DNA from: Advenella mimigardefordensis DPN7
GTDB taxonomy: Bacteria; Pseudomonadota; Gammaproteobacteria; Burkholderiales; Burkholderiaceae_B
Assembly (NCBI RefSeq): GCF_000521505.1
Contig: NZ_CP003915.1
Span: 1,178,001 to 1,242,000 of the forward strand
DNA length: 64,000 nt
Direction: 5' to 3'
Positions 1 to 64,000 of the stretch are shown one piece after another. Position numbers and translations under genes: made by a program. Every line of letters starts with the position of its first letter. Within the stretch, counting starts at the first letter, position 1. Below the pieces are notes generated by a model that was given only the letters and a program-made list of their open reading frames with translations, searched no databases and was not told the origin of the DNA.

Positions 1-1
1 T

Positions 2-562
2 CAATTGGGTATCCGGCTTCTGGAGCTGGGCGCACTGGTCAAAGACCGCCTGAATGTGCGCGATGTGGCGCACGATCATCTGCAAACACTACACCATCTC
101 ACCGGGCAAACGGTGAATCTGTCTATCCAGCAGGGCGATGATATTGTCTATATCGACCGCGCCTGGAGCGAGCGTTCCGGCATGCAGGTAGTACGAGCGA
201 TTGGCGGGCGAGCGCCGCTGCATCTCACCTCGGTAGGTAAACTCTTTCTGGCTTCGTCAGACGCACGCTACGTGCGCGCCTATGCAACGCGCACGGGGCT
301 ATCAGGCAATACCCGCAACAGTCTTACCGACCTGGATCGCCTTGAGCGTGACCTGAGCTTTGTGCGCCGCCATGGCTACGCCCGGGATAACGAGGAGCTT
401 GAACTGGGGGTCCGCTGCATTTCCGCCGGCATCTACGACGATTCGGGCAAACTGGTGGCCGGGCTGTCCATTTCTGCACCTGCAGAGCGGCTGCAGGAAG
501 AGTGGGTGGAAATGCTGGTAAGCACTGCAGCAAAAATATCCGCTGCGCTGGGATACGAGTAA
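2..562 (+). CDS. IclR-family transcriptional regulator, C-terminal part (5' truncated by window)
   Basis: The frame is open from the first bases, so the DNA-binding N-terminus lies outside the window. What remains is the IclR effector-binding domain: the entry 'LGIRLLELG', a central 'PLHLTSVGKLFLA' stretch and the ending 'CISAGIYDDSGKLVAGLSIS', all typical of this GAF-like fold. Members are dimeric repressors or activators of catabolic genes that bind small aromatic or carboxylic ligands. The ligand cannot be told from the sequence and the neighbouring phasin gene does not define a regulon. The family call is secure; the target is unknown. Confidence 0.9.
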   Translation, partial: QLGIRLLELGALVKDRLNVRDVAHDHLQTLHHLTGQTVNLSIQQGDDIVYIDRAWSERSGMQVVRAIGGRAPLHLTSVGKLFLASSDARYVRAYATRTGLSGNTRNSLTDLDRLERDLSFVRRHGYARDNEELELGVRCISAGIYDDSGKLVAGLSISAPAERLQEEWVEMLVSTAAKISAALGYE

Positions 563-688
563 TCCCGGCGCGAAGTGGCTACAGGTGTCTGAGTGCCCTT
601 GACGCCTCTTTTGCGTGTCACGGCGCAGTCACAACTTTCATATAATATTCAATAAATTATCGCATTCTTGCGGCGGGAAAAGCAGATT

Positions 689-704
689 TTGTTGCGATGC
701 ACAA
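689..704. promoter_or_regulatory. Upstream PhaR-type operator candidate
   Basis: TTGTTGCGATGCACAA lies just upstream of the phasin -35 box. A near copy in the opposite orientation lies downstream of the -10. PhaR of PHB-forming betaproteobacteria is known to repress phasin genes and is released by PHB granules. Assigning this motif to PhaR is inference. Confidence 0.55.
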
Positions 705-711
705 AAAATAC

Positions 712-739
712 TTGACCGGCTAAAAATGATGTGTATAAT
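712..739 (+). promoter_or_regulatory. Sigma-70 promoter of phaP
   Basis: TTGACC (712-717) and a perfect TATAAT (734-739) are separated by 16 bp, which reads as a strong promoter. It is flanked by the two inverted operator copies and would give a 5' leader of about 150 nt before the phasin ATG at 900. Confidence 0.75.
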
Positions 740-744
740 TTGAA

Positions 745-760
745 TTGTGCAATGCAACAA
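745..760. promoter_or_regulatory. Downstream PhaR-type operator candidate
   Basis: TTGTGCAATGCAACAA starts 5 bp after the -10 box. Its reverse complement, TTGTTGCATTGCACAA, matches the upstream operator at 14 of 16 positions. A repressor bound here would cover the transcription start. Confidence 0.55.
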
Positions 761-899
761 CAAAAGGGTGGCTGGATAGAGCCCGGGAAGTGAAAAAGAC
801 ATTGCCGCCGATGCAGCAAACTGTTTCAGCAGGCGCCTGCCGTACTCAATGTCCAGGTCCTGCATAACTTAATACCGAACTATCTACCGAGGATATATC

Positions 900-1481
900 A
901 TGAGCGCCATTCCACAACATATTATCGATCGTCAAAAATCTGCTTTGAACGCTGCTGTTGCTGTTCAGGGTTCTCTGTTTGGCGGTTTCGAAAAGCTGGT
1001 TGACCTGAACCTGAAAGTCATCAAAGCCACTCTGGGTGAAGTTGCAGAACAAACTCAGCAAGTTGCTGAACTGAAAGACCCACAAGAAGCAGCTGCTTAT
1101 GTGTCTTCACTGGCTCAGCCTAACTCTGAGAAAGCCATCGCCTATACCAAACACGTATATGACATCGTTTCCGGCGTTAGCAATGAGCTGATCAAACTGA
1201 CAGAAGCTCAGGTTGCTGAAGGTCAGCAACAGGTTTCTGAAGCCATCGACCAACTGGCCAAAAACGCACCTACAGGTTCTGAAAGTGCCGTTGCGCTGAT
1301 GAAATCATCACTGGCAACTGTCTCAACAGCCTATGATTCAATGAACAAAGCTGCCAAACAGGCTGCTGAGGTTGCTGAGTCTAATATCTCTGCCGCAACC
1401 AACGCAACCATCAAGGCAACTGAGACAGCCACTAAAGCAGCGGCAACAGCCAGCCGTTCAACTGCCCGTCGCCAGGCTTAA
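900..1481 (+). CDS. phaP: Phasin (PHB granule-associated protein)
   Basis: A 193-aa all-alpha phasin. It opens with 'FGGFEKLVDLNLKVIKATLGE', typical of the phasin family, followed by amphipathic helices and an Ala/Thr/Lys-rich tail ending in 'STARRQA'. Phasins coat polyhydroxybutyrate granules in the cytoplasm and control their number and size. The ATG is preceded by GAGGATATATC. Codon use is biased and the promoter strong, which fits an abundant protein. A dual operator and a terminator make it a single-gene transcription unit. Confidence 0.92.
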   Translation: MSAIPQHIIDRQKSALNAAVAVQGSLFGGFEKLVDLNLKVIKATLGEVAEQTQQVAELKDPQEAAAYVSSLAQPNSEKAIAYTKHVYDIVSGVSNELIKLTEAQVAEGQQQVSEAIDQLAKNAPTGSESAVALMKSSLATVSTAYDSMNKAAKQAAEVAESNISAATNATIKATETATKAAATASRSTARRQA

Positions 1482-1527
1482 TCGGCAACAGGAACGGGTG
1501 GGTGCTGCGGCGCTGCCCGGGTAAAAA

Positions 1528-1560
1528 ACAGCCCTTGCATTTTGCAGGGCTGTTTTTTTT
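1528..1560. terminator. Terminator behind phaP, probably bidirectional
   Basis: A GC stem (AGCCCTTGCA/TGCAGGGCT) is followed by eight T on the plus strand. The minus strand also shows a T6 run after the same stem, so it can serve pyrD, which ends at 1583. Confidence 0.85.
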
Positions 1561-1582
1561 CGCGTGTGATATTCGGCAGTCT

Positions 1583-2650
1583 TCAGGTAGTGGCAGACGC
1601 AGGCTGGCTTATCTGCGCAATCGCTTTTACACATTCGTCCACCAGCACAGGGCCGCGGTAGATCAGTCCGGTGTAGAGCTGAATGGCATTGGCGCCTGCC
1701 TGCACTTTTTCGGCTGCCTGAGCACCTTCCATAATGCCACCCACGCCGATAATGGGAAAGTCGGCCGCCAGTTCCCGGCGCAGACCCTGAATTACTTTGA
1801 GTGAGGCTTCATGCACCGGCATGCCCGACAGGCCGCCTTTTTCCTTGGCATGGGGTAAGCCGTTAACGCCTTTGCGCGATAGGGTGGTATTGGTGGCAAT
1901 GACGCCATCGATTTCGTATTGAGGCAATAATGCGGCGATAGTGGCAACCTGATTGGCATCCAGATCGGGCGCGATTTTTACCACAACAGGCACGGCCCGG
2001 CCATGTTTGTCGGCCAGTTCCTTGCGTTTGTCGCGCAATGCGGACAGCAGGCCGGTCAGTTCGTCTGCCTGTTGCAGTGCGCGCAGGTTCTGGGTATTGG
2101 GTGAGGAGATGTTGACCGTCACATAATCGGCCTGAGAATACACGCCGGCCAATCCCTGCAGATAGTCATCGGCCGCCTGTTCGATAGGCGTGGCTGCATT
2201 TTTCCCGATATTCAGGCCAAGAATACCGCCTTGTTTTTTCCATTCGCTGTTGGCTACATTGCTCAGAAAGGCGTCCAGTCCCTGGTTATTGAAACCCAGC
2301 CGGTTGATCAGTGCATTGGCTTGCGGCAGCCGAAACATGCGCGGTTTCGGGTTGCCTGGCTGCGCCCTGGGCGTGACCGTACCCACCTCCATGAAACCGA
2401 AACCCATGTGGCTTAGCGCATCAATATAGGCGCCGTTTTTATCCAGGCCGGCAGCCAGCCCGACCGGGTTGGGCAGGCTCAGGCCCAGCAGGCGCAAGGG
2501 AGCACTGGGCCTGGCATCCAGTACTTTCTTCAGCAGGCCCCATTGGTGCAATCTGTTTAAACCCTCCAGGGTACGTTCGTGCGCCCGTTCAGGGTCCATG
2601 GAAAACAGGACCGGGCGGATCAGCGGATAGAGGCGATAGGCAAGTGACAT
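1583..2650 (-). CDS. pyrD: Dihydroorotate dehydrogenase (quinone), class 2
   Basis: A 355-aa class 2 DHODH that oxidises dihydroorotate to orotate in pyrimidine synthesis and passes electrons through FMN to membrane quinone. The N-terminal helices (about residues 1-45, '[19 protein letters not shown]') are the class 2 membrane-binding module. The catalytic-serine motif 'NISSPNT' is at residues 180-186, and the FMN phosphate site 'IGVGGI' is near the C-terminus. It lies 6 bp downstream of bpt, so it is probably cotranscribed with it. Length is normal. Confidence 0.96.
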
Positions 2651-2656
2651 GGCAGA

Positions 2657-3409
2657 TCAGAAAGTGGATAGTTCAGACAGGTCAATATCGGCGCTGTCGA
2701 TCCATCGGTGGTTAATATAAAGCTCGATAGGCCGGAAATTAATTTTGTACGCCATTTTACGGCTTTGAGCGATCCAATAGCCCAGATACAACCATGGCAG
2801 ACCTCGTTCGTTGCAATGACCGATTTGCCACAAAATGCCATACGTACCCAGGCTGCCAGCATAATCGGGATCGTAAAACGTGTATACGGAGGATAACCCG
2901 TCATCGCTCACGTCGATGATGGAAATCATTCTGAGCACCTGCTGCTCGTCATGAAACTCAACCAGTTGCGAGTCGATCCGGCTGGTGAGCAGGAATTCTT
3001 CATATTGTTCAGCGCTATCGTCGTCCATGCCGCCACCGGCGTGGCGTGACGCCTGATATTTCCGATACAGGTCAAAGTGGCTTTGGTCCCATTCCAGGGC
3101 GCGGATCGTGGCGCGTAAATTGCTGTGGCGCTTCAGAATGCGGCGCTGGGTGCGGGTGGGTGCGAACTGCGCACAATTTATTCTGACTGAAATACAGGCA
3201 CGGCACTGGTCGCAGCGGGGGCGATAGGTGAACAGGCCACTGCGCCGAAAGCCGGTGCGCAGCAACTGGGCATACACCGGCGGGTGAATCAGATGGCCGG
3301 GCACCACGACCTGGGAGCGCGCCATTTTCCCGTCCAGGTAACTACAGGAATAGGGTGCAGTCAGATAAAACTGCAGGACGTTGAAGGAAGGATCGTGGAT
3401 ATCGCTCAT
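2657..3409 (-). CDS. bpt: Aspartate/glutamate leucyltransferase (Bpt)
   Basis: A 250-aa bacterial R-transferase homologue that moves Leu from Leu-tRNA to N-terminal Asp or Glu, marking proteins for ClpAP/ClpS degradation. The N-terminal cysteine region ('[13 protein letters not shown]', '[12 protein letters not shown]') and the C-terminal 'PWLYLGYWI' with '[12 protein letters not shown]' are family hallmarks. It sits next to aat, the other bacterial N-end-rule transferase, as often seen in betaproteobacteria. Gene order aat-bpt-pyrD suggests one leftward operon. Confidence 0.94.
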
Positions 3410-3465
3410 GGCAGGCTACCGACTGTAAGGCATGTTAGCCAACTATACATTAAAAATGTATTTGC

Positions 3466-4221
3466 TCACATCGGGGGAACGATAGTACCATCTCCCAGCA
3501 TTTGGCCGGCGGGCCAGCACAGGCCGGGCTGAACGACAGCCTCGGACACGTGGCGCAAAAATGCAGCCCGCGGCAGCGGGCGGGCGCCCATACTGGCCAG
3601 ATGGGGCGTATCCTGCTGGCAGTCGATCCAGGGGACCTGATTGGCCCTGAGAAATCGCACCAGCCATGCCAGGGCGATTTTGGAGGTGTTGCTGCTGTTG
3701 GAGAACATGGATTCTCCGTAAAACATACGTCCGATGTTGATCCCGTATAGGCCACCGGCCAGTTGCCCATCCAGCCAGGTTTCAATGGAGTGGGCGTATC
3801 CCTGGTGATGCAGGGCCGTATAGGCGGCGATCATTTCTTCGGTAATCCAGGTGCCGCCTTGTGTACCGCGCGGCGCAGCGCAGGCGCGCATAACGGTCTC
3901 AAAGCAAGTGTCGGTGGTCACGCTGATGGCGGCGTCCGGCTCGCGTTCATTGCGGGCAACGCGCTTAAGCAGTTTGTTCAGGCTGGGCGACACTTTAAAT
4001 TCATCACATTGCAGAACCATGCGTGCTGAGGGCGACCACCACAGCACCGGCTGGTCGGCCGAATACCAGGGAAAAATACCCAGCCGGTAGGCTTGCAACA
4101 GGCGGGAGGTGGACAGATTCCCGCCAAATGCCAGCAGGCCATCGGGTTCTTTCAATGCCTGGCAGGCTGGAGGAAAGGGCTCATTGTTATCAAGACAGGG
4201 CAGTGTAATCATGGTGGCCAA
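3466..4221 (-). CDS. aat: Leucyl/phenylalanyl-tRNA-protein transferase
   Basis: A 251-aa GNAT-fold L/F-transferase that adds Leu or Phe to N-terminal Lys or Arg in the N-end rule pathway. Seen motifs are 'FPWYSADQPVLWWSPSARMV' near residues 50-70, 'GTQGGTWITEEMIAAY' and 'GLYGINIGRMFYGESMFS'. Length and order match the family. It lies upstream of bpt with a 56-bp spacer and downstream of the NUDIX gene. Confidence 0.95.
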   Translation of the reverse strand: MATMITLPCLDNNEPFPPACQALKEPDGLLAFGGNLSTSRLLQAYRLGIFPWYSADQPVLWWSPSARMVLQCDEFKVSPSLNKLLKRVARNEREPDAAISVTTDTCFETVMRACAAPRGTQGGTWITEEMIAAYTALHHQGYAHSIETWLDGQLAGGLYGINIGRMFYGESMFSNSSNTSKIALAWLVRFLRANQVPWIDCQQDTPHLASMGARPLPRAAFLRHVSEAVVQPGLCWPAGQMLGDGTIVPPM

Positions 4222-4239
4222 AAACCCTGAGGCAACTGA

Positions 4240-4812
4240 TTATTCGATACTGTGATAATGCGTCGTAAACACGCCGCTGGTCCGGTCCTGCAGGTACAGC
4301 TTCAGGGTATGGGATACGGTGCGAAACGACAGTTCATCCCAGGGTATGTCATCCAGCTTGAAAAACTTCGCTTCCAGCGACTCGGGGCCGGGATCCAGGC
4401 GCTCGCTCGTGACCGTTGCCAGAAAATACATATGCACCTGATTAACGCGCGGCACATCCAGCACCGTAAACAGCCTGCCCAGCGTGATATCGGCGCCGGC
4501 TTCTTCATCGGTCTCGCGCATGGCGCCCTGGCTGGTGGTTTCGGACAGTTCCATGAAGCCCGCCGGCAGAGTCCAGGTGTCATAGCGGGGTTCAATGGCG
4601 CGACGGCACAGCAGAATCTGGTCGTTCCAGACCGGGACGGTACCAACCACGATCAATGGATTGCGATAATGAACGGCGCCGCAATGATTGCAGACGTCAC
4701 GTTCACGGTTGTCATCGGGCGGCACCAGACGGGTTAGCGGATTGCCACACTGGCTGCAGAAAGCCTGAGTCGTGGGAGCGGGAAAATAGTGCAAGGCGCT
4801 GGGTAACGTCAT
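4240..4812 (-). CDS. NUDIX hydrolase with zinc ribbon
   Basis: A 190-aa protein with an N-terminal zinc ribbon (two CxxC pairs, 'FCSQCGNP' and 'DVCNHCGAVHYRN') and a complete Nudix box beginning 'GFMELSETTSQGAMRETDEE', which keeps the REx2EE core. It resembles the ADP-ribose/NADH-pyrophosphatase-like members. The substrate cannot be read from the sequence. It is the first gene of the leftward aat/bpt/pyrD run. Confidence 0.88.
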   Translation of the reverse strand: MTLPSALHYFPAPTTQAFCSQCGNPLTRLVPPDDNRERDVCNHCGAVHYRNPLIVVGTVPVWNDQILLCRRAIEPRYDTWTLPAGFMELSETTSQGAMRETDEEAGADITLGRLFTVLDVPRVNQVHMYFLATVTSERLDPGPESLEAKFFKLDDIPWDELSFRTVSHTLKLYLQDRTSGVFTTHYHSIE

Positions 4813-4881
4813 AGTGTTTTTTCTGGTGCGATGGTGTCAGGCATAGTGTAAACAATAATGCCCGGTTATTGGCAAAAAGCG

Positions 4882-5505
4882 TCAGCCGGCGACGGGCTCT
4901 CGCACAAAACCCAGCCTTGCCGGAATATGCATATTGCCCAGCCACTGCATGGGAGCTGTCAGGCGGACGGCAATGTCCAGTGACACCAGCAATGTATTCC
5001 CTTCCTGTAATGCCTGCAGATGCGCCTGGTCCAGCGGTGTTGCGGCAACGGATGTATCGTTCGCTTCGGGCACGACCAGCAGATGGGGGCTCAGCAGGCC
5101 CATATCGCGGCCTGCCAGCATCGCCGCGCCGTGTTCTGTCTGCATATACAGCCGGCCGTGCTCGTCCAGCAACCATTGGCTGATCCGGGTGACAGGCAGT
5201 TCGTTATGGGTGAGCAGCGTTTGCATATCGTTGGCCAGGCGAACAATATAAGGGGCGCCGGCAAGGTCTACATACACCCGTTGTGGTCCGTTCTGGAAGA
5301 ACCATTCGCCCGCCTCGTTTGCCGCGTAGTTGCGATTCATGAATTGGCGAATTTGTTCGTTGGCGATTTTTTCGCCGCTATGTCCCTGGCGGGCATCGCC
5401 ATGGGGATGCAGCAGCCAGTCGCCCTGGGCACTGAGCGACAGCCAGCCATATACCGCCGGCACATTGGGCCACTTCTGCATCGCGCCCAGGACTTGTTCA
5501 TCCAT
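4882..5505 (-). CDS. DUF2946-like conserved protein
   Basis: A 207-aa protein beginning 'MDEQVLGAMQKWPNVPAVYG', with 'GEWFFQNGPQRVYVDL' in the middle. I recognise this as a family conserved in Burkholderiales, which I believe is DUF2946; the number is from memory. No signal peptide or membrane segment is seen. Function unknown. Confidence 0.75.
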   Translation of the reverse strand: MDEQVLGAMQKWPNVPAVYGWLSLSAQGDWLLHPHGDARQGHSGEKIANEQIRQFMNRNYAANEAGEWFFQNGPQRVYVDLAGAPYIVRLANDMQTLLTHNELPVTRISQWLLDEHGRLYMQTEHGAAMLAGRDMGLLSPHLLVVPEANDTSVAATPLDQAHLQALQEGNTLLVSLDIAVRLTAPMQWLGNMHIPARLGFVREPVAG

Positions 5506-5753
5506 GATCTGTGTTCCTTTGCATGATTATGCTTTTGCTGATGATAACGTTAGCCGCGCGACTCAACATCACTAGAGGCCTCATGCCGGCAAGAAAGTGC
5601 AGTTGCTGATGCGCTGTCTTTGAGGTTCTGGGCGTCGGCCCGCGTCTTGTTGCCATCGGTGCTTTGCATTACTATAGAACAACACTTTACCACTCATCAC
5701 CTCATCAGAATCCGAACGATCTTTCGGGATGCGGATGCGCACAGGAGTTTGTC

Positions 5754-6035
5754 ATGACACCATTGAACGAAGCAGACATTGGCATCGCGCTGGCCTCACT
5801 GGATGGCTGGGCGCTGGATGAGGATGGCAAAGCGTTGCGGCGACAGTTTGTTTTTGACTCGTTTGTGCAGGCCTTTGGCTTCATGACACAGGTCGCGCTG
5901 CTGGCTCAGCAGGCAGATCATCATCCGGAATGGAGCAATGTCTATAACAAGGTTGATATCCGCCTGACCACGCACGATGCTAAAGGACTCACGCAGCGGG
6001 ATATCAAGCTGGCGCAGGCAATTGATGCGCTTTAA
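5754..6035 (+). CDS. phhB: Pterin-4a-carbinolamine dehydratase
   Basis: A 93-aa PCD/DCoH-family enzyme that dehydrates 4a-hydroxytetrahydropterin and recycles the cofactor of phenylalanine hydroxylase. The active-site segment 'ADHHPEWSNVYNKVDIRL' followed by 'THDAKGLTQRD' is intact. The ATG at 5754 was chosen over longer starts because AGGAG lies 8 nt upstream and the family begins at this point. phhA follows in the same direction 293 bp later. Confidence 0.93.
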   Translation: MTPLNEADIGIALASLDGWALDEDGKALRRQFVFDSFVQAFGFMTQVALLAQQADHHPEWSNVYNKVDIRLTTHDAKGLTQRDIKLAQAIDAL

Positions 6036-6327
6036 TACGCAGATCGTGGGCAGGCCAATCTGACATGGTCTGCATGACACATCGCTGGGGGGCGCCTGTG
6101 AGCCACGGTGTGCGGCGAGAGTAGTTGGCAGTTCGTGGGCAACGGTTACCGATTGGCATTTTCTGTATTGAGCGGCCCTATTTTGGAATAGAAAATAAAA
6201 TAAATGCTCTGAAAATAGGATTTAAAAATACATTATTGCGTTGTTTTTCAGAGTTCAGCATGAATCCACCCTGATTTTATGTGCGTGCTATTGTTTCCAA
6301 ATAAACAGTGACATCTGGAGACATTTT

Positions 6328-7227
6328 ATGGAAACGCTGAATTTGAATCCCGTCCGCAAACATGGTTGTGCCGATCCGCAAGCGGTGGCGCCTTCGGCTG
6401 ACTGGACCATTGATCAGAACTGGGAAGCCTATACACAAGAAGAACACGGCGTCTGGAAAACGCTGTATGAACGGCAAAGCAAATTGCTGCCCGGACGGGT
6501 ATGCGACCAGTATCTGGATTGCATGAAGCAAATGCCCATTACCGCAGATGAAATTCCCGACTTCCGTCGTGTGAATGATTTGCTGATGAAGCACACCGGC
6601 TGGCAGATCGTGGCAGTACCTGGCCTGGTGCCCGACGACGTATTCTTCACTCATATTGCCAACCGGCGCTTTCCGGCAGGCCAGTTCATCCGTTCAAAAG
6701 AGAAACTGGATTACCTGCAGGAGCCAGACGTCTTTCATGATGTTTTCGGGCATGCGCCCATGCTGATGAATCCGGCGATTGCCGACTTTATGCAGGCCTA
6801 CGGCCAGGGTGGCCTGAAAGCACTTGAGCGCGGCATTTTACCGTTTATCTCGCGGCTGTACTGGTACACCATCGAGTTTGGTCTGGTTCAGCAAAAGGAC
6901 GGTATCCGTATCTATGGTGCAGGTATCAGTTCGTCGTTTACCGAAAGCCGGTATTGTCTGGAAGATGACTCTCCCAACCGTATCGGCTTTGATCTGGAAC
7001 GGGTCATGCGTACAGACTATCGGATTGATGACTTGCAGAAAAGCTATTTTGTCATCAATGAGCTGGATGATTTGTTCGAACTGGCGCAGATAGATTTTGA
7101 CCCTATCTATGCACGCATTACCGATCAGCCCACGTATACGCCGGACCGGATTGTGCCGGGTGATCGGGTGCTGCACCCCGGAACACTGCGTTATCATCGC
7201 CAGAAGGCTGCGCGCACCGAAGACTGA
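6328..7227 (+). CDS. phhA: Phenylalanine 4-monooxygenase
   Basis: A 299-aa monomeric bacterial phenylalanine hydroxylase that converts Phe to Tyr with O2, Fe(II) and tetrahydropterin. The iron-binding 'VFHDVFGHAPMLMNP' (two His) and the downstream 'IEFGLV' glutamate are present, as is the pterin region 'RRFPAGQFIRSKEKLDYLQE'. The ATG at 6328 follows GGAG by 8 nt; the longer open frame upstream adds non-family residues. It pairs with phhB. No phhR regulator is in the window. Confidence 0.95.
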   Translation: METLNLNPVRKHGCADPQAVAPSADWTIDQNWEAYTQEEHGVWKTLYERQSKLLPGRVCDQYLDCMKQMPITADEIPDFRRVNDLLMKHTGWQIVAVPGLVPDDVFFTHIANRRFPAGQFIRSKEKLDYLQEPDVFHDVFGHAPMLMNPAIADFMQAYGQGGLKALERGILPFISRLYWYTIEFGLVQQKDGIRIYGAGISSSFTESRYCLEDDSPNRIGFDLERVMRTDYRIDDLQKSYFVINELDDLFELAQIDFDPIYARITDQPTYTPDRIVPGDRVLHPGTLRYHRQKAARTED

Positions 7228-7440
7228 GGCTGAACGTTTATTCGCGTTGATGTGCGGGTGAGGCATCATTTCTTCTGAAGGTCGTACCTGCCGCGGGCAA
7301 TCTGCTTCGCAGTATATCGTTCAGCCCGTCCTGCCAGGGCCGGCCAACCTGCTTAATGGATGCTGAATAAAGTGCTACTATGGAACCGCAAGCGCCCGAC
7401 TAGCGGCCCCGTTCAGTTCCCGATAAGGTGTGAGGATTCC

Positions 7441-10092
7441 ATGAGTGTCGATTTCAGTCAGTTCTTTAATGGTCCGATTCGTGAAAGCCTGATTGCGCAG
7501 GTTTCCGACTATCTGGATATTTCCCGCCAGCAGGCGACGACCGCATACGATAAGGCGGTCGCGCTGGTTATCGGTGCGATGGCGCGGCAGGCGGGCAAGC
7601 CCGAGGGGGCGCGGGAGCTGGCAGCCCATATACACAATAGTCAGACCCAGACCAGCCTGACCTCCAGCGCATTATCGCCCACGGTACTCACCAACGATCA
7701 GTTCGCGCAGATTGTGACGCTGGGCCAAAGCGAACAGGCGGTGATTCTGGGCGCTCAGCAGGAAGCGGTAACGTCTCATCTGGAAGTGGCTACCGGCCTG
7801 GATACGCAGGCGGTGGGATCGCTGTTGTCCATTGTCGTACCGTTTGTGCTTTCCTTTCTGAAAAACAATATCACAACTGAAAGTACACCGGCCAAGACGC
7901 TGCCGGTGTTGCTGGCAACGCAGGCACCACATGTGGCCGCCCAGCTGGATGCACCCGCGCTCGCAGCGCTTGGTGAAGAGAGTCTGGAAGGTTTGTTCGG
8001 CGCGGATGCGCTGGCTGCGGCTGACGCGAACACCGCTGCGGCCTCGCCAAACGGTCGGCAAGGGGATGCACAGGGCGCTGCCGCACGTGATAAACCAGCC
8101 AACGGCTGGTTCAAATGGGTGCTGACGCTGGCCGTGGTGCTGGCAGGTGCGGCCTGGATCAAAAGTTGTACGCAATCGGATACGGCCGATACCGAAAACG
8201 CCAAGTCGGCAGCGCAGCAACAGTCCACAGCGGATGCGCCTGCTGCCGAAAACGTGACCGTAACGCCAGCAACACCTGTAGCGCCGGCAGCCGATACCTC
8301 GACGGGTGAAGGCAGCAAGGCGACCGAATCGGGCGGCGCGGCAGAACCTTCTGCCAATTTCCCTGAGCCTGCTGCAACACAATCAGCCAGCCCAGGTGCT
8401 TCAGCAGCAACGGGTGAGGGTGCGCAGGCAGGGCAAGAACAATCGGAAACGACCCAGCCAGAGCGTGCAGATCAATCAGCAACGCCCGACTCCGCCGCAA
8501 CTGCAGCCGCTACGGACGCTGCAGAGAGTGCATCTGCAACCCCTGCAGAATCGAATACGGACGGTCCAACTTATGGTCAGGCCAGTGACAGCATGGAGCC
8601 CGATGCGCAGGAAGGCGCAGCCTCTGCAACTGCTCCCGCTTCTGCAGATACCAGTGCCGCTGGTTCTTCTACGGAGCCAGCCGGACAGCAGGCCACCGAG
8701 GCGACGCAAGAGACCGGGACCGGTGGCGCCCCTGCAGACACGACAGAGACAGGCCATACTTCATCTGTGCAGGAGGCTGCAACACAGGATGCTGCAGCCA
8801 CCACGAGCGCATCAGATGCGTCTGGCGCTGCGGCTGAACAAGCCGCAACTGGCAGCACAGCAACTGACAATGCAACAACGAGTGGCGCGGCAGCCGATAG
8901 TACTGCTGCTGGCAATGCAGTAACAGACAATGTGGCAGCGGACAATGCGGCATCTGGCAAGACAACAACCTTTGCCGAACCTGCTCCACTTGCTGAAAAG
9001 CCGGCAGCCGCTGCTGCTGAGCAAACCGCTGCTGCTGAGCAAACCACAGAGCCACAGGACACAACGGGCAAAACGACGAGTTTCGGTGAGTCCGAAGCGT
9101 TCGACAGCGCTGTCAAGCCAGCGCAGCCACAAGAGGGTAGCACTGATCAACCTTCCGATACGCCAGCCGAAAGTGCGACAGGCAATGGCGGGGCGGCGCA
9201 GCCTTCAGCATCGGACATGTCTTCTGGTAAAACGACGACATTTGGCAGCGCAGAACCAGATGCTGCTGCGGCCGCCAATCCGGCACAGACGGACGGTACT
9301 GCCGCATCCGCCGGCGCTGCAGGTCAATCAGCAGTGTCAACCGCAGACAGCGCACAGGCTAACGGCAGCGCTGTTGCCCGGGTTCAGCTTGAGCGTGACG
9401 GTGATGCGCTGCGAATCAGCGGGACGGTGCCGTCAGAGTCGGCACGCAATCGCATTTTGAACGCAGCCAAGTTGATTGATGGCCATAGCAAAATAGAAGA
9501 TGAACTGAAAGTGGATAGTCAGGCAGCCGCATTAGCGTTCGATGACTATTCAGGCTTGCTTAGCCTGCTTCGTGGCTATCACGATGTGAATGTCAGTCTG
9601 GAGCGGGCGAAACTGACATTGACTGGACAAGTCTCATCCGACGCGGAAAAAGAGACGTTGACGACAAGGATTCAGAATCTGCTGGGTGACAGTATTCAGG
9701 TTGATAATCAGGCCTCGGTTGTCGCATCGGCCCAGACGGCCGCCACCCAAGGGGCAAAAACGCCGGAAACCATACCGCTGGTGCAATTTGCTTCCGGCAG
9801 CGCACAGGTTGATAGCCGTTTCCACGATAGCCTTGATAAGTACGCGCAGCAACTGAAAGAGAATGGCAAATCGGTGCGACTGGTTGGGTATGCTGATGAG
9901 TCCGGTAGCGAGCCAGGTAATGAAACGCTGTCGCAACGCCGGGCTGAATCGGTCAAGGCATATCTGATTTTGCGTGGCGTGCAGGCCCGGCAGATTCAGA
10001 CCGAAGGGCAGGGAACCCAGGCCCCCGTGGCTGACAATACCACTCAGGAGGGGCGCGCCAGGAACCGCCGTGTGGAGATCCACGAGCAATGA
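7441..10092 (+). CDS. Envelope protein: YidB-like (DUF937) - TM - Ala/Thr-rich linker - BON - OmpA
   Basis: An 883-aa mosaic. Residues 1-150 resemble the YidB/DUF937 domain ('VDFSQFFNGPI', 'GSLLSIVVPFVLSFL'). One membrane segment spans about 223-243. Residues 250-640 are low-complexity Ala/Thr/Ser/Gln with three copies of GKTT(T/S)F at about 8956, 9067 and 9226. A BON-like region covers about 645-760. The C-terminus from about 778 is an OmpA peptidoglycan-binding domain ('VGYADESGSEPGNETLSQRR', 'EGRARNRRVEI'). The layout suggests an inner-membrane anchor, a periplasmic spacer and a wall-binding head. The ATG at 7441 has AAGGTGTGAGG upstream. Confidence 0.85.
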   Translation: MSVDFSQFFNGPIRESLIAQVSDYLDISRQQATTAYDKAVALVIGAMARQAGKPEGARELAAHIHNSQTQTSLTSSALSPTVLTNDQFAQIVTLGQSEQAVILGAQQEAVTSHLEVATGLDTQAVGSLLSIVVPFVLSFLKNNITTESTPAKTLPVLLATQAPHVAAQLDAPALAALGEESLEGLFGADALAAADANTAAASPNGRQGDAQGAAARDKPANGWFKWVLTLAVVLAGAAWIKSCTQSDTADTENAKSAAQQQSTADAPAAENVTVTPATPVAPAADTSTGEGSKATESGGAAEPSANFPEPAATQSASPGASAATGEGAQAGQEQSETTQPERADQSATPDSAATAAATDAAESASATPAESNTDGPTYGQASDSMEPDAQEGAASATAPASADTSAAGSSTEPAGQQATEATQETGTGGAPADTTETGHTSSVQEAATQDAAATTSASDASGAAAEQAATGSTATDNATTSGAAADSTAAGNAVTDNVAADNAASGKTTTFAEPAPLAEKPAAAAAEQTAAAEQTTEPQDTTGKTTSFGESEAFDSAVKPAQPQEGSTDQPSDTPAESATGNGGAAQPSASDMSSGKTTTFGSAEPDAAAAANPAQTDGTAASAGAAGQSAVSTADSAQANGSAVARVQLERDGDALRISGTVPSESARNRILNAAKLIDGHSKIEDELKVDSQAAALAFDDYSGLLSLLRGYHDVNVSLERAKLTLTGQVSSDAEKETLTTRIQNLLGDSIQVDNQASVVASAQTAATQGAKTPETIPLVQFASGSAQVDSRFHDSLDKYAQQLKENGKSVRLVGYADESGSEPGNETLSQRRAESVKAYLILRGVQARQIQTEGQGTQAPVADNTTQEGRARNRRVEIHEQ

Positions 10093-10203
10093 TGAGCAGA
10101 CGGTTGCCAGGCAGAGAGCATCTCAATGTGTGATCTGCCTGCGTGGCAGGGCTGCCACTCAACTTATGCAGGGCGAAAGCGATCAAAGCCTGATCAGTGA
10201 AGC

Positions 10204-10230
10204 AAAAGCCGGACTTTTGGTCCGGCTTTT
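10204..10230 (+). terminator. Terminator behind the OmpA-domain gene
   Basis: AAAAGCCGGAC and GTCCGGCTTTT form a perfect 11-bp hairpin with a 5-nt loop. Confidence 0.85.
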
Positions 10231-10299
10231 GTGTCTGTCGCACCGTTACTTTGCAGCTTTCGGTTTAACACGCAGGAGCACCCTGGCTTTGCGGTGTTG

Positions 10300-10800
10300 T
10301 CAGTCGTCTGCGAATGGTGCACCAACTACTGCGCAGCCGGAATATTTTCTGTTTTTGTAAAACAATTCGGCGCTCAGGTCATACGTGCCATGAGGACTGA
10401 TACAGGGTTTTTGATTGATGATCAGATTGACAATATTTTTGCTTTGCCTGTTTGACTGTCTTGTTGTGTAATCTTTCGCTAAAAATCTGAGCCCGCCTTG
10501 GTAATCAAACCGTTCAGCCGTCAGCGTGGCGACCTGAGTCGCGGATCGTTCGATTTGCAATATGGGCCCGTCAATAACCGCACTCCAGGCGTTAGGCGAG
10601 GTACCGAAAGCGGTGAATGCACGAGCGGGTAGACTGATGTTGCCTGCCGTTAAGTTTCCTGTCGTCATTGGGTCGGGTTTTGGCTGGCGTATTCTGGAAA
10701 GGCCGTTTTGCGAACGTGTACCAGCACCAGAGAATGGCGTGCAAGCGGTGAGCGGTAGGATCAGGCAGCATAAAACGAGCAATGAATTAGTAGCGTTCAT
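10300..10800 (-). CDS. Putative lipoprotein
   Basis: A 166-aa protein with a lipoprotein signal peptide; the lipobox is 'LTAC' at residues 17-20. The mature part has 'FTAFGTSPNAWSAVIDG' and a C-terminal 'KYSGCAVVG'. This resembles the periplasmic domain of COG3650-type proteins (a weak match by eye). It stands alone on the minus strand. Function unknown. Confidence 0.7.
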   Translation of the reverse strand: MNATNSLLVLCCLILPLTACTPFSGAGTRSQNGLSRIRQPKPDPMTTGNLTAGNISLPARAFTAFGTSPNAWSAVIDGPILQIERSATQVATLTAERFDYQGGLRFLAKDYTTRQSNRQSKNIVNLIINQKPCISPHGTYDLSAELFYKNRKYSGCAVVGAPFADD

Positions 10801-10939
10801 TTTGTATGCCTTGAAAAATCGGTGTTTTCATCCCGTATGCGTTGCCAGGTTTGAGTTTTGCTGATTGTGGCTAGTGGCACCATGGATAGACTTTTATTAC
10901 GCGAAATGGGTATCAAACACCCCGCGCCCTAGCTTAATA

Positions 10940-10980
10940 TAAAAAAAGACGTAACAATTCTAACATTGTCACGTCTTTAT
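10940..10980 (-). terminator. Terminator behind the YeeE/TsuA gene
   Basis: An AT-rich hairpin (AAAGACGT...ACGTCTTT). Read on the minus strand it ends in seven T, placing it after the stop of the leftward transporter gene at 11037. Confidence 0.7.
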
Positions 10981-11036
10981 CATCGTTGATTTCGGTCAAT
11001 AAATTGAGTCGACCCGCCGTAAATTACAACACTTCC

Positions 11037-12263
11037 TTAGCAGGCCGTTTGCGACGTTTTCTCCACAGTCAGGCCGAAAAAGGGGCGTATCCTGGTGCCG
11101 ATCACGTTGCCCGCAAAGGCGGCAACCAGCCACAACCAGCCATGCAGGCTACCCGACAGAATACCACTGAAATAGGCGCCGATATTACAACCGAAAGCCA
11201 GACGCGCGCCATACCCCAGGAGCAGACCGCCTAGAATCGCTGCCAGAATGGAGCGTGCAGGCAATGACCAGACCGGGGCAAATTTGCCTGCCAGACTGGC
11301 GGCCAGTAATGCACCCAGGACAATCCCGATGTCCATGACACTTGTAATATCATTGCGCAGCGGGGCAGCCAGTGATGCTGCTGCAGGCCCTTGCCAGAAT
11401 CCCCAGCCGCTGACGTCATAGCCGACGGCCATCAGTATTTTCGAGCCCCACAAAGCAAAGGCAGAGGTAATGCCCCATGGGCGTCCCGCCAATGCCAGCG
11501 TAGCGAAGTTGAGCAGGACGAGCACAACGGAGCCAATAACCAGCGGCCATGGGCCCGAAAGCAGTCTGCCCCAGCCACCGGCTTTACCGGCGCTGACCGC
11601 AGACGAAATCAATGTGCCATGCCGACGTTTTTCAGCCCAGATTGTGAACAGGGCAATGGCCAGAAACAATACAAAGTTACTGATCAGAGCGGTGGACACA
11701 CCCCATTCCTTCACGATTGAATACGGCGCGAACGACGGCTGTGCCGCCCACCATGGCAGATGTGCGGCGCCGATGACCGAGCCGATAATGAAACCGATCA
11801 GCGTAATAATCATGCGTGTGCTGCCGCCGCCGACAGTGTACAGCGTGCCTGAGGCGCAGCCGCCCCCCATTTGCATGCCAATGCCGAAGATAAAGGCGCC
11901 GACCAATACCGAGGTGCCAACCGGGCTGACAAACCCGCTCACGTTCTGGCCCCACAGTGAACCATTACCCAGTACAGGGAAAAAGAGCAGGCAGCCAAAT
12001 GCCAGCATCAGCATTTGTGCGCGTAGTCCGGCGCCACGCCGATCAGAAATAAATACGCGCCAGGACGAAGTGAAGCCAAACGCGCTGTGATAGAGTGTCG
12101 CGCCCAGCAGGGCGCCGACGATCCACAATGCAGCCTGGCGGCCGCTGACGGCGCCATTCAGGTAGATAAGGCCCAGTATGATCAGTGCTGCTGATATTGC
12201 GGCGGGAACCAGGTTGATCTGTGAACGCGCAGGGGGTACAAGGGTGGAAGGATTCGAGGCCAT
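11037..12263 (-). CDS. tsuA: YeeE/YedE-family thiosulfate (sulfur) transporter
   Basis: A 408-aa polytopic membrane protein with about nine or more hydrophobic segments. The conserved cysteine motifs are present: GGGCASG at about 133-139 and FGCNIGAYFSG near 357-367. In TsuA these cysteines relay thiosulfate through the channel. The length matches the fused two-repeat form. No tusA-like partner gene is adjacent. The substrate is inferred from the family. Confidence 0.85.
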   Translation of the reverse strand: MASNPSTLVPPARSQINLVPAAISAALIILGLIYLNGAVSGRQAALWIVGALLGATLYHSAFGFTSSWRVFISDRRGAGLRAQMLMLAFGCLLFFPVLGNGSLWGQNVSGFVSPVGTSVLVGAFIFGIGMQMGGGCASGTLYTVGGGSTRMIITLIGFIIGSVIGAAHLPWWAAQPSFAPYSIVKEWGVSTALISNFVLFLAIALFTIWAEKRRHGTLISSAVSAGKAGGWGRLLSGPWPLVIGSVVLVLLNFATLALAGRPWGITSAFALWGSKILMAVGYDVSGWGFWQGPAAASLAAPLRNDITSVMDIGIVLGALLAASLAGKFAPVWSLPARSILAAILGGLLLGYGARLAFGCNIGAYFSGILSGSLHGWLWLVAAFAGNVIGTRIRPFFGLTVEKTSQTAC

Positions 12264-12534
12264 GATGAACTAGTCGCCCGGGTGACGACGCTGAGTGTAA
12301 AAAAATGATCTTACGCCGTAGAGTAATTGAAGCATAGCGGCGCATGGTTTTATTTTAAGGACCTGTGCGGAAAGGGCGCCCGGGTAACCTTGCTGGTGGC
12401 AGGGTTGTCACTGTAGCACAGGAGGGCGCTTGCGGCTTCGGGGCGTAATGCAGGACAGTGCAAAAGCGCGCAAATGGATGGCCTGCAGTCAACAACCTGA
12501 ACCTGACACTGCAGGCGCGTATGCGCACTAAAGA

Positions 12535-12744
12535 TCAGCAAAAATAGTGATTCGCAACGTATTTGCGTACATGACTCGTATCCAGAAAATCAATATCGCT
12601 GCGTAGGCGCTCGTTTTCGACAAGGCCGACGAATTTGAGCGCCTGTTCGTCGCTCAACGTGCGCGTTTGCCCATTCTCGTAATGGAATTTGACGCCTGGT
12701 ATACCGTACTCGTACAGGATGCTCACTGACCGAACGCGATTCAT
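12535..12744 (-). CDS. Small conserved-looking hypothetical protein
   Basis: A 69-aa protein. The ATG at 12744 is chosen because GGAG lies 6 nt before it; a start 12 nt further up has no such site. It contains 'YEYGIPGVKFHYENGQTRTL', which looks like a small beta-rich domain. I do not recognise the family. Confidence 0.5.
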   Translation of the reverse strand: MNRVRSVSILYEYGIPGVKFHYENGQTRTLSDEQALKFVGLVENERLRSDIDFLDTSHVRKYVANHYFC

Positions 12745-12756
12745 AATGACCTCCAA

Positions 12757-13141
12757 ATAATATGTATATAGACCGCTCGAACGATTAAGAGTAACTGTCC
12801 GATCTGCCTATGCAGCCGCCTGAGCCAATTGTTCCGGAGGCGCTTTACAAGGATTGATGATTATTAAAATTAATACCTTGAATGTTGTATTCGCTTGTGC
12901 AGAAGCTGCATGTCCGGCAGATAGCATGAGCGTAATTAGCATCCATTAAAGCAAGTTGTATCAAATGGCGCCGCGTAACAGGGCGCGGCGATAAATCTTG
13001 CAACTGAAATAAAACAAGGGTTGGTGAGACTGCTGCAACTTAGTAAATACCGTGACTACTGGTACCGCATCATAATTAATACGATATGTGAAAATATGCT
13101 ACTGGTTATTTCATAAAATATCAATAGGGGAAAATTAATTT
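12757..13141. other. Intergenic region with a possible 30-aa peptide and a GC hairpin
   Basis: No gene of normal size is seen. An ATG at 12857 preceded by AAGG opens a 30-codon frame to 12949 (weak). CGCCGCG/CGCGGCG at about 12968-12990 forms a 7-bp stem without a T run. The rest is AT-rich and probably holds the promoter for the WG-repeat gene. Confidence 0.4.
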
Positions 13142-13252
13142 TTGAAAAGCCCGGGTTATGACGACCTTAAATCCCGCAGGCGGCCCGATGAATGGTTAGC
13201 AGAGCTGCTGAGGCCTACGCTGTGCAGCGTTTTTTGCTGGTATGCTTATCCG

Positions 13253-13663
13253 ATGAACAATTTCAAATCGATTGTCGCGCTCACCTTGCTGCTTTCAGTG
13301 GCGCACCCTGTATGGGCTAAAAGCGATGGGGGCGACGGGCCCAGGCTTGTACGGGACAATGAGGGCTGGGTATACGTGGACAGAGATAACCGCCCGGTCT
13401 TGCGACCCTATATTTTTGACAATGGCCCCGATTATTTCGAGGAAGGCTTAGCGCGTTTCGTTGAGAACGGGAAGATGGGTTTTCACGATAAAGCGTTGAA
13501 CATCATTATTCCGGCGAAATACGACTTTGTGTATCCGTTCGAAAACGGCATAGCCAGCGCCGGTACTCGGTGCAGGACACAAAAGCATGGAGAGCATTCT
13601 TCTGTATTCTGTGAGAAATGGGAGAATGTACACAAGCCCAAAGAATCTGGGCGACCCGGTTAA
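13253..13663 (+). CDS. WG-repeat-containing exported protein, probably truncated
   Basis: A 136-aa protein from the ATG at 13253. It has a signal peptide of about 22 residues ('IVALTLLLSVAHPVWA') and then WG-type beta repeats: 'EGLARFVENGKMGFHDKALN' and 'IIPAKYDFVYPFENG'. The next repeat starts ('HGEHSSVFCEKWENV') but the frame ends at GRPG. A third repeat would normally continue, so the 3' end is probably lost. The following 360 bp look like decayed DNA. Confidence 0.6.
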   Translation: MNNFKSIVALTLLLSVAHPVWAKSDGGDGPRLVRDNEGWVYVDRDNRPVLRPYIFDNGPDYFEEGLARFVENGKMGFHDKALNIIIPAKYDFVYPFENGIASAGTRCRTQKHGEHSSVFCEKWENVHKPKESGRPG

Positions 13664-14022
13664 TGAATCAGATTTGGTGAATGCCCGTCCCTCGTTTATG
13701 GCGTAGAGCCCGTAGATGTAGCGTTTTTCCAAATCCAACGGTATCACCGAAGGCCTCCATACTAAAATGGAAATGCTATCGCGCCGTGCGTATGGGTTCA
13801 GGAATGTTGAGAATTACCGACTGAGGGTCTTGGCCCAATGCGGTTGGAATGGCGTGATCAACAGAGTTTGGTGAATGCCCATCCCCCGTTTATGGCGTAG
13901 AGCCTATAGAGCCTGGTGTAGTGTCGGCCAGAATGGCATTGTGCTGAGCGATGCCGCAATTGCGGAACGATCGGGTTTCGTTTATCGCCTTTCGTTTATT
14001 GCCCTGAAACCCGCATATATAC
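13664..14022. repeat. Gene-free host DNA with a 38-bp direct repeat
   Basis: 13673-13710 and 13867-13904 are identical except for two bases, 194 bp apart. On the minus strand both encode versions of the peptide LYAINEGRAFTK, so they may be copies of a lost coding repeat. No intact gene is seen before the attachment site. Confidence 0.6.
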
Positions 14023-14069
14023 TGGAGGCGCAGAGCGGAGTCGAACCGCTCTGGACGGATTTGCAATCC
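14023..14069 (-). other. Prophage attachment site: 3' fragment of tRNA-Cys
   Basis: Read on the minus strand this is an anticodon arm with GCA (TTGCAAA loop), a perfect T arm (AGCGG-TTCGACT-CCGCT), the 3' acceptor strand and CCA. The D arm and 5' acceptor are missing: beyond 14069 the sequence no longer pairs. It adjoins an integrase gene. This is the classic att core left when a phage integrates into a tRNA 3' half. The orientation predicts the complete tRNA-Cys at the far (right) end of the prophage. Confidence 0.85.
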
Positions 14070-14109
14070 GGGCTATGTTTGAGCATTGGCGCGGCTTACA
14101 GGCCCGTTT

Positions 14110-14185
14110 TAGTTCCTCAATCAACCAAATGTAGTGGCCTTGAAAGCCGCATAAACATTGATGGGTTGATTTTTTTGAGGAACTA
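14110..14185. repeat. Inverted repeat between att core and integrase
   Basis: TAGTTCCTCA-ATCAACC (14110-14126) is mirrored by GGTTGAT...GAGGAACTA (14164-14185), which has a T-run inserted in the arm. The position beside the att core suggests integrase arm-type or excisionase sites; a terminator for int is less likely. Confidence 0.5.
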
Positions 14186-14187
14186 TT

Positions 14188-15249
14188 TTAGCGGGTAGGG
14201 GTGACCTTCTGACCCCGGCGATTACGCAGATATATTTCAGTGGTTGCAAGGCGTTTATGCCCGAGTTGTTTCTGGGCTGCCCGAGGGTCTTGCTCGGCGT
14301 CCGCTTTGTCCGTCCCGGCCTTGGCGCGCAGGTCACGAACCTGAAACTCTACATCACCTATTTTGGCCTTAATTCGGGCTTGCCTGAGCCATTCTGACAC
14401 CGCCCGGGTCGTTACTGGCTTGCCCCATCGGTTCGTAATCAGGTAGGTGGTGACGATTTTGTACTGATTACGGCGCGCCCGGATGCGGTCGATCAATTGC
14501 TGCAGGTCAGGGCTGATTTGGAAGCGCAGTTTTTCTGAGGTCTTGCCTTGGCGGATGTACAGCACCCCATCTCGAATGTCATGATCGGTAATGCCTACCA
14601 CATCGGCGGGGCGCTGGCCGGTCAGATAGGCCAGATCCAGAGCGTCCCGTAATGGAGGGTCAGCAATATCCCATAGCCTCTGATACAGGTCATCCTCGAC
14701 GTATACGTCACGGGATTTCTCAGAGTGCATCTTGACGCCTTGCTTCGGATTGGGAGCGTTCGTTAACCCCATTTCACGGGCGTAATTGAACACAACTGAA
14801 AATGTCGCAATCTCACGATTTGCCCGCGTATGCCCGGTCGTTTTTGTGACTTTGCGTCCTCGTTCCTTCATCCACTGCACGGCTCGCTCTGCCCGCCAGC
14901 GTAGATACTGACGGATATTGACGGCTGCGATTTCTTCCAGCGGCGCATCTTCAAAAAACTCAATCAAAGGAACCCGATCTTTAAGAATGTCGGTTTGATA
15001 CCGGTCGGATTTTGACGGCAACTCTTTCTGAATGAACAGATCAAAGGCATCCTTGAAAGTTATTACCGACTTTGGCGCTGTCTGTTCCAGCTCAGCCCAT
15101 TTCTGGACTGCAAGTAAATAATCAGAGCCGAGAGCGATTTCAACGCGGGGGCTGCCACCCTTGTCATAGTAGTAATAAGTGCCGTACTTGCGTACCCGGA
15201 CCCGCATTCCCTTTGGTAAATTTGTGTATTTTGTCGGTTTTCTTCCCAT
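14188..15249 (-). CDS. int: Phage tyrosine integrase
   Basis: A 353-aa tyrosine recombinase. Residues 1-60 are a basic arm-binding domain ('MGRKPTKYTNLPKG'), followed by a core-binding SAM-like domain and a catalytic domain. Catalytic positions seen are Arg in 'TGQRPADV', the second Arg in 'VRDLRAKAGT' (where the usual His is Arg/Asp-like, as in many phage integrases), His in 'LGHKR' and the nucleophile Tyr in 'TTEIYLR'. It lies directly beside the tRNA-Cys att core, as expected. Confidence 0.95.
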   Translation of the reverse strand: MGRKPTKYTNLPKGMRVRVRKYGTYYYYDKGGSPRVEIALGSDYLLAVQKWAELEQTAPKSVITFKDAFDLFIQKELPSKSDRYQTDILKDRVPLIEFFEDAPLEEIAAVNIRQYLRWRAERAVQWMKERGRKVTKTTGHTRANREIATFSVVFNYAREMGLTNAPNPKQGVKMHSEKSRDVYVEDDLYQRLWDIADPPLRDALDLAYLTGQRPADVVGITDHDIRDGVLYIRQGKTSEKLRFQISPDLQQLIDRIRARRNQYKIVTTYLITNRWGKPVTTRAVSEWLRQARIKAKIGDVEFQVRDLRAKAGTDKADAEQDPRAAQKQLGHKRLATTEIYLRNRRGQKVTPTR

Positions 15250-15253
15250 CTCA

Positions 15254-15478
15254 TCACCCCATGCTTAACACCTTTGGCGTCCATTTCGGGCGGGCAGGTT
15301 CGGTTATTTTACGGTTTGTCAGCACTTCCCTGACAACAACTGGCCTATTGCGGGCATTTTCATAGAAGGGAATGCCTTGCTTGCGCAGCCAGTCGATCTG
15401 CAATTGATGCAGGGTGTGGCCGTCTTTGCCGCGACAAATGCCGGTCAATTCCTTCAATTCATCATCGGTCAGAAACAT
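15254..15478 (-). CDS. DUF4224 protein, probable excisionase-position protein
   Basis: A 74-aa protein with the DUF4224 pattern 'FLTDDELKELTG...QIDWLRKQGIPF...NRPVV'. These small proteins sit directly upstream of integrases in many prophages and look like winged-helix DNA binders. A directionality role is inferred from position. The stop is 5 bp before the integrase start. Confidence 0.8.
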   Translation of the reverse strand: MFLTDDELKELTGICRGKDGHTLHQLQIDWLRKQGIPFYENARNRPVVVREVLTNRKITEPARPKWTPKVLSMG

Positions 15479-15494
15479 AATTCATTTCTCCAAC

Positions 15495-15518
15495 AAAAAA
15501 CCCGCCGGCGGCAGGTTT
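15495..15518 (-). terminator. Terminator behind rtcB
   Basis: On the minus strand, AAACCtGCC-GCC-GGCGGGTTT is followed by T6, 55 bp after the rtcB stop. It separates the rtcB operon from DUF4224-int. Confidence 0.7.
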
Positions 15519-15573
15519 AGATATTTCTGGGACGTGGCGAGAAATCGCCGGATGTGGTCGGGGTGGAAGGTCA

Positions 15574-17694
15574 TTAATTCCCCTTCACGCACATGACCTG
15601 TTTCAAGGTATGCAGCACCTCAACCAGATCAGTTTGATTCGCCATAACGGTGTCGATGTCCTTATAGGCTCCAGGGATTTCATCAAGAACTGCGTCATCC
15701 TTGCGACACTCTACGCCTTCCGTTTGCTTGCGCAGGTCGTCAAGTGTGAAGGTCTGGCGGGCCTTGGCTCGGGACATCTGGCGACCTGCGCCGTGGGAGC
15801 ACGAACAATAAGACTGCAATTCGCCCTTGCCGCGTACGATGTAGCTTTTTTGACCCATAGACCCGGGGATGATTCCTAAATCGCCGTCACGGGCGCGAAT
15901 AGCCCCTTTACGGGTCACCCAAAGGTTCTTGCCGAAGTGGTTTTCTTTCTCCACATAGTTGTGGTGACAGTTGATCGCTTCCTGAGTGATCGTGAAATCC
16001 TTGGGGATAGTCAGGCGAAGCGCCGCAATCACCTTCTCCATCATGACCTTACGGTTTTCAAGGGCATAATCCTGCGCCCACTGGACTGCGTCCATGTAGT
16101 CTTGAAAGTCTTCGGTATCTTCTGGGATATAGGCAAGGTCACCGTCAGGCAAGTGAATATGGTATTTCTCCATCGTTTTCTTTGCCTTCGAAATGAAGTG
16201 TGTCCCGATCATGTTACCGATCCCACGAGAACCTGAGTGCAGCATGACCCACACGTCCTGATTCTCGTCGATACAGATTTCAATGAAATGGTTGCCTGAC
16301 CCGAGAGTGCCGAGCTGGGCGCTAATCTTATCGAACAGCTTCGGCATGGAGCCGACGATCTTGTCTGCTATGATGTCCTGAACGCGCTCGTTAGGCATGA
16401 CCGGGAGCCGACGCAGGTTCGCATCACGGTCGCTTTCTCGCTTATGACCGCCGCCAGCGCCCAGAGGAACGTCGCGTTCGATCTGGCGGCGGATCGCCGT
16501 CAAAGAGTCAGGCAGGTCTGACGCTTTCAGGGACAGTCGAACCGCATTCATGCCGCAGTTATGCACGAACACGCCTGCAGCCAGCGCAAAGTTATGATGC
16601 TCTTCCACCTGCAAACAGTAAACGTCAGCACGTTCTTCTATCGGCTGAACCAGCAATACCTTGTGGTTGTATCCGTGCTCCTTCTGTTTATGCCAGCGAA
16701 GAGCTGCTGGATTAGTTAATGTCTCGCCACAATCATCGCATGCGCGTGGTGATGTGTTGAAACTCGTCAGATACAAAGCGCCGCGCTTACCATTGTCCTT
16801 GACTGCATTTGCAAAGTGCTCTGGATTCTCGCGCATATATCGCTCGATGTTTTCCTTCCCAATACGCGCCATTTCCTCGCGTTCTAAAGGATTAGCTGAG
16901 CGGCGTTGAATCCCGGCAAGGCGCATACGCTGAAACACCGGGTCGGCATTATTAAAAGAGTGTCCTACGGTGCGATGATGTCTGGAATGATCGCTCGCTG
17001 TCATTAGCTTCATGTTCGACGGATCATTGTCGAAATGAATATGGCTCTTGTGGTGCACAATATGACCTTCAGGGACTGGGCCGTTGAAATACTCCCACAC
17101 CATGATATGCGTAAGTTTAGAGCTACCCTTTCCATTACTGACCGATTCGTATCCGTCACGGGTTTGCCATCGACGGTAAAGAGGCATAAGGCTGTCATTG
17201 AAAGACAGGTCTTTCGCTTGTTTATACGATCCGTCATTCATCATGAATTCGTGGTCAGGGGTGCAGATTATTTCATCCCCACCAGACACGACCACGCGGA
17301 TCAATTCTGCGTTCGAGCGAGTCTTGACGCAACGTGCCTTGCCAGGGGCGACTTTGCCGTCAGCGTTGATCGAGTAGACCCAAAACGGCTCTGTGCGCGT
17401 CTCAAGCTCGATAAATGTGGCTTGAGTCCCATCAAGTAACGGAACCTTCATGTCCCCACGGAAACATCCGATGTCAACGCCCACGGCTGCCGGTATAACC
17501 GCTTTCTCCGTCGCAATGACCGAACCCACGGTTGAACCCTTGCCAGCGTGAACGTCGGGCATCAGAGCAACGCCATTGCCTGCGATGAAGGGGAGGCGCG
17601 CAAGGTTCTTGGCTTGGGTTAGGGCGGTTTCTTCAATATGGTCTGTCCACGCCTTGATAGGGCGCAGCATGTCGTCATCTTTAATTACTTTCAT
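15574..17694 (-). CDS. rtcB: RtcB RNA ligase interrupted by an intein
   Basis: A 706-aa precursor. Residues 1-76 and 380-706 give a 403-aa RtcB, the normal size. RtcB joins 2',3'-cyclic phosphate and 5'-OH RNA ends using GTP and Mn2+. Seen motifs: 'MPDVHAGKG' and 'GVDIG' before the intein, 'CGMNAVRLSL' after it (the Cys is a metal ligand), 'GSGNHFIEI', 'HSGSRGIG' and 'CSHGAGRQMSR' with the guanylylated His region. The insertion is exactly at the metal-binding Cys. The ATG follows AAAGGAAA. It heads the distal part of the leftward operon, before a terminator. Phage RtcB could repair tRNAs cut by host anticodon nucleases (inference). Confidence 0.95.
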   Translation of the reverse strand: MKVIKDDDMLRPIKAWTDHIEETALTQAKNLARLPFIAGNGVALMPDVHAGKGSTVGSVIATEKAVIPAAVGVDIGCFRGDMKVPLLDGTQATFIELETRTEPFWVYSINADGKVAPGKARCVKTRSNAELIRVVVSGGDEIICTPDHEFMMNDGSYKQAKDLSFNDSLMPLYRRWQTRDGYESVSNGKGSSKLTHIMVWEYFNGPVPEGHIVHHKSHIHFDNDPSNMKLMTASDHSRHHRTVGHSFNNADPVFQRMRLAGIQRRSANPLEREEMARIGKENIERYMRENPEHFANAVKDNGKRGALYLTSFNTSPRACDDCGETLTNPAALRWHKQKEHGYNHKVLLVQPIEERADVYCLQVEEHHNFALAAGVFVHNCGMNAVRLSLKASDLPDSLTAIRRQIERDVPLGAGGGHKRESDRDANLRRLPVMPNERVQDIIADKIVGSMPKLFDKISAQLGTLGSGNHFIEICIDENQDVWVMLHSGSRGIGNMIGTHFISKAKKTMEKYHIHLPDGDLAYIPEDTEDFQDYMDAVQWAQDYALENRKVMMEKVIAALRLTIPKDFTITQEAINCHHNYVEKENHFGKNLWVTRKGAIRARDGDLGIIPGSMGQKSYIVRGKGELQSYCSCSHGAGRQMSRAKARQTFTLDDLRKQTEGVECRKDDAVLDEIPGAYKDIDTVMANQTDLVEVLHTLKQVMCVKGN
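16558..17466 (-). mobile_element. Intein with HNH region inside RtcB
   Basis: 303 aa (residues 77-379 of the precursor). Splice signals are complete: Cys1 ('CFRGDMKVPLLDG', block A), 'CTPDHEF' (block B TxxH), 'DVYCLQVEEHHNF' (block F), then 'GVFVHN' followed by Cys+1 (block G). Between blocks B and F lies an HNH-like region, 'HIVHHKSHIHFDNDPSNMKL', and a C2H2-like finger ('CDDCGETL' plus 'WHKQKEH'). It is therefore probably a splicing-competent intein with its own homing endonuclease. Confidence 0.93.
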
Positions 17695-17758
17695 CGAATT
17701 TCCTTTCTTGTGATTTTAACGCTGTCGTCTCCAACATTCTGCGGATGGCGTCGGTCAT
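17681..17758 (-). CDS. Possible 25-aa leader peptide before rtcB
   Basis: The ATG at 17758 overlaps the stop of the preceding gene (ATGA). The frame ends inside the rtcB start region and contains its ribosome binding site. It may couple rtcB translation to upstream genes. Coding status is uncertain. Confidence 0.3.
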   Translation of the reverse strand: MTDAIRRMLETTALKSQERKFDESN

Positions 17759-17946
17759 TTGTACCTACTCCCAGGCTGTCCCGGCTCGTTGCTGCCAGTG
17801 CATTCAAGTTCGTGATCCGTCGCCTTCGGACAGCGTTTATTGCCACACTCGGAACAGACAATCATTTTTGACATGAAAGGCCACGCCGTGGATGCTCGGA
17901 AACACTTATGGCAACAGTAGCTTGCCTCGGGTCTTGGCTCAGTCAT
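17755..17946 (-). CDS. Small zinc-ribbon phage protein
   Basis: 63 aa with two Cys pairs, 'CCHKC' and 'CSECGNKRCPKATDHELEC', ending in 'GSNEPGQPGSRY'. The CSECGNKRCPKA...CTGSNEPGQ pattern recurs in proteobacterial prophage early operons. It probably binds Zn. Its stop overlaps the next ATG. Function unknown. Confidence 0.75.
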   Translation of the reverse strand: MTEPRPEASYCCHKCFRASTAWPFMSKMIVCSECGNKRCPKATDHELECTGSNEPGQPGSRYK

Positions 17947-18146
17947 TCCCCACCCCTCAAAGTCCGCCAGTGCGTGGGCTGGTAGTAGACATACATCACA
18001 TCGTCGCCCGTCCAGTTATCCACGCAAAACCATAACTTTCCCCGACGGCGCAGCTTTTGCACGTTGCGCTCTCCGTTGGCGTCGTCTATCTTTGTCATGA
18101 CGACGATGCCAGATGGCGCGCTCTCGATCGGTTGCCAGTCGGTCAT
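17943..18146 (-). CDS. DUF551-like phage protein
   Basis: 67 aa from the ATG at 18146, which overlaps the upstream stop (ATGA). 'MTDWQPIESAPSG' is the typical opening of small phage proteins related to DUF551. The longer open frame upstream belongs to another gene read in a different frame. Confidence 0.65.
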   Translation of the reverse strand: MTDWQPIESAPSGIVVMTKIDDANGERNVQKLRRRGKLWFCVDNWTGDDVMYVYYQPTHWRTLRGGE

Positions 18147-18295
18147 TTCAGCCACCCGATCACCACCGCAACGCCCATAGTCAGCCCTACACCGAATCCA
18201 AACCCAACGAATAGCCATCTGGCAGCAAGTGCGTACGAACTGATAATGTAATCAGCCGCTGAGTCGAATACGGTTTTCCAGTTGATCTTGTTCAT
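18143..18295 (-). CDS. Small single-pass membrane protein
   Basis: 50 aa, beginning MNKINWKTVF. A hydrophobic segment (about residues 28-48, Gly/Val-rich) ends in WLK. Both ends overlap neighbours by ATGA, so it fits perfectly in the coupled gene chain. Function unknown. Confidence 0.65.
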   Translation of the reverse strand: MNKINWKTVFDSAADYIISSYALAARWLFVGFGFGVGLTMGVAVVIGWLK

Positions 18296-18591
18296 TCCCC
18301 CACCTCCAGCACAAAATGCAGCGCCCGCACGGTATTGCCTACGCGGCGTTCCGTTTCCAGGAATTGATCACTGACGTGGCCGGCCGCATATAGCCGATCA
18401 TTCCCGCCGTGCTGACTGATGACTTGGTATGCGACAGGCTCGCCCATCGCCTCGATCAAGTCCCTCTGACCCTGCTGACACCCGTGGCAGTACCACGTCC
18501 ATGCAATATCTTTCTTTGATTCGTTAATCGGTTCTCTAACCCTGCCTCGCCATGCTCTCTCAAAAGCCGCCCTGATGTCAGTGTCTGTCAT
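18292..18591 (-). CDS. Phage hypothetical protein
   Basis: 99 aa. It contains a CxxC ('WYCHGCQQGQRD') and the segment 'PVAYQVISQHGGNDRLYAA', which recurs in phage early proteins of unknown role. It overlaps both neighbours by 4 nt. Confidence 0.65.
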   Translation of the reverse strand: MTDTDIRAAFERAWRGRVREPINESKKDIAWTWYCHGCQQGQRDLIEAMGEPVAYQVISQHGGNDRLYAAGHVSDQFLETERRVGNTVRALHFVLEVGE

Positions 18592-19088
18592 GATTGCTCC
18601 TGTGCGCGCATGGCTGCTTTGAAAAGAGAACGGATATCCTCAGTCCGAAGTTCAAAAATTCCGTCATATGTGTGGATCAGCTCTGGGTCAGCTTGCCTGT
18701 CCTTAGCTTTTCGATCCAAGTAACTTTGAATTCTCAACAGGGCTTCCACATCCGAAACATCCGCCTGACTATCGCTCGGCTGGGCTGGCTGGGATTTCAG
18801 GGCGCGTATGGTGTCGGCAAATGACTGCACGACAATATCAATTGTCGATCCAGGCTTCATTGATTCAATTTTCAATGCAGCTTCTTCCAGCACCTCATTA
18901 CGAATCGCTTCACGATCCAGCGTTTCAGCGGGGGATAGTTGAACGGGTGCCGCTGCAAGCATGGCCTTATACCCAGCGTCAATTCTCCAGCGCCAATTCA
19001 TCCCTTTATTTGAAATAAATGATTCTTCAAATGCTTCGCACATGTCGAATGTTGGTTCAACAGGAACCAGTTTGTATTGTTCTGTCAT
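18588..19088 (-). CDS. Phage hypothetical protein
   Basis: 166 aa. The opening 'YKLVPVEPTFDMCEAF' and 'GYKAMLAAAP' are common in phage 'eaa/Ea'-type early proteins; the rest is predicted helical. ATGA overlaps on both sides place it in the leftward operon. Function unknown. Confidence 0.65.
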   Translation of the reverse strand: MTEQYKLVPVEPTFDMCEAFEESFISNKGMNWRWRIDAGYKAMLAAAPVQLSPAETLDREAIRNEVLEEAALKIESMKPGSTIDIVVQSFADTIRALKSQPAQPSDSQADVSDVEALLRIQSYLDRKAKDRQADPELIHTYDGIFELRTEDIRSLFKAAMRAQEQS

Positions 19089-19426
19089 TTCAATAGTCCC
19101 GGAAATACTTCGTTAACTTCTGCCCGTGTGAGTGTGATGCGCTCTACGGGAATGTCGTTACCAGATTGGAATTTGTCCCTGATGTGCGCAGCAAGATTGA
19201 CTGACGGAACGATAAGCAAGTCTTTAGCGTTGCTGTCATTGACGGTTGGCTTATCCTCAATCACGGCGCGGTATTTGGTAATAGTTTGCCAAAGTGGAGC
19301 ACAAGGTTTCCATTGATGCCAGCAATACCACTCAACCCTCGCCCCTTTCTTATGAGCCTCGATCACCTCCGAATGATCGTAGGTGCGGCCATCAGGGTTT
19401 AGCTTTGATTCGATGTATTTAGACAT
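19085..19426 (-). CDS. Phage hypothetical protein
   Basis: 113 aa from the ATG at 19426 (AAGGG upstream). The longer frame is rejected because the upstream part is occupied by a separate 58-codon gene. It contains 'ARVEWYCWHQWKPCAPLWQ'. Function unknown. Confidence 0.6.
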   Translation of the reverse strand: MSKYIESKLNPDGRTYDHSEVIEAHKKGARVEWYCWHQWKPCAPLWQTITKYRAVIEDKPTVNDSNAKDLLIVPSVNLAAHIRDKFQSGNDIPVERITLTRAEVNEVFPGLLK

Positions 19427-19595
19427 AACCCTTGTTCTCTCGAATTGCGATGATTTCAATATCACCGTGCGGTAAATCAAATTCTTCAGCGATGCAGTCA
19501 ACCGCTACCTCTGCGGGGTCTTGTCCCGTGTCAGTGTCGAATTTGAGTTGGTTTTCTGCCCCATGGCTTACGAAATATGCAATGTATTGCTTCAT
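19419..19595 (-). CDS. Small acidic phage protein
   Basis: 58 aa, MKQYIAYFVS... with an acidic middle ('CIAEEFDLPHGDIEIIAI'). It overlaps the upstream stop by ATGA, and its own stop lies 8 bp inside the next gene. Function unknown. Confidence 0.6.
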   Translation of the reverse strand: MKQYIAYFVSHGAENQLKFDTDTGQDPAEVAVDCIAEEFDLPHGDIEIIAIRENKGYV

Positions 19596-19996
19596 GTCGG
19601 TTCCTTATTAAGTGCTGCGCGGACGGCGGGTAAAACATCGGGCGCAGGCAAGCACCCAACAATATGCGGAACCTCGTCGTGGACTTGCTCCAACTCCCTG
19701 CCCAGCACATCAAGTTCGCATGCTGCCAGTGAGAGCGCTTTTCGCAACTCCGTGCGTTCTGCCTCCAACTCCCGCACCCTGTCGATTAGGGCGGTGATAA
19801 CATCAGGGGAGGCGGCGGCGACATATGCGGCATCCACCTGAACAGTATCTTCGTTGTATTCATACCCACAAAAGTAGGCGATTTCGTTCTCGGCAGTTTC
19901 ATCTTCAACCAATACCGTGTCGTTAAACGCTTCCCACGGCCCCGGAGTAGCCTTCTTCGCCAACGCATACAGTGCATCGAGTTTTTCGGGGGTCAT
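19592..19996 (-). CDS. Ead/Ea22-like phage protein
   Basis: 134 aa from the ATG at 19996. 'MTPEKLDALYALAKKATPGP' followed by WE is the hallmark of Ead/Ea22-like proteins. 'AAYVAAASPDVITALIDRVR' plus a coiled coil (about residues 75-105) completes the family pattern. These non-essential early proteins lie in the lambda-like PL operon; their role is unclear. Confidence 0.75.
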   Translation of the reverse strand: MTPEKLDALYALAKKATPGPWEAFNDTVLVEDETAENEIAYFCGYEYNEDTVQVDAAYVAAASPDVITALIDRVRELEAERTELRKALSLAACELDVLGRELEQVHDEVPHIVGCLPAPDVLPAVRAALNKEPT

Positions 19997-20193
19997 GGGT
20001 GGTCTCCGGGAGGTTGTAAAGGCATCCAGTGAGTAAATCCGCACACGAAATGCCCTGTATGGCGGTCTATGCAATATTCCTTTTTCTCTGAATACACTCC
20101 AGCGAATGGCCTTCCGTTACGTCGCATAACGACAATCATCTGCTCAGACAATGGCAGACGATCATCGACGCTGATCCATTTATCCTGTGTCAT
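19993..20193 (-). CDS. DUF551-domain phage protein
   Basis: 66 aa. 'WISVDDRLPLSEQMIVV' and the ending 'THWMPLQPP' define DUF551. 4-nt overlaps occur on both sides. Function unknown. Confidence 0.8.
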   Translation of the reverse strand: MTQDKWISVDDRLPLSEQMIVVMRRNGRPFAGVYSEKKEYCIDRHTGHFVCGFTHWMPLQPPGDHP

Positions 20194-20528
20194 TTCCCTT
20201 GCTCCTTCATAGATTGACCGATGGCGGCGGCTGCTCGGGTGATGGCACGGCGGGTGGCCTCTGCTGCGTCTTTGTATGTAGGAACATATTCAGAGCAACA
20301 CGCCGCAAAGCAAGACACATCTACATCTACAGAACGATATGTAATGCGCATAGCCAATCTGGACATTAGGCGGAAAGCGTCCGCATCACTGGTCAACGGG
20401 TTGAAAATTACCGGACGGCCGTCCTGATTTCCTGCCATGCCTCCGAATCCATTTGACCAACGGGCATTTTTCACTCCAGCGGCGTAGGCAGCCAGTTCCA
20501 GCAGTTCTTGGTCTGTTTGGGTGGTCAT
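20190..20528 (-). CDS. Phage protein, DUF2591-like
   Basis: 112 aa from the ATG at 20528 (ATGA overlap). 'LLELAAYAAG...FNPLTSDADAFRLMSRLAMR' matches the pattern of small phage proteins related to DUF2591. The region upstream in this frame is inside the methyltransferase-like gene and is not used. Confidence 0.65.
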   Translation of the reverse strand: MTTQTDQELLELAAYAAGVKNARWSNGFGGMAGNQDGRPVIFNPLTSDADAFRLMSRLAMRITYRSVDVDVSCFAACCSEYVPTYKDAAEATRRAITRAAAAIGQSMKEQGK

Positions 20529-21110
20529 GCTATGTTCCTCAGTAAGTCGAATTGTTCTGCGCCCCATTGGTCTGCCATCGCATCTGCAATCCCCTGGAAC
20601 GTTTCGCTTCGAAGTTTCCAACGATCAGCGGACGGCGGCATTCTATGGATTCTGTTTTCTCTGCCTTCCACTATATTGGTCGGAGTAAGCAGCGGAAGTC
20701 CTTTCAGCCAAAGACAAGTAGCCTTTGTTTCGCCATGGCCGAACTGCCACGGCTGGATGATCTGGTCTGGCTTGCGATACAGCGACGACATGACGCAGAC
20801 TGGGTTTTCGATGGCTATGCGTGGTATGCCAGCCTTTGCCAGCATCATGAAAAATGACGCGCTGGCCTGCTGCCTTCCGTCCAGCCGTTTTGTTGCAAAA
20901 TGCCTTGCGCCACTTACAGATAGATCAGTACATGGAGGGTGAGCGATCATTAGATCCCATGGGTAGTCCAGAACGTCCCGGACGTCGCCCTGGTAATGCG
21001 GCCCTGGCGCATCAGTAGGCAACAAGTCGCAACTCATGGCCTCATGCCCCCCCCCGAATGAAGGCATCACGCACGCGGCCTGAATATTCACAGGCAATCA
21101 GTACCTTCAT
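20525..21110 (-). pseudogene. DNA cytosine methyltransferase-like phage protein, frameshifted at a G9 tract
   Basis: From the ATG at 21110 the protein begins MKVLIACEYSGRVRDAFIR, then meets nine G (21047-21055 on the plus strand as C9) and stops three codons later. With eight G it would read on as 'GGHEAMSCDLLPTDAPG' and 'LMIAHPPCTDLSVSG', giving a protein of about 194 aa ending at 20525. The PPC motif and 'ENPVCVMSS' fit phage proteins annotated as cytosine methyltransferases, though they are short and atypical. The indel may be phase variation, decay or a sequencing error. Confidence 0.75.
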
Positions 21111-21289
21111 ACCGCCTCCGTAGTAATAGCCAGATCGTCAAGCATGGTCTGTGTTGGCTTTACCATGCCGCTTCTGATACCTTTCATTCGTACCTCCGAC
21201 ACGCCATAGAATGCAGCGACGTGGGCGTTGTTCCTGAAGTTGTTACGGATGTACGAGCGCATCCGGTGGATGAATTGCTGTTTGGTCAT
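21107..21289 (-). CDS. Small HTH-like phage protein
   Basis: 60 aa: 'NAHVAAFYGVSEVRMKGIRSG' looks like a helix-turn-helix and 'MLDDLAITTEAV' ends the chain. Its stop overlaps the ATG of the methyltransferase-like gene (ATGA). Possibly a minor regulator; unproven. Confidence 0.6.
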   Translation of the reverse strand: MTKQQFIHRMRSYIRNNFRNNAHVAAFYGVSEVRMKGIRSGMVKPTQTMLDDLAITTEAV

Positions 21290-21295
21290 GGCGTT

Positions 21296-21316
21296 AAAAA
21301 AGCCCGGGGAGGGCTT
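21296..21316 (-). terminator. Weak terminator behind ssb
   Basis: On the minus strand, AAGCCC-TCCCC-GGGCTT is followed by more T, 15 bp after the SSB stop. Confidence 0.6.
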
Positions 21317-21330
21317 AATGATTGTGTTTG

Positions 21331-21735
21331 CTAGAAAGGGATGTCCGACATTTCATCGGCGCCGCCAGATGGCTTTGCTGGAGCTTGCTGGCGTTGTTGT
21401 GGTGCCTGCTGTTGCCCGTCATCCCGCTTGCCAATAAGCTGCAGATCGTTGACGCGCACTTCAATACTGGTCTGTTTAATACCGTCCTTGTTCTCCCATT
21501 CCCGAGCAGCCAATTCCCCTGAAACTGCCACTTGCTGGCCTTTGTTCAAGTAGGGCAATACTGAATCCCCGCGCTTTCCGAAGATCGAGCAGCGCGCCCA
21601 TGTTGTGATCGCCTTTTCGCCAAACCCGGCCTGTGTCGCGACAGGGAAAGAAACGATTGAATCACCTGCTGGCGTAAACCGCTGCTCTGCATCCCTGCCG
21701 ATATTGCCCGTGAAAGTCCATACGTTAATAGCCAT
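21331..21735 (-). CDS. ssb: Single-stranded DNA-binding protein
   Basis: 134 aa. The OB fold ('INVWTFTGNIGRDAEQRFTP', 'ATQAGFGEKAITTWARCSIF', 'VAVSGELAAREW') is followed by a Gln/Pro-rich tail ending in the acidic tip DIPF, which recruits replication and repair partners. The ATG at 21735 is chosen; GAGG lies upstream. It sits beside the exonuclease and annealing genes as part of the phage recombination cassette. Confidence 0.93.
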   Translation of the reverse strand: MAINVWTFTGNIGRDAEQRFTPAGDSIVSFPVATQAGFGEKAITTWARCSIFGKRGDSVLPYLNKGQQVAVSGELAAREWENKDGIKQTSIEVRVNDLQLIGKRDDGQQQAPQQRQQAPAKPSGGADEMSDIPF

Positions 21736-21737
21736 TT

Positions 21738-22400
21738 TCAAACCTCAATTAAATTGTGTTCTGTGTCAAATTCTTGGATGACCTGAGTAAGATATTCTCT
21801 GGCCGCTTTGATTCGAGCGATCATTTCTCGCTCTTTGTCGAAATCCCGCTTTACCACCCAACTGGTGAGGCGGTGCATTTCAGGGATATGGGAGACAACG
21901 TGCATTTGGATAGGCTCGAAGCCGATCAGACGCTGCGGGGTGTCTACAAGGCAGTAATTAACCTCCCATTCGTCGGCATCCCATAACATCATGTAGCCGC
22001 GCATCTGCCATTCGTATACCTTATCCTCGCAGTCCATGACCCAGCCCGGGAATGTTTTGGCCGACCATGATGACTTGATATCATGACCGCGGCGTCGCTC
22101 TGCGTCATACAGGTCGCATTCCCCTGTGATCCACTCATTGGTGCGGCGTTCTGTATTTTTGGTCAGGTTCAGGCCACGGACGCGGTTCAGCAGGTCGATA
22201 GAGTCCTGCTCGACTTCGATGCCTTTTTCCATTTCCTTGCTGGAAACTTCGAAGTCAATGCCGAAAATCTCTTGCGATGCCAACTCCCGGATATAGGATT
22301 TGGCACCGACGGACAAAACCTCACCGGCTTTGGCGGCAGCCGCAGTAGGGGAGGCCATGAGCTTCCCGATGCTGGAACAGCGGAATCGGATATCAAGCAT
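21738..22400 (-). CDS. YqaJ-like phage exonuclease
   Basis: 220 aa from the ATG at 22400 (AAGGAG upstream). The PD-(D/E)XK core is visible: 'ITGECDLYDAERRRGHDIKS' provides the E/D...xIK residues, with 'KVYEWQMRGYMML' after it. This is the lambda-exonuclease/YqaJ type that resects double-strand ends 5' to 3'. It overlaps the upstream annealing-protein gene by 8 nt, the usual pairing. Confidence 0.85.
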   Translation of the reverse strand: MLDIRFRCSSIGKLMASPTAAAAKAGEVLSVGAKSYIRELASQEIFGIDFEVSSKEMEKGIEVEQDSIDLLNRVRGLNLTKNTERRTNEWITGECDLYDAERRRGHDIKSSWSAKTFPGWVMDCEDKVYEWQMRGYMMLWDADEWEVNYCLVDTPQRLIGFEPIQMHVVSHIPEMHRLTSWVVKRDFDKEREMIARIKAAREYLTQVIQEFDTEHNLIEV

Positions 22401-23208
22401 CGGTTGCTCCTTTTTTGAGTTTGGCGCCATGTTCCTGAATTACCGCAGCAAATTCCTTGTATCCATCCATGTCGCGTGTTTCTTGAAATACCTTGACGCC
22501 AGCCTTCATGACGGCGCGCAGGGCTTCTTCCGTTTCCGTGGCAGTCGCCTTTTCTTTCCATTCTTGCCGCACCTGTTGCATATGGTTCTCTCGGTCATCC
22601 TCGGCCAGATGGCGCACAAGCTCGGCGTCCAAGTCCTCCAAGTCCTGGCTGAACATGTCAGACGCTGCTGTTACGTTCAGAACCATTGCGATTTTGGCGC
22701 GTTTGCAGGCCATCTTTAAGACGGTATTGGCAAGGTCTGCTGGCTCGGTCCTGATCTGCTCGACCGTGTAATGACCGTTCGCCTTGCGGCCATACTTCAG
22801 GCGGCGCATATCCTTCGGTGTGTCCTCCCATTCCTGAGTACAAACAGCTTTGCGCCACTTGTACTTTTCTTCGTCGGTGGATGCCTCCCCCAAGCCGGAA
22901 CCAAGGGTGATGCCGGTAGACTGGTGTTTCCCGATGCACTTCACTCGGTATCGAATCACACCGGGCGCGGATAAATCCTCGACAATGAAGTCATCCGCGA
23001 TCCGGAACGTGACGCAAAGCACTTCAGCGCCGGGTTTTAACAAGGTAGGCTTGTCGCCAGCGCCCGGGATGGATCCGTAATGGACGTTCTGTTTCATCAC
23101 CGACTTCATGACTTCCTGAACGGCGATAACGTGTTTCGTCACCTCCGCTACAGAACTTCGGCCTTCAACCTGCGGCACGATTCCTGGCCGCTCAATAACT
23201 TCATTCAT
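22393..23208 (-). CDS. Probable phage single-strand annealing protein
   Basis: 271 aa. 'NVHYGSIPGAGDKPTLLKPG' and 'AEVLCVTFRIADDFIVEDLS' mark a phage family often left as hypothetical. 'KMACKRAKIAMVLNVTAASD' and an acidic helical C-terminus follow. The annealing role is inferred from its position directly upstream of an exonuclease and SSB, as with RecT or Erf. No confident RecT motif was read. Confidence 0.65.
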   Translation of the reverse strand: MNEVIERPGIVPQVEGRSSVAEVTKHVIAVQEVMKSVMKQNVHYGSIPGAGDKPTLLKPGAEVLCVTFRIADDFIVEDLSAPGVIRYRVKCIGKHQSTGITLGSGLGEASTDEEKYKWRKAVCTQEWEDTPKDMRRLKYGRKANGHYTVEQIRTEPADLANTVLKMACKRAKIAMVLNVTAASDMFSQDLEDLDAELVRHLAEDDRENHMQQVRQEWKEKATATETEEALRAVMKAGVKVFQETRDMDGYKEFAAVIQEHGAKLKKGATDA

Positions 23209-23215
23209 AATTCCC

Positions 23216-24302
23216 TCAGTATGAGATTTTCACGCCCGGGATCTGACCCTTGGCGATCAACGTTACGGCCTGTTTGGCGCAATCCTCGGTCATGCCGCCA
23301 GCGATAAAGGCTTCCATTGCCGCACGATTGACGGACGCCTTATGTTTCTTGTCCGCCTCCCGCGCTTTTGCCTCCGCTTCCTGCCGGGCGATTTCGTCTG
23401 CCTGACGCTTGCGTTCGGCCTCGACTGCCTGCTTCTGGCGTTCCTCGGCTGCTGCTTGTTCCTGAGCGGCGCGGTTGATGGCTTCCTGCTTCTCGCGCTC
23501 TGCCTTCTCGGCCTGTAGCTTTAGTTCCAGTTCCCGGCGTTCCATTGCAGCCTTGGCGTCTGCCTCACGTTTGATCGCGGCATCACGTTCGGCCTGCGCT
23601 TTCGCTTCCTGCTGCCTTGGTGGCTGCCTCTGCTGCTTCGCGTGCGATACGATCCTTTTCATCTTGGATTCGTCGGGCTTCGGCGTCGGCACGCAATTTG
23701 GCAAGTTCTGCCTGCTCGGCTTCGTATTGCTGGCGTTTATCGATGGCAGCGCGCAACGATGCTATTGCCTTTTCCTTGGCGCGATGGCCTTCAGACTCGA
23801 ATTCCTCCCACGAATCATCAACTACCGTGGCTTCGACTGCGCCTAACATTTCCAGCAATGTGAGAGATTCAATTTCTTGACTGGCATTGGCTGCGTATTG
23901 GTTGAGCCGCATCACGTTTTGATTGTGACGAGCCTGTCTTTCTTCTTCCGCCTGCTCCCACTCGGTCAGCGGCTTACGTACGTCTGCCTGCCAAAGCTCC
24001 AGCTTTTCCCGCGTGCGCTTGCGCTCAGCATCTACCTTTTTCGGAATCTCTTTCAGTTCAGCAGAAACCGTCTTGCCCAGGGCTTCTATTGCGGTTTTAA
24101 TCTTGGCAACCTTGAATGCCATGCTGGCGATTGCTGAGCGACCCTTGGCGGTCGATGTGTCGGGTACGAAGGCGTCAATCTCGGCCTTGATGCGCTCAAG
24201 GTAAGGATCCAGACCGCCAGATGTGCTGTAAACCGATAGCGCGGTTTCTTTCGGTGGCAGCGCCACAAGCTCAGTGCTTTCTTGTTCGATGACTTCTGAC
24301 AT
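23216..24302 (-). pseudogene. Coiled-coil phage protein with a -1 nt frameshift
   Basis: The first frame (24302 to 23583) gives 239 aa: MSEVIEQE... with a globular part and an Ala/Glu/Arg coiled coil reaching 'REAAEAATKAA'. The coiled coil then continues in another frame ('QEAKAQAERDAAIKREADAK') to 23216, ending in 'ALIAKGQIPGVKISY'-like family residues. One base appears lost near 23616. Intact relatives would be about 360 aa. Such proteins precede the recombination genes in many siphoviral prophages; function unclear. Confidence 0.75.
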
Positions 24303-24304
24303 GG

Positions 24305-24529
24305 TTAAATTCCTGGTGAATTGAGTAATAGGGCAATGCAGCCGATGGCGAACGCGAGGATGAAGAGTTTTGCGGCGCGTGGCATGGGCGGCTCGATGAT
24401 TGATTTCCAGTCGCCGGTAAGCGGGTTATATCGGTGCCCGTCAAGATAGGCCAAATGGGGCAACTTGGTGTATTTGTTGCGGCGCAGTTCGCGCGGCGCC
24501 ACAACGTTCGGGCCTTGAAAGTAGGTCAT
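24305..24529 (-). CDS. Small phage membrane protein
   Basis: 74 aa. It opens with 'MTYFQGPNVVAPRELRRNKY' and has a C-terminal hydrophobic segment ('LFILAFAIGCIALLL', about 54-70). It overlaps the upstream gene by 4 nt. Function unknown. Confidence 0.65.
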   Translation of the reverse strand: MTYFQGPNVVAPRELRRNKYTKLPHLAYLDGHRYNPLTGDWKSIIEPPMPRAAKLFILAFAIGCIALLLNSPGI

Positions 24530-24738
24530 GGCTGTTCCTTCATTTGGTATTGCTCGTCCGTCAGTTCTGGTCGAGGATCAACGTATTTACAGACTCGGCA
24601 CCGTTGCTGCGGCAACAAGATTGTTGGTTGGGCTTTCGGAAGTTGCTTTGTGCAAACTGGACAATTGACGCCGTATCTATTGCGCAACTCCCTTTTGTGC
24701 TCCCGAAAAGCGCGGAAGTCGTCTCCCATGTCGCTCAT
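24526..24738 (-). CDS. Zinc-ribbon phage protein
   Basis: 70 aa with 'MGDDFRAFREHKRELRNRYG', CPVC and CRVC pairs and 'PRPELTDEQY'. This is a widespread small early protein of proteobacterial phages, likely Zn-binding. ATGA overlaps occur on both sides. Confidence 0.75.
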   Translation of the reverse strand: MSDMGDDFRAFREHKRELRNRYGVNCPVCTKQLPKAQPTILLPQQRCRVCKYVDPRPELTDEQYQMKEQP

Positions 24739-25094
24739 GGCTGTATTCCTTCATCCATCAGTTGATCTTCGGTCATTTCGTCCAGCAGCTCGCGGGCGTG
24801 GATCAACATCATCTGCTCGACGTGGTGCATCCGTTCTCGGGCAAGGTCGATGCTGATCGCGCAGGCCGCGCTGTTGGCCATCATGTATTCTTCCTCCCAC
24901 TCAATGACCGATTCATACCAGTACCGCTTGTCCTTAGTGAATGCCTCTCTTGTGGCTCCAGTCAGGCAATCGTGGATGCGGTGGTGGATCTGGTCATTTG
25001 AAAGGTGGGGGGTGATTGGCTCTGGATCGTCGTACTCAGGCGGCGTGATCGGCCCGGCTTCGGGTAGGGACCAGATGGTAAATGGGGCGTTCAT
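24735..25094 (-). CDS. Phage hypothetical protein
   Basis: 119 aa from the ATG at 25094, which overlaps the upstream stop. Mostly helical with an acidic end ('LLDEMTEDQLMDEG'). Family not recognised. Confidence 0.6.
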   Translation of the reverse strand: MNAPFTIWSLPEAGPITPPEYDDPEPITPHLSNDQIHHRIHDCLTGATREAFTKDKRYWYESVIEWEEEYMMANSAACAISIDLARERMHHVEQMMLIHARELLDEMTEDQLMDEGIQP

Positions 25095-25363
25095 GCCATT
25101 TCTCGCAAGGCTTCTTCGCATTGCAAACGAAGCGCATTCAGTGTGTCTTCGCATGACCGGCCCTGTGATAGCTCGATCAATTCATCAGGCTCGCCGTCAT
25201 GCACTTTCCCGATATCCGCGTACACAGCAAACATGCCGCCGATATCCTCCATGCTGATCTTCACCTTGTGGTGCTCAAAGAATTCAGCATCAATTGGATT
25301 GACGTTTGTGATCTCGACTTCACGCGGTGTGCCGTTAGGCAGGGAGAATATGGTGATCTGCAT
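25091..25363 (-). CDS. Phage hypothetical protein
   Basis: 90 aa: 'MQITIFSLPNGTPREVEITN' and 'DIGGMFAVYADIGKVHDGEP'. It is the first gene of the gap-free chain that runs down to ssb. Function unknown. Confidence 0.6.
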   Translation of the reverse strand: MQITIFSLPNGTPREVEITNVNPIDAEFFEHHKVKISMEDIGGMFAVYADIGKVHDGEPDELIELSQGRSCEDTLNALRLQCEEALREMA

Positions 25364-25784
25364 AATTCACTCCATAAAGGATTTCCAAGGCGCGCGCACC
25401 CGGGGACAAGCCGGGATAGTCCGGTTGCCGGTTACACGATTGGAGTTGGTTGATTGCGGCCTGTGCTGGCCTTGGAAAAGGGGGAGAGGGTGCCGGTGCT
25501 GATCTCCGGCTCAAGCGTGCGCACATGTTTTCATAGCAGTCGCCAGTTGCTGCGACCTAGAATGTCTATCACGCCGGATTATTCCATTCGCCGCCCATCA
25601 GCCTGGGCATTACCCTCACTAAAGCACACTCGCACCGGGTTGGAAGGCCGGCCCCTGCCTACTATTTCAGGGTGAGCGTGCTTGAATCAGGGTGCTGAAT
25701 AGGTTTTTGCTTTTGCGCTGCAACTGTTGAGGGGGATTGATACAATTATCAATTGTTTTCGTGAAATTGTTGGAGCGTTTAAAA
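25364..25784. other. 421-bp gap with a perfect palindrome before the GNAT gene
   Basis: No convincing gene is seen. TTGATA-CAAT-TATCAA at 25737-25752 is a perfect 16-bp palindrome 33 bp before the GNAT start and may be its operator or promoter. The rest contains short GC-rich inverted segments but no clear terminator. Confidence 0.45.
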
Positions 25785-26225
25785 ATGAGGATTCGTCCTG
25801 TTCACCCCTCTGAATATGAGCAATTGGTGTGTATATGGGAAGCGTCAGTGAAAGAAACCCATGATTTCCTCACACCTTCCGATATACAGGAGCTTCGTGC
25901 GCCATTGCTCGAAGAATGGCTTCCAGCCGTTACATTAAAAGCTTGTGTAAGCAAAGATGGCCTCATATTAGGGTTCTCTGGGGTACATTCAAGAAAATTG
26001 GAAATGTTGTTCCTTGCTCCTGATGTGCGTGGGCAAGGTGCGGGAAGGCTTCTTTTAGAAGATGCTATTGTCAACATGTCAGTGCGTTCCGTGGATGTGA
26101 ACGAACAGAATGAGCAGGCGGTGGGTTTCTACAAACATATGGGATTTGAAGTGTTTGACAGATCTCCTGTAGATAGCCAAGGCAAGCCTTTTCCATTACT
26201 TCACATGCGACTCTCCAACGGATAA
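25785..26225 (+). CDS. YjaB-like GNAT acetyltransferase
   Basis: 146 aa from the ATG at 25785 (GGAG 10 nt upstream). It has the acetyl-CoA motif 'LAPDVRGQGAGRLLLEDAI', and 'VDVNEQNEQAVGFYKHMGFE' and 'RSPVDSQGKPFPLLHMRL' match YjaB-type N-acetyltransferases. It is the only plus-strand gene inside the leftward operon, flanked by long gaps and more AT-rich, so it looks like cargo with its own promoter. The substrate is unknown. Confidence 0.85.
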   Translation: MRIRPVHPSEYEQLVCIWEASVKETHDFLTPSDIQELRAPLLEEWLPAVTLKACVSKDGLILGFSGVHSRKLEMLFLAPDVRGQGAGRLLLEDAIVNMSVRSVDVNEQNEQAVGFYKHMGFEVFDRSPVDSQGKPFPLLHMRLSNG

Positions 26226-26275
26226 CGCCCATGCTTTAAGGTGCTGGTTTTGGCGTGACCAGCAACACATACTGC

Positions 26276-26644
26276 TTACTTTCGAGACTCGGCAATGGCG
26301 GCGTCTATCGCAGCGCGCAGATCAAGTCCGCGTCGTTCGCATGAGTGCTCGTCACCGAAATCGTCACGCTCTTGAGTGATAATGCAGCCGCTATCGAGTC
26401 GCTCCTTATCCTTCAATAGTTCGCGTATGACCTTCTGCGATTCCCATATCAGCAGAGTTATTGAATCCTCTTTGCCATGCAATCCTATCCATTGATCAAG
26501 GCGCGCCAGTGTAGAAAGTGGGTGCGCGTATCCGTGCTCTTGAGCCACTGCATTTACATAAAAGTCGCTCAAAGGGTTGGACGCCTGCTTAGCTTGGTCG
26601 TCCGGATGCACTGTTAATTGGTCATCACATGCTGTTGAACTCAT
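26276..26644 (-). CDS. Phage hypothetical protein
   Basis: 122 aa. 'LDQWIGLHGKEDSITLLIWE' and an acidic C-terminus ending in 'AAIDAAIAESRK' are seen. Family not recognised. Gaps lie on both sides. Confidence 0.55.
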   Translation of the reverse strand: MSSTACDDQLTVHPDDQAKQASNPLSDFYVNAVAQEHGYAHPLSTLARLDQWIGLHGKEDSITLLIWESQKVIRELLKDKERLDSGCIITQERDDFGDEHSCERRGLDLRAAIDAAIAESRK

Positions 26645-26760
26645 TTCGTTATCTCCTGTTGATATTCACGGTAGGCGGCTCTACCAAACCTCGGGACGGC
26701 TCCATTGACCCTTAGATAAACCGCCTAGCGTGATGGCTCTCGGGGGAAAGCCGGTTGGGA

Positions 26761-27003
26761 TTAATCCAAGTATGTGACTTCGATTTTCGGTTTCGCAATC
26801 TGGTAAACATTTGGGTAATCTCGGATATTCCTGATATGCTCATAATCAACTCGCACATGCTCAGGCCCGGTTGAGCCACGCCACCACACCTTATCGCCCT
26901 CAGTTACATATCCATCCCTCACTTTCAGCATGCCCGCCTTTGGTTCAAGGCCATATCGCTGCCGAAGCAATTCTTCGAGTCTTTCTTCAGTTATTGCATC
27001 CAT
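26761..27003 (-). CDS. Phage hypothetical protein
   Basis: 80 aa: a short helix ('ITEERLEELLRQRYG') followed by a beta-rich part ('GYVTEGDKVWWRGSTGP'). Function unknown. Confidence 0.55.
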   Translation of the reverse strand: MDAITEERLEELLRQRYGLEPKAGMLKVRDGYVTEGDKVWWRGSTGPEHVRVDYEHIRNIRDYPNVYQIAKPKIEVTYLD

Positions 27004-27057
27004 CTCTATCTCCTGTTAAACATCTTTCAAAGCCCTGTCACGACTCTCAAAGATGCT

Positions 27058-27083
27058 GAAAGCCCCGAAGTAGTGGGGCTTCT
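27058..27083 (-). terminator. Weak hairpin in the leftward operon
   Basis: AGCCCC/GGGGCT with a short T run on the minus strand. It may attenuate transcription between the first and second genes of the PL operon. Confidence 0.4.
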
Positions 27084-27205
27084 GCATTACTTGGTGATCA
27101 GCCATAAAAACAAGGCCCATAGCGGAAGGAAAATAATCAGAGGCATGTGCTCCCAAGGGATGCGGGAGTGCGCTCTCTGCAAAAAAGTTTTCCTTCCCGG
27201 GCCGA

Positions 27206-27400
27206 TCAGTTTTTTTTGATAGTCTTGACTGGCAATTCGACTTTTGAAACCTGAATGCATTCGTAGATCACAAATGCTTCCTCGGGGTTGCGCTTTGCTA
27301 AAAAATCCGCTTCCCACTCCGCTTTCTCTTTATCTGAGAAATGCTTATATTCGGAGCCGTACTGTCGGCCCACCAACCATGACTTTCCTACTGTGTCCAT
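27206..27400 (-). CDS. First gene of the leftward operon, hypothetical
   Basis: 64 aa: 'HFSDKEKAEWEADFLAKRNP' with 'EEAFVIYECIQV'. It is the first good frame after the PL-type promoter. It is not recognisably an antiterminator (no Arg-rich N-like region). Function unknown. Confidence 0.55.
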   Translation of the reverse strand: MDTVGKSWLVGRQYGSEYKHFSDKEKAEWEADFLAKRNPEEAFVIYECIQVSKVELPVKTIKKN

Positions 27401-27774
27401 AAAGCCCTCGCATAAAAAAGCACACTGCCAATCAATGCGCTTTCGGATGCGAAGTGCATCCTCCCGTTCTTCTCTCGGGCGTTATCGACCAGATACCCGC
27501 CTCTGGCTGATTACAGGCGCTGATTACCAGTTTCCGGACGCTTCACAGCGCACCCCGAAGATGTATCGAACGTGGTAATTTGCTGCTTCATTTTGCCGGG
27601 GCAATCAGCGTACATACTCCCCATACCGCACCCTCACTTCACAGCGGGGCGCGTAGCGTCTTTGTGTGCCGTTATTCGCCGGATAATTCCGGTGTGGTCC
27701 ACACGCTCAGTTGTTAAAGAATCGAATCCCGTTGATTCCTGGCATTCGGTGCGCTCCGTTGAGTGCATGAACAG
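27401..27774 (-). other. Long untranslated leader of the leftward operon
   Basis: About 370 nt lie between the PL -10 box and the first ATG with no convincing frame. Possible content is a nut-type antitermination site or a regulatory RNA. I see no clear boxA or riboswitch. Confidence 0.4.
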
Positions 27775-27813
27775 ATATTAATACAAGCACAACTTGTATG
27801 CAAGCTAAACTTG
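27775..27813 (-). promoter_or_regulatory. PL-type early promoter with two repressor operators
   Basis: On the minus strand, TTGCAT (27803-27798) and TAATAT (27780-27775) are 17 bp apart. Two operators of the form CAAG-N5-CTTG (27784-27796 and 27801-27813) cover the spacer and -35. The same operator occurs three times at the repressor gene, so one repressor should control both. Confidence 0.8.
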
Positions 27814-27908
27814 TATAAAAGGGGAAAATAAATGCCGCAATATACAAGCGGCAACTGTCACAAAAAAGCCACATCAATGTGTGGCTGGGGAAGGGATGGG
27901 GAGAGCGG

Positions 27909-27980
27909 ACAGGCGGCGGGACTCGAACCCGCATTTTCCCGTACTGGGCAGGTCTACCGACCGGAGCTGGCTACTACAGT
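27909..27980 (-). other. tRNA-like remnant
   Basis: The minus strand has a perfect T arm (GCGGG-TTCGAGT-CCCGC, 27916-27932) and a D-arm-like stretch (AGCTCCGGTCGGTAGA). A poor 4-bp anticodon stem lies between them and no pairing acceptor ends are found. It is probably a decayed or captured tRNA piece, not a working tRNA. Confidence 0.5.
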
Positions 27981-28069
27981 GATCGCGATACGTGTTTCGC
28001 CATTGACTTACAACCTGTCGGGGGCAATCATAGCCGGTCGTCGGGTGGTGCGCAAGGGGGAGGGTGGGC

Positions 28070-28093
28070 AAAATAAAACCCGCCGGAGCGGGT
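28070..28093 (-). terminator. Terminator behind the TAC operon
   Basis: On the minus strand, ACCCGC-TCCG-GCGGGT is followed by TTTATTTT, 9 bp after the SecB-like gene. It closes the three-gene unit. Confidence 0.8.
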
Positions 28094-28101
28094 GGGGGGG
28101 G

Positions 28102-28647
28102 TTACTTAGTGGCCGAGGCCGATTTTTTGGGTGAAGCGGTCTTTTTTCGAGTTGATTTTTTTTCTGGTTCTTTTGGCTGCGGGTCTTTCTTATTTTTCAG
28201 TGATGGGCGTGCATCCATGAAGTTCACGCTTGGAAGCGTTAAAGGACCAGGTTTCATCCTTGAAGTTATCTCTAAAACTTTTTCTCTTGCAACTGAATAC
28301 AATATAGACGACCCATTTACGACGATCAAATCAATCGATTCTTCTTCAGTCTTTGGTTTGAACGCTGGCAAATTTAATTGTGCGAACTTCCCATAAACAG
28401 AGATTTTTAAGTTATAGGCGATTTGAGGCGATTCTGAACGGGGGATTTCAAACTGAAAAGTTATTAAAACCAAAGTTCTTTTTTCTTCTACAATCAACTC
28501 AAAGTTGTGTTTTACTCGAATCTGGACTCCCATCCATTCAAAAAAATCATTCGGAGAGGGCAGCGCTGCGCCCCCCTCATTTTTATTGCATTGAACGGAA
28601 ACTTCGTCAAAAAAAATCTCGATGGGTTGTATAGGGCTTGTTTGCAT
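28102..28647 (-). CDS. SecB-like chaperone of a toxin-antitoxin-chaperone module
   Basis: 181 aa. The SecB fold signature is readable: a beta-rich N-terminus, 'ISVYGKFAQLNLPAF', 'NGSSILYSVAREKVLEITSR' and 'LTLPSVNF'. A Lys/Pro/Ser-rich tail ('EKKSTRKKTASPKK') is added at the C-terminus. In TAC systems such solitary SecB proteins protect a chaperone-dependent antitoxin. It is the last gene of a tight minus-strand trio (1 bp after the antitoxin gene) with its own terminator. Confidence 0.82.
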   Translation of the reverse strand: MQTSPIQPIEIFFDEVSVQCNKNEGGAALPSPNDFFEWMGVQIRVKHNFELIVEEKRTLVLITFQFEIPRSESPQIAYNLKISVYGKFAQLNLPAFKPKTEEESIDLIVVNGSSILYSVAREKVLEITSRMKPGPLTLPSVNFMDARPSLKNKKDPQPKEPEKKSTRKKTASPKKSASATK

Positions 28648-28648
28648 T

Positions 28649-29092
28649 TCATCCAGCTATAGAGTATTTGCCATTAGAGGTCGATACAAATTGAGTGGAG
28701 AATTCTTGATCATTTGCGGCATTCATTCGATTGGTTTTCAGCGAAGCCAGAAAGCCATCGTCTTGGAGCTTTGCATAATGAGGATCTGATTCGCCTAAAA
28801 AGTCGAAGCTACTGAGATCCTCAGATTTCTCCTTGAGCAGCTCCACTGAAAGAATCCGGTTAAGCTTTCGAGCATACTTCACCATCGTTTTAAGTGACAG
28901 ATTTCTATCGCCAGACAAAAGGCTGGAAATATATGGGGCGGAAACTCCTAGCAACTTAGAAACCTGTGCTTGGTTCAGATTATCTTCCTTCATTATTTGG
29001 TAAATTTTCAGTGAAAATTCATGCTGTGCTCTTGATTCCCAATATGAATCCAGCTTCTCAAATTCGCTGAACAAGTCGGTAATTTTATCCAC
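28649..29092 (-). CDS. HigA-like antitoxin with C-terminal extension
   Basis: 147 aa. The HTH_XRE domain sits at about 32-85 ('NLNQAQVSKLLGVSAPYISS', 'LSGDRNLSLKTMVKYARKLN'). About 60 further residues ('LSSFDFLGESDPHYAKLQDD' onward) have no place in a plain antitoxin and fit a chaperone-addiction (ChAD) tail. Its start overlaps the toxin stop by 8 nt. DNA-binding antitoxins of this type repress their own operon. Confidence 0.8.
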   Translation of the reverse strand: MDKITDLFSEFEKLDSYWESRAQHEFSLKIYQIMKEDNLNQAQVSKLLGVSAPYISSLLSGDRNLSLKTMVKYARKLNRILSVELLKEKSEDLSSFDFLGESDPHYAKLQDDGFLASLKTNRMNAANDQEFSTQFVSTSNGKYSIAG

Positions 29093-29540
29093 GGCGGTAA
29101 TCCTTGTTTTTTACGATATTAAACCTGTGAGTGGTTCTTTCGTAATTCTGTTTAATCTTTATTAATCTATCTTCTTCTGCGTCACTCAACTTATCTTTTC
29201 GCTTTTCCAAAAGCAACGAGCAAATTACTACATGATCTCTATCATAAAAAAAATACAGTCGCAGCTGATCTTTACGCAGACGATAAATGCCGGTGCCGGC
29301 TATAGCCTCATGGCACACTTTGCTGTCTTTCGTATATAGATTTGGGCCATCTTCGTTAAAGGCAATGTGTTGAATCTTCTGGAGTAAATTGCCAGCTCTC
29401 TTTCGATCTGCTTCGATTTGGGCAAGCTCAAGAAATTTGTCGTAAACCTGACAGCAGCCATCTTCCAAAACTCCGTAAACTTTCCAACAGAGCTTGCGCG
29501 GGTCTTTACTTTGCCACAGTTCGACCAGATCCATTCCCAT
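29085..29540 (-). CDS. HigB/RelE-like toxin candidate
   Basis: 151 aa and first gene of the trio, the toxin-first order typical of higBA. 'AIAGTGIYRLRKDQLRLYFF' with 'YDRDHVVICSLLLEKRKDKL' matches the beta-sheet core of RelE/HigB mRNA interferases; the basic residues could be catalytic. It is longer than usual (about 100 aa) because of an N-terminal part ('ELWQSKDPRKLCWKVYGVLE'). Family call by eye, fairly sure from context. Confidence 0.75.
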   Translation of the reverse strand: MGMDLVELWQSKDPRKLCWKVYGVLEDGCCQVYDKFLELAQIEADRKRAGNLLQKIQHIAFNEDGPNLYTKDSKVCHEAIAGTGIYRLRKDQLRLYFFYDRDHVVICSLLLEKRKDKLSDAEEDRLIKIKQNYERTTHRFNIVKNKDYRRG

Positions 29541-29617
29541 TATCGTAACCTATAAGTTAACTTTTGTCTGCGCTTTCTGCATAATTGTTGCATATCATTC
29601 CCAGCCTCTAAAAGGGG

Positions 29618-29806
29618 TTATTCCTGCTCTTCATCCGGCACCACAACAGATTCCGCCAACTTCTGCCGATACCACTTCCTGATTTCGGGATCCGTCACAT
29701 TCTCGCGCAACCATTGATCTAGTTCCATGGGCGTGATAGTAGGCACCGGCTCCTTTTTCAGCAAGCCGTTCTCGTCGTATAGGTGTCTGTACTTCAGATT
29801 TTTCAT
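29618..29806 (-). CDS. Small phage protein
   Basis: 62 aa: 'MKNLKYRHLYDENGLLKKEP' and 'WLRENVTDPEIRKWYRQKL'. It overlaps the upstream gene by ATGA. AATAACCCCTTTTAGAGG at its end recurs after the BamE-like gene. Function unknown. Confidence 0.55.
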   Translation of the reverse strand: MKNLKYRHLYDENGLLKKEPVPTITPMELDQWLRENVTDPEIRKWYRQKLAESVVVPDEEQE

Positions 29807-29973
29807 GGCGCCGGGCGTTCGATTCTATCGGGCAGAACCAGGCGCTCGAAGTCATCCAGCCAGGCCTTCTGGTGACCCTGTTGCGTTTTGTACCATTCCG
29901 CGAACGCCTGCTGCGTTAAATTGGCTCTCATCCAGGCTATTTCTGTCTTAATGTTGGCTTCTTGGTCGGTCAT
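29803..29973 (-). CDS. Small phage protein
   Basis: 56 aa: MTDQEANIKTEIAWMRANLT, then 'QQAFAEWYKTQQGHQKAWLD' and a Pro-rich end. The start at 29973 and the ATGA junction with the next gene support it. Function unknown. Confidence 0.55.
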   Translation of the reverse strand: MTDQEANIKTEIAWMRANLTQQAFAEWYKTQQGHQKAWLDDFERLVLPDRIERPAP

Positions 29974-30023
29974 GATGGTCTAGTAGTATTGGGCTGGGTG
30001 GGGCGGCGGCCCTCTAAAAGGGG

Positions 30024-30401
30024 TTATTGAACTCTCGTAGTCCGGGACTGCATCTGGTGTTTGTTGTAGATTTTCTCGGCTACTTTCCCATCCTTGAACG
30101 ACAGTACAAGTGTTTCAGTTACCGGGTAACCGACTGGGAAAAGACGATATCCGGACCCGCTGGACACCATTGAAGACTTGCCCCATGAGTACGTTTCTTT
30201 ATCCATCACTTGCATTTTTGACATTGGCGGGACTCCAACGAGCGCCAATGCTTCAGCCTGAGACATGCCCTGATGAATTTTTTCGACATTTTGGGAGTTG
30301 AATAGATCGCCTGTCTCTGTTACGGCAGTGCGCGTTGGCATGGAACAGCCAGACGCAAAAATTATCGTTGCTAATAAGACACATTTAAATACTCGATTCA
30401 T
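30024..30401 (-). CDS. BamE/SmpA-like phage lipoprotein
   Basis: 125 aa with a lipoprotein signal (lipobox 'FASGC', Cys19). 'VEKIHQGMSQAEALALVGVP' is the SmpA/OmlA-type opening, followed by 'YSWGKSSMV' and 'LVLSFKDGKVAEKIY'. Host BamE belongs to the outer-membrane assembly machine. A phage copy in the lysogeny region may alter the cell surface or block superinfection (inference). Confidence 0.75.
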   Translation of the reverse strand: MNRVFKCVLLATIIFASGCSMPTRTAVTETGDLFNSQNVEKIHQGMSQAEALALVGVPPMSKMQVMDKETYSWGKSSMVSSGSGYRLFPVGYPVTETLVLSFKDGKVAEKIYNKHQMQSRTTRVQ

Positions 30402-30461
30402 CTTTGGTTACCTTTAGGTTAAATATTTATCAAGTAGAGGACGTTTCCCACGCGCGTATAA

Positions 30462-30824
30462 CTACGCCGCGCTTTTGCGTTCGTCATCAGGTAATTTCGA
30501 TAGTTTCATCTGAATATAGTCTTCGACATCTTCCAAAATCTCCGGCGGCAGTCTCTCCAAATCGCGCTGCGTAACCCGTTTGAAAGGCCAGTCTGAAAGC
30601 GCACGTTCTACTGTATCTATAACGCTTCTAGTGCCAACTAAATTTTCGGGCGTTGTGTTCAGTGCAGCTGCAATTTTCTGGAATCGGCTCGCACGCGGCG
30701 TCGTATCTCCCTTTTCCCATTGCTGGACGGTTTGGTAACTCACCCCGAGCCTATCCGCAACCTTTTCCAACGAAAGGCCGCTTTTCGTCCGGTAGTGCTT
30801 GATTCGATCGCTAAGTGTACTCAT
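30462..30824 (-). CDS. CI-like phage repressor (XRE, no peptidase domain)
   Basis: 120 aa. The HTH at about 8-62 ('SGLSLEKVADRLGVSYQTVQ', 'QWEKGDTTPRASRFQKIAAA') is followed by a short C-terminal helical part; no LexA-type cleavage domain is present. The ATG at 30824 is 6 nt past a -10 (TTCAAT), which suggests a leaderless message as for lambda cI; an ATG at 30830 is the alternative. It faces the YdaS/Cro-like gene across three operators and is the likely repressor of both early promoters. Confidence 0.85.
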   Translation of the reverse strand: MSTLSDRIKHYRTKSGLSLEKVADRLGVSYQTVQQWEKGDTTPRASRFQKIAAALNTTPENLVGTRSVIDTVERALSDWPFKRVTQRDLERLPPEILEDVEDYIQMKLSKLPDDERKSAA

Positions 30825-30840
30825 AGCCATATTGAACACG

Positions 30841-30892
30841 CAAGAACAACTTGTATCAATACAAGAATGACTTGCTATACAAGAGAGGCTTG
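30841..30892. promoter_or_regulatory. Three tandem repressor operators (OR-type)
   Basis: CAAG-N5-CTTG occurs at 30841-30853, 30862-30874 and 30880-30892, with centres 21 and 18 bp apart. Outer bases tend to ATA...TAT. Two further copies lie at PL. The layout matches a lambda-type OR region between divergent regulators. Confidence 0.85.
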
Positions 30893-30900
30893 TATATAAT
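30872..30900 (+). promoter_or_regulatory. PR-type early promoter
   Basis: TTGCTA (30872-30877) and TATAAT (30895-30900) are 17 bp apart and overlap two operators. The Cro-like ATG at 30907 lies where transcription would start, so this message is probably leaderless. Confidence 0.75.
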
Positions 30901-30906
30901 TTATTC

Positions 30907-31140
30907 ATGAACTCTCAGACCCTCATCATCGAAGCAGTACAGAAATGCGGCGGACCCATTGAAACCGCTCGGAAAACTGGCGCCCGCAATTATCAGACGG
31001 TTCAGCAATGGATAGAGGCTGGACAGGTTCCTGCTTGGGCATGTCCAGCTTTGGAAAGAGAGAGCGGAATATCCCGCCTTCACTTTCGGAAAGATGCTCA
31101 GAAGGTTTGGCCTGAACTGGTCGAAAAGGTAGTCGCGTAG
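30907..31140 (+). CDS. YdaS/Cro-like antirepressor
   Basis: 77 aa: 'LIIEAVQKCGGPIETARKTG', then 'NYQTVQQWIEAGQVPAWACP', the YdaS-type HTH seen in Cro position. It opens the rightward early operon and probably competes with the repressor for the CAAG-N5-CTTG operators. Confidence 0.85.
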   Translation: MNSQTLIIEAVQKCGGPIETARKTGARNYQTVQQWIEAGQVPAWACPALERESGISRLHFRKDAQKVWPELVEKVVA

Positions 31141-31152
31141 TCATTTTTCACG

Positions 31153-31183
31153 CCCATGTGAGGTTTGCATGGGTTTTATTTTT
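31153..31183 (+). terminator. tR1-like terminator behind the Cro-like gene
   Basis: CCCATG and CATGGG (9-nt loop) are followed by TTTTATTTTT. The position right after the first early gene suggests a read-through point needing antitermination. Confidence 0.65.
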
Positions 31184-31231
31184 GCCTTAATTCAACTGCA
31201 TAGCCAACTGGTTATTTAATGAAATTTTCCT

Positions 31232-31579
31232 ATGAAACAGTATGAACTTCCTCTGATTGGCCCGGTTAACCCTCCTACCTTCGCGAGTGAGGCAGAAATG
31301 AGCCTGTGCAAATCCTATCGGGATGCGGTCCGCCTGTCTTGGCAGTTGAAGGCAAGAAAGAAAATGACCAAGGCGCTTGCCGCTGAGCATGCCGGGTTAT
31401 ATCCGTCTCATGTATCTGACTACCTGCACATTGACGACAACCCACGCCGTCGGGATCTACCCATGGACAAGGTACGCGACTGGTGCCTGGTTGTAGGCAA
31501 TTGGGTCGTCCTCCAATACATCACCCGCGATGCTCAACTGAACATCATGGAAGAAATGATCGCGCAGAGGGCAGCATGA
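31232..31579 (+). CDS. HTH phage regulator, CII position
   Basis: 115 aa. 'SYRDAVRLSWQLKARKKMTK' and 'LAAEHAGLYPSHVSDYLHID' form an XRE-like HTH of a type common in betaproteobacterial phages. 'VRDWCLVVGNWVVLQYITR' follows. It stands where lambda has cII, but no CII homology is visible. Confidence 0.65.
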   Translation: MKQYELPLIGPVNPPTFASEAEMSLCKSYRDAVRLSWQLKARKKMTKALAAEHAGLYPSHVSDYLHIDDNPRRRDLPMDKVRDWCLVVGNWVVLQYITRDAQLNIMEEMIAQRAA

Positions 31580-32010
31580 GCACCGATATCGTCAACAGCG
31601 AAGAAGGTCTGCAGCGTTTTATAGGTAAGGCTCGGGAGTTATTCCTTCGCCACAAGTTCTTACGTATCTCCATCAAAACAGGCAAGGCACGTTCTCTGCC
31701 ACAAAACGCCATCACCCATGTTTTCTATGAGCAGATCGCCCGAGAACTGCGCGAGGATGACGAACTTGGATGGAAGTGCTACTGCAAGCTGCATCACGGT
31801 GTACCGATCCTACGCGCAGAAGATGACGAATTCAGGGGAGTGTACGACTCAGCGATCAAGGGTATGTCTTACGAAAACAAATTGAGGGTGATGCGGTACT
31901 TGCCCGTCACTTCCCTTATGTCCAAAGAGCAACTAAGCAAATACGCCGTAGAGGTCCAGGACGATTTCCGGCGCCGCGGCGTCATTCTCCAATTCCCGGA
32001 GGGAGCATGA
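31576..32010 (+). CDS. ninB: NinB-like recombination protein
   Basis: 144 aa from the ATG at 31576 (ATGA overlap with the upstream gene). 'KTGKARSLPQNAITHVFYEQ' and 'IKGMSYENKLRVMRYLPVTS' are NinB (lambda Orf) signatures. NinB binds ssDNA and SSB and substitutes for RecFOR in phage recombination. Confidence 0.88.
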   Translation: MSTDIVNSEEGLQRFIGKARELFLRHKFLRISIKTGKARSLPQNAITHVFYEQIARELREDDELGWKCYCKLHHGVPILRAEDDEFRGVYDSAIKGMSYENKLRVMRYLPVTSLMSKEQLSKYAVEVQDDFRRRGVILQFPEGA

Positions 32011-32417
32011 AGATCAAAAAACTCAACTATCTACGTTCAGCCCGGCATCAACGCCTTGTGGCTGCTTTGCCATGCGTTAACTGCGGACTGGAAGGGATGA
32101 CGCAGGCCGCGCATTCCAACTACGGAAAAGGCATGGGTATCAAGGCATGCGACAGCCAGCTTATGGCGCTGTGTGTGAACTGCCACCGGGAACATGACCA
32201 AGGCGGGATTTTCGGCAGCAAGTTTGAGCGCTGGCAGAAAGAAGCCTCATTGGTTCAAGCGACTCGCGCTGAATTGCAGATGCGCGGTCAGTGGATGAAA
32301 GAAGTCGAAGATGCGTTTGCCCTGGCGTTCCCGCGCCTATGGGCCGCCGCAAATTCAAACGTGGAGTCTGCGACGGAAACTGCAGGCATGAAAAAAGCCG
32401 CTGTGGCGGCGGCTTGA
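32007..32417 (+). CDS. HNH/zinc-finger nuclease-like phage protein
   Basis: 136 aa. CVNCG (about 26-30), 'MTQAAHSNYGKGMGIKACDS' and CVNCHREHD form a Cys4/His HNH-type centre like that of Ref/DUF968-type proteins. It overlaps ninB by 4 nt, where lambda has ninG-type nucleases. Recombination role inferred. Confidence 0.72.
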   Translation: MKIKKLNYLRSARHQRLVAALPCVNCGLEGMTQAAHSNYGKGMGIKACDSQLMALCVNCHREHDQGGIFGSKFERWQKEASLVQATRAELQMRGQWMKEVEDAFALAFPRLWAAANSNVESATETAGMKKAAVAAA

Positions 32418-32450
32418 TTCGTTAACTCAATCGATGAGGGAATTATAAAC

Positions 32451-33152
32451 ATGAATCACGAACTTGTAAATAAAAACGAATCCGGTGAATTGGTTACTAC
32501 CAGTATGGCAATCGCCTTGGGTACGAGTAATGACCATGCCAGCGTTATCAAGCTGGTCAGGGAATACAAGCTGGATCTGGAGGAATTTGGACTTCTGGAT
32601 TTCAAATCCGAAAGTTCTGGTGGTCGTCCTACGGAGTATGCAGTGCTAAATGAGCAGCAAGCTACGTTGCTTATTACCTACATGCGCAATTCAGAAATAG
32701 TGCGGACGTTCAAAAAGCGCTTGGTCAAGGCGTTCTATGAGCTGCGGTCGTCCAAGACAGAACTATCCAGAATCGAATTGCTCACCATGGCGCTGGCTGC
32801 TGAGCAAGAAAAAATCCAGCTTGCCTATGAGCGAGACGAAGCAGTAGCAACCAAGGCAGAGATTGGGTCCCGCCGTGAGGCTACAGCAATGAACACCGCC
32901 AGCCAGGCCGCAAAGAAAGCCAAGGCACTGGAAACCCAGCTTGACCGCTCCAAGCAGTACGCCACTGTGAAGCGCATGGAAATGCTGTATCACGGGCAAA
33001 AGTTCAACTGGCGCCACCTGAAGAGCACCGGAACGGAAATGGGTATTCCAGCCATTGACATATTCGATGCCAACTATGGGACTGTGAAGGCATATCACGC
33101 TGATGTATGGATGGAAGCCTATGCGCTGTCTATTGAAGCGGAGGCAGCGTAA
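32451..33152 (+). CDS. Rha-family phage regulatory protein
   Basis: 233 aa. The N-terminal pRha domain ('TTSMAIALGTSNDHASVIKL', 'GRPTEYAVLNEQQATLLITY', 'NSEIVRTFKKRLVKAFYELR') is complete. It is followed by a coiled coil and a C-terminal 'WRHLKSTGTEMGIPAIDIFD' KilA-like part. Rha proteins influence lytic growth in an IHF-dependent way. Confidence 0.88.
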   Translation: MNHELVNKNESGELVTTSMAIALGTSNDHASVIKLVREYKLDLEEFGLLDFKSESSGGRPTEYAVLNEQQATLLITYMRNSEIVRTFKKRLVKAFYELRSSKTELSRIELLTMALAAEQEKIQLAYERDEAVATKAEIGSRREATAMNTASQAAKKAKALETQLDRSKQYATVKRMEMLYHGQKFNWRHLKSTGTEMGIPAIDIFDANYGTVKAYHADVWMEAYALSIEAEAA

Positions 33153-33154
33153 TC

Positions 33155-33448
33155 ATGGATGCCAAGAAAATTATTGCTCTGATGGATATTGCTCAGAAAG
33201 CTATCGACCATCACGCCGCCAGTCGCCGTACAGCCGCTGCAAAACGAGCTTATTACGACTCCTGCTCTGAATGGAAAGACGATCAAGGGTATGACCGGTT
33301 CCAGAAGCTGGATCGCAATAGCGAGGATTGGGAAAGAATGATGACCCACGCCCATAGTTGCCTGGTTGAGTACAGGAAAGCCAAGAAGGCGGAATACAAC
33401 GCAAAGCGCCGTCTGACTACAGCTATCCGTAAAGCGGAGGTTGCGTAA
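33155..33448 (+). CDS. Small basic phage protein
   Basis: 97 aa, mostly helical and rich in Lys/Arg/Ala ('YRKAKKAEYNAKRRLTTAIR'). It is directly followed by the TTG start of the initiator gene and contains that gene's Shine-Dalgarno (GGAGG). Function unknown. Confidence 0.55.
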   Translation: MDAKKIIALMDIAQKAIDHHAASRRTAAAKRAYYDSCSEWKDDQGYDRFQKLDRNSEDWERMMTHAHSCLVEYRKAKKAEYNAKRRLTTAIRKAEVA

Positions 33449-34282
33449 TTGAACTACTACCAACACCACATAGGCGACTACAGGAGGGATACGTCCCACC
33501 TGAGTCTGCTTGAGCATGGAATCTATCGCCAGCTTATCGACCTGTACTACATGGAAGAAAAGCCAATACCGAAAGAAACCCAGTGGGTTATGCGTCGGTT
33601 ATCAGCAAAAACCCAAGAAGAACAGGATGCAGTCAAAAACGTACTGAACGACTTCTTTGAGCTGTCCGAAGATGGGTATTCACATCGTCGTTGTGACTCT
33701 GAGATTGATCAGTATCACCAGAAAGCAGAGAAAAACCGAGAGAACGGTAAGAAAGGTGGCCGTCCTGCGAAAAATAAACCTGTTGATAATCAATCTGATA
33801 CAGAAGCACAAAACCCAGAAAAACCCAGTGGGTTTATTTCGGAAAGCGAATCAAAAGCGAATGAAACCCTAACCAATAACCATAAACCATTAACCAATAT
33901 ATATTCCGCCCCGGAATCCGAGGCGGACATTCCTGATGGTCCTGCAAAACGAAAAAGCAAACCAACTGTCACCCTGAAAACTTTCATGGAGAACTGCAAG
34001 GCGAATGGTGAACCGGTGATTGCTGACTACCAACCGCTATTGACGTATGCCGGCAGTGTCAATCTCCCCGAGGAAATGCTCGTCCTGTGCTGGGAAGAGT
34101 TCAAGGTTCGCTATCTGCCTGATGGTCCATCTGCCGCCAAGCGGTACAAGGACTGGCGCATCGTGTTCCTGACTGCCGTGAAGGAGAACTGGTTGAAAAT
34201 TTGGTGGGTTGAACCAGATGGCACTTACTCGCTGACCACTCGCGGCAAGCAAGCTGAAATGGCGCATAGGGAGGCAGCATGA
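33449..34282 (+). CDS. DUF1376-domain replication initiator-like protein
   Basis: 277 aa with a TTG start immediately after the upstream stop; GGAGG lies 8 nt before. 'YYQHHIGDYRRDTSHLSLLE' and 'GIYRQLIDLYYMEEKPIPKE' define DUF1376. The central stretch is low-complexity and AT-rich at DNA level, and the C-terminus ('YKDWRIVFLTAVKENWLKIW') is DnaT/O-like. It lies upstream of a DnaB-type helicase, so it probably marks the origin. Confidence 0.8.
   Translation: MNYYQHHIGDYRRDTSHLSLLEHGIYRQLIDLYYMEEKPIPKETQWVMRRLSAKTQEEQDAVKNVLNDFFELSEDGYSHRRCDSEIDQYHQKAEKNRENGKKGGRPAKNKPVDNQSDTEAQNPEKPSGFISESESKANETLTNNHKPLTNIYSAPESEADIPDGPAKRKSKPTVTLKTFMENCKANGEPVIADYQPLLTYAGSVNLPEEMLVLCWEEFKVRYLPDGPSAAKRYKDWRIVFLTAVKENWLKIWWVEPDGTYSLTTRGKQAEMAHREAA
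33811..33905. other. Candidate phage replication origin
   Basis: AAACCCAG occurs at 33811 and 33821 (and at 33576), twice extended to the palindrome AAACCCAGTGGGTT. TAACCAATA is repeated at 33870 and 33891, followed by ATATATATT. Iterons plus an AT-rich stretch inside the initiator gene match the lambda O/ori layout. Confidence 0.5.
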
Positions 34283-35607
34283 ATATCGCCCTTGAAGCCG
34301 AACAAAGTGTACTTGGCGGACTGCTGCTGGACAACAACGCCTATGACCGCCTTGGAATGCTGAGCAAAGAGGATTTCGCCCGCGCTGACCACCAGACGAT
34401 CTTTGCCGAAACTAAGCGCTTGATCGAAGCCGGTAAGCCGGTAGACGTGATCACGCTGTCCGAGAAGCTGGCAGGGGTCTGCGATATTGCGTACCTTGCC
34501 AGCCTGGAAACCAACACCCCCAGTGTGTCGAACATCGGCCACTACGCGAAGATCGTGCGTGAAACGGCCCAGCGGCGCAAGTTGCTGACGGTCGGTATCC
34601 GCATTCAGGAGGATGCTGCCAAGGCAGGAGCAGACACCGCGGCGGTTATCGACATGGCGCAGTCCGAGTTGGAGAAGATCGCAGAGAATCGTGAGAGTAA
34701 TGAGCCTGTGCTGGCGAGTGACGACCTAGCCGACTACCTGAACGAACTGGAGCGACGAGAGGAGGGTAACGGCACGGCGGTCTTTGCGACTGGGTTTGCT
34801 GATCTGGACCGCAAAATGTCCGGTGGCCTGCGAGGCGGTGACCTGTGTGTGATTGCCGGTCGCCCCAAGACAGGCAAGACCAGTCTTGCGATGAACATCG
34901 CTGTGAATATCTCCTACGACCACCCGGTACTGTTCCTATCGCAAGAAATGAAGCGGCGCCAGCTTCATGATCGCAATGTTGCCAGTATCGGCAAGGTGGA
35001 CTTATCACACCTGCTGAACCCAAAGCAGATAACCACCAAAGAAATGGATGGGGTCGGCACAGCAGTTGCCACGATAAGCGCCTTGAAACTGTATGTGGAC
35101 GACCAAGGTGGTCTGCGCCTGATGGATGTCCGTGTCAAAGCGCGCGGAGTCGCAAGAAAGCACGGCTTGAAAGTTCTGGTGATTGACTACCTGCAGCTTA
35201 TGGTGGGCGAGGGAGCAAACCGGAACGCCGAAATCGAAGGCATTACCCGGGGCTTAAAAGCGCTGGCACTGGAAATGGATATAGCCATCATCCTGCTTTC
35301 CCAATTGAACCGGAGCCTTGAATCTCGACCCAATAAACGACCGCTTCCTTCTGATCTGCGAGATTCTGGCGCCATTGAACAGGATTGTGACATGGCTTTG
35401 TTCATGTACCGGGACGAAGTCTACCACCCAGAAACGACGGATAAAGGTATCTGCGAGGTGAACGTTGGTCTAATCCGTCAGGGTGAACCGGGGACTGTCG
35501 GTCTGGTCTTTGAGGGCCAATACTCAAAATTCAGCAATTTGGAACGAGGCCGGCTATTCGGGCAGGCGGCCCCTAAACCGAAATACTCCAACGGGCTGAG
35601 GGACTGA
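34279..35607 (+). CDS. DnaB-type replicative helicase
   Basis: 442 aa. The N-terminal DnaB domain ('ALEAEQSVLGGLLLDNNAYD') and RecA-like domain carry Walker A 'GRPKTGKTS' (about 194-202), Walker B 'LKVLVIDYLQLM' and 'PLPSDLRDSGAIEQDCDMAL'. As a phage-encoded helicase it removes the need to capture host DnaB. It overlaps the initiator gene by ATGA. Confidence 0.93.
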   Translation: MNIALEAEQSVLGGLLLDNNAYDRLGMLSKEDFARADHQTIFAETKRLIEAGKPVDVITLSEKLAGVCDIAYLASLETNTPSVSNIGHYAKIVRETAQRRKLLTVGIRIQEDAAKAGADTAAVIDMAQSELEKIAENRESNEPVLASDDLADYLNELERREEGNGTAVFATGFADLDRKMSGGLRGGDLCVIAGRPKTGKTSLAMNIAVNISYDHPVLFLSQEMKRRQLHDRNVASIGKVDLSHLLNPKQITTKEMDGVGTAVATISALKLYVDDQGGLRLMDVRVKARGVARKHGLKVLVIDYLQLMVGEGANRNAEIEGITRGLKALALEMDIAIILLSQLNRSLESRPNKRPLPSDLRDSGAIEQDCDMALFMYRDEVYHPETTDKGICEVNVGLIRQGEPGTVGLVFEGQYSKFSNLERGRLFGQAAPKPKYSNGLRD

Positions 35608-35608
35608 T

Positions 35609-36190
35609 ATGGACAATTTCATCAAAATATCGGATGCCGTACAGAATCTACTAAGTGGCTTCACTGCCGAAACAGCATACCTCGATGTTTCTTTGGATAT
35701 GCCGCTGGCTGAAAGGTTTAGTCGTATCAAGCATAACTATCGGTTGTTTCAGAAATCGGTTGATGCTGGAAAGGCTTCATGGATGGAAACGGACCAATAC
35801 CGGATCGCTGATTGGAGCAGGGTATTCACTCCAATTGAGGCGGCATCTTGGGAGGATATCAGATTCAGCAGAATCCCGCTCTGGCCACAATTGCCGGTAG
35901 ATCGTTTCTTTTTGGACTTTGGTAACCCAATCGTAAAAGTTGGACTGGAATGCGATGGGAAGCAGTGGCACGACCAGAGAAAGGATGCAGAACGCGATGC
36001 AATTCTCAAGGCGCAGGGGTGGATTATTTTCCGTGCTGAGGGCTGGCGGTGCAATCGCGTAATGCCATATCCAGATGATTTTGACGATTGGAGTGACTAC
36101 GCACAGGCAAATTTCAGGTTCCGACGCAGGCACGGAACTATGGAAGGGCTGATCGACACCATCAAACATACTTTCGAGCATAGAGCATGA
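35609..36190 (+). CDS. PD-(D/E)XK (DUF559-like) nuclease candidate
   Basis: 193 aa. The core 'DRFFLDFGNPIVKVGLECDG', then 'KQWHDQRKDAERDAILKAQG' and 'WIIFRAEGW' follow the pattern of Vsr/DUF559-type nucleases (D...ExxGxxxH, RD, GW.V.R). It sits between helicase and RusA with tight junctions, so a repair or recombination role is likely. Unusual at this position. Confidence 0.72.
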   Translation: MDNFIKISDAVQNLLSGFTAETAYLDVSLDMPLAERFSRIKHNYRLFQKSVDAGKASWMETDQYRIADWSRVFTPIEAASWEDIRFSRIPLWPQLPVDRFFLDFGNPIVKVGLECDGKQWHDQRKDAERDAILKAQGWIIFRAEGWRCNRVMPYPDDFDDWSDYAQANFRFRRRHGTMEGLIDTIKHTFEHRA

Positions 36191-36630
36191 GCCCATTTAG
36201 CATCACATTCACTGTCCCCGGCGCTGCCGTCCCAAAGGCCCGCGCTCGAGTCGTGAAAGTCAAGGGGAGGACGATGGCATTCACGCCAGAGAAGACGGTC
36301 AACTTTGAGAACTTGGTCAGTTGGACAGCCAAGCAGGCTATGCAAGGCAGGGATATGTGGATGGGGCCGGTTAAGGCGACGATTGAAGTAATCCTGCCCA
36401 TACCAACGTCATGGTCAGGGAAACGAAAGATGGAAGCTGCTGCCGATCACATTGCCCCTACGAAGAAGCCGGATGCGGACAACATTCAGAAAGCGCTGTT
36501 TGATGCCATGAATGACATCGTATTTAAGGACGACAGTCAGGTTGTGGATATTCACTGCTGGAAGCGGTATGGGCTGACACCGGAAACTCGGATCAGGATC
36601 GAATCAACATGTCAGGAGGCAGCCAAATGA
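36187..36630 (+). CDS. rusA: RusA-type Holliday junction resolvase
   Basis: 147 aa. 'GAAVPKARARVVKVKGRTMA' opens the RusA fold and 'KKPDADNIQKALFDAMNDIV' with 'FKDDSQVVD' carries the catalytic aspartates. It resolves branched DNA before packaging. Confidence 0.92.
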   Translation: MSPFSITFTVPGAAVPKARARVVKVKGRTMAFTPEKTVNFENLVSWTAKQAMQGRDMWMGPVKATIEVILPIPTSWSGKRKMEAAADHIAPTKKPDADNIQKALFDAMNDIVFKDDSQVVDIHCWKRYGLTPETRIRIESTCQEAAK

Positions 36631-37307
36631 CCTACGTACACAAGTTTGAAATGAACACCAAAGGCCGGGATTTCGTTGTTGGCGATATTCACGGGAATTT
36701 CAGCAAGTTGATGGCGGTTTTGAAAGAGGTGAATTTCAGCCTTTACGATGATCGGCTGTTCTCGGTAGGTGATTTGGTGGATCGCGGGCCAGAGAACGAG
36801 GACATGATTAATTTCACGGAATCTGGCATTTTCTTCCCGGTCCGGGGGAATCATGACGACTTTGCTATCCGTTATCACCGAATTGGCAAGATGGATGATG
36901 ATCACTACCGCCGCAACGGGGGTGGCTGGTTCATCGATCTTGTGCCGGAAATGCGCGAAATCCTAGTCCAGAAGCTGGAACGTTTGCCGTTCGCTATCGA
37001 AGTCGAAACCATCAATGGCCGGGTAGGAATCATCCACGCAGACGTGCCTTGCCCTGATTGGAATGATCTCGAACAGTACCTGGCAAACAAGGGCTATCGC
37101 CAGCGGGCCATGTGGGCGAGAGACCGGTTTGGCCTGCAAGATGATACGCCGGTTTCTGGAATCGACCATGTAGTCGTCGGGCATAACTGCCATCCAACGG
37201 TCATGACGCTGGGCAATGTGCACCACATCGACACCGGCGGTTGGCTTCCCGAGGACTATTTCGGGCGCTTTACTCTGCTCGAAATCAGCAAACCGGGGGT
37301 GTTCTGA
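36627..37307 (+). CDS. PP2A-like protein serine/threonine phosphatase
   Basis: 226 aa from the ATG at 36627 (AGGAGG upstream; overlaps the rusA stop). The metallophosphatase motifs GDIHGN, GDLVDRG and RGNHD are all present, with 'HADVPCPDW' and 'VVVGHNCHPT' for the later metal ligands. It is the counterpart of lambda NinI phosphatase. Confidence 0.92.
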   Translation: MTYVHKFEMNTKGRDFVVGDIHGNFSKLMAVLKEVNFSLYDDRLFSVGDLVDRGPENEDMINFTESGIFFPVRGNHDDFAIRYHRIGKMDDDHYRRNGGGWFIDLVPEMREILVQKLERLPFAIEVETINGRVGIIHADVPCPDWNDLEQYLANKGYRQRAMWARDRFGLQDDTPVSGIDHVVVGHNCHPTVMTLGNVHHIDTGGWLPEDYFGRFTLLEISKPGVF

Positions 37308-37405
37308 TGATCCTACTAGTATTTTTACTCGGCTGCATAGTTGGCTTTCTACTTGCCTGCTTTGCACAATTTATTTGGCACTCAATGGAGAGGTACGAGG
37401 GATGA
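37307..37405 (+). CDS. Very small membrane protein
   Basis: 32 aa: MILLVFLLGCIVGFLLACF, then 'AQFIWHSMERYEG'. It has a single hydrophobic helix. It starts in the stop of the phosphatase gene and ends in the start of the next (both ATGA). Confidence 0.5.
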   Translation: MILLVFLLGCIVGFLLACFAQFIWHSMERYEG

Positions 37406-37554
37406 CTCAATTAAATTTCATGAGCGTGATGATGGTTCTTTGGCTCAACGTGTATTTGTCGTCATCCAACACTTGGGGACGGGCCATCGCTATGGTGCTG
37501 ACATTGGGCTACGCGACTATTGGGCTGGTGATGTTCTTCACAGGGGACAAATAA
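37402..37554 (+). CDS. Small two-helix membrane protein
   Basis: 50 aa: 'NFMSVMMVLWLNVYLSSSNT' and 'AIAMVLTLGYATIGLVMFF' form two hydrophobic segments. Overlaps occur on both sides. Function unknown; holin-like size but far from any lysis gene. Confidence 0.55.
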   Translation: MTQLNFMSVMMVLWLNVYLSSSNTWGRAIAMVLTLGYATIGLVMFFTGDK

Positions 37555-37943
37555 TGGAAATCGAATACAAAAAGATGCGCAGGCGGATCGCTGCACTTGA
37601 GTTTGACCTTCGGGCGCTTGAGGGTCAGGTGGCCCAGCTAGTACCCCACCACGGCCCAGGACTGAGCGAGGCGGAGGATGCAATGAGGGATGCTGACACA
37701 GAGCCCCAAAAAGACCCGATTACCGGCCTGGTATTCAATCCTGATGGCTGGCTTCGCGTATTGGTCCAGAGGGGGAACGGATTTCTCAGGGTCAATCTGC
37801 AGATCATAGACTCTGGAAGATTCATCGGCACAGCAACAGGGAGCAACGTCGAGGAAACGTTGGGCAGGATTATCAAGCCCTGTGAGCGTCACGACGTACG
37901 TGAAGTCGTATGGGACTATCACACGCTGAGGGGTGAGCAATGA
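37554..37943 (+). CDS. Phage hypothetical protein
   Basis: 129 aa from the ATG at 37554, which overlaps the upstream TAA. A short N-terminal coiled coil ('MRRRIAALEFDLRALEGQVA') precedes a beta-rich domain. The long frame upstream of 37554 is not used. Confidence 0.6.
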   Translation: MEIEYKKMRRRIAALEFDLRALEGQVAQLVPHHGPGLSEAEDAMRDADTEPQKDPITGLVFNPDGWLRVLVQRGNGFLRVNLQIIDSGRFIGTATGSNVEETLGRIIKPCERHDVREVVWDYHTLRGEQ

Positions 37944-38467
37944 CCGCGCTGCCATCCAGGTACTACAGTCGTGATCCATCCCTCACGGCAGAGGAAAACG
38001 AAATAGCAGCCCTTCGCCGCCAGAAGCGCAAACAACCAAACCCATTCGAGGAAAGACCCATGACACAGAACGAATCAGCCCAGATGGAAGAATTGCTGCA
38101 AGTATGGTGGCGCCACAACCGGGCCTACCGTCCTGCGCTGGATGCACCCAAGGCATGCCCATTCACCCGGGAAGCTAAGCCCGACGATACGTATATCGAT
38201 GGGGACGAAATCGACGCTCGTATCGCTGCCAACCAGGCCGAACAGATGGAAGCCGAGATTGACCTGCTGCCGTTCATGCACCGGGCCGCTCTGAGTGTCA
38301 CAGTTGGCAATAAGGTGCTGGGCAATACCATCTTCAAGAATCCACGGATAAGCAGGGAAGAGCAGCACCGGATGTATCAGGAGGCGAAGGAACAGTTGCT
38401 GATGCCATTCGTGCGGCGTGGGCTGATGGCGAGGGAAGTGGATTTGCGACCTGTGTTGGCCAAATAG
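37940..38467 (+). CDS. Last gene of the early rightward operon, Q-position protein
   Basis: 175 aa. 'MEELLQVWWRHNRAYRPALD' and a C-terminal helical domain with 'LPFMHRAALSVTVGNKVLGN' resemble DUF1133/antiterminator-position proteins of siphoviral prophages. It is followed by a gap and the late region, so a late-gene regulator is plausible. No firm Q homology is seen. Confidence 0.55.
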   Translation: MTALPSRYYSRDPSLTAEENEIAALRRQKRKQPNPFEERPMTQNESAQMEELLQVWWRHNRAYRPALDAPKACPFTREAKPDDTYIDGDEIDARIAANQAEQMEAEIDLLPFMHRAALSVTVGNKVLGNTIFKNPRISREEQHRMYQEAKEQLLMPFVRRGLMAREVDLRPVLAK

Positions 38468-38595
38468 ATGGTTTGCTCTGTGTTGCGTTTTGTAATACAA
38501 TTAATCCTCAAAGAAGCTTTCTTGCATGATTTTCAATTGGGCAAGCCAGTTTCTTGCTGGTTTTGATTTTGAGCCCACTTGTATAGGAGATTGCT

Positions 38596-38802
38596 ATGGT
38601 TGTTCTTGACCGCGTTATGCAATTGGCTAATTTTGTGGGGGAAAAATTAGAATCCTCCCCTAAATCAGCTTCATCTCGTGATGATGTATTGATTTTGGAT
38701 GCAGACGGAAGTATGCGCTTGAATTATAAAAATCAAAAAGTTCAAGATAACATTAATAAACATTTGACCAGCCTTTCAAAAATAAAATTGAAGAACCGGT
38801 AA
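38596..38802 (+). CDS. Small AT-rich cargo protein
   Basis: 68 aa; 'MVVLDRVMQLANFVGEKLES' and a Lys/Asn-rich C-terminus. Base composition is clearly more AT-rich than the neighbours. It abuts the next gene with no gap, so the two form one unit. Not recognised. Confidence 0.6.
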   Translation: MVVLDRVMQLANFVGEKLESSPKSASSRDDVLILDADGSMRLNYKNQKVQDNINKHLTSLSKIKLKNR

Positions 38803-39570
38803 ATGGCTCTTCTCCTTGTACTTTTGATTCTTGTACTAGGGTACAGACACTGCACAGCTATACCTGCTCAGAAATCGATCCTAAAACGAAGCTCTGGGTG
38901 GGAATCATATGTATTGTTGGGGAATCATGGCCTTGGCGGTTTATGGCTTGGTTTTGTTACATTCATCGTTTTGGTGCCCGCAATATATGGGGCAATGATA
39001 ATTTTCTCGCTCGTTATCGCCATTTTTGGTATTGAAGCTCGTCCAGTCACTGCATTGACGCAATTCCTTTGGTATAAACAAATTGCTGGAATAGATGTCT
39101 GGGTTATAGCCGTGGGCATATTCTCAATATTGATGGGGCCGCAGAAAATAAAACAGGATTTGTCTAAAGATAGCAACAAAAACTGGACCGACGAACTTAG
39201 AAAGCAGGATGCAATATCGGATATAGTAATATATGCGTCATCCGAAGTAAAACCTGTGAAGATTTCTTTAAAGTCTCGAAAGGTTTATGTTGGCCTTATA
39301 GATCGAGAACAATTCGAACGTATCGATTCCGATAATATTGTGATTATTCCGTACCTCAGTGGTCATCGGGAGAAAGATAGTTTGAAGGTTGAATTCGACA
39401 GCAATTACATTGATGTGTATCAGAAGAATAAGATTGAACATTTTAATACAAGCGGCGAACCGTCCAACGCGAAGCTTGCAGACTTCAGATGTGTGATTCG
39501 ATTGAACGAAGTCGAAAGCATTTCATTATTTGATTTACAGTATTATCAAGATTTCCGCCCAGACGAATGA
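38803..39570 (+). CDS. AT-rich membrane protein, cargo unit
   Basis: 255 aa. Three hydrophobic segments (about 1-18, 45-75 and 95-115) are followed by a soluble domain of about 135 aa rich in Lys/Asp/Ile. AT-rich with its own terminator, between early and late genes. This pattern fits a lysogenic-conversion or superinfection-exclusion gene; the function itself cannot be read. Confidence 0.65.
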   Translation: MALLLVLLILVLGYRHCTAIPAQKSILKRSSGWESYVLLGNHGLGGLWLGFVTFIVLVPAIYGAMIIFSLVIAIFGIEARPVTALTQFLWYKQIAGIDVWVIAVGIFSILMGPQKIKQDLSKDSNKNWTDELRKQDAISDIVIYASSEVKPVKISLKSRKVYVGLIDREQFERIDSDNIVIIPYLSGHREKDSLKVEFDSNYIDVYQKNKIEHFNTSGEPSNAKLADFRCVIRLNEVESISLFDLQYYQDFRPDE

Positions 39571-39637
39571 AATTGTCTTGCATTAAGTATCGTTCTGACG
39601 GATAATACGCGGGTGGGGGAAGGTCCCTCTGAAATCA

Positions 39638-39662
39638 GGCTCCGATTCGTCGGGGCCTTTTT
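39638..39662 (+). terminator. Terminator behind the cargo unit
   Basis: GGCtCCGA-TTCG-TCGGgGCC is followed by TTTTT. Confidence 0.8.
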
Positions 39663-39753
39663 CGTTTCTGCTGTCTCCTCATGGCTATCACCTAGCCCTT
39701 AAAGCGCCCTTGTGTCTATCGATGCAGGGGCGTTTCTCTTTCTGGATGCCGAT

Positions 39754-40068
39754 ATGTACAAACATGCCAAGATCGTAATGACTTCGATCAACCAAGGGAA
39801 GGTGATTCTTGATGGTAAGGAAGTGGAAGGACTGACGGACTTTAATCTGGATTGCGGCGTTGACAAAATCCCGACGTTGAAGCTGACTGTAATGGTTGAG
39901 ACGGTTGATGTGGAGTTATCGGAAGTTGCGGTGAAGGTTAGGCAGGTCGATGTGACTACTCTCAATAACAATAATTCCCGTAATTGGGCGGTAGTTGATG
40001 ACGGCCTGCCGCGCTATCAATGTGGTGAGTTTACCGATAACGACGCAATGGACAATCAGGAGTCTTGA
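39754..40068 (+). CDS. Phage hypothetical protein
   Basis: 104 aa from the ATG at 39754; a GTG at 39712 is possible but adds an uncharacteristic leader. 'SINQGKVILDGKEVEGLTDF' followed by beta-strands resembles small proteins found before terminase genes. Function unknown. Confidence 0.6.
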   Translation: MYKHAKIVMTSINQGKVILDGKEVEGLTDFNLDCGVDKIPTLKLTVMVETVDVELSEVAVKVRQVDVTTLNNNNSRNWAVVDDGLPRYQCGEFTDNDAMDNQES

Positions 40069-40221
40069 ATGGCCCACGTCAAACTATCCATCCATGTCGC
40101 ATGGTGGGTAATGCCTTACCTGTACGGTGTGCGCATGATGTCTACTCTGACCGGGCAGGAGCCTGATATGGGCAAGGTAGCGTATTGGGTAGAGCGTGGT
40201 CTGTCCGTGAGGGTGAAGTAA
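40069..40221 (+). CDS. Small phage protein
   Basis: 50 aa: MAHVKLSIHVAWWVMPYLYG, then 'AYWVERGLSVRVK'. It starts right after the upstream stop and ends in TAATG with the next gene. Seen in many terminase-proximal regions; function unknown. Confidence 0.6.
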   Translation: MAHVKLSIHVAWWVMPYLYGVRMMSTLTGQEPDMGKVAYWVERGLSVRVK

Positions 40222-40439
40222 TGCCTTGCACCGGATGCGAACGCCGCCGACAAATAGCCAAACATTACGCACAGGTAGCATATGACAGAGCAAAGCAACT
40301 CTTCGCCAGAACAGCAGATCAGCCAGCTTATCGAAGCGCTGAACCGAAACACCGAAGCGCAGACGCAAGCACTGCAGGAACAGCGCCAGACTACGGCAGC
40401 GATCCTCACGTTGGCACAGCAGATAGCCGATCAGAATGA
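40221..40439 (+). CDS. Possible small Cys-rich protein
   Basis: 72 aa; 'MPCTGCERRRQIAKHYAQVA' resembles short phage proteins, but from 40282 it overlaps another good gene in a different frame. Either both are used or only the first third is conserved. Confidence 0.4.
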   Translation: MPCTGCERRRQIAKHYAQVAYDRAKQLFARTADQPAYRSAEPKHRSADASTAGTAPDYGSDPHVGTADSRSE

Positions 40440-40530
40440 GATCAACGGCGCACTGCTGGATGTGATTGCGGATGATGGGGAAGATGACGAGATTCCACAG
40501 ACGCTGACATTGAACCAGCGCCGACAGTAA
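40282..40530 (+). CDS. Small coiled-coil phage protein
   Basis: 82 aa: 'QISQLIEALNRNTEAQTQAL' coiled coil and an acidic end ('IADDGEDDEIPQ'). Its stop overlaps the HNH start. The pattern is common just before HNH-terminase clusters. Confidence 0.65.
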   Translation: MTEQSNSSPEQQISQLIEALNRNTEAQTQALQEQRQTTAAILTLAQQIADQNEINGALLDVIADDGEDDEIPQTLTLNQRRQ

Positions 40531-40916
40531 TGCCACAACGTCCACAGCGTCCATGCAGACACAAAGGATGCAACACCCTACACAGGAACAAGAACGGCCA
40601 CTGCGACGAGCACCAGACCGATACAGTAGGGTGGAGACGCACAGAGCCAGCCAAGGGCACGACAACACAACGAGGATACGGATATAGATGGCAGCAGCAG
40701 AGGGAACGAATCCTGAAGCGCGATGGTTATCTGTGCCAGGAATGCTATCGACACGGGAAGCTGACGCTTGCCAAGGAAGTGGACCACATCGTCAACAAGG
40801 CGATGGGTGGGACGGATGATGATGGGAATTTAGAATCAAAATGCATTCCCCACCATCGTGCGAAAACCCAGAGAGAAGCGGAAGAGGCGAGAAATCGCGC
40901 CAAACCGATCAAATGA
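40530..40916 (+). CDS. Packaging-associated HNH endonuclease
   Basis: 128 aa. N-terminal Cys/His ribbon ('CRHKGCNTLHRNKNGHCDEH') and HNH core 'LCQECYRHGKLTLAKEVDHI' plus 'NLESKCIPHHRAK'. HNH proteins next to terminase in HK97-type phages assist DNA cleavage by the terminase. Confidence 0.9.
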   Translation: MPQRPQRPCRHKGCNTLHRNKNGHCDEHQTDTVGWRRTEPAKGTTTQRGYGYRWQQQRERILKRDGYLCQECYRHGKLTLAKEVDHIVNKAMGGTDDDGNLESKCIPHHRAKTQREAEEARNRAKPIK

Positions 40917-41008
40917 GAGCGATTCTCATATAGGGGTAGGGGGATCGAAACCGAGGGGCAAAAGCTTCCTGACGGCAACCCCCAAGTGAAAAAATATGTG
41001 CGCGAATT

Positions 41009-41569
41009 ATGAAATTTAGCCAGATAGCCGATGAGTCAAAGGAAGTCTGGGAAGATATTCCAGGCTACGAAGGGATTTATCAGGTCAGCAATATGGGTAA
41101 AGTCCTCAGTTTAGGGCGATATGCCTACGCGGAATACAAAGGTACGCCATACAGACAGTTCCGCCCAGCCCGTCTTATGAAGACGCATTCGGGGAACGGT
41201 TACTTATACGTGAGCTTGGAAAAAGGCGGGGTAAAAGTAAGGAAGGGCGTTCACCAGTTGGTGCTGATGGCTTTTGTCGGGCTGTGCCCCGAAGGGATGG
41301 AGGTTTGCCATAACGATGGAGTTAGGGCAAACAACAATCTAACGAATCTCAGATACGGAAGTCGTCAAGATAATGCGGACGATCGTATAAAGCATGGTAA
41401 TTCCAGACCTGGGTCAGAGTGTCATTTATCCAAATTGACAGAGAACGACGTGCGCAAAATACTGTCCTGCGAGAATTGGGATCAAGCGCGCGCTTTAGCC
41501 AAGGTTTTGAGAGTGACAAGAGATAATGTGCGCGCCATCTGGCTGCGCCAAACTTGGAAACATATTTAA
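41009..41569 (+). CDS. NUMOD4/HNH free-standing homing endonuclease
   Basis: 186 aa. 'WEDIPGYEGIYQVSNMGKVL' is the NUMOD4 module. 'HQLVLMAFVGLCPEGMEVCH' with 'NDGVRANNNLTNLRYGSRQD' is the HNH part, and a C-terminal helix-turn-helix ends in 'WKHI'. It is wedged between the HNH gene and the small terminase gene, as mobile endonucleases often are. Confidence 0.9.
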   Translation: MKFSQIADESKEVWEDIPGYEGIYQVSNMGKVLSLGRYAYAEYKGTPYRQFRPARLMKTHSGNGYLYVSLEKGGVKVRKGVHQLVLMAFVGLCPEGMEVCHNDGVRANNNLTNLRYGSRQDNADDRIKHGNSRPGSECHLSKLTENDVRKILSCENWDQARALAKVLRVTRDNVRAIWLRQTWKHI

Positions 41570-41581
41570 CGGAGATTATCC

Positions 41582-42064
41582 ATGCCAGGAGTCGCAGGAC
41601 GCTCCGGGCGCAGGCCTAAGCCGGTTGCGAAAAAGCAGCTTGCAGGTAATCCCGGAAAGAGAAAACTGAATACCGAAGAACCCGATTTTGGATTGGTGCG
41701 GTCAATCGATTGCCCGATCTGGATGGGGGAGTTTGGGCGCGAGATGTGGGACACGGTGTGCCCGCTGCTGTGTCGAGAACGGGTGCTGGAAGCGACGGAT
41801 GTGCAGAACCTTGAGGTGTACTGCAATGCGTACGATCAGTTCCGGATGGCTCAGGCAGACGTGCAGAAACACGGCGTTACGGTCTTGGGGGCGTCGGGTA
41901 GTCCAGTAAAGAATCCTGCTTTGACTGCGATCAAAGAGGCGACTGGCACAATGTCGACGTTTGGCGGGATGCTTGGATTAGACCCGGCCAGCCGGCAACG
42001 GTTGCGTGGTCCTACAGACCCCAACAATAACGACAATCCCTTTGCGGCATTGCTCAATGGCTAA
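41582..42064 (+). CDS. Terminase small subunit, P27 family
   Basis: 160 aa. Basic start '[20 protein letters not shown]' and '[13 protein letters not shown]', then '[20 protein letters not shown]' and '[15 protein letters not shown]' typify the P27 family. It recognises the packaging site. It overlaps TerL by 8 nt. Confidence 0.9.
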
Positions 42065-43775
42065 GCACCCAGCCGTCGAACAGGCGCATAAGTTCGCTCG
42101 CGATGTTCTGGCCGGTAAGATTCCGGCTTGCAGGTATGTTGCCCTGGCATGTCAGCGTCATTTCGATGACCTGGACAAATCCAAAGATCCAGAATATCTG
42201 TACTGGTTCGATGAGAAAGAGGCGCAGCGCCGTATAGCTTTGATGGAGCTGTTGCCATTTGTCAAAGGCGAGTGGGGGTTCAAGCGGCAACTGGTGACAT
42301 TGGAGCCATGGCAGAAGTTCGGCATTGCCTGCACCTTTGGGTGGAAGCGCAGATCGGACAATATGCGCCGGTTTCGCGAGAGCTATTGGGAAGTTAACCG
42401 AAAGAATGGGAAAAGTGTGATCGCCGCGGCGGTCGGGATTGTGATGTTCTGCGCTGATGGCGAGTATGGGGCGGAGGTTTATTCTGGCGCCACAACTGAA
42501 AAGCAAGCGTGGGAGGTATTCCGCCCGGCCAAGAGCATGATCAAGCGTACGCCGCTGCTAATGGATGCGGCCGGAATCGAGGTCAATGCCTCGAACATGA
42601 ACCGCCCCAGCGATGGCAGCCGTTTTGAGCCGATCATTGGGAATCCCGGCGATGGAGCCAGCCCGTCATGCTCAATTGTGGACGAGTACCACGAACACGA
42701 TAGTGATGATCTCTATACGACCATGCTTACGGGTATGGGGGCGCGGAAACAGCCACTGATGTTCATCATCACGACCGCAGGCGCGAATATTGAAGGGCCG
42801 TGTTACGACAAACGGCGAGAAGTGGTGGAGATGCTGGAAGGTACTGTCCCGAATGACGAGTTATTTGGCTGGATCTGGACGATCGACGAGAGCGACGACT
42901 GGCGAGACCCAGCAGTTCTTGCGAAGGCAAACCCGAATTTGGGCGTATCTGTGTACGAGAACTATCTTATCAGTCAGCAGCAAAGAGCCATCAAACAGGC
43001 GCGGTTTACGAACACGTTCAAAACCAAACATCTTGGAGTGTGGGTAACCGCGAAATCGGGATTCTTTAATGTGTCCGATTGGGAGTCGTTGAAAGACACG
43101 ACCCTGACGCTGGAGCAATTCGATAGTCAGCCTTGTGTGCTGGGTTTTGACTTGGCGCGCAAACTGGATATGAACAGCATGGCGCGCCTGTTCTGGCGGG
43201 ATATTGACGGGAAGAGACATTACTACAGTGTGGCGCCTAAGTTCTGGGTGCCAGAAGATACGATTTTTGATAACGAAAATCAGCGAATGGCTGAACGGTT
43301 CCAGAAATGGGTAAATACCGGGCATTTGACGCCGACTGATGGCGCGGAAGTGGATTACCGGGACATCCTTGAGGAAGCCAAAGAAGCGAACCGGTTGAAT
43401 CCAGTTCAGGTTTCCCCGATTGACCCACACGGCGCGACGAACTTGTCGCATCAATTGGATGATGAGGGCCTGGCGCCAGTCACCATTACACAGAATTACA
43501 CGAATTTATCCGACCCGATGAAGGAGCTGGAGGCGGCTATTGCCTCTGGCCGGTTCCATCACGACGGAAATCCGATCATGACCTGGTGTATTGGGAATGT
43601 GATCGGTAAGTTTCTGCCGGGAAACGACGATGTTGTGCGTCCGATCAAGCAGGGCAATGACAACAAGATTGACGGAGCCGTGGCATTAATTATGGCTGTT
43701 GGCCAAATTATGACCGCGCAAGAAGACGATAACGAATCATTTATGGAAGCGATTCGAAACCCGCTACATAGATAA
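42057..43775 (+). CDS. Terminase large subunit
   Basis: 572 aa from the ATG at 42057. The ATPase shows '[20 protein letters not shown]' (Walker A variant) and '[20 protein letters not shown]' (Walker B with Glu). The C-terminal nuclease holds '[13 protein letters not shown]' and '[13 protein letters not shown]'. It cuts and pumps phage DNA into proheads. Confidence 0.95.
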
Positions 43776-43786
43776 CTGGACGAACA

Positions 43787-43951
43787 ATGCAAATTGCACT
43801 TTACACCTTCATGCTGACGGCGTTGGCAGGCCTTGCCTCGCTTGTCGCTGGCGTGTATGTCCTTGCTGGCACAGGGTGGGCGCTGTGCGCCGCCGGCGCA
43901 TCCTTGCTGATCGTTTCAACATTCATTCGGAAGGGGCTGACCAGTGGCTAA
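43787..43951 (+). CDS. Small two-helix membrane protein between TerL and portal
   Basis: 54 aa: 'MLTALAGLASLVAGVYVLAG' and 'ALCAAGASLLIVSTFI' are two hydrophobic helices. Its end overlaps the portal GTG. A small membrane gene at this spot is usual in HK97-like prophages; function unknown. Confidence 0.7.
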   Translation: MQIALYTFMLTALAGLASLVAGVYVLAGTGWALCAAGASLLIVSTFIRKGLTSG

Positions 43952-45233
43952 GGGCTTTCTGAATGTAGTGGCGCAGGCCGCCCAAAGCGAATCGATCTGG
44001 TACAAATCGCCGATTCGACTGACTGATGGCGCCTTCTGGAGCTCATTCTTCGGCAACTTGTCCAGCAGCGGGAAGTCGGTAACGACTGATTCCGCTATGC
44101 GGCTGTCTACCGTCTGGGCATGCGTTCGCTTGATTAGTAATTCTGTAGCTGGCCTACCGTACTCTCTGTACCGCCGCCAAAGCGATGGCGGGCGCGTGAG
44201 CGCTCGGGACTTCAGTCTTTATGATGTGATCCACACCAGCCCGAACGACGATATGACGGCATTTCAGTTCTGGCAAGCGATTGTTGCGTCGATGTTGTTG
44301 TGGGGGAATGCGTACGCAAAGATTCACCGCCGTGGTGATGGCACGGTCATTGGCCTGGAATTCATTTTGCCGCGTCAGATGACAGTCGAGTGTGGCGAGG
44401 ACGGCAACATCAAGTACTGGTACAAGCCTAAGACTGGTGCCCGCCAACGAATTCAGAACAAAGACATGCTGCACATCCCGGCGTTCGCGCTTGATGGGCG
44501 GGTGGGCCTTTCAGCTATCAGGTACGGGGTTGATGTGATGGGCGCCGCCATGTCTGCTGATGAGGCAGCAAACTCCACATTCAAAAACGGCTTGATGCCG
44601 GCGGTTGCATTTAAGGTTGATCGCATCCTGCAAAAGCACCAGCGCGAAGAGTTTCGGGCTTACACGAAGGAGTTGCAGGGCAGCGTTAACGCAGGCCAGC
44701 CGCCGATTCTGGAGCAAGGCGTCAGTACTGAATCTATCGGAATTAACCCGGTCGATGCACAGTTGCTGGAGTCTCGGTCGTACAGCGTTGAGGAAATTGC
44801 CCGGTGGTTCGGCGTTCCTCCCTGGATGATTGGGCATACCGACAAAGGTAGCAACTGGGGAACTGGTCTCGAACAGCAGATGATCTCGTTCTTGACTTTC
44901 GTGATTTCGCCCATCACCTCGCAAATTCAGCAATGCGTTAACAAGCGGCTTCTGACTCCCGTGCAGCGAGTCACGCTCTACAGCGAATTCAATCTTGAGG
45001 GGCTGCTGAGAGCCGACTCCGCAACCCGGGCAGAGCTGTACAGCAAGATGGCTCAGAACGGTATCTGGACGCGGGATGATTGCCGCGAGAAGGAAAATCT
45101 CCCGCGCATGGGCGGTAATGCGGCTGTCCTGACCGTACAAAGCAATCTTGTTCCGATAGACAAATTGGGCGAATCCACGGAGAGCCAGACGGTACGTGCG
45201 GCCCTCACAAACTGGCTTGAAAAAGGCGAATGA
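43944..45233 (+). CDS. HK97-type portal protein
   Basis: 429 aa with a GTG start. 'STVWACVRLISNSVAGLPYS', 'LLWGNAYAKIHRRGDGTVIG' and 'VEEIARWFGVPPWMIG' are the family landmarks. It forms the dodecameric DNA gate at the prohead vertex and overlaps the protease gene by ATGA. Confidence 0.95.
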   Translation: MAKGFLNVVAQAAQSESIWYKSPIRLTDGAFWSSFFGNLSSSGKSVTTDSAMRLSTVWACVRLISNSVAGLPYSLYRRQSDGGRVSARDFSLYDVIHTSPNDDMTAFQFWQAIVASMLLWGNAYAKIHRRGDGTVIGLEFILPRQMTVECGEDGNIKYWYKPKTGARQRIQNKDMLHIPAFALDGRVGLSAIRYGVDVMGAAMSADEAANSTFKNGLMPAVAFKVDRILQKHQREEFRAYTKELQGSVNAGQPPILEQGVSTESIGINPVDAQLLESRSYSVEEIARWFGVPPWMIGHTDKGSNWGTGLEQQMISFLTFVISPITSQIQQCVNKRLLTPVQRVTLYSEFNLEGLLRADSATRAELYSKMAQNGIWTRDDCREKENLPRMGGNAAVLTVQSNLVPIDKLGESTESQTVRAALTNWLEKGE

Positions 45234-46096
45234 CTATGAATATTCAAAACTTGAGCTCGCGTGCCTGGCACTGTGAGTTGGCCCCGCGCGCGCTGGATAA
45301 GTGGAATCCCGCCATCCGTGCTGCGGTCGAAAGCACAGAAAATACGATCACAATCTACGGCGTTATCGGTGAGAACTGGTATGGCGATGGCGTGACGGTC
45401 CAGCGGATCGACGCTGCATTGCGCTCGATTGGTGATAACCCGGTCACTGTGTACATCAATTCCCCTGGTGGTGACATGTTCGAAGGCATCGCCATCTACA
45501 ACCGGTTGCGAGAGCATACCAAAACCGTCACAACCAAGGTTGTCGGACTGGCCGCCAGCGCTGCCTCCGTGATCTTCATGGCGGGCGCCGAGCGACATAT
45601 CGCATCGTCCGGCTTTCTGATGATTCACAACTGCTGGACGATTTTGGCTGGGAATCGTCATTATCTGCGCCGCGCAGCGGACGACATGGAAGAGTTCGAC
45701 GCCGCCATGACTGATCTGTACTCCGAACGTTCGGGTGTTGACGGCACCGATGTTGCTGAAATGATGGACGACGAGACATTTATTCGCGGCAAGCGCTGCG
45801 TTGAGTTGGGCTTTGCCACAGATACGCTTGCGTCAGACGAAGTAACCGAAAAATCAGACGAAACGACCGCTAGCGCCAATGCCTTAAAGCGGATGGATGC
45901 CTGCCTTGCAAAAGCCGGTATGCCGCGTTCGGAGCGACGGAAACTCTATTCAGATATCAAGTCCAGCACGCAAAACGCTGTTGGCGGGGATAAGCAAGAC
46001 GCTATCCCGACGGACATGCCAGAGGCTGTCCATGTGACGGCAAAGGAAACCGCCGCCATTGCCGCATCTCTGAAGGGGATATTCCCGATTCAGTGA
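45230..46096 (+). CDS. ClpP-like prohead protease
   Basis: 288 aa. A ClpP-fold protease: 'VYINSPGGDMFEGIAIYNRL', nucleophile Ser in 'VGLAASAASVIFMAGA' and catalytic His in 'GFLMIHNCW'. The C-terminal part may act as scaffold. It cleaves capsid delta domains during head maturation. The first group II intron follows its terminator. Confidence 0.93.
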   Translation: MTMNIQNLSSRAWHCELAPRALDKWNPAIRAAVESTENTITIYGVIGENWYGDGVTVQRIDAALRSIGDNPVTVYINSPGGDMFEGIAIYNRLREHTKTVTTKVVGLAASAASVIFMAGAERHIASSGFLMIHNCWTILAGNRHYLRRAADDMEEFDAAMTDLYSERSGVDGTDVAEMMDDETFIRGKRCVELGFATDTLASDEVTEKSDETTASANALKRMDACLAKAGMPRSERRKLYSDIKSSTQNAVGGDKQDAIPTDMPEAVHVTAKETAAIAASLKGIFPIQ

Positions 46097-46115
46097 TCCG
46101 GTTCAGCACTGTCAG

Positions 46116-46139
46116 GCCGCCTATTCGGGCGGCTTTTTT
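46116..46139 (+). terminator. Terminator behind the protease gene, intron target 1
   Basis: GCCGCC-TATTCG-GGCGGC is followed by TTTTTT and ATG, and the intron starts at 46143. Confidence 0.85.
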
Positions 46140-46142
46140 ATG

Positions 46143-48004
46143 GTACGCCCAGCATGGGCGTACTCCTGCGGGTGCGAGTCCCGCCGCGAGTTGGTCACAA
46201 CGAGCGAAGTGAAGCGCAACTGCGTGAGGGTGACCGAGCGTGGGAAGGAAGCGTGAAGCGTAAATCGCGAGCCGATGGACAAGAACTGCATAGAAGGCGC
46301 TGCCAAGCAGGGCGAGCGGGCCATAAACCGCAAAGCTCTCGTGACCAAGGCGAAGTGGCGTAGATGCAGCGGTTGTGCGATGAAGGAGTGCGTTCTTATC
46401 TGGGGAAGCCTCGCCTTGATCCTGAAAGGGTAACGGTGTCGAACCGGAGCGAGGACTCAGCAGAGGTCATAGTAGTCGTGGTAGCCGAATCGGGGAGGTT
46501 CGGAGTCGAAGCGACGAAGGACCGAACGAGAAGGAGTATTACTCGACATGTCGATACAACTTGTAGTGCCTCAGATGACTGCCCCAGCGGAGCGGACGGG
46601 TGTAGTTGGCGGTGAAGCCGCCGGTGATCCTGTCAGCGAGGAAACAAGGAGTCCGCGATATGGCAATGAGGATACGGGGTCAGCGCTGCTGCAAGCGGCG
46701 CTGACAAGAGAGAACCTGCAAGCCGCGTTCAAGCGGGTGCGAGCCAATAAAGGAGCAGCCGGGGTGGATGGTCTGGACATTGATCAGACTGCCCACCACC
46801 TGGTGAGCGCCTGGCCTGCCATCCGGGAGGCGTTGCTGACAGGTAAGTACCGGCCCAGCCCGGTACGACGGGTAATGATACCCAAGCCTGACGGTAGCCA
46901 GCGCGAGCTGGGTATTCCGACGGTAACGGATCGCCTGATCCAGCAAGCACTACTGCAAGTGCTGCAACCCATCCTTGACCCCACCTTCAGCGAACACAGC
47001 TACGGCTTCAGACCGGGCAGGCGGGCGCATGATGCGGTGCTTGCCGCTCAGTCGTATGTGCAGTCCGGCCGCCGTATCGTGGTGGACGTGGATCTGGAGA
47101 AGTTCTTCGACCGGGTCAACCACGACATCCTGATTAATCGCTTACAGAAACGCATTGCTGATGCCGGCGTGATCCGGCTGATCCGTGCGTATCTGAATAG
47201 CGGCATTATGGATAGCGGTGTGGTGATCGAGCGGCACGAGGGCACGCCGCAAGGCGGACCGCTCTCGCCGTTGCTGGCCAACGTGATGCTCGATGAGGTG
47301 GACAAGGAGCTGGAACGCAGGGGTCATTGCTTCGTTCGCTACGCTGACGATTGCAACGTCTACGTTCGCAGTCGCCGTGCCGGTGAACGGGTAATGAACC
47401 TGCTGCGACAGTTATACGCTAGACTACGCCTGAAGGTCAATGAAACCAAAAGCGCGGTTGCCAGTGTATTTACGGGTCGCAAATTCCTGGGTTACAGCTT
47501 CTGGATGGCCCCCAAGGGCGTGGTCAAGCGCCGAGTGGCGACCAAGGCCGTGATGGCGTTCAAGCAACGCGTGCGACAATTGACGCGCCGCTTGGGCGGA
47601 CGCAGTATGCAGGATGTGGTGGACAGGTTGCGTGCCTACATGCTGGGTTGGAAGGGCTACTTCCGGCTGGCGCAATCCCAAAAACTCTGGCAAACACTGG
47701 AGGAATGGATACGTCACCGGTTACGGGCAATCCAGCTCAAACAGTGGAAACGCGGTAAAACGATGTTCCGTGAGCTACGCACTCTAGGTGCTAGTGTGAC
47801 AGTAGCACACCGCGTGGCGGCCAACAGCCGTCGCTGGTGGCGCAACAGTGGCAAGCTGCTCAATAGTGTGCTGACGATCGCGTGGTTCGATAACCTGGGT
47901 CTGCCTCGTCTCTCATGACCTCAACTTCTCGAACCGCCCGGTGCGGACCCGCATGCCGGGTGGTGTGGCAGGGGTGCAGTCTGATGACTGCCCCCTATGC
48001 CGAT
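46143..48004 (+). mobile_element. Group II intron, copy 1 (1862 bp)
   Basis: The 5' end GTACGCCC fits the GUGYG-type start. The 3' part has domain V-like 'CCGCCCGGTGCGGACC' folding with 'GCCGGGTGGTG' (about 47931-47970), then a domain VI hairpin with the branch-point bulge CTA and the end CCGAT. The element lies directly downstream of a terminator stem and T-run, the habit of bacterial class C introns. The ends are inferred from comparison with the identical copy at 52946-54807. It sits between the protease and capsid genes without breaking either. Confidence 0.92.
46548..47918 (+). CDS. ltrA: Group II intron reverse transcriptase/maturase
   Basis: 456 aa. RT blocks: 'SYGFRPGRRAHDAV' (about 151-164), 'VDLEKFFDRVNHDIL', 'GTPQGGPLSPLLAN' (232-245) and catalytic YADD at 265-268. 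The maturase X domain follows ('YMLGWKGYFRLAQSQKLWQT'). There is no C-terminal HNH endonuclease domain, as expected for class C introns, which retrohome into terminators and ssDNA. Confidence 0.95.
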   Translation: MSIQLVVPQMTAPAERTGVVGGEAAGDPVSEETRSPRYGNEDTGSALLQAALTRENLQAAFKRVRANKGAAGVDGLDIDQTAHHLVSAWPAIREALLTGKYRPSPVRRVMIPKPDGSQRELGIPTVTDRLIQQALLQVLQPILDPTFSEHSYGFRPGRRAHDAVLAAQSYVQSGRRIVVDVDLEKFFDRVNHDILINRLQKRIADAGVIRLIRAYLNSGIMDSGVVIERHEGTPQGGPLSPLLANVMLDEVDKELERRGHCFVRYADDCNVYVRSRRAGERVMNLLRQLYARLRLKVNETKSAVASVFTGRKFLGYSFWMAPKGVVKRRVATKAVMAFKQRVRQLTRRLGGRSMQDVVDRLRAYMLGWKGYFRLAQSQKLWQTLEEWIRHRLRAIQLKQWKRGKTMFRELRTLGASVTVAHRVAANSRRWWRNSGKLLNSVLTIAWFDNLGLPRLS

Positions 48005-48030
48005 TCCGTTAATTTTATGGAGTCATTACC

Positions 48031-49221
48031 ATGACCGATTTTAAAGCTCTGGAAGAAACCCAGAAACAAACGCAAGCCGACCTGAAACAGGTTGGTGATT
48101 CCCTGAAACAATACGCTGAACAGACCCAGAAGGAAATCAAAGCCTCTGGTGAAATGGCTGCCGAAACTCGTGCAAAAGTGGACGAAGCACTGTCCAAGCA
48201 GGGTGAACTGCAAGCGCAAATGCTGGAGGTCGAGCAAAAGCTGATGAATGCAGGCAAGCGCGAAGAACGGGAAGAAATCCTTTCCGCTGGCCGGCTGGTT
48301 GCCGATAGCTTGACCGAACAGGGAGTAAGCGCAAGCTTTCGCGGCTCGCGTTCTGTGACGCTGCCACGCTCTGCCATTACCTCTGTCGATACATCTGGCG
48401 GTTCTCTTGTCGGTTCTGATCGCCGTCCGGGTGTGGTAATGCCCGGCCTGCGTCGTATGACCATCCGCGATCTGCTGGCGCCAGGGAGCACCACAAGCAA
48501 TAACGTGGAATACGTCCGTGAGACCGGGTTTACAAATAATGCCCGGCCTGTGTCCGAAGGTCAGCCAAAGCCATACTCTGATCTGACTTTTGAACTGGAA
48601 AATGCGCCAGTCCGTACGATCGCCCATCTGTTCAAAGCGTCTCGCCAGATTCTGGACGACGCCGCGGCACTGGCAAGCTATATCGATGCGCGCGCTCGAT
48701 ATGGCCTGACGATGGCTGAAGAAGCGCAGTTCCTGTTCGGCAACGGTACTGGCGCCAATGTGTTCGGCATTGTTCCTCAGGCATCGGCATATGCTGCCGC
48801 CTCCGGTATTACTGTGGCGAACTCGCAGCGCATTGACACAATCCGTCTCGCGCTGTTGCAAGCGGAACTGGCTGAGTTCCCCGCCTCTGGTATTGTCCTG
48901 AATCCTATTGATTGGGCCGCCATCGAGCTGACCAAAGATCAGGAAGGCCGTTACATCATCGGCCAACCACAGAGCGGCACAGAGAAAACGCTGTGGAATC
49001 GTCCAGTTGTCGATACGCAGGCCATGACGCAGGACGACTTCCTGGTCGGCGCTTTCTCTCTGGGGGCTCAGATCTTCGATCGTATGGACGCCGAGGTTTT
49101 GGTATCCACAGAGAATGACAAAGACTTCGAGAACAACATGGTTACGATCCGCGCTGAAGAGCGCCTGGCTCTGGCTGTGTACCGTCCTGAAGCCTTCGTT
49201 ACTGGCTCGTTCGGCGAGTAA
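48031..49221 (+). CDS. Major capsid protein, HK97 gp5 type
   Basis: 396 aa. The N-terminal coiled-coil delta domain (about 1-90, Lys/Gln/Glu-rich) acts as scaffold and is cut by the protease. The HK97 fold follows: 'LRRMTIRDLLAPGSTTSNNV', 'AHLFKASRQILDDAAALASY' and 'LFGNGTGANVFGI'. Its ATG lies 26 bp after the intron end, so its ribosome binding site (GGAG) is downstream of the intron. Confidence 0.95.
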   Translation: MTDFKALEETQKQTQADLKQVGDSLKQYAEQTQKEIKASGEMAAETRAKVDEALSKQGELQAQMLEVEQKLMNAGKREEREEILSAGRLVADSLTEQGVSASFRGSRSVTLPRSAITSVDTSGGSLVGSDRRPGVVMPGLRRMTIRDLLAPGSTTSNNVEYVRETGFTNNARPVSEGQPKPYSDLTFELENAPVRTIAHLFKASRQILDDAAALASYIDARARYGLTMAEEAQFLFGNGTGANVFGIVPQASAYAAASGITVANSQRIDTIRLALLQAELAEFPASGIVLNPIDWAAIELTKDQEGRYIIGQPQSGTEKTLWNRPVVDTQAMTQDDFLVGAFSLGAQIFDRMDAEVLVSTENDKDFENNMVTIRAEERLALAVYRPEAFVTGSFGE

Positions 49222-49265
49222 TCACCATGGCCGGGGGTTCGCCTCCGGCCAGCATGGAGCGACAA

Positions 49266-49523
49266 ATGAGCTATGTATCATCACGGGTCTTGCGCAGTTT
49301 CCTACATGAGGGCCAGGTTGTCCGTCGCGGCCAATCGGTTGATCTGCGGCAGGCGCAATTTACCCAATTGGCATCGCGTGGTCTGGTGAGTGAATTTCAA
49401 GACCCCAGCAAGGCCGCTGGGAAACCGCAGTCTGCATCGCCAGCGGCCCAAGCCTCACAGAACAAGACTGCGAAACAGTCCGACAGTGGCGGACCCAAAC
49501 GGGCGCCGAAGATCGAAAAGTAA
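49266..49523 (+). CDS. Small head protein with low-complexity tail
   Basis: 85 aa from the ATG at 49266 (GGAG 6 nt before). 'SSRVLRSFLHEGQVVRRGQS' is a small beta domain seen after capsid genes. The tail is Lys/Ser/Gln-rich and its DNA is shared in another frame with the next gene. Confidence 0.7.
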   Translation: MSYVSSRVLRSFLHEGQVVRRGQSVDLRQAQFTQLASRGLVSEFQDPSKAAGKPQSASPAAQASQNKTAKQSDSGGPKRAPKIEK

Positions 49524-49957
49524 TCGTTACCAATACTACCTACCAGATCGCGCCATGGGCTGATGTGCTCTATGCAATGGATCTGGATTGGTGGCGCATG
49601 TATTTAGATAGGTTGAATTTCCATGGTATCAAGGCAACCTGCCATAGTGCCTTACGAGGTGTCCGGCCATATCCGATCAAGCATTACGGAAACTCAGGTG
49701 CTGGCGCGATCGCTCTGGCTGCGCATCTTGGCGCAACGAGGGTGATTTTGCTGGGTTATGACGCGCAGCGCACCGGCGGGATGGCTCACTGGCATGGGAA
49801 CCACCCTCGGGGCTTGAAGAATGCCGGGAATGTCGAGCACTGGCCCCGAATGTTCGGGGAATTGCGCCGCGAAATGCCGGATTTGGACATTATCAATTGC
49901 AGTAGGGAAACGGCTTTAACGTGTTTCCCGCGTGGTGACTTGGAGAAAACACTGTGA
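49394..49957 (+). CDS. DUF115/glycosyltransferase-like phage protein with hidden N-terminus
   Basis: The frame is open from 49394. Family-like sequence starts inside the previous gene: 'TAVCIASGPSLTEQDCETVR', then 'KVIVTNTTYQIAPWADVLYA'. It continues with 'NSGAGAIALAAHLGATRVIL' and 'LGYDAQRTGGMAHWHGNHP' to 49957 (188 codons). 'GPSL' and 'ADVLYAMD' are landmarks of DUF115/GT-like proteins. There is no ATG, GTG or TTG before GTG 49565, yet the region upstream is clearly coding. An unusual start codon, frameshifting or an indel must explain this. Confidence 0.75.
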   Translation: MSRPQQGRWETAVCIASGPSLTEQDCETVRQWRTQTGAEDRKVIVTNTTYQIAPWADVLYAMDLDWWRMYLDRLNFHGIKATCHSALRGVRPYPIKHYGNSGAGAIALAAHLGATRVILLGYDAQRTGGMAHWHGNHPRGLKNAGNVEHWPRMFGELRREMPDLDIINCSRETALTCFPRGDLEKTL

Positions 49958-50256
49958 GCGCGATCAATCTGGAAGACGCCAAGGCGTTTCTCGACGTTAT
50001 CCACGAAGCGGACGATGGGAAGCTGCAAATACTGCTGGATGCGGCAGAAGACGAGGCGTTGCAGTTTATTGATGCGCCTTATCCGTATATTCCCGACAGT
50101 GAACCCGTGAGCGAGCCCGCTTTGCCAGCGTCCTTTGTGATGGGAGTGCTGCTGTTGCTCCAGGCAAACTATCAGGCGACACCAGATGACGCAAGAAAGC
50201 TGCGTGATGCGGCGGAAATTAAGCTGATGCCGTTCCGTTGTGGACTGGGGGTGTAA
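49954..50256 (+). CDS. Head-tail connector (gp6-like)
   Basis: 100 aa, GTG start overlapping the upstream stop. 'EDAKAFLDVIHEADDGKLQI', 'LLDAAEDEALQFIDAP' and 'GVLLLLQANYQA' match gp6-type adaptors that dock on the portal. Confidence 0.88.
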   Translation: MSAINLEDAKAFLDVIHEADDGKLQILLDAAEDEALQFIDAPYPYIPDSEPVSEPALPASFVMGVLLLLQANYQATPDDARKLRDAAEIKLMPFRCGLGV

Positions 50257-50619
50257 ATGCTCGCCCAACGACTACGCCACCGCATTGCTATCCAAGAGTG
50301 GATGATAACCGGGCAGGATCCGGTCACCGGCGCTGAGGTGGGAGAGTGGGTGGCTTACGAATTGTCCGGCAAGCCGCTGGATAACGTCCCAGCAGAAGTG
50401 CTGACCGGACCAGGAAAGGAATTCATCGCCGCTGACGCCAAGCAAGCGCAAACCACAGCCAGAATCAATATTCGATGGTTTCCGATTGACCGGATTGATC
50501 TATACCGCCTAAGAATCCTTTGGGATGGCCGGGTATACAACATTGTGTCCGCCGAAACTGACGTGACTGCCCGCCGCGAGTGGCGGTTGCGGTGTGAGGA
50601 TGGAGTTAACGAAGGGTGA
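50257..50619 (+). CDS. Head closure / head-tail adaptor protein
   Basis: 120 aa: 'LRHRIAIQEWMITGQDPVTG', 'VPAEVLTGPGKEFIAADAKQ' and 'LRILWDGRVYNIVSAETDVT' are typical of the SPP1 gp16/head-tail joining family. Starts 1 bp after the connector stop. Confidence 0.9.
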   Translation: MLAQRLRHRIAIQEWMITGQDPVTGAEVGEWVAYELSGKPLDNVPAEVLTGPGKEFIAADAKQAQTTARINIRWFPIDRIDLYRLRILWDGRVYNIVSAETDVTARREWRLRCEDGVNEG

Positions 50620-51584
50620 GCGTGGGATACAGAATACTTAGGCTGCCGACACCGACGCATTATCTCGGTATGAACGGACTCGGAGATTGCTTGTTCGAGC
50701 GCGGATTTTTGAAAAACTTGCCCGGGTCATATTTAACTACGCCATGGCCTGAACTGTTTTCCGACTTGGATGTGAAGTGCGTTCGACCTACAACTATATT
50801 GAGGACACAGAGAAAGAACATTCGGATGTCGGTATATGGATGGCATTTTCCGCCCCGCTATGCCAGGACAGTCCGGATCAGCTACACGCCTGCCGAGCTT
50901 GCGAAAGGGTCGATCATTACCGCGATGATGGGCCATTTCGGAGTCGAACCGATTTTCGATCTGCCAGATTTCGGCAAATCCCCAATCCGATCAAGCGAGC
51001 CGGTCGCCATTGTTCGTCCGGTAACGGTGCGGCGCGAGTGGATGAATCCAGCGCGTAGCCCGAAGCCCGAATATGTGAATCAGGCGGCGCGGATATTGCG
51101 CAAGAAAGGCTTTCATGTCGTGTCTATCGCAGATGTTCAGGACGGCCAGGAATGGATTGTTGGCGATCCACCGGAAGCCGACGAGTATTACCACAAGGGC
51201 GAACTGAGCGTGACGCAGCTACTGGCCGCAGTGCAGAGTGCGGCTGTCGTGGTGGGTGGAGTGGGATGGATTGTGCCAGCCTGTATCGCTGCAGGGACGC
51301 CGTTATATGTGATCCTCGGTGGCAATGGTGGACACAACGCGCCAGAAAAGATTACTGACAAGCGGTACATGAACCTGAAGCGGGTCGGCTGGGCGAAGCC
51401 CGAGCGATTCTGCATGTGCACGAACAACAATCACCAATGCGAGAAAACGATAAATGGATTTGACCGTAAATTCACATTTTGGCTTGATGGAATCCGCGCC
51501 ACAAGTCCAAGGGGACACACTCAAGTGGTGGCCCGAGAAAGGGATGGGGTTCTACCCGGTCAAATTCGAGGATATGCCGTATGA
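50616..51584 (+). CDS. GT-B-like glycosyltransferase (family 9-like)
   Basis: 322 aa, GTG start. 'MNGLGDCLFERGFLKNLPGS' opens like heptosyltransferase-type GT-B proteins. 'LSVTQLLAAVQSAAVVVGGV' with 'GWIVPACIAAGTPLYVILGG' is the nucleotide-sugar half. Its last 130 bp overlap the methyltransferase gene in another frame. It lies among connector genes, where such enzymes are not standard; the target is unknown. Confidence 0.72.
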   Translation: MSVGYRILRLPTPTHYLGMNGLGDCLFERGFLKNLPGSYLTTPWPELFSDLDVKCVRPTTILRTQRKNIRMSVYGWHFPPRYARTVRISYTPAELAKGSIITAMMGHFGVEPIFDLPDFGKSPIRSSEPVAIVRPVTVRREWMNPARSPKPEYVNQAARILRKKGFHVVSIADVQDGQEWIVGDPPEADEYYHKGELSVTQLLAAVQSAAVVVGGVGWIVPACIAAGTPLYVILGGNGGHNAPEKITDKRYMNLKRVGWAKPERFCMCTNNNHQCEKTINGFDRKFTFWLDGIRATSPRGHTQVVARERDGVLPGQIRGYAV

Positions 51585-52125
51585 CCGTGCGTATTTCGAC
51601 AAGTACAGGAAAGACCGAGACACACCGATAGGCCGGGCTCTCAATGAGGTTCGGGTACAAATGGTCGCGCGGTACTGGGATGGACGGGTCATGGATTTCG
51701 GTATTGGTGACGGTGCATTCTTGGAGAAGCGCGGTGGCGATACTGTGGGGTTCGACGTGAATCCGGCAGGCGTGGAGTGGCTGCAGGAGCGCGGGGCGTA
51801 TGTGGACTACTGGGCAGGCGAACACGATGCAGTCACGTTCTGGGATTCGCTGGAACATGAATACAGGATTGAGGCGCTTGTGGCCCGAGTGCGCCGGTTT
51901 GCGTTCGTATCGATCCCGATCTTTACGAGCGAGACGCATTGTCTAAACAGCAAGCATTTTCGGAAAGACCAGCATGTATGGTATTTCACGGCTGACGGGA
52001 TCACGGCATGGTTCGCCCGACAGGGATTCAGACGGCGAGAATGGAACGATTACGAAACAGTAATAGGGCGCGAAGATATCGCGTCCTTTGTTTTTGAGAG
52101 GGTTGAAGATGGCGACATTCGTTAA
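51454..52125 (+). CDS. SAM-dependent methyltransferase
   Basis: 223 aa; an internal ATG at 51487 would reduce the overlap with the glycosyltransferase gene. Motif I is 'VMDFGIGDGAFLE', followed by 'TVGFDVNPAGVEWLQERGAY' and 'DAVTFWDSLEHEYRIEALVA', a class I Rossmann methyltransferase. The C-terminus ('HFRKDQHVWYFTADGITAWF') resembles enzymes acting on sugars. Target unknown; likely works with the neighbouring glycosyltransferase. Confidence 0.78.
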   Translation: MDLTVNSHFGLMESAPQVQGDTLKWWPEKGMGFYPVKFEDMPYDRAYFDKYRKDRDTPIGRALNEVRVQMVARYWDGRVMDFGIGDGAFLEKRGGDTVGFDVNPAGVEWLQERGAYVDYWAGEHDAVTFWDSLEHEYRIEALVARVRRFAFVSIPIFTSETHCLNSKHFRKDQHVWYFTADGITAWFARQGFRRREWNDYETVIGREDIASFVFERVEDGDIR

Positions 52126-52537
52126 GGTCGAGGGCCTGCAAAAGCTGACAAAGACGCTTGCCGCACTGCCTCCCAGGATGCAAAAAGCACCATTGCGTCG
52201 CTCGCTGTCTGCTGGCGGAACGGTCTTTGCTCGCGCTGTACGTGCGAACGCTCGCCGACTGGATGATAAATCCACACCAAAGAACATATCGAAATCGGTA
52301 TCCAATCGGTTAAGCGCCAAGCGAACAAGGGATAACGGCGGGTCACCAGTGCAGCGGGTCTATATCCGACCAACAAAGGCGAATCCGACGTATCACTGGG
52401 TGTTCTTGGAGTATGGCACTGTCAAGATGGCCGCGAAGCCATTCATGCGTCCCGCATTCGATGCGCAACAGGCATCCGCTACACTGCGTGCCGCTCAAGT
52501 CCTTAATAAAGAACTTCTCAAGGTAGCGTTGCGATGA
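52109..52537 (+). CDS. HK97 gp10-like tail completion protein
   Basis: 142 aa from the ATG at 52109. 'VEGLQKLTKTLAALPPRMQK' and 'TYHWVFLEYGTVKMAAKPFM' are the gp10 family ends. It joins tail tube to head. Confidence 0.88.
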   Translation: MATFVKVEGLQKLTKTLAALPPRMQKAPLRRSLSAGGTVFARAVRANARRLDDKSTPKNISKSVSNRLSAKRTRDNGGSPVQRVYIRPTKANPTYHWVFLEYGTVKMAAKPFMRPAFDAQQASATLRAAQVLNKELLKVALR

Positions 52538-52902
52538 ACTACCCCCCCGTCTTCGTTACTGCATTTGCCAGCGCGGAGGTTAAGTCACGGCTCGGGTCGA
52601 GCCCCTGCCGGGTGTATATGTTCGGCATGGCGCCTCAGAACGTAGCAAAGCCCTATGCCGTCTGGCAGGTGGTCGGTGGATCCCCTGAAAACCGTATGGA
52701 TAGGGTGCCAGATACCGACAACTTCCAGATACAGATTGATGTTTACGGCGACTCCGCCAACGACACCAGATTGTCTGCAGAGTCGCTACGTGACGCGTTT
52801 GAACCGGTCTCTCACGTCGTCGCATGGCGTGGAGAGGATCGAGATGCCGAAACCCAGCTGTACCGATCCAGCTTCGATGTGAGCTGGTTTGTGAAGAGAT
52901 AA
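52534..52902 (+). CDS. DUF3168 tail terminator protein
   Basis: 122 aa: 'AQNVAKPY'-type centre ('APQNVAKPYAVWQVVGGSPE'), 'FQIQIDVYGDS' and 'ETQLYRSSFDVSWFV' match DUF3168/gpU-like terminators that cap the tail tube. ATGA overlap with gp10. Intron copy 2 follows. Confidence 0.88.
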   Translation: MNYPPVFVTAFASAEVKSRLGSSPCRVYMFGMAPQNVAKPYAVWQVVGGSPENRMDRVPDTDNFQIQIDVYGDSANDTRLSAESLRDAFEPVSHVVAWRGEDRDAETQLYRSSFDVSWFVKR

Positions 52903-52916
52903 CCGATTTATCGAAC

Positions 52917-52942
52917 AAAGCCGCCTTCAGGGCGGTTTTTTT
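52917..52942 (+). terminator. Terminator behind the tail terminator gene, intron target 2
   Basis: CCGCC-TTCAG-GGCGG is followed by seven T, then ATG and the intron start at 52946. Confidence 0.85.
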
Positions 52943-52945
52943 ATG

Positions 52946-54807
52946 GTACGCCCAGCATGGGCGTACTCCTGCGGGTGCGAGTCCCGCCGCGAGTTGGTCA
53001 CAACGAGCGAAGTGAAGCGCAACTGCGTGAGGGTGACCGAGCGTGGGAAGGAAGCGTGAAGCGTAAATCGCGAGCCGATGGACAAGAACTGCATAGAAGG
53101 CGCTGCCAAGCAGGGCGAGCGGGCCATAAACCGCAAAGCTCTCGTGACCAAGGCGAAGTGGCGTAGATGCAGCGGTTGTGCGATGAAGGAGTGCGTTCTT
53201 ATCTGGGGAAGCCTCGCCTTGATCCTGAAAGGGTAACGGTGTCGAACCGGAGCGAGGACTCAGCAGAGGTCATAGTAGTCGTGGTAGCCGAATCGGGGAG
53301 GTTCGGAGTCGAAGCGACGAAGGACCGAACGAGAAGGAGTATTACTCGACATGTCGATACAACTTGTAGTGCCTCAGATGACTGCCCCAGCGGAGCGGAC
53401 GGGTGTAGTTGGCGGTGAAGCCGCCGGTGATCCTGTCAGCGAGGAAACAAGGAGTCCGCGATATGGCAATGAGGATACGGGGTCAGCGCTGCTGCAAGCG
53501 GCGCTGACAAGAGAGAACCTGCAAGCCGCGTTCAAGCGGGTGCGAGCCAATAAAGGAGCAGCCGGGGTGGATGGTCTGGACATTGATCAGACTGCCCACC
53601 ACCTGGTGAGCGCCTGGCCTGCCATCCGGGAGGCGTTGCTGACAGGTAAGTACCGGCCCAGCCCGGTACGACGGGTAATGATACCCAAGCCTGACGGTAG
53701 CCAGCGCGAGCTGGGTATTCCGACGGTAACGGATCGCCTGATCCAGCAAGCACTACTGCAAGTGCTGCAACCCATCCTTGACCCCACCTTCAGCGAACAC
53801 AGCTACGGCTTCAGACCGGGCAGGCGGGCGCATGATGCGGTGCTTGCCGCTCAGTCGTATGTGCAGTCCGGCCGCCGTATCGTGGTGGACGTGGATCTGG
53901 AGAAGTTCTTCGACCGGGTCAACCACGACATCCTGATTAATCGCTTACAGAAACGCATTGCTGATGCCGGCGTGATCCGGCTGATCCGTGCGTATCTGAA
54001 TAGCGGCATTATGGATAGCGGTGTGGTGATCGAGCGGCACGAGGGCACGCCGCAAGGCGGACCGCTCTCGCCGTTGCTGGCCAACGTGATGCTCGATGAG
54101 GTGGACAAGGAGCTGGAACGCAGGGGTCATTGCTTCGTTCGCTACGCTGACGATTGCAACGTCTACGTTCGCAGTCGCCGTGCCGGTGAACGGGTAATGA
54201 ACCTGCTGCGACAGTTATACGCTAGACTACGCCTGAAGGTCAATGAAACCAAAAGCGCGGTTGCCAGTGTATTTACGGGTCGCAAATTCCTGGGTTACAG
54301 CTTCTGGATGGCCCCCAAGGGCGTGGTCAAGCGCCGAGTGGCGACCAAGGCCGTGATGGCGTTCAAGCAACGCGTGCGACAATTGACGCGCCGCTTGGGC
54401 GGACGCAGTATGCAGGATGTGGTGGACAGGTTGCGTGCCTACATGCTGGGTTGGAAGGGCTACTTCCGGCTGGCGCAATCCCAAAAACTCTGGCAAACAC
54501 TGGAGGAATGGATACGTCACCGGTTACGGGCAATCCAGCTCAAACAGTGGAAACGCGGTAAAACGATGTTCCGTGAGCTACGCACTCTAGGTGCTAGTGT
54601 GACAGTAGCACACCGCGTGGCGGCCAACAGCCGTCGCTGGTGGCGCAACAGTGGCAAGCTGCTCAATAGTGTGCTGACGATCGCGTGGTTCGATAACCTG
54701 GGTCTGCCTCGTCTCTCATGACCTCAACTTCTCGAACCGCCCGGTGCGGACCCGCATGCCGGGTGGTGTGGCAGGGGTGCAGTCTGATGACTGCCCCCTA
54801 TGCCGAT
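52946..54807 (+). mobile_element. Group II intron, copy 2 (1862 bp)
   Basis: Same length and, as far as read, the same sequence as copy 1, including the 5' noncoding part, the RT gene and domains V-VI. Flanking sequences differ, so the ends are sharp. Inserted after a different terminator, between the tail terminator and tail tube genes. Identity suggests very recent movement within this phage or gene conversion. Confidence 0.93.
53351..54721 (+). CDS. ltrA: Group II intron reverse transcriptase/maturase (second copy)
   Basis: 456 aa, identical in sequence to the protein of copy 1, with YADD at 265-268, intact X domain and no HNH domain. There is no stop or frameshift, so both introns should be active. 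Confidence 0.95.
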   Translation: MSIQLVVPQMTAPAERTGVVGGEAAGDPVSEETRSPRYGNEDTGSALLQAALTRENLQAAFKRVRANKGAAGVDGLDIDQTAHHLVSAWPAIREALLTGKYRPSPVRRVMIPKPDGSQRELGIPTVTDRLIQQALLQVLQPILDPTFSEHSYGFRPGRRAHDAVLAAQSYVQSGRRIVVDVDLEKFFDRVNHDILINRLQKRIADAGVIRLIRAYLNSGIMDSGVVIERHEGTPQGGPLSPLLANVMLDEVDKELERRGHCFVRYADDCNVYVRSRRAGERVMNLLRQLYARLRLKVNETKSAVASVFTGRKFLGYSFWMAPKGVVKRRVATKAVMAFKQRVRQLTRRLGGRSMQDVVDRLRAYMLGWKGYFRLAQSQKLWQTLEEWIRHRLRAIQLKQWKRGKTMFRELRTLGASVTVAHRVAANSRRWWRNSGKLLNSVLTIAWFDNLGLPRLS

Positions 54808-54822
54808 TCCCGTTTCACCCCT

Positions 54823-54847
54823 GCCGCCTTGTGCGGCTTTTTTATTT
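54823..54847 (+). terminator. Second terminator just after intron copy 2
   Basis: GCCGC-CTTGT-GCGGC is followed by TTTTTTATTTT, 16 bp past the intron end. So intron 2 lies between two terminators. Confidence 0.8.
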
Positions 54848-54860
54848 TAAGGAGCCACAA

Positions 54861-55346
54861 ATGTCCGTATTGGCACAAGGCACAGACTTCTACGCAATTG
54901 ACCCTGCCGACGGCAGCCTGATTGACGTAGGTTGTATTACTTCACTCAATGGCATCGATGATGCGATTGACCAGATCGAAACCACTTGCTTGCAGAACAA
55001 GGAGCGCACATACCGGGCCGGTCTCTCCACTCCCGGCACCGCGACTTTCGGCTTGCAGATCGATCCAGCCAATGAACCCGACCACGTCCGCTTGCACCAG
55101 CTGAAGAAAGAGGGTGCCACGATCCGATGGGCTGTAGGTTGGTCCGACGGCACTGCCGCGCCAACGGTTGGATCTGATAGTTCTGGTAATGACATTTTCG
55201 TCCTGCCCACGACTCGCACATGGCTGACGTTTGAAGGCTATATGTCTTCTTTCCCGTTCGCGTTCGAGACAAACGCAGTCGTATCGTCCGAAGTCGGTAT
55301 TCAGATTTCCGGACCCATCGACCTGCTTCCCAAAACCACATCGTAA
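54861..55346 (+). CDS. Major tail tube protein
   Basis: 161 aa from the ATG at 54861 (AAGGAG 7 nt before). 'LAQGTDFYAIDPADGSLIDV', 'CLQNKERTYRAGLSTPGTAT' and 'RTWLTFEGYMSSFPFAFETN' form the lambda gpV-like tube domain of siphoviruses. Confidence 0.88.
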   Translation: MSVLAQGTDFYAIDPADGSLIDVGCITSLNGIDDAIDQIETTCLQNKERTYRAGLSTPGTATFGLQIDPANEPDHVRLHQLKKEGATIRWAVGWSDGTAAPTVGSDSSGNDIFVLPTTRTWLTFEGYMSSFPFAFETNAVVSSEVGIQISGPIDLLPKTTS

Positions 55347-55355
55347 GGGTTCGCG

Positions 55356-55733
55356 ATGAATCTACAAGACCTCATTGACAAGGGCGCTCTGGTCCGAGAG
55401 GGAACGGAGCGCAAAACCGTCGTGTGGAACAACGGAACCGAGGATGTCAAATTTGACGTTCTGGTCAAGCGGGAATGGACGGTCGCTGATTACGAAAGTG
55501 TCAGCGGGTACATGAGCAAGGCCGACAAGGAAGATATTTCCCTGTTGGCAATGCGCGTCCACCGCATGACTCGTCAGTCGGACGGAACCAAGTTTCCATT
55601 GGAAGCGTGTTTGCGTTTCAAGGTTTCGTTGCTGCAGGCTATCTGTGAGGCGATCAATCAAGTCGAGGTTGACGTTAAGGAGCCTCCGACAAAAAAGAGA
55701 TCAGCACCACGGAAGAAGTCCTCTGCCAATTAG
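55356..55733 (+). CDS. Tail assembly chaperone (gpG-like)
   Basis: 125 aa. 'VKFDVLVKREWTVADYESVS' and 'RVHRMTRQSDGTKFPLEACL' are chaperone features; the C-terminus is Lys-rich where the slippery site lies. It coats the tape measure with its frameshifted longer form. Confidence 0.85.
   Translation: MNLQDLIDKGALVREGTERKTVVWNNGTEDVKFDVLVKREWTVADYESVSGYMSKADKEDISLLAMRVHRMTRQSDGTKFPLEACLRFKVSLLQAICEAINQVEVDVKEPPTKKRSAPRKKSSAN
55691..55697 (+). promoter_or_regulatory. Programmed -1 frameshift site A AAA AAG
   Basis: The heptamer lies in the right phase in the gpG-like gene (codons ACA AAA AAG). The -1 frame is open from here into the downstream gpT-like part up to 56047. This is the conserved tail-chaperone device of long-tailed phages. 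Confidence 0.88.
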
Positions 55734-56047
55734 TTTTGAACGGCATCGGCGGTCGCACGATCGCTGAATGCCGGGAGAAGCTTAGTTATCAAGAGTTCCT
55801 GCTGTGGTGCGCCTATATAGACAAACACGGCAGTCTAAATATAGGCGACCGGATCGAACACAGTTCAGCGATTGTCGCCGCTGTGAACGCGAATATCCAC
55901 AGCAAGAAAAAGCACAAGATCACTGACTTCATGCCGCATTTTGAAGCCCCTGACGATAAGCAAGTCTTGAGTCCGGAGGGGCTTGCAGGAAGATTGGCCG
56001 CCGTATCGGTCCCGAAAAACGAAATGAGATTAAGAAAGGATAAATAA
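55697..56047 (+). CDS. gpT-like extension, made by -1 frameshifting
   Basis: 117 codons read after the shift: 'EISTTEEVLCQLVLNGIGGR', then 'LSYQEFLLWCAYIDKHGSLN' and 'RIEHSSAIVAAVNANIHSKK' (DUF4035-like). A TTG at 55736 could be called as a start, but the fusion with gpG is the likely product. Ends 1 bp before the tape measure gene. Confidence 0.82.
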   Translation, partial: EISTTEEVLCQLVLNGIGGRTIAECREKLSYQEFLLWCAYIDKHGSLNIGDRIEHSSAIVAAVNANIHSKKKHKITDFMPHFEAPDDKQVLSPEGLAGRLAAVSVPKNEMRLRKDK

Positions 56048-58774
56048 ATGGCAGCTCGTACAGTTGGCGTCCTTTCGATCGACCTTGTTGGCAACATTTC
56101 GGGGTTCGATAGGTCCATGAAACGCGCCACGATGTCCGCTGACACGTTCGTCAAGAAGATCACCGTCGGTTTCAATGGGCTATCCTCCACGCTTTCCCGT
56201 ATGGCGGGGCCGTTGGCAGCATTCCTTTCTGTTCGTCAGGTGGCGCAGTATGCCCAAGCCTGGACGGAACTGAACAACCGACTGAAGTTGGTTACAGCGA
56301 CGAATCAGGACTTGGCACAGGCGAGCAAGGATATCTACTCCATATCCCAGCAAACCGGTCAGGCGCTCTCCGGAACGTCAGAGGTTTATTCTCGGATTGC
56401 CAAGAACGCCACGACTTATGGATTGTCGCTGCAGGACGTTGCGAAGATTACCGACACAGTTTCAAAATCGGTTGCCATTTCCGGCACTTCCGCTGAGTCT
56501 GCGGCTGCCGGCCTGATGCAGTTCGGTCAGGCTCTTGCGTCCCAACGTCTGGGCGGTGAAGAACTGAATTCCATTCTGGAGCAGACTCCAGGTCTGGCGC
56601 TGGCGATTGCGAAAGGGCTGGGTGTTCCTGTTGGCGCCCTGAAGGAAATGGGCAAGCAGGGCAAACTGACAGGGGATGCTGTAGTCGCTGCGTTGCAGAA
56701 GGCTGCTGGTTTCATTGATACGCAGTTCAGTAATATCACCTTGACGGCAAGCCAGAACCAGCAACGCCTCAATAACGCACTTGAGCGGTATGTGGGCATC
56801 CTTGATACGGAGCTGGGCGGATCCGTTGCATTCGGAAATCTGATGAACTCGATTACTGGTTATATCGAGGATCAGACAGAGAAAATTGACGATCTGATTG
56901 TTGATATTGATTGGTTGGTAGATCAGTACGATAAGGTGACAACGGAAATCGGTGATTTCTGGCGGAATCTCACCGAGGGGTTACCGGTTGTAGGCGAAGA
57001 AACGAACGCTACAGTGTCTGTCATGGAACGCAGTTTTGCCGACTTCATCGTGGCGACACTGGAGGAATTCCAGTACTTTTTGAACACTGTCTCAGGCGTC
57101 TTTGCGGCTCTTGACGGGGCAAACCAGTCCGTTACATATAATCTTGGCGTTGCGTTTGAGAATGCATTTCTCTGGATCAAAAAAACTGCAATCGACGCGA
57201 TTAACGAGATTATTGTCGCGCTGAATCAGTTAGGAAATATTGAGATTTTCGGCCAGAAGATGGGCGTGAATATCAAGCAGTTGGATCAAGTCAAAGGAGA
57301 ATACAAGGAATTTTCCAACATCGTGACCGATCTGCAGCGTGGCTTCGAGAACGGATCCAAAACATTCACTTTTGCCGATGCTGCGCGCAACAGCCTGACA
57401 ACGCGCCGTAATCTGGAGTGGATCAGCAAAAATTACGGCGGGGACGGGGTAGGTGACGGAACGCGGCGCGATATCGATACCGGAACTCCCGGCGGAGCCA
57501 CTGCTGCGGGTGGGAAGAAGAAAAAAAAGGGGCGAACCGGTAAAACTGACGAAGAAAAAGCCTATGCCCGCGAGCAGAAACAATTTGCCGATTGGGTCAA
57601 GCGTCAAAATGAACGCATCGCCATGCTCGGCACTGAAACTGAGTTGGAAAAGCTAAACGCCGAATTGAAGCTGGGCAACTGGTCGAAGTTATCCGACGCT
57701 CAGAAAGAGCAGATGCGTCAGTTGGCCGATCAGGTGGATAAAGCCGAAGAATACAACGACGTACTTGAGCGTATGAGTGAAATCACCGGCGACAAGCTGA
57801 TGAAGGAGCATTTGAAGGACGCCAAAGCCCTTGCGATGGCTTGGCAGGCTGGAGCGCTCTCGGTCGATGCATACGTCAATCGCATGAACAAACTGAACAT
57901 GGAAGGCGCGGAGGAACGGATCAGCCGTGGAATGGGTTCATCTCAGGATATGTTGCAGTCGATTCTGGGGAAATACAGCGATGGGTTCAATAGTACCCAA
58001 GAGGCAATAGCTGATTCGCTCGGGGCATCATTCGCGGATCTATCGGACGGAGCGGGCGACACGCTGGGCCAGATGATCTTCTATGGCGATGAAGCCAATG
58101 CCTCATTTTCGGATATTGCTAAGACCATTGGCGTCGATATGGTCAAGGCTTTGGTCAAGATGGGCATTCAGATGCTGGCGCAAAAAGCGCTGGGTACGGC
58201 GATCAATACAACTAGTACCGCAGAGGCGACCGCAACAGGCGCCGCTGTGACCTCGGCTATGACACCCGCAGCGGCCACCGCTTCGGTTGCTACGTTTGGT
58301 GGCGCAGCGGCTGCTGGTCTGGCTGGCTTGATGGCGGTTATGGCGATTCTGCCCGCGCTGATGGGCGGCTTTGCAGAGGGCGGCTATACCGGACCAGGCG
58401 GCAAATACGACCCGGCAGGCGTTGTCCACGCTGGCGAATACGTTTTCAATGCTCAGCGCGTGCGTGAAATCGGCCTCAACAATCTGCGCCGGCTGGATCA
58501 GATGGGTGGTTTTGCGGAAGGCGGATATGTCAATTCTCCGAACGTATCAAGTTCGGTTGCCAGCCTGACATCAGGCGCGGGCACTGGAGAAATAAAAGTC
58601 GTCAATCAGACATCAGCCAAAGTCGGATCAGCGGTGGAATCACGCGGCCCGGCAGGCGAGAGAATTGTCACGCTCAGAGAGAACGAGGACTACATCGCAT
58701 CGCAGTTAGCAAACCCGAACTCAAAGATCAGCCGGGCGATCGGCAAAAATACCCACGCGAAGAGAAGGTTTTAA
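56048..58774 (+). CDS. Tail tape measure protein
   Basis: 908 aa. Conserved N-terminal tape-measure domain ('[20 protein letters not shown]', '[20 protein letters not shown]', '[20 protein letters not shown]'). Long helical middle with a Lys patch ([12 protein letters not shown]). Ala/Thr/Gly-rich hydrophobic segments at about 715-775, and a C-terminal '[20 protein letters not shown]'. Sets tail length and probably helps DNA pass the membrane. Confidence 0.93.
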
Positions 58775-58814
58775 GTAGAATTGACTTTCAAATATTAATA
58801 ACCCGGAGAGAGTC

Positions 58815-59252
58815 GTGAAGAAAGCCATTTTGTTATTGGCTGCGGTGCCACTGATGTCCATTGCGCAGCCAAAAGAAGTCAAACGGAATGAATTGGAAAA
58901 AATCGTCCATATTGAATCCGCAAAGTACGTTGGGTATGACGTAGTTGCAAGGCGGTATGGTAATGCGAAGGTAGAAGTAATTTATAAAAATGTCTCGGAT
59001 AAGGCTATCAATGGAGTCAAGATTGTGATTGACACTAGAGATATTTTTGATGATCGATTAACGGGTACGTACTTCAAGGACGATAAACCACTCGCGCCAG
59101 GAGAATCTAGAACGCGCTTGGAGAAGTTCGGTGCTGATCAAGACAAATTCAAAGATAAGCCGGTAGATAAGATAACCGCCGAGGCATACCCAATTCAGAT
59201 CATTACCGGAGATGGACAGAATCTGAAAGACGATTCAGTTAACACTCTTTAG
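58815..59252 (+). CDS. Exported protein, probable cargo gene in the tail cluster
   Basis: 145 aa, GTG start with CGGAGAG upstream. Signal peptide of about 18 residues ('KKAILLLAAVPLMSIAQ') followed by a beta-sandwich-like domain ('KVEVIYKNVSDKAINGVKIV'). AT-richer than neighbours, with its own spacer and two terminators. A secreted protein inside a tail operon points to a moron. Family not recognised. Confidence 0.7.
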   Translation: MKKAILLLAAVPLMSIAQPKEVKRNELEKIVHIESAKYVGYDVVARRYGNAKVEVIYKNVSDKAINGVKIVIDTRDIFDDRLTGTYFKDDKPLAPGESRTRLEKFGADQDKFKDKPVDKITAEAYPIQIITGDGQNLKDDSVNTL

Positions 59253-59277
59253 GAAGTAATTAAGCATTAACCAAAGG

Positions 59278-59300
59278 CCACCTTTCGAGGTGGTTTTTTT
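59278..59300 (+). terminator. Terminator, free intron-type site
   Basis: CCACCT-TTCG-AGGTGG is followed by TTTTTTT and then ATGG, the same layout as the two intron targets. Confidence 0.85.
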
Positions 59301-59304
59301 ATGG

Positions 59305-59330
59305 CCGTTCCATTTGGAGCGGATTTTTTT
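59305..59330 (+). terminator. Second tandem terminator-like hairpin
   Basis: CCGTTCC-ATTT-GGAGCGG (one G-T pair), one A, then TTTTTTT and ATGG. It repeats the preceding unit's layout with a different stem. Confidence 0.7.
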
Positions 59331-59341
59331 ATGGGACAAAG

Positions 59342-59836
59342 ATGGCCGATCCATTACGTTTGCCTTCGGGTTTCTGCCCGATTATCTCGGCTTATTCCGG
59401 GTCCGGTCCGGGCGGGGTGTCGCGTAGCGAAGTTGAGGGCGGGTATCCGCGTTATTCCCTGATCTGGGATGGCGGAGTAATGCAGATTGCGCTGACGCTG
59501 CGGCTTGCTCAGGATGAGTTGTTTGTCTGGGCCCACTTTTTCCGACTGATTAAGAAAGGTGCAGAGCAGTTCATTTGCCCGATAGATACAGGACTTGGGA
59601 TGAACGATCACCTAGTCAACATAGTTCCTGATTCGTATTCCACGACCCGCAATGGCCTATTTACAGATGTGTCATTCACGGTCGACGTTGAACCAGAGGT
59701 CTACAAATCGACCGAAGAGCAGTCTATGGACATCGTTCAGGCTTGGGAAGTGATTCAACAGTATCCAATGATGCTACGGGCACTCAAACGCCTGGAAATC
59801 TCCGCCAACTATGACGTACAGGCGTTAAACGAATGA
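59342..59836 (+). CDS. Phage minor tail protein
   Basis: 164 aa. 'PSGFCPIISAYSGSGPGGVS', 'RYSLIWDGGVMQIALTLRLA' and 'GLFTDVSFTVDVEP' suggest a distal-tail beta domain. It lies in the usual slot after the tape measure. Overlaps the next gene by ATGA. Confidence 0.7.
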   Translation: MADPLRLPSGFCPIISAYSGSGPGGVSRSEVEGGYPRYSLIWDGGVMQIALTLRLAQDELFVWAHFFRLIKKGAEQFICPIDTGLGMNDHLVNIVPDSYSTTRNGLFTDVSFTVDVEPEVYKSTEEQSMDIVQAWEVIQQYPMMLRALKRLEISANYDVQALNE

Positions 59837-60336
59837 GCCTCAGAGAAGAATTGCGCGTCTGGCTGGCTTCGGCCCCGCAGGTGGTGAGAAGGATTGTCAC
59901 TGTCGAGATCGCTCATTCCGATCTCACAAAAACCCGCTACTGCTGCAATAACGGCTTTCCGGTCACGGCATGGGCAGACGGCGAAATGCGCGAACATGAA
60001 CCGACGAACTTTCTGATCGAACTGGCGAAAACGGATAACTCGCTGGATCAGGATTACACGATGACGTTTGATCTGACCGACCGGCAGGACGAATTCAGGA
60101 ATGAATTGAAGCGAATTCCTTTCAACAGCCCCAATCCGGTGAGAGTGACGCTGCGCGAGTTCTTATCAAATGATCTGTCTTTACCTATGTCTCCGGATGT
60201 TGTGCTGGATTTGGAGAAGATCGCCTATACCCGTGGCGCTGCCTCATTCAGCATTTCATCCCCACGCCTCAACAAAACATCCACTGGCCGCACCTATTCA
60301 CCCCGGTTCATTTCGTCTATCAGGGGCTTCCTGTGA
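59833..60336 (+). CDS. DUF1833-like minor tail protein
   Basis: 167 aa: 'VVRRIVTVEIAHSDLTKTRY' and 'NSPNPVRVTLREFLSNDLSL' match DUF1833-type tail proteins (lambda gpL position). Confidence 0.75.
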   Translation: MSLREELRVWLASAPQVVRRIVTVEIAHSDLTKTRYCCNNGFPVTAWADGEMREHEPTNFLIELAKTDNSLDQDYTMTFDLTDRQDEFRNELKRIPFNSPNPVRVTLREFLSNDLSLPMSPDVVLDLEKIAYTRGAASFSISSPRLNKTSTGRTYSPRFISSIRGFL

Positions 60337-60701
60337 ACGTACGCAAGTACCAAGGCACCAGTTACAAAAATCCGCCGTGCTGGCGCCTGGTTGCCCATGT
60401 GCTGGCGGATCGCGGGGTGAGTTTGCCCGACTTTTCACCTGAGCAGGCAAGCCATGAGGATATCGCAACAGCCTTCCGGATCGCCATTCACAACGCGCCG
60501 GGCTGGGCAGAGCGTGTTGCCGCGCCGCAGGATTACGACATGGTGCTAATGGCCCGATGCGAGCGCATGGACTTTCACCATATCGGAATCTGGTGGCAAG
60601 GGAAGGTACTGCATGCGCTGCCATCCGGAGTTTGGTATCAGCCGGCTTCGCTGGTGAGGGATGAATTTCGTAAACCGTTTGAATTTTGGCGAGTGAAATG
60701 A
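60333..60701 (+). CDS. NlpC/P60-like tail-tip peptidase
   Basis: 122 aa, GTG start. Catalytic Cys in 'SYKNPPCWRLVAHVLADRGV' and His in 'DFHHIGIWWQGKVLHALPSG' fit an NlpC/P60 cysteine hydrolase (lambda gpK-type). It may cut peptidoglycan during DNA entry. Confidence 0.8.
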   Translation: MNVRKYQGTSYKNPPCWRLVAHVLADRGVSLPDFSPEQASHEDIATAFRIAIHNAPGWAERVAAPQDYDMVLMARCERMDFHHIGIWWQGKVLHALPSGVWYQPASLVRDEFRKPFEFWRVK

Positions 60702-63556
60702 GGGTATATCTCTTTGATGATCTGACCGACCGTTCCAAGTGCCGGGAGTTGGAATATTCCTGCCCGGCCGAGTTCTTGCTGCGTCACTACGGTGAGCGCT
60801 GCCCATCGGGTAAGTCGGTACAGATGTTCGACAAAGAGCCGTCTATGGAAACGGCAATCCCGATGGATCCGGCTGATCCTCTGTCCGAAGATGCGCTTCT
60901 TTGTGATGATTATGAATACATCACCGTGCTCGAAAGTCCGGGCGACCCATGGACAATCGGTGCCGCCGTCGTGGCGCTGGTGGCCGCTGCCGTGGCAATC
61001 AGCATGGCGAAAAAGAAGGTCGCTGCAGCCGATAATGTTGATCGCGGGCAATCGTCTGACAATAACAGCCTGTCGGATCGGTCCAATAAGGTCAGATATA
61101 ACGAACGGATTGAGGATATTGTCGGAAAGGTCTTGTCCGTACCATCCATGGTGGCGCCTACGTATACCAAGATTGATTCAAATAAGCAAGTTCGGTACGA
61201 GATAGGGCTGTACTGCGTGGGGCGAGGGTATTACGAGATTCAGGACGTGAAAGAGGGAGATACCCTGCTTTCTGATATCACTGGGTCATCTGCTAAGTTC
61301 TACGACCCATTTGGTGCGCCGATGGAGAACTCCGCGCCATCGATGACGGTGGGGGATGCATCATGGAGTGAGCCGGTCCTGCAGGCGCGACGGTGCGAAC
61401 AGTTTGAATCGATCGTTTTGAAAGCGCCGAATCAGGTGCAGTTACCCAATGCCGTGCGGTCAGGGTATCGGTTCAATGAGCCGGGCAACGACGAAAGCGC
61501 CACGTATTCGAGCATCACGCAGACCAATCAGGACGGGATGGCAAACTTCTCTGAAATCTTCCTTGTGGGGGATCAGGTGGAGGTGAGCGGGGCGGCTGGT
61601 CCGGATCGTCCGGCGGTGTCATTCACAATTGTTCAATCAAGCAACGTTGAAGATTCGTTCACGCTGGCTTTGACGCCGAGCGGGATACTGGTTGGCGACA
61701 CGATCAATGTTACCGGGTACATACTGGCTGATTCTGGCTTGAACGGCACGTACACCGTCGCGTCGATCACCGGAAATAAGATATATGTCGTCGAAAATTT
61801 TGCTATCAGCAGCACGCAGACCGCTACGCTCACTCGCCCGTATATCCCGCCTGTTACGTCTCCCAAGAATGGCACCTATGACGTGCTGGAAGTGGGCGAC
61901 GGCTATATCGTCATTGACAACACAACATGGTCAGGCGACGAGCAGATCAACGCCCGTGTCCAGCGTGTCGGCGCTACAGAGTGGACGGACTGGGCAACCC
62001 TTCCTGATGCAAATTTGATGGGGGTTATTGCCAATCTGACAGCAAATGCCGGGATGTATCGCAATTCCGCTGAAAACGGACTTTCCTTCCTGACAACGTT
62101 TGTTGAGATGCAGTATCAATCGCTTGACGCAGCAACATTGGTTCCGACAGGGGCGATTACCACATTGACTAATCAGGTTGACGGTGCATCTAAAAGTTTT
62201 CGTGGGAAAACCCTTGAAATTCAGGGATTGACAGCAGGCCCGAGGCGTATTCGTTTCAGGAGAACGAACAATTTTGATTACGATACGGATGATGTTATTC
62301 AGGATGAAGTGACGCTTGAGACTGTCTTTGCTTGCTCTCCGATCATTCAGGCCAATTTCGGAGATGTGACTTTAGTTTATACGAAGACTGAATTCACACG
62401 ACAAGCCGTAGCGATAGGTGAACGTCAACTCAATATGGTAGCGTCTCGAAAAATTCCTATCTACGATCAAGAAACCAGAACTTGGTCTGGTGTCATTAAT
62501 GAAGATGGCTGGCATTCGTCAGGAACCCTATACCCCGCGAGGGATGTTCTGAACATCATTCCATTCGTCTATCAGGATCGCTACATGGGCAATCGCCCGG
62601 TTTCCGAGATTGATATGGATTCACTTGCAGCGGCTGCGAACGCGCTGTACGCCATCCATCCCGATCTCCCGACCTGCGACTACACCTTCGATGACACGGA
62701 AATGTCAGTTGAGAACCATCTTGCACTGATTGCAGATGCGGCCAGCATGACTTCATACCGTCAGTATGGAAAGGTTCGCTTTGAGCCGGATGTCAGGAAA
62801 GACGCGCCGACTATGCTTTTCACGCACCGGAACAAGAAACCGGCTTCGGATGTTGTTACTCGGACGATGATTTCTGATGGCTATGACGGCATTGAATTCA
62901 AGTACGTGTCTCCAACGTCCGTAGGATCACCATACCGCACCGAAACGATCATTCTGCCGCTGGATGGCAATTACACGAAACTCAAATCATTCGAAATCCC
63001 GGGCTTCACCGGGTTCGCAAAGTCCTGGCTGCGGGCGAATCGGGAATACCGAAAGTTGATGAATCAGCGCCAGATTACCGAGTTTGGCGCGACCAATGAT
63101 GCTCGGATGCTCGTTCCCGGCTCAATGATGGATTCTGTGGATAACACGACGTTCCAGTCGAATGACGGGGAGGTGATGGGCGTATCAGGTCTGACATTGA
63201 CGCTCTCGCAGCCAGTCGTGTTTACGCCCGGGCAGACGCACTACATCGTGCTGATGCGTCGCAACGGATCGCTGGAGTCAATCCAGTGCACACCCGGCGC
63301 CACCGATAAGGAGGTCGTGCTCGCGAACCTTCCGAGTGAGCCAATCGTTTCCGACGAGAACCGCTTGGAAGGCATCCGGACGATCTACAGCTTTGCCGCC
63401 GATATCGACAGAGAAGGGCAGTATTACACGGTAGATGATATCGACCCCACTGACCCTGAATACATCGGCGTCAAAGGATCGATATATCTGGATATGTATT
63501 ACGAAATGGATTACCAGCCGATTCCGGATGAGACGGTAACGATTAATCAGTATTGA
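60698..63556 (+). CDS. Tail tip / host-specificity protein (J-like)
   Basis: 952 aa from the ATG at 60698 (ATGA overlap). A hydrophobic stretch at about 90-108 ('TIGAAVVALVAAAVAISMA'), 'SDRSNKVRYNERIEDIVGKV' and long beta-rich domains match central tail-tip proteins of lambda-like siphoviruses. The C-terminus ('RTIYSFAADIDREGQYYTVD') is probably the hub end; receptor binding may lie in the next gene. Confidence 0.85.
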   Translation: MRVYLFDDLTDRSKCRELEYSCPAEFLLRHYGERCPSGKSVQMFDKEPSMETAIPMDPADPLSEDALLCDDYEYITVLESPGDPWTIGAAVVALVAAAVAISMAKKKVAAADNVDRGQSSDNNSLSDRSNKVRYNERIEDIVGKVLSVPSMVAPTYTKIDSNKQVRYEIGLYCVGRGYYEIQDVKEGDTLLSDITGSSAKFYDPFGAPMENSAPSMTVGDASWSEPVLQARRCEQFESIVLKAPNQVQLPNAVRSGYRFNEPGNDESATYSSITQTNQDGMANFSEIFLVGDQVEVSGAAGPDRPAVSFTIVQSSNVEDSFTLALTPSGILVGDTINVTGYILADSGLNGTYTVASITGNKIYVVENFAISSTQTATLTRPYIPPVTSPKNGTYDVLEVGDGYIVIDNTTWSGDEQINARVQRVGATEWTDWATLPDANLMGVIANLTANAGMYRNSAENGLSFLTTFVEMQYQSLDAATLVPTGAITTLTNQVDGASKSFRGKTLEIQGLTAGPRRIRFRRTNNFDYDTDDVIQDEVTLETVFACSPIIQANFGDVTLVYTKTEFTRQAVAIGERQLNMVASRKIPIYDQETRTWSGVINEDGWHSSGTLYPARDVLNIIPFVYQDRYMGNRPVSEIDMDSLAAAANALYAIHPDLPTCDYTFDDTEMSVENHLALIADAASMTSYRQYGKVRFEPDVRKDAPTMLFTHRNKKPASDVVTRTMISDGYDGIEFKYVSPTSVGSPYRTETIILPLDGNYTKLKSFEIPGFTGFAKSWLRANREYRKLMNQRQITEFGATNDARMLVPGSMMDSVDNTTFQSNDGEVMGVSGLTLTLSQPVVFTPGQTHYIVLMRRNGSLESIQCTPGATDKEVVLANLPSEPIVSDENRLEGIRTIYSFAADIDREGQYYTVDDIDPTDPEYIGVKGSIYLDMYYEMDYQPIPDETVTINQY

Positions 63557-63574
63557 AGACCACCAGCAACACAC

Positions 63575-63600
63575 AGCCACCTTACGAGGTGGCTTTTTTT
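63575..63600 (+). terminator. Terminator behind the tail tip gene, free intron-type site
   Basis: AGCCACCT-TACG-AGGTGGCT is followed by T7 and ATGG. Confidence 0.85.
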
Positions 63601-63614
63601 ATGGAAGAACGAAA

Positions 63615-64000
63615 ATGGCCGTGATAGACATTCCTGGCTTCATCGAGAAGCTGAATAACGGTGAAATCGACCTCGATACGTGGGCGGCGATTGTCAATGC
63701 CAATACGCTGACAACGATGACCCGCTTGAACGGCGCCGTTAACACGTGGTTCGGCCTTCAAGCCGCCCTGTCCGCTGCCACTGGCCTTGTCTACACGTCC
63801 AAATCAGCGATGGATGCAGCGCCTGGAACGATAGCAGGGCAGGCCGCCCGAGTCACCGAAGGCTCCGACAAAGGCCTGTACCTGTGGTCTGGGTCTGCTT
63901 GGGTTAAGACGAATGATCCGCTATTTAATGGCCCACTGTATACAGCACAAGGTGCAGATTTCCCATTTTTATACAGCCAGCGGGGCGGGGCAACATATCC
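63615..64000 (+). CDS. Tail fibre protein, N-terminal part (3' truncated by window)
   Basis: At least 128 aa from the ATG at 63615; the ATG at 63601 gives only seven codons. 'NNGEIDLDTWAAIVNANTLT' and 'NTWFGLQAALSAATGLVYTS', then 'GTIAGQAARVTEGSDKGLYL' are typical of fibre N-termini that attach to the tail. The receptor-binding part is outside the window. Confidence 0.8.
   Translation, partial: MAVIDIPGFIEKLNNGEIDLDTWAAIVNANTLTTMTRLNGAVNTWFGLQAALSAATGLVYTSKSAMDAAPGTIAGQAARVTEGSDKGLYLWSGSAWVKTNDPLFNGPLYTAQGADFPFLYSQRGGATY

Follow-up and report, generated by a model that had tools for sequence, protein, structure and literature searches.

The locus consists of three genes on the minus strand of a prophage, within a 64,000-nucleotide stretch of the Advenella mimigardefordensis DPN7 genome that was analyzed as a whole and is called the window hereafter. 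An earlier note, made from the sequence, had described them as three tightly packed genes, and open reading frames confirm this arrangement: a toxin gene (29085..29540, 151 aa), an XRE antitoxin gene with a GTG start (28649..29092, 147 aa), and a SecB-like chaperone gene (28102..28647, 181 aa). Toxin and antitoxin genes overlap by 8 nt, antitoxin and chaperone genes are separated by 1 nt, and the chaperone motifs quoted in the note are present in the sequence. The operon had also been credited with its own terminator. A hairpin with a T-rich tail does follow the chaperone stop (28078..28093, minus strand); because terminator-like sites are as frequent in shuffled sequences (seven in the region versus a shuffle mean of 6.0, i.e., no excess), this terminator is a prediction only. 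The GC content of the three genes (40.6%) is below that of the prophage part in the window (52.4%) and of the window's first 14 kb (54.7%), which suggests a recent acquisition of the operon. By computational analysis of gene order, folds, antitoxin extension, C-terminal Ala-Gly, palindrome, and location, 28102-29540 (minus strand) is almost certainly a HigBAC-type toxin–antitoxin–chaperone (TAC) module.

The AF2 model of the toxin (pLDDT 85.0, pTM 0.83) matched solved HigB toxins in Foldseek, which bears out the proposed HigB/RelE-like fold. The best match was HigB of S. pneumoniae (6af4; E 3.1e-4, query TM 0.62); HigB1, the toxin of the M. tuberculosis TAC, was found with lower confidence (7nbu; E 0.016). 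On the sequence side, the Pfam family Gp49 (PF05973) was detected at E 0.01 or better in 11/15 aligned toxin relatives, with the window toxin itself matching weakly and below the cut-off (E 0.011). In this toxin alignment, the row of locus L045 begins in frame without a start codon. A profile of five toxins found no convincing match among PDB sequences, the best hit (E 0.035) being an unrelated protein. The long N-terminus, previously regarded as unusual, contributes the initial strands to the HigB-like fold in the AF2 model, and its interpretation as an odd extra domain was dropped. Judging from the modeled fold, we infer that the toxin cleaves mRNA.

For the chaperone, the sequence alone remained below the cut-off against Pfam SecB (E 0.12) and retrieved nothing from the PDB. 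Profile searches reach more distant relatives than single sequences, and a profile of seven chaperone relatives matched SecB of E. coli (E 7.3e-5) and H. influenzae (E 0.0024). Foldseek searches with the AF2 model (pLDDT 77.4, pTM 0.70) returned SecB (1ozb, E 1.9e-6) and Rv1957 with its ChAD peptide (5mtw, E 5.1e-6); the SecB alignments had TM values of 0.45–0.52 on the query and 0.55–0.63 on the target, with an rmsd of 5–7 Å. Profile and Foldseek matches thus agree with a SecB-like chaperone, as the note had proposed. Two uncharacterized streptococcal structures (2o2a and 2hng) matched the model about equally (E about 1e-4 or better), which shows that this fold also occurs outside SecB. In the profile alignment, Lys81 of the window chaperone occupies the position of Glu77 of E. 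coli SecB, a residue that serves SecA binding. The C-terminal tail (codons 144–181; 28105..28218, minus strand) is rich in Lys with a net charge of +9, and residues 159–181 were modeled with a pLDDT below 50. This tail is less unusual than first thought, as a net charge of +4 or more was counted in 12/24 TAC-linked chaperones versus 0/17 export-type SecBs, with tail boundaries that differ between the two counts. Being present in only 12/24, a basic tail was rejected as a defining TAC feature.

The antitoxin comprises an XRE core (HTH_3, E 6.4e-11) and a ChAD-like C-terminal extension of 62 residues (codons 86–147; 28652..28837, minus strand) that ends in Ala-Gly; the note had estimated about 60 extra residues. 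Extensions past the XRE core measured 44–85 residues in 18 SecB-linked antitoxins (window, 13 loci, and L069–L072), versus 1–20 residues in 28 SecB-less antitoxins. This pattern was first noticed in an alignment (A16), and only L069–L097 and 12 viral loci represent later data. The toxin-based sample L069–L097 (30 retained loci, the window locus among them, out of more matches) was collected without using the chaperone to find loci; on its own, it contains four SecB-linked antitoxins, all extended by 49–65 residues, and 25 SecB-less antitoxins, all at 1–20. In another twelve viral SecB-linked antitoxins, the extension measures 42–57 residues. Two phage loci, L139 and L174, are exceptions, with extensions of 68 and 57 residues but without a recognized SecB; both keep toxin and palindrome, with Glu and Ile as the respective last antitoxin residues. 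Third ORFs are located behind toxin and extended antitoxin in both loci (L139 12688-13038; L174 6085-6501) and gave no convincing Pfam match. These loci may use another chaperone, a different antitoxin helper, or a SecB too divergent for recognition. A further exception is L046, whose 120-aa XRE protein came with no SecB match.

A C-terminal Ala or Gly is found in 29 of the 30 SecB-linked antitoxins (17/18 plus 12/12), versus 8/28 SecB-less ones (Fisher P 8e-6 for 17/18 versus 8/28, in a test that ignores relatedness). At 40% identity, the 30 sequences form nine clusters, eight of which lack a non-Ala/Gly member; L072 is SecB-linked, yet its antitoxin ends in Asn. For M. tuberculosis HigA1, a ClpX degron (C-terminal Val-Ala) is described that lies within the ChAD (PMC8165232). 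The near-universal Ala/Gly ends resemble ClpX degrons, which would extend the HigA1 finding, as a prediction, to this broad TAC family.

Several decisions define these counts. The SecB-like genes of L044, L045, and L047 were recognized by eye and gene order, that of L044 giving no Pfam match. The counts exclude P0006 (no chaperone known on the contig), L046 (a 120-aa XRE protein, no SecB match), L143 (its toxin is short and its XRE gene is not adjacent to the operator), and antitoxins of the MqsA type. Three loci with a missing or broken toxin (L052, L077, and L082) are among the 28 SecB-less antitoxins and were excluded from the palindrome test (25 loci). The following loci were counted once: L001/L013/L043/L068, L002/L008, L003/L009, L004/L007, L006/L012, L015/L050, L128/L220, L144/L219, L189/L226, and L216/L223, the last pair because their coding regions read alike.

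Upstream of the toxin gene, we identified the palindrome TTAACTTATAGGTTAC (29545..29560, minus strand; positions −20 through −5 relative to the toxin start) as a putative antitoxin operator. It matches the family palindrome at 14/16 bases, a value reached in 0/200 shuffles. Palindromes near TTAACCTATAGGTTAA (at least 12/16 bases) precede the toxin in 16/17 TACs, scored with a consensus that was derived from the same loci; L011 was excluded from scoring, since its contig begins at the toxin. The palindrome is located at −17 to −24 in 15 of the 16 palindrome-bearing TACs and at −154 of a too-short toxin ORF in L045, and L070 is a TAC without it. At the same threshold, 5/25 SecB-less loci also scored, mostly with another center such as TTAACATATATGTTAA, and we discarded the idea that only SecB-linked systems have the palindrome. 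Scanning viral contigs for exact copies of TTAACYTATAGGTTAA gave at least 120 stretches. Among the matches listed, seven are directly followed by a complete TAC (L126, L128, L144, L168, L189, L206, and L216) and two by toxin and extended antitoxin (L139 and L174). The palindrome is also present, at 14–15/16 bases, in five TACs that were retrieved through similarity of the toxin (L221, L222, L224, L225, and L227). The palindrome therefore offers a simple handle for finding further TACs.

A tRNA-Cys integration repeat of the prophage (at least 40 nt long) occurs at 14023 and again beyond the window, at 73936 in window coordinates. The prophage contains an integrase gene (14188-15249) as well as terminase, portal, and tape-measure genes. 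The large terminase (42006-43775, plus strand) is 78.6% identical to those of Vibrio anguillarum phages, despite the Burkholderiales host. An intein that includes an HNH endonuclease splits the prophage's RtcB RNA ligase gene (15574-17694, minus strand; Pfam: RtcB 6.5e-125, Intein_splicing 2.7e-24, HNH_3 3.9e-14). The phage structural region contains two ORFs for group II intron-type reverse transcriptases/maturases (46548-47918 and 53351-54721, plus strand), both of 456 aa and identical over the 60 residues compared. Outside the window, close to the prophage's right end, an Abi_2 protein (PF07751, E 4.1e-56) is encoded at 69294-70226 (minus strand; L098 7294-8226), possibly a second anti-phage gene of the prophage.

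Upstream of the TAC, a CI-like repressor gene (30462..30908, minus strand, 148 aa; PHROG transcriptional regulator E 1.8e-18, HTH_3 E 6.1e-16) and a Cro-like regulator gene (30907..31140, plus strand, 77 aa; PHROG transcriptional repressor E 7.7e-5) diverge over three repressor operators. These operators form an OR-like cluster (30838..30895; single sites 30838-30856, 30859-30877, and 30877-30895), and two more form an OL-like cluster (27781..27816; 27781-27799 and 27798-27816). The operator pattern ATACAAG-N5-CTTGTAT has eight matches in the window, five of them in the two clusters, and 0/100 shuffles reached eight; a variant with a 6-nt spacer was discarded, its matches being at chance level. 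Both clusters were thus found, above shuffles, and the TAC does lie in the lysogeny region between them, as the note had stated. It is located downstream of the CI-like repressor gene, codirectional with it and 921 bp away, between OL and OR, the slot that rexAB occupies in phage lambda. Between repressor and TAC, a BamE-like lipoprotein is encoded (30024-30401, minus strand; Pfam BamE E 3.8e-4, below the cut-off), possibly another lysogenic conversion gene. An exact direct repeat of 18 nt (29605-29622 and 30011-30028) delimits a segment with two small ORFs (29605..30028); its two copies are the only ones in the genome at up to one mismatch, and it possibly marks a cargo-exchange boundary upstream of the TAC. 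A stretch resembling a tRNA 3' half (about 27900-27960, minus strand) adjoins OL; ARAGORN reported no tRNA in the window.

This placement recurs. A same-strand repressor gene no more than 1 kb upstream was found in 10/16 distinct phage-borne TACs (window, L006, L007, L011, L126, L128, L144, L168, L189, L206, L216, L221, L222, L224, L225, and L227), namely the window and nine viral contigs. By PHROGs, eight of the nine viral repressors match phrog_4 (E 2e-35 or better) and that of L206 matches phrog_12107 (E 1.5e-13). No same-strand repressor was found within 1 kb upstream in L006, L126, L189, and L224, L007 has an integrase gene directly upstream of the TAC, and L011 cannot be judged. As six of the nine repressor-linked viral TACs belong to one related toxin clade, independent lineages in the rex slot number about five. 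In a repressor-based comparison of the immunity region, 11/268 genomes matched. Open-licence literature on TACs with phages or prophages covered defense TACs and prophage hotspots and yielded no repressor-linked TAC; likewise, no open-licence publication joining SecB and rexAB was found. While this kind of TAC is already known, its recurrent placement in the rex slot is the newer part.

Close relatives of the three proteins are rare. In a large protein collection, the chaperone had two matches besides itself and the antitoxin one, and the toxin found only itself; the chaperone occurs in 4/268 genomes of the family, its own included. Searches of 50,697 phage records gave no match for the chaperones of the window and L006 or for the L206 toxin, and four weak partial matches for the L222 toxin; the L006 toxin had no match in plasmids. 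The order toxin–XRE–SecB was found in Castellaniella, a Burkholderiales MAG, viral contigs, and other genomes. In the MAG, the TAC adjoins a large ORF that reads by eye as restriction–modification-like. MqsRA-type TACs with a similar chaperone are present on a Cupriavidus plasmid (L005) and in L010 and L014.

The mechanism that we infer would combine toxicity, chaperone dependence, proteolysis, a phage trigger, and expression in the lysogen. The SecB-like chaperone would fold the antitoxin and hide its C-terminal ClpX-type degron, and the chaperoned antitoxin would neutralize the HigB-fold RNase; with or without the toxin, the antitoxin would also repress the operon by acting on the palindrome that precedes the toxin. 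With its location between OL and OR on the side of the repressor, the TAC could be expressed while the lytic genes are off, and position and strand point to such expression in the lysogen. Upon infection, an abundant unfolded structural protein of the incoming phage would occupy the chaperone. With the antitoxin then degraded, the freed toxin would cleave ribosome-bound mRNA and abort the infection. Models for such triggering come from other TACs: in CmdTAC, the T4 capsid protein is described to outcompete the antitoxin for CmdC (PMC11618068), MqsRAC is reported to protect against T2 (PMC9519451), and the lambda major tail protein is described to disrupt HigA-HigC and thereby trigger HigBAC (PMC11980606). 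By analogy to these systems, an anti-phage function of the window TAC appears likely on balance. The whole explanation, a HigBAC-type TAC that serves as immunity-region cargo of a temperate phage and aborts superinfection, is in our view quite probable.

The overlapping toxin and antitoxin genes and the self-regulating palindrome would also suit an ordinary type II addiction module, which harms cells that lose the prophage and so stabilizes it without any particular defense. In such a module, however, the chaperone would be superfluous; moreover, the three TACs of other toxin/chaperone lineages cited above are anti-phage according to these sources, and the repressor-adjacent placement recurs, so that we consider pure addiction unlikely. 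Position could be read differently: between OL and OR and next to the repressor and Cro-like genes, the TAC might guard the prophage's own decision, with the chaperone sensing early structural proteins of the prophage itself and host translation being stopped upon untimely induction or export stress. SecB-type chaperones are described to bind unfolded clients generally (PMC6377645), which fits this idea, but such a guard would lower the phage's own burst, and no relative examined shows wiring of this kind, which makes it very improbable. Marginally less credible still is a decayed or silent remnant. The two group II intron reverse transcriptases in the structural region mean that the prophage may be defective, and close toxin relatives are very rare, as described above; yet each of the three ORFs is intact, and the coding sequence has diverged without loss of the extension, the Ala-Gly end, or the palindrome.

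Beyond the preferred reading of the TAC as anti-phage cargo, we tentatively consider, with somewhat more doubt than confidence, that TACs serve temperate phages as a permanent immunity cassette, which several phage lineages placed independently in the rex slot and which shares one conserved palindromic operator. The lysogen would sense structural proteins of rivals, with a chaperone tuned such that the prophage's own capsid and tail proteins do not trigger it. The basic tail, present in part of the family and absent from export SecB, might anchor those chaperones to ribosomes or RNA, where they would meet nascent antitoxin and phage protein. If this were true, TACs would join rexAB-like genes as phage-versus-phage weapons in the lysogenic immunity region, and self/non-self discrimination would become directly testable: one could ask what structural proteins bind to the chaperone, and what keeps those of the resident prophage from triggering it upon induction.

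Compared to known systems, the window TAC resembles lambda rexAB in position, while proteins and mechanism are not known to be related. The MqsRA-SecB TACs (L005, L010, and L014) have a chaperone of the window's SecB-like clade with the NGxSxLYG motif, but MqsR-type and MqsA-type partners. CmdTAC, described as anti-phage, likewise comprises three genes including a SecB-like chaperone; its toxin, however, is an mRNA ADP-ribosyltransferase, and its antitoxin belongs to another family (PMC11618068, PMC9519451). The Rv1955-Rv1956-Rv1957 system (HigB1-HigA1-SecB(TA)) is matched by our models, the toxin by 7nbu and the chaperone by 5mtw. Inspection by eye revealed no counterpart of HigA1's Trp-containing ChAD motif in the tail of the window antitoxin, which has no Trp. 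According to the published descriptions, HigA1 resembles the window antitoxin in its C-terminal extension with hydrophobic or small last residues, whereas the mycobacterial TAC is chromosomal and the window TAC lies in a prophage immunity region (PMC5105189, PMC6377645, PMC8165232). By its described gene set, rather than by sequence or position, the window TAC can be likened to HigBAC of E. coli C496 (Mets et al. 2024, via PMC11980606, PMC12671086), which, like the window, combines a HigB-family toxin, an XRE antitoxin, and a SecB-like chaperone.
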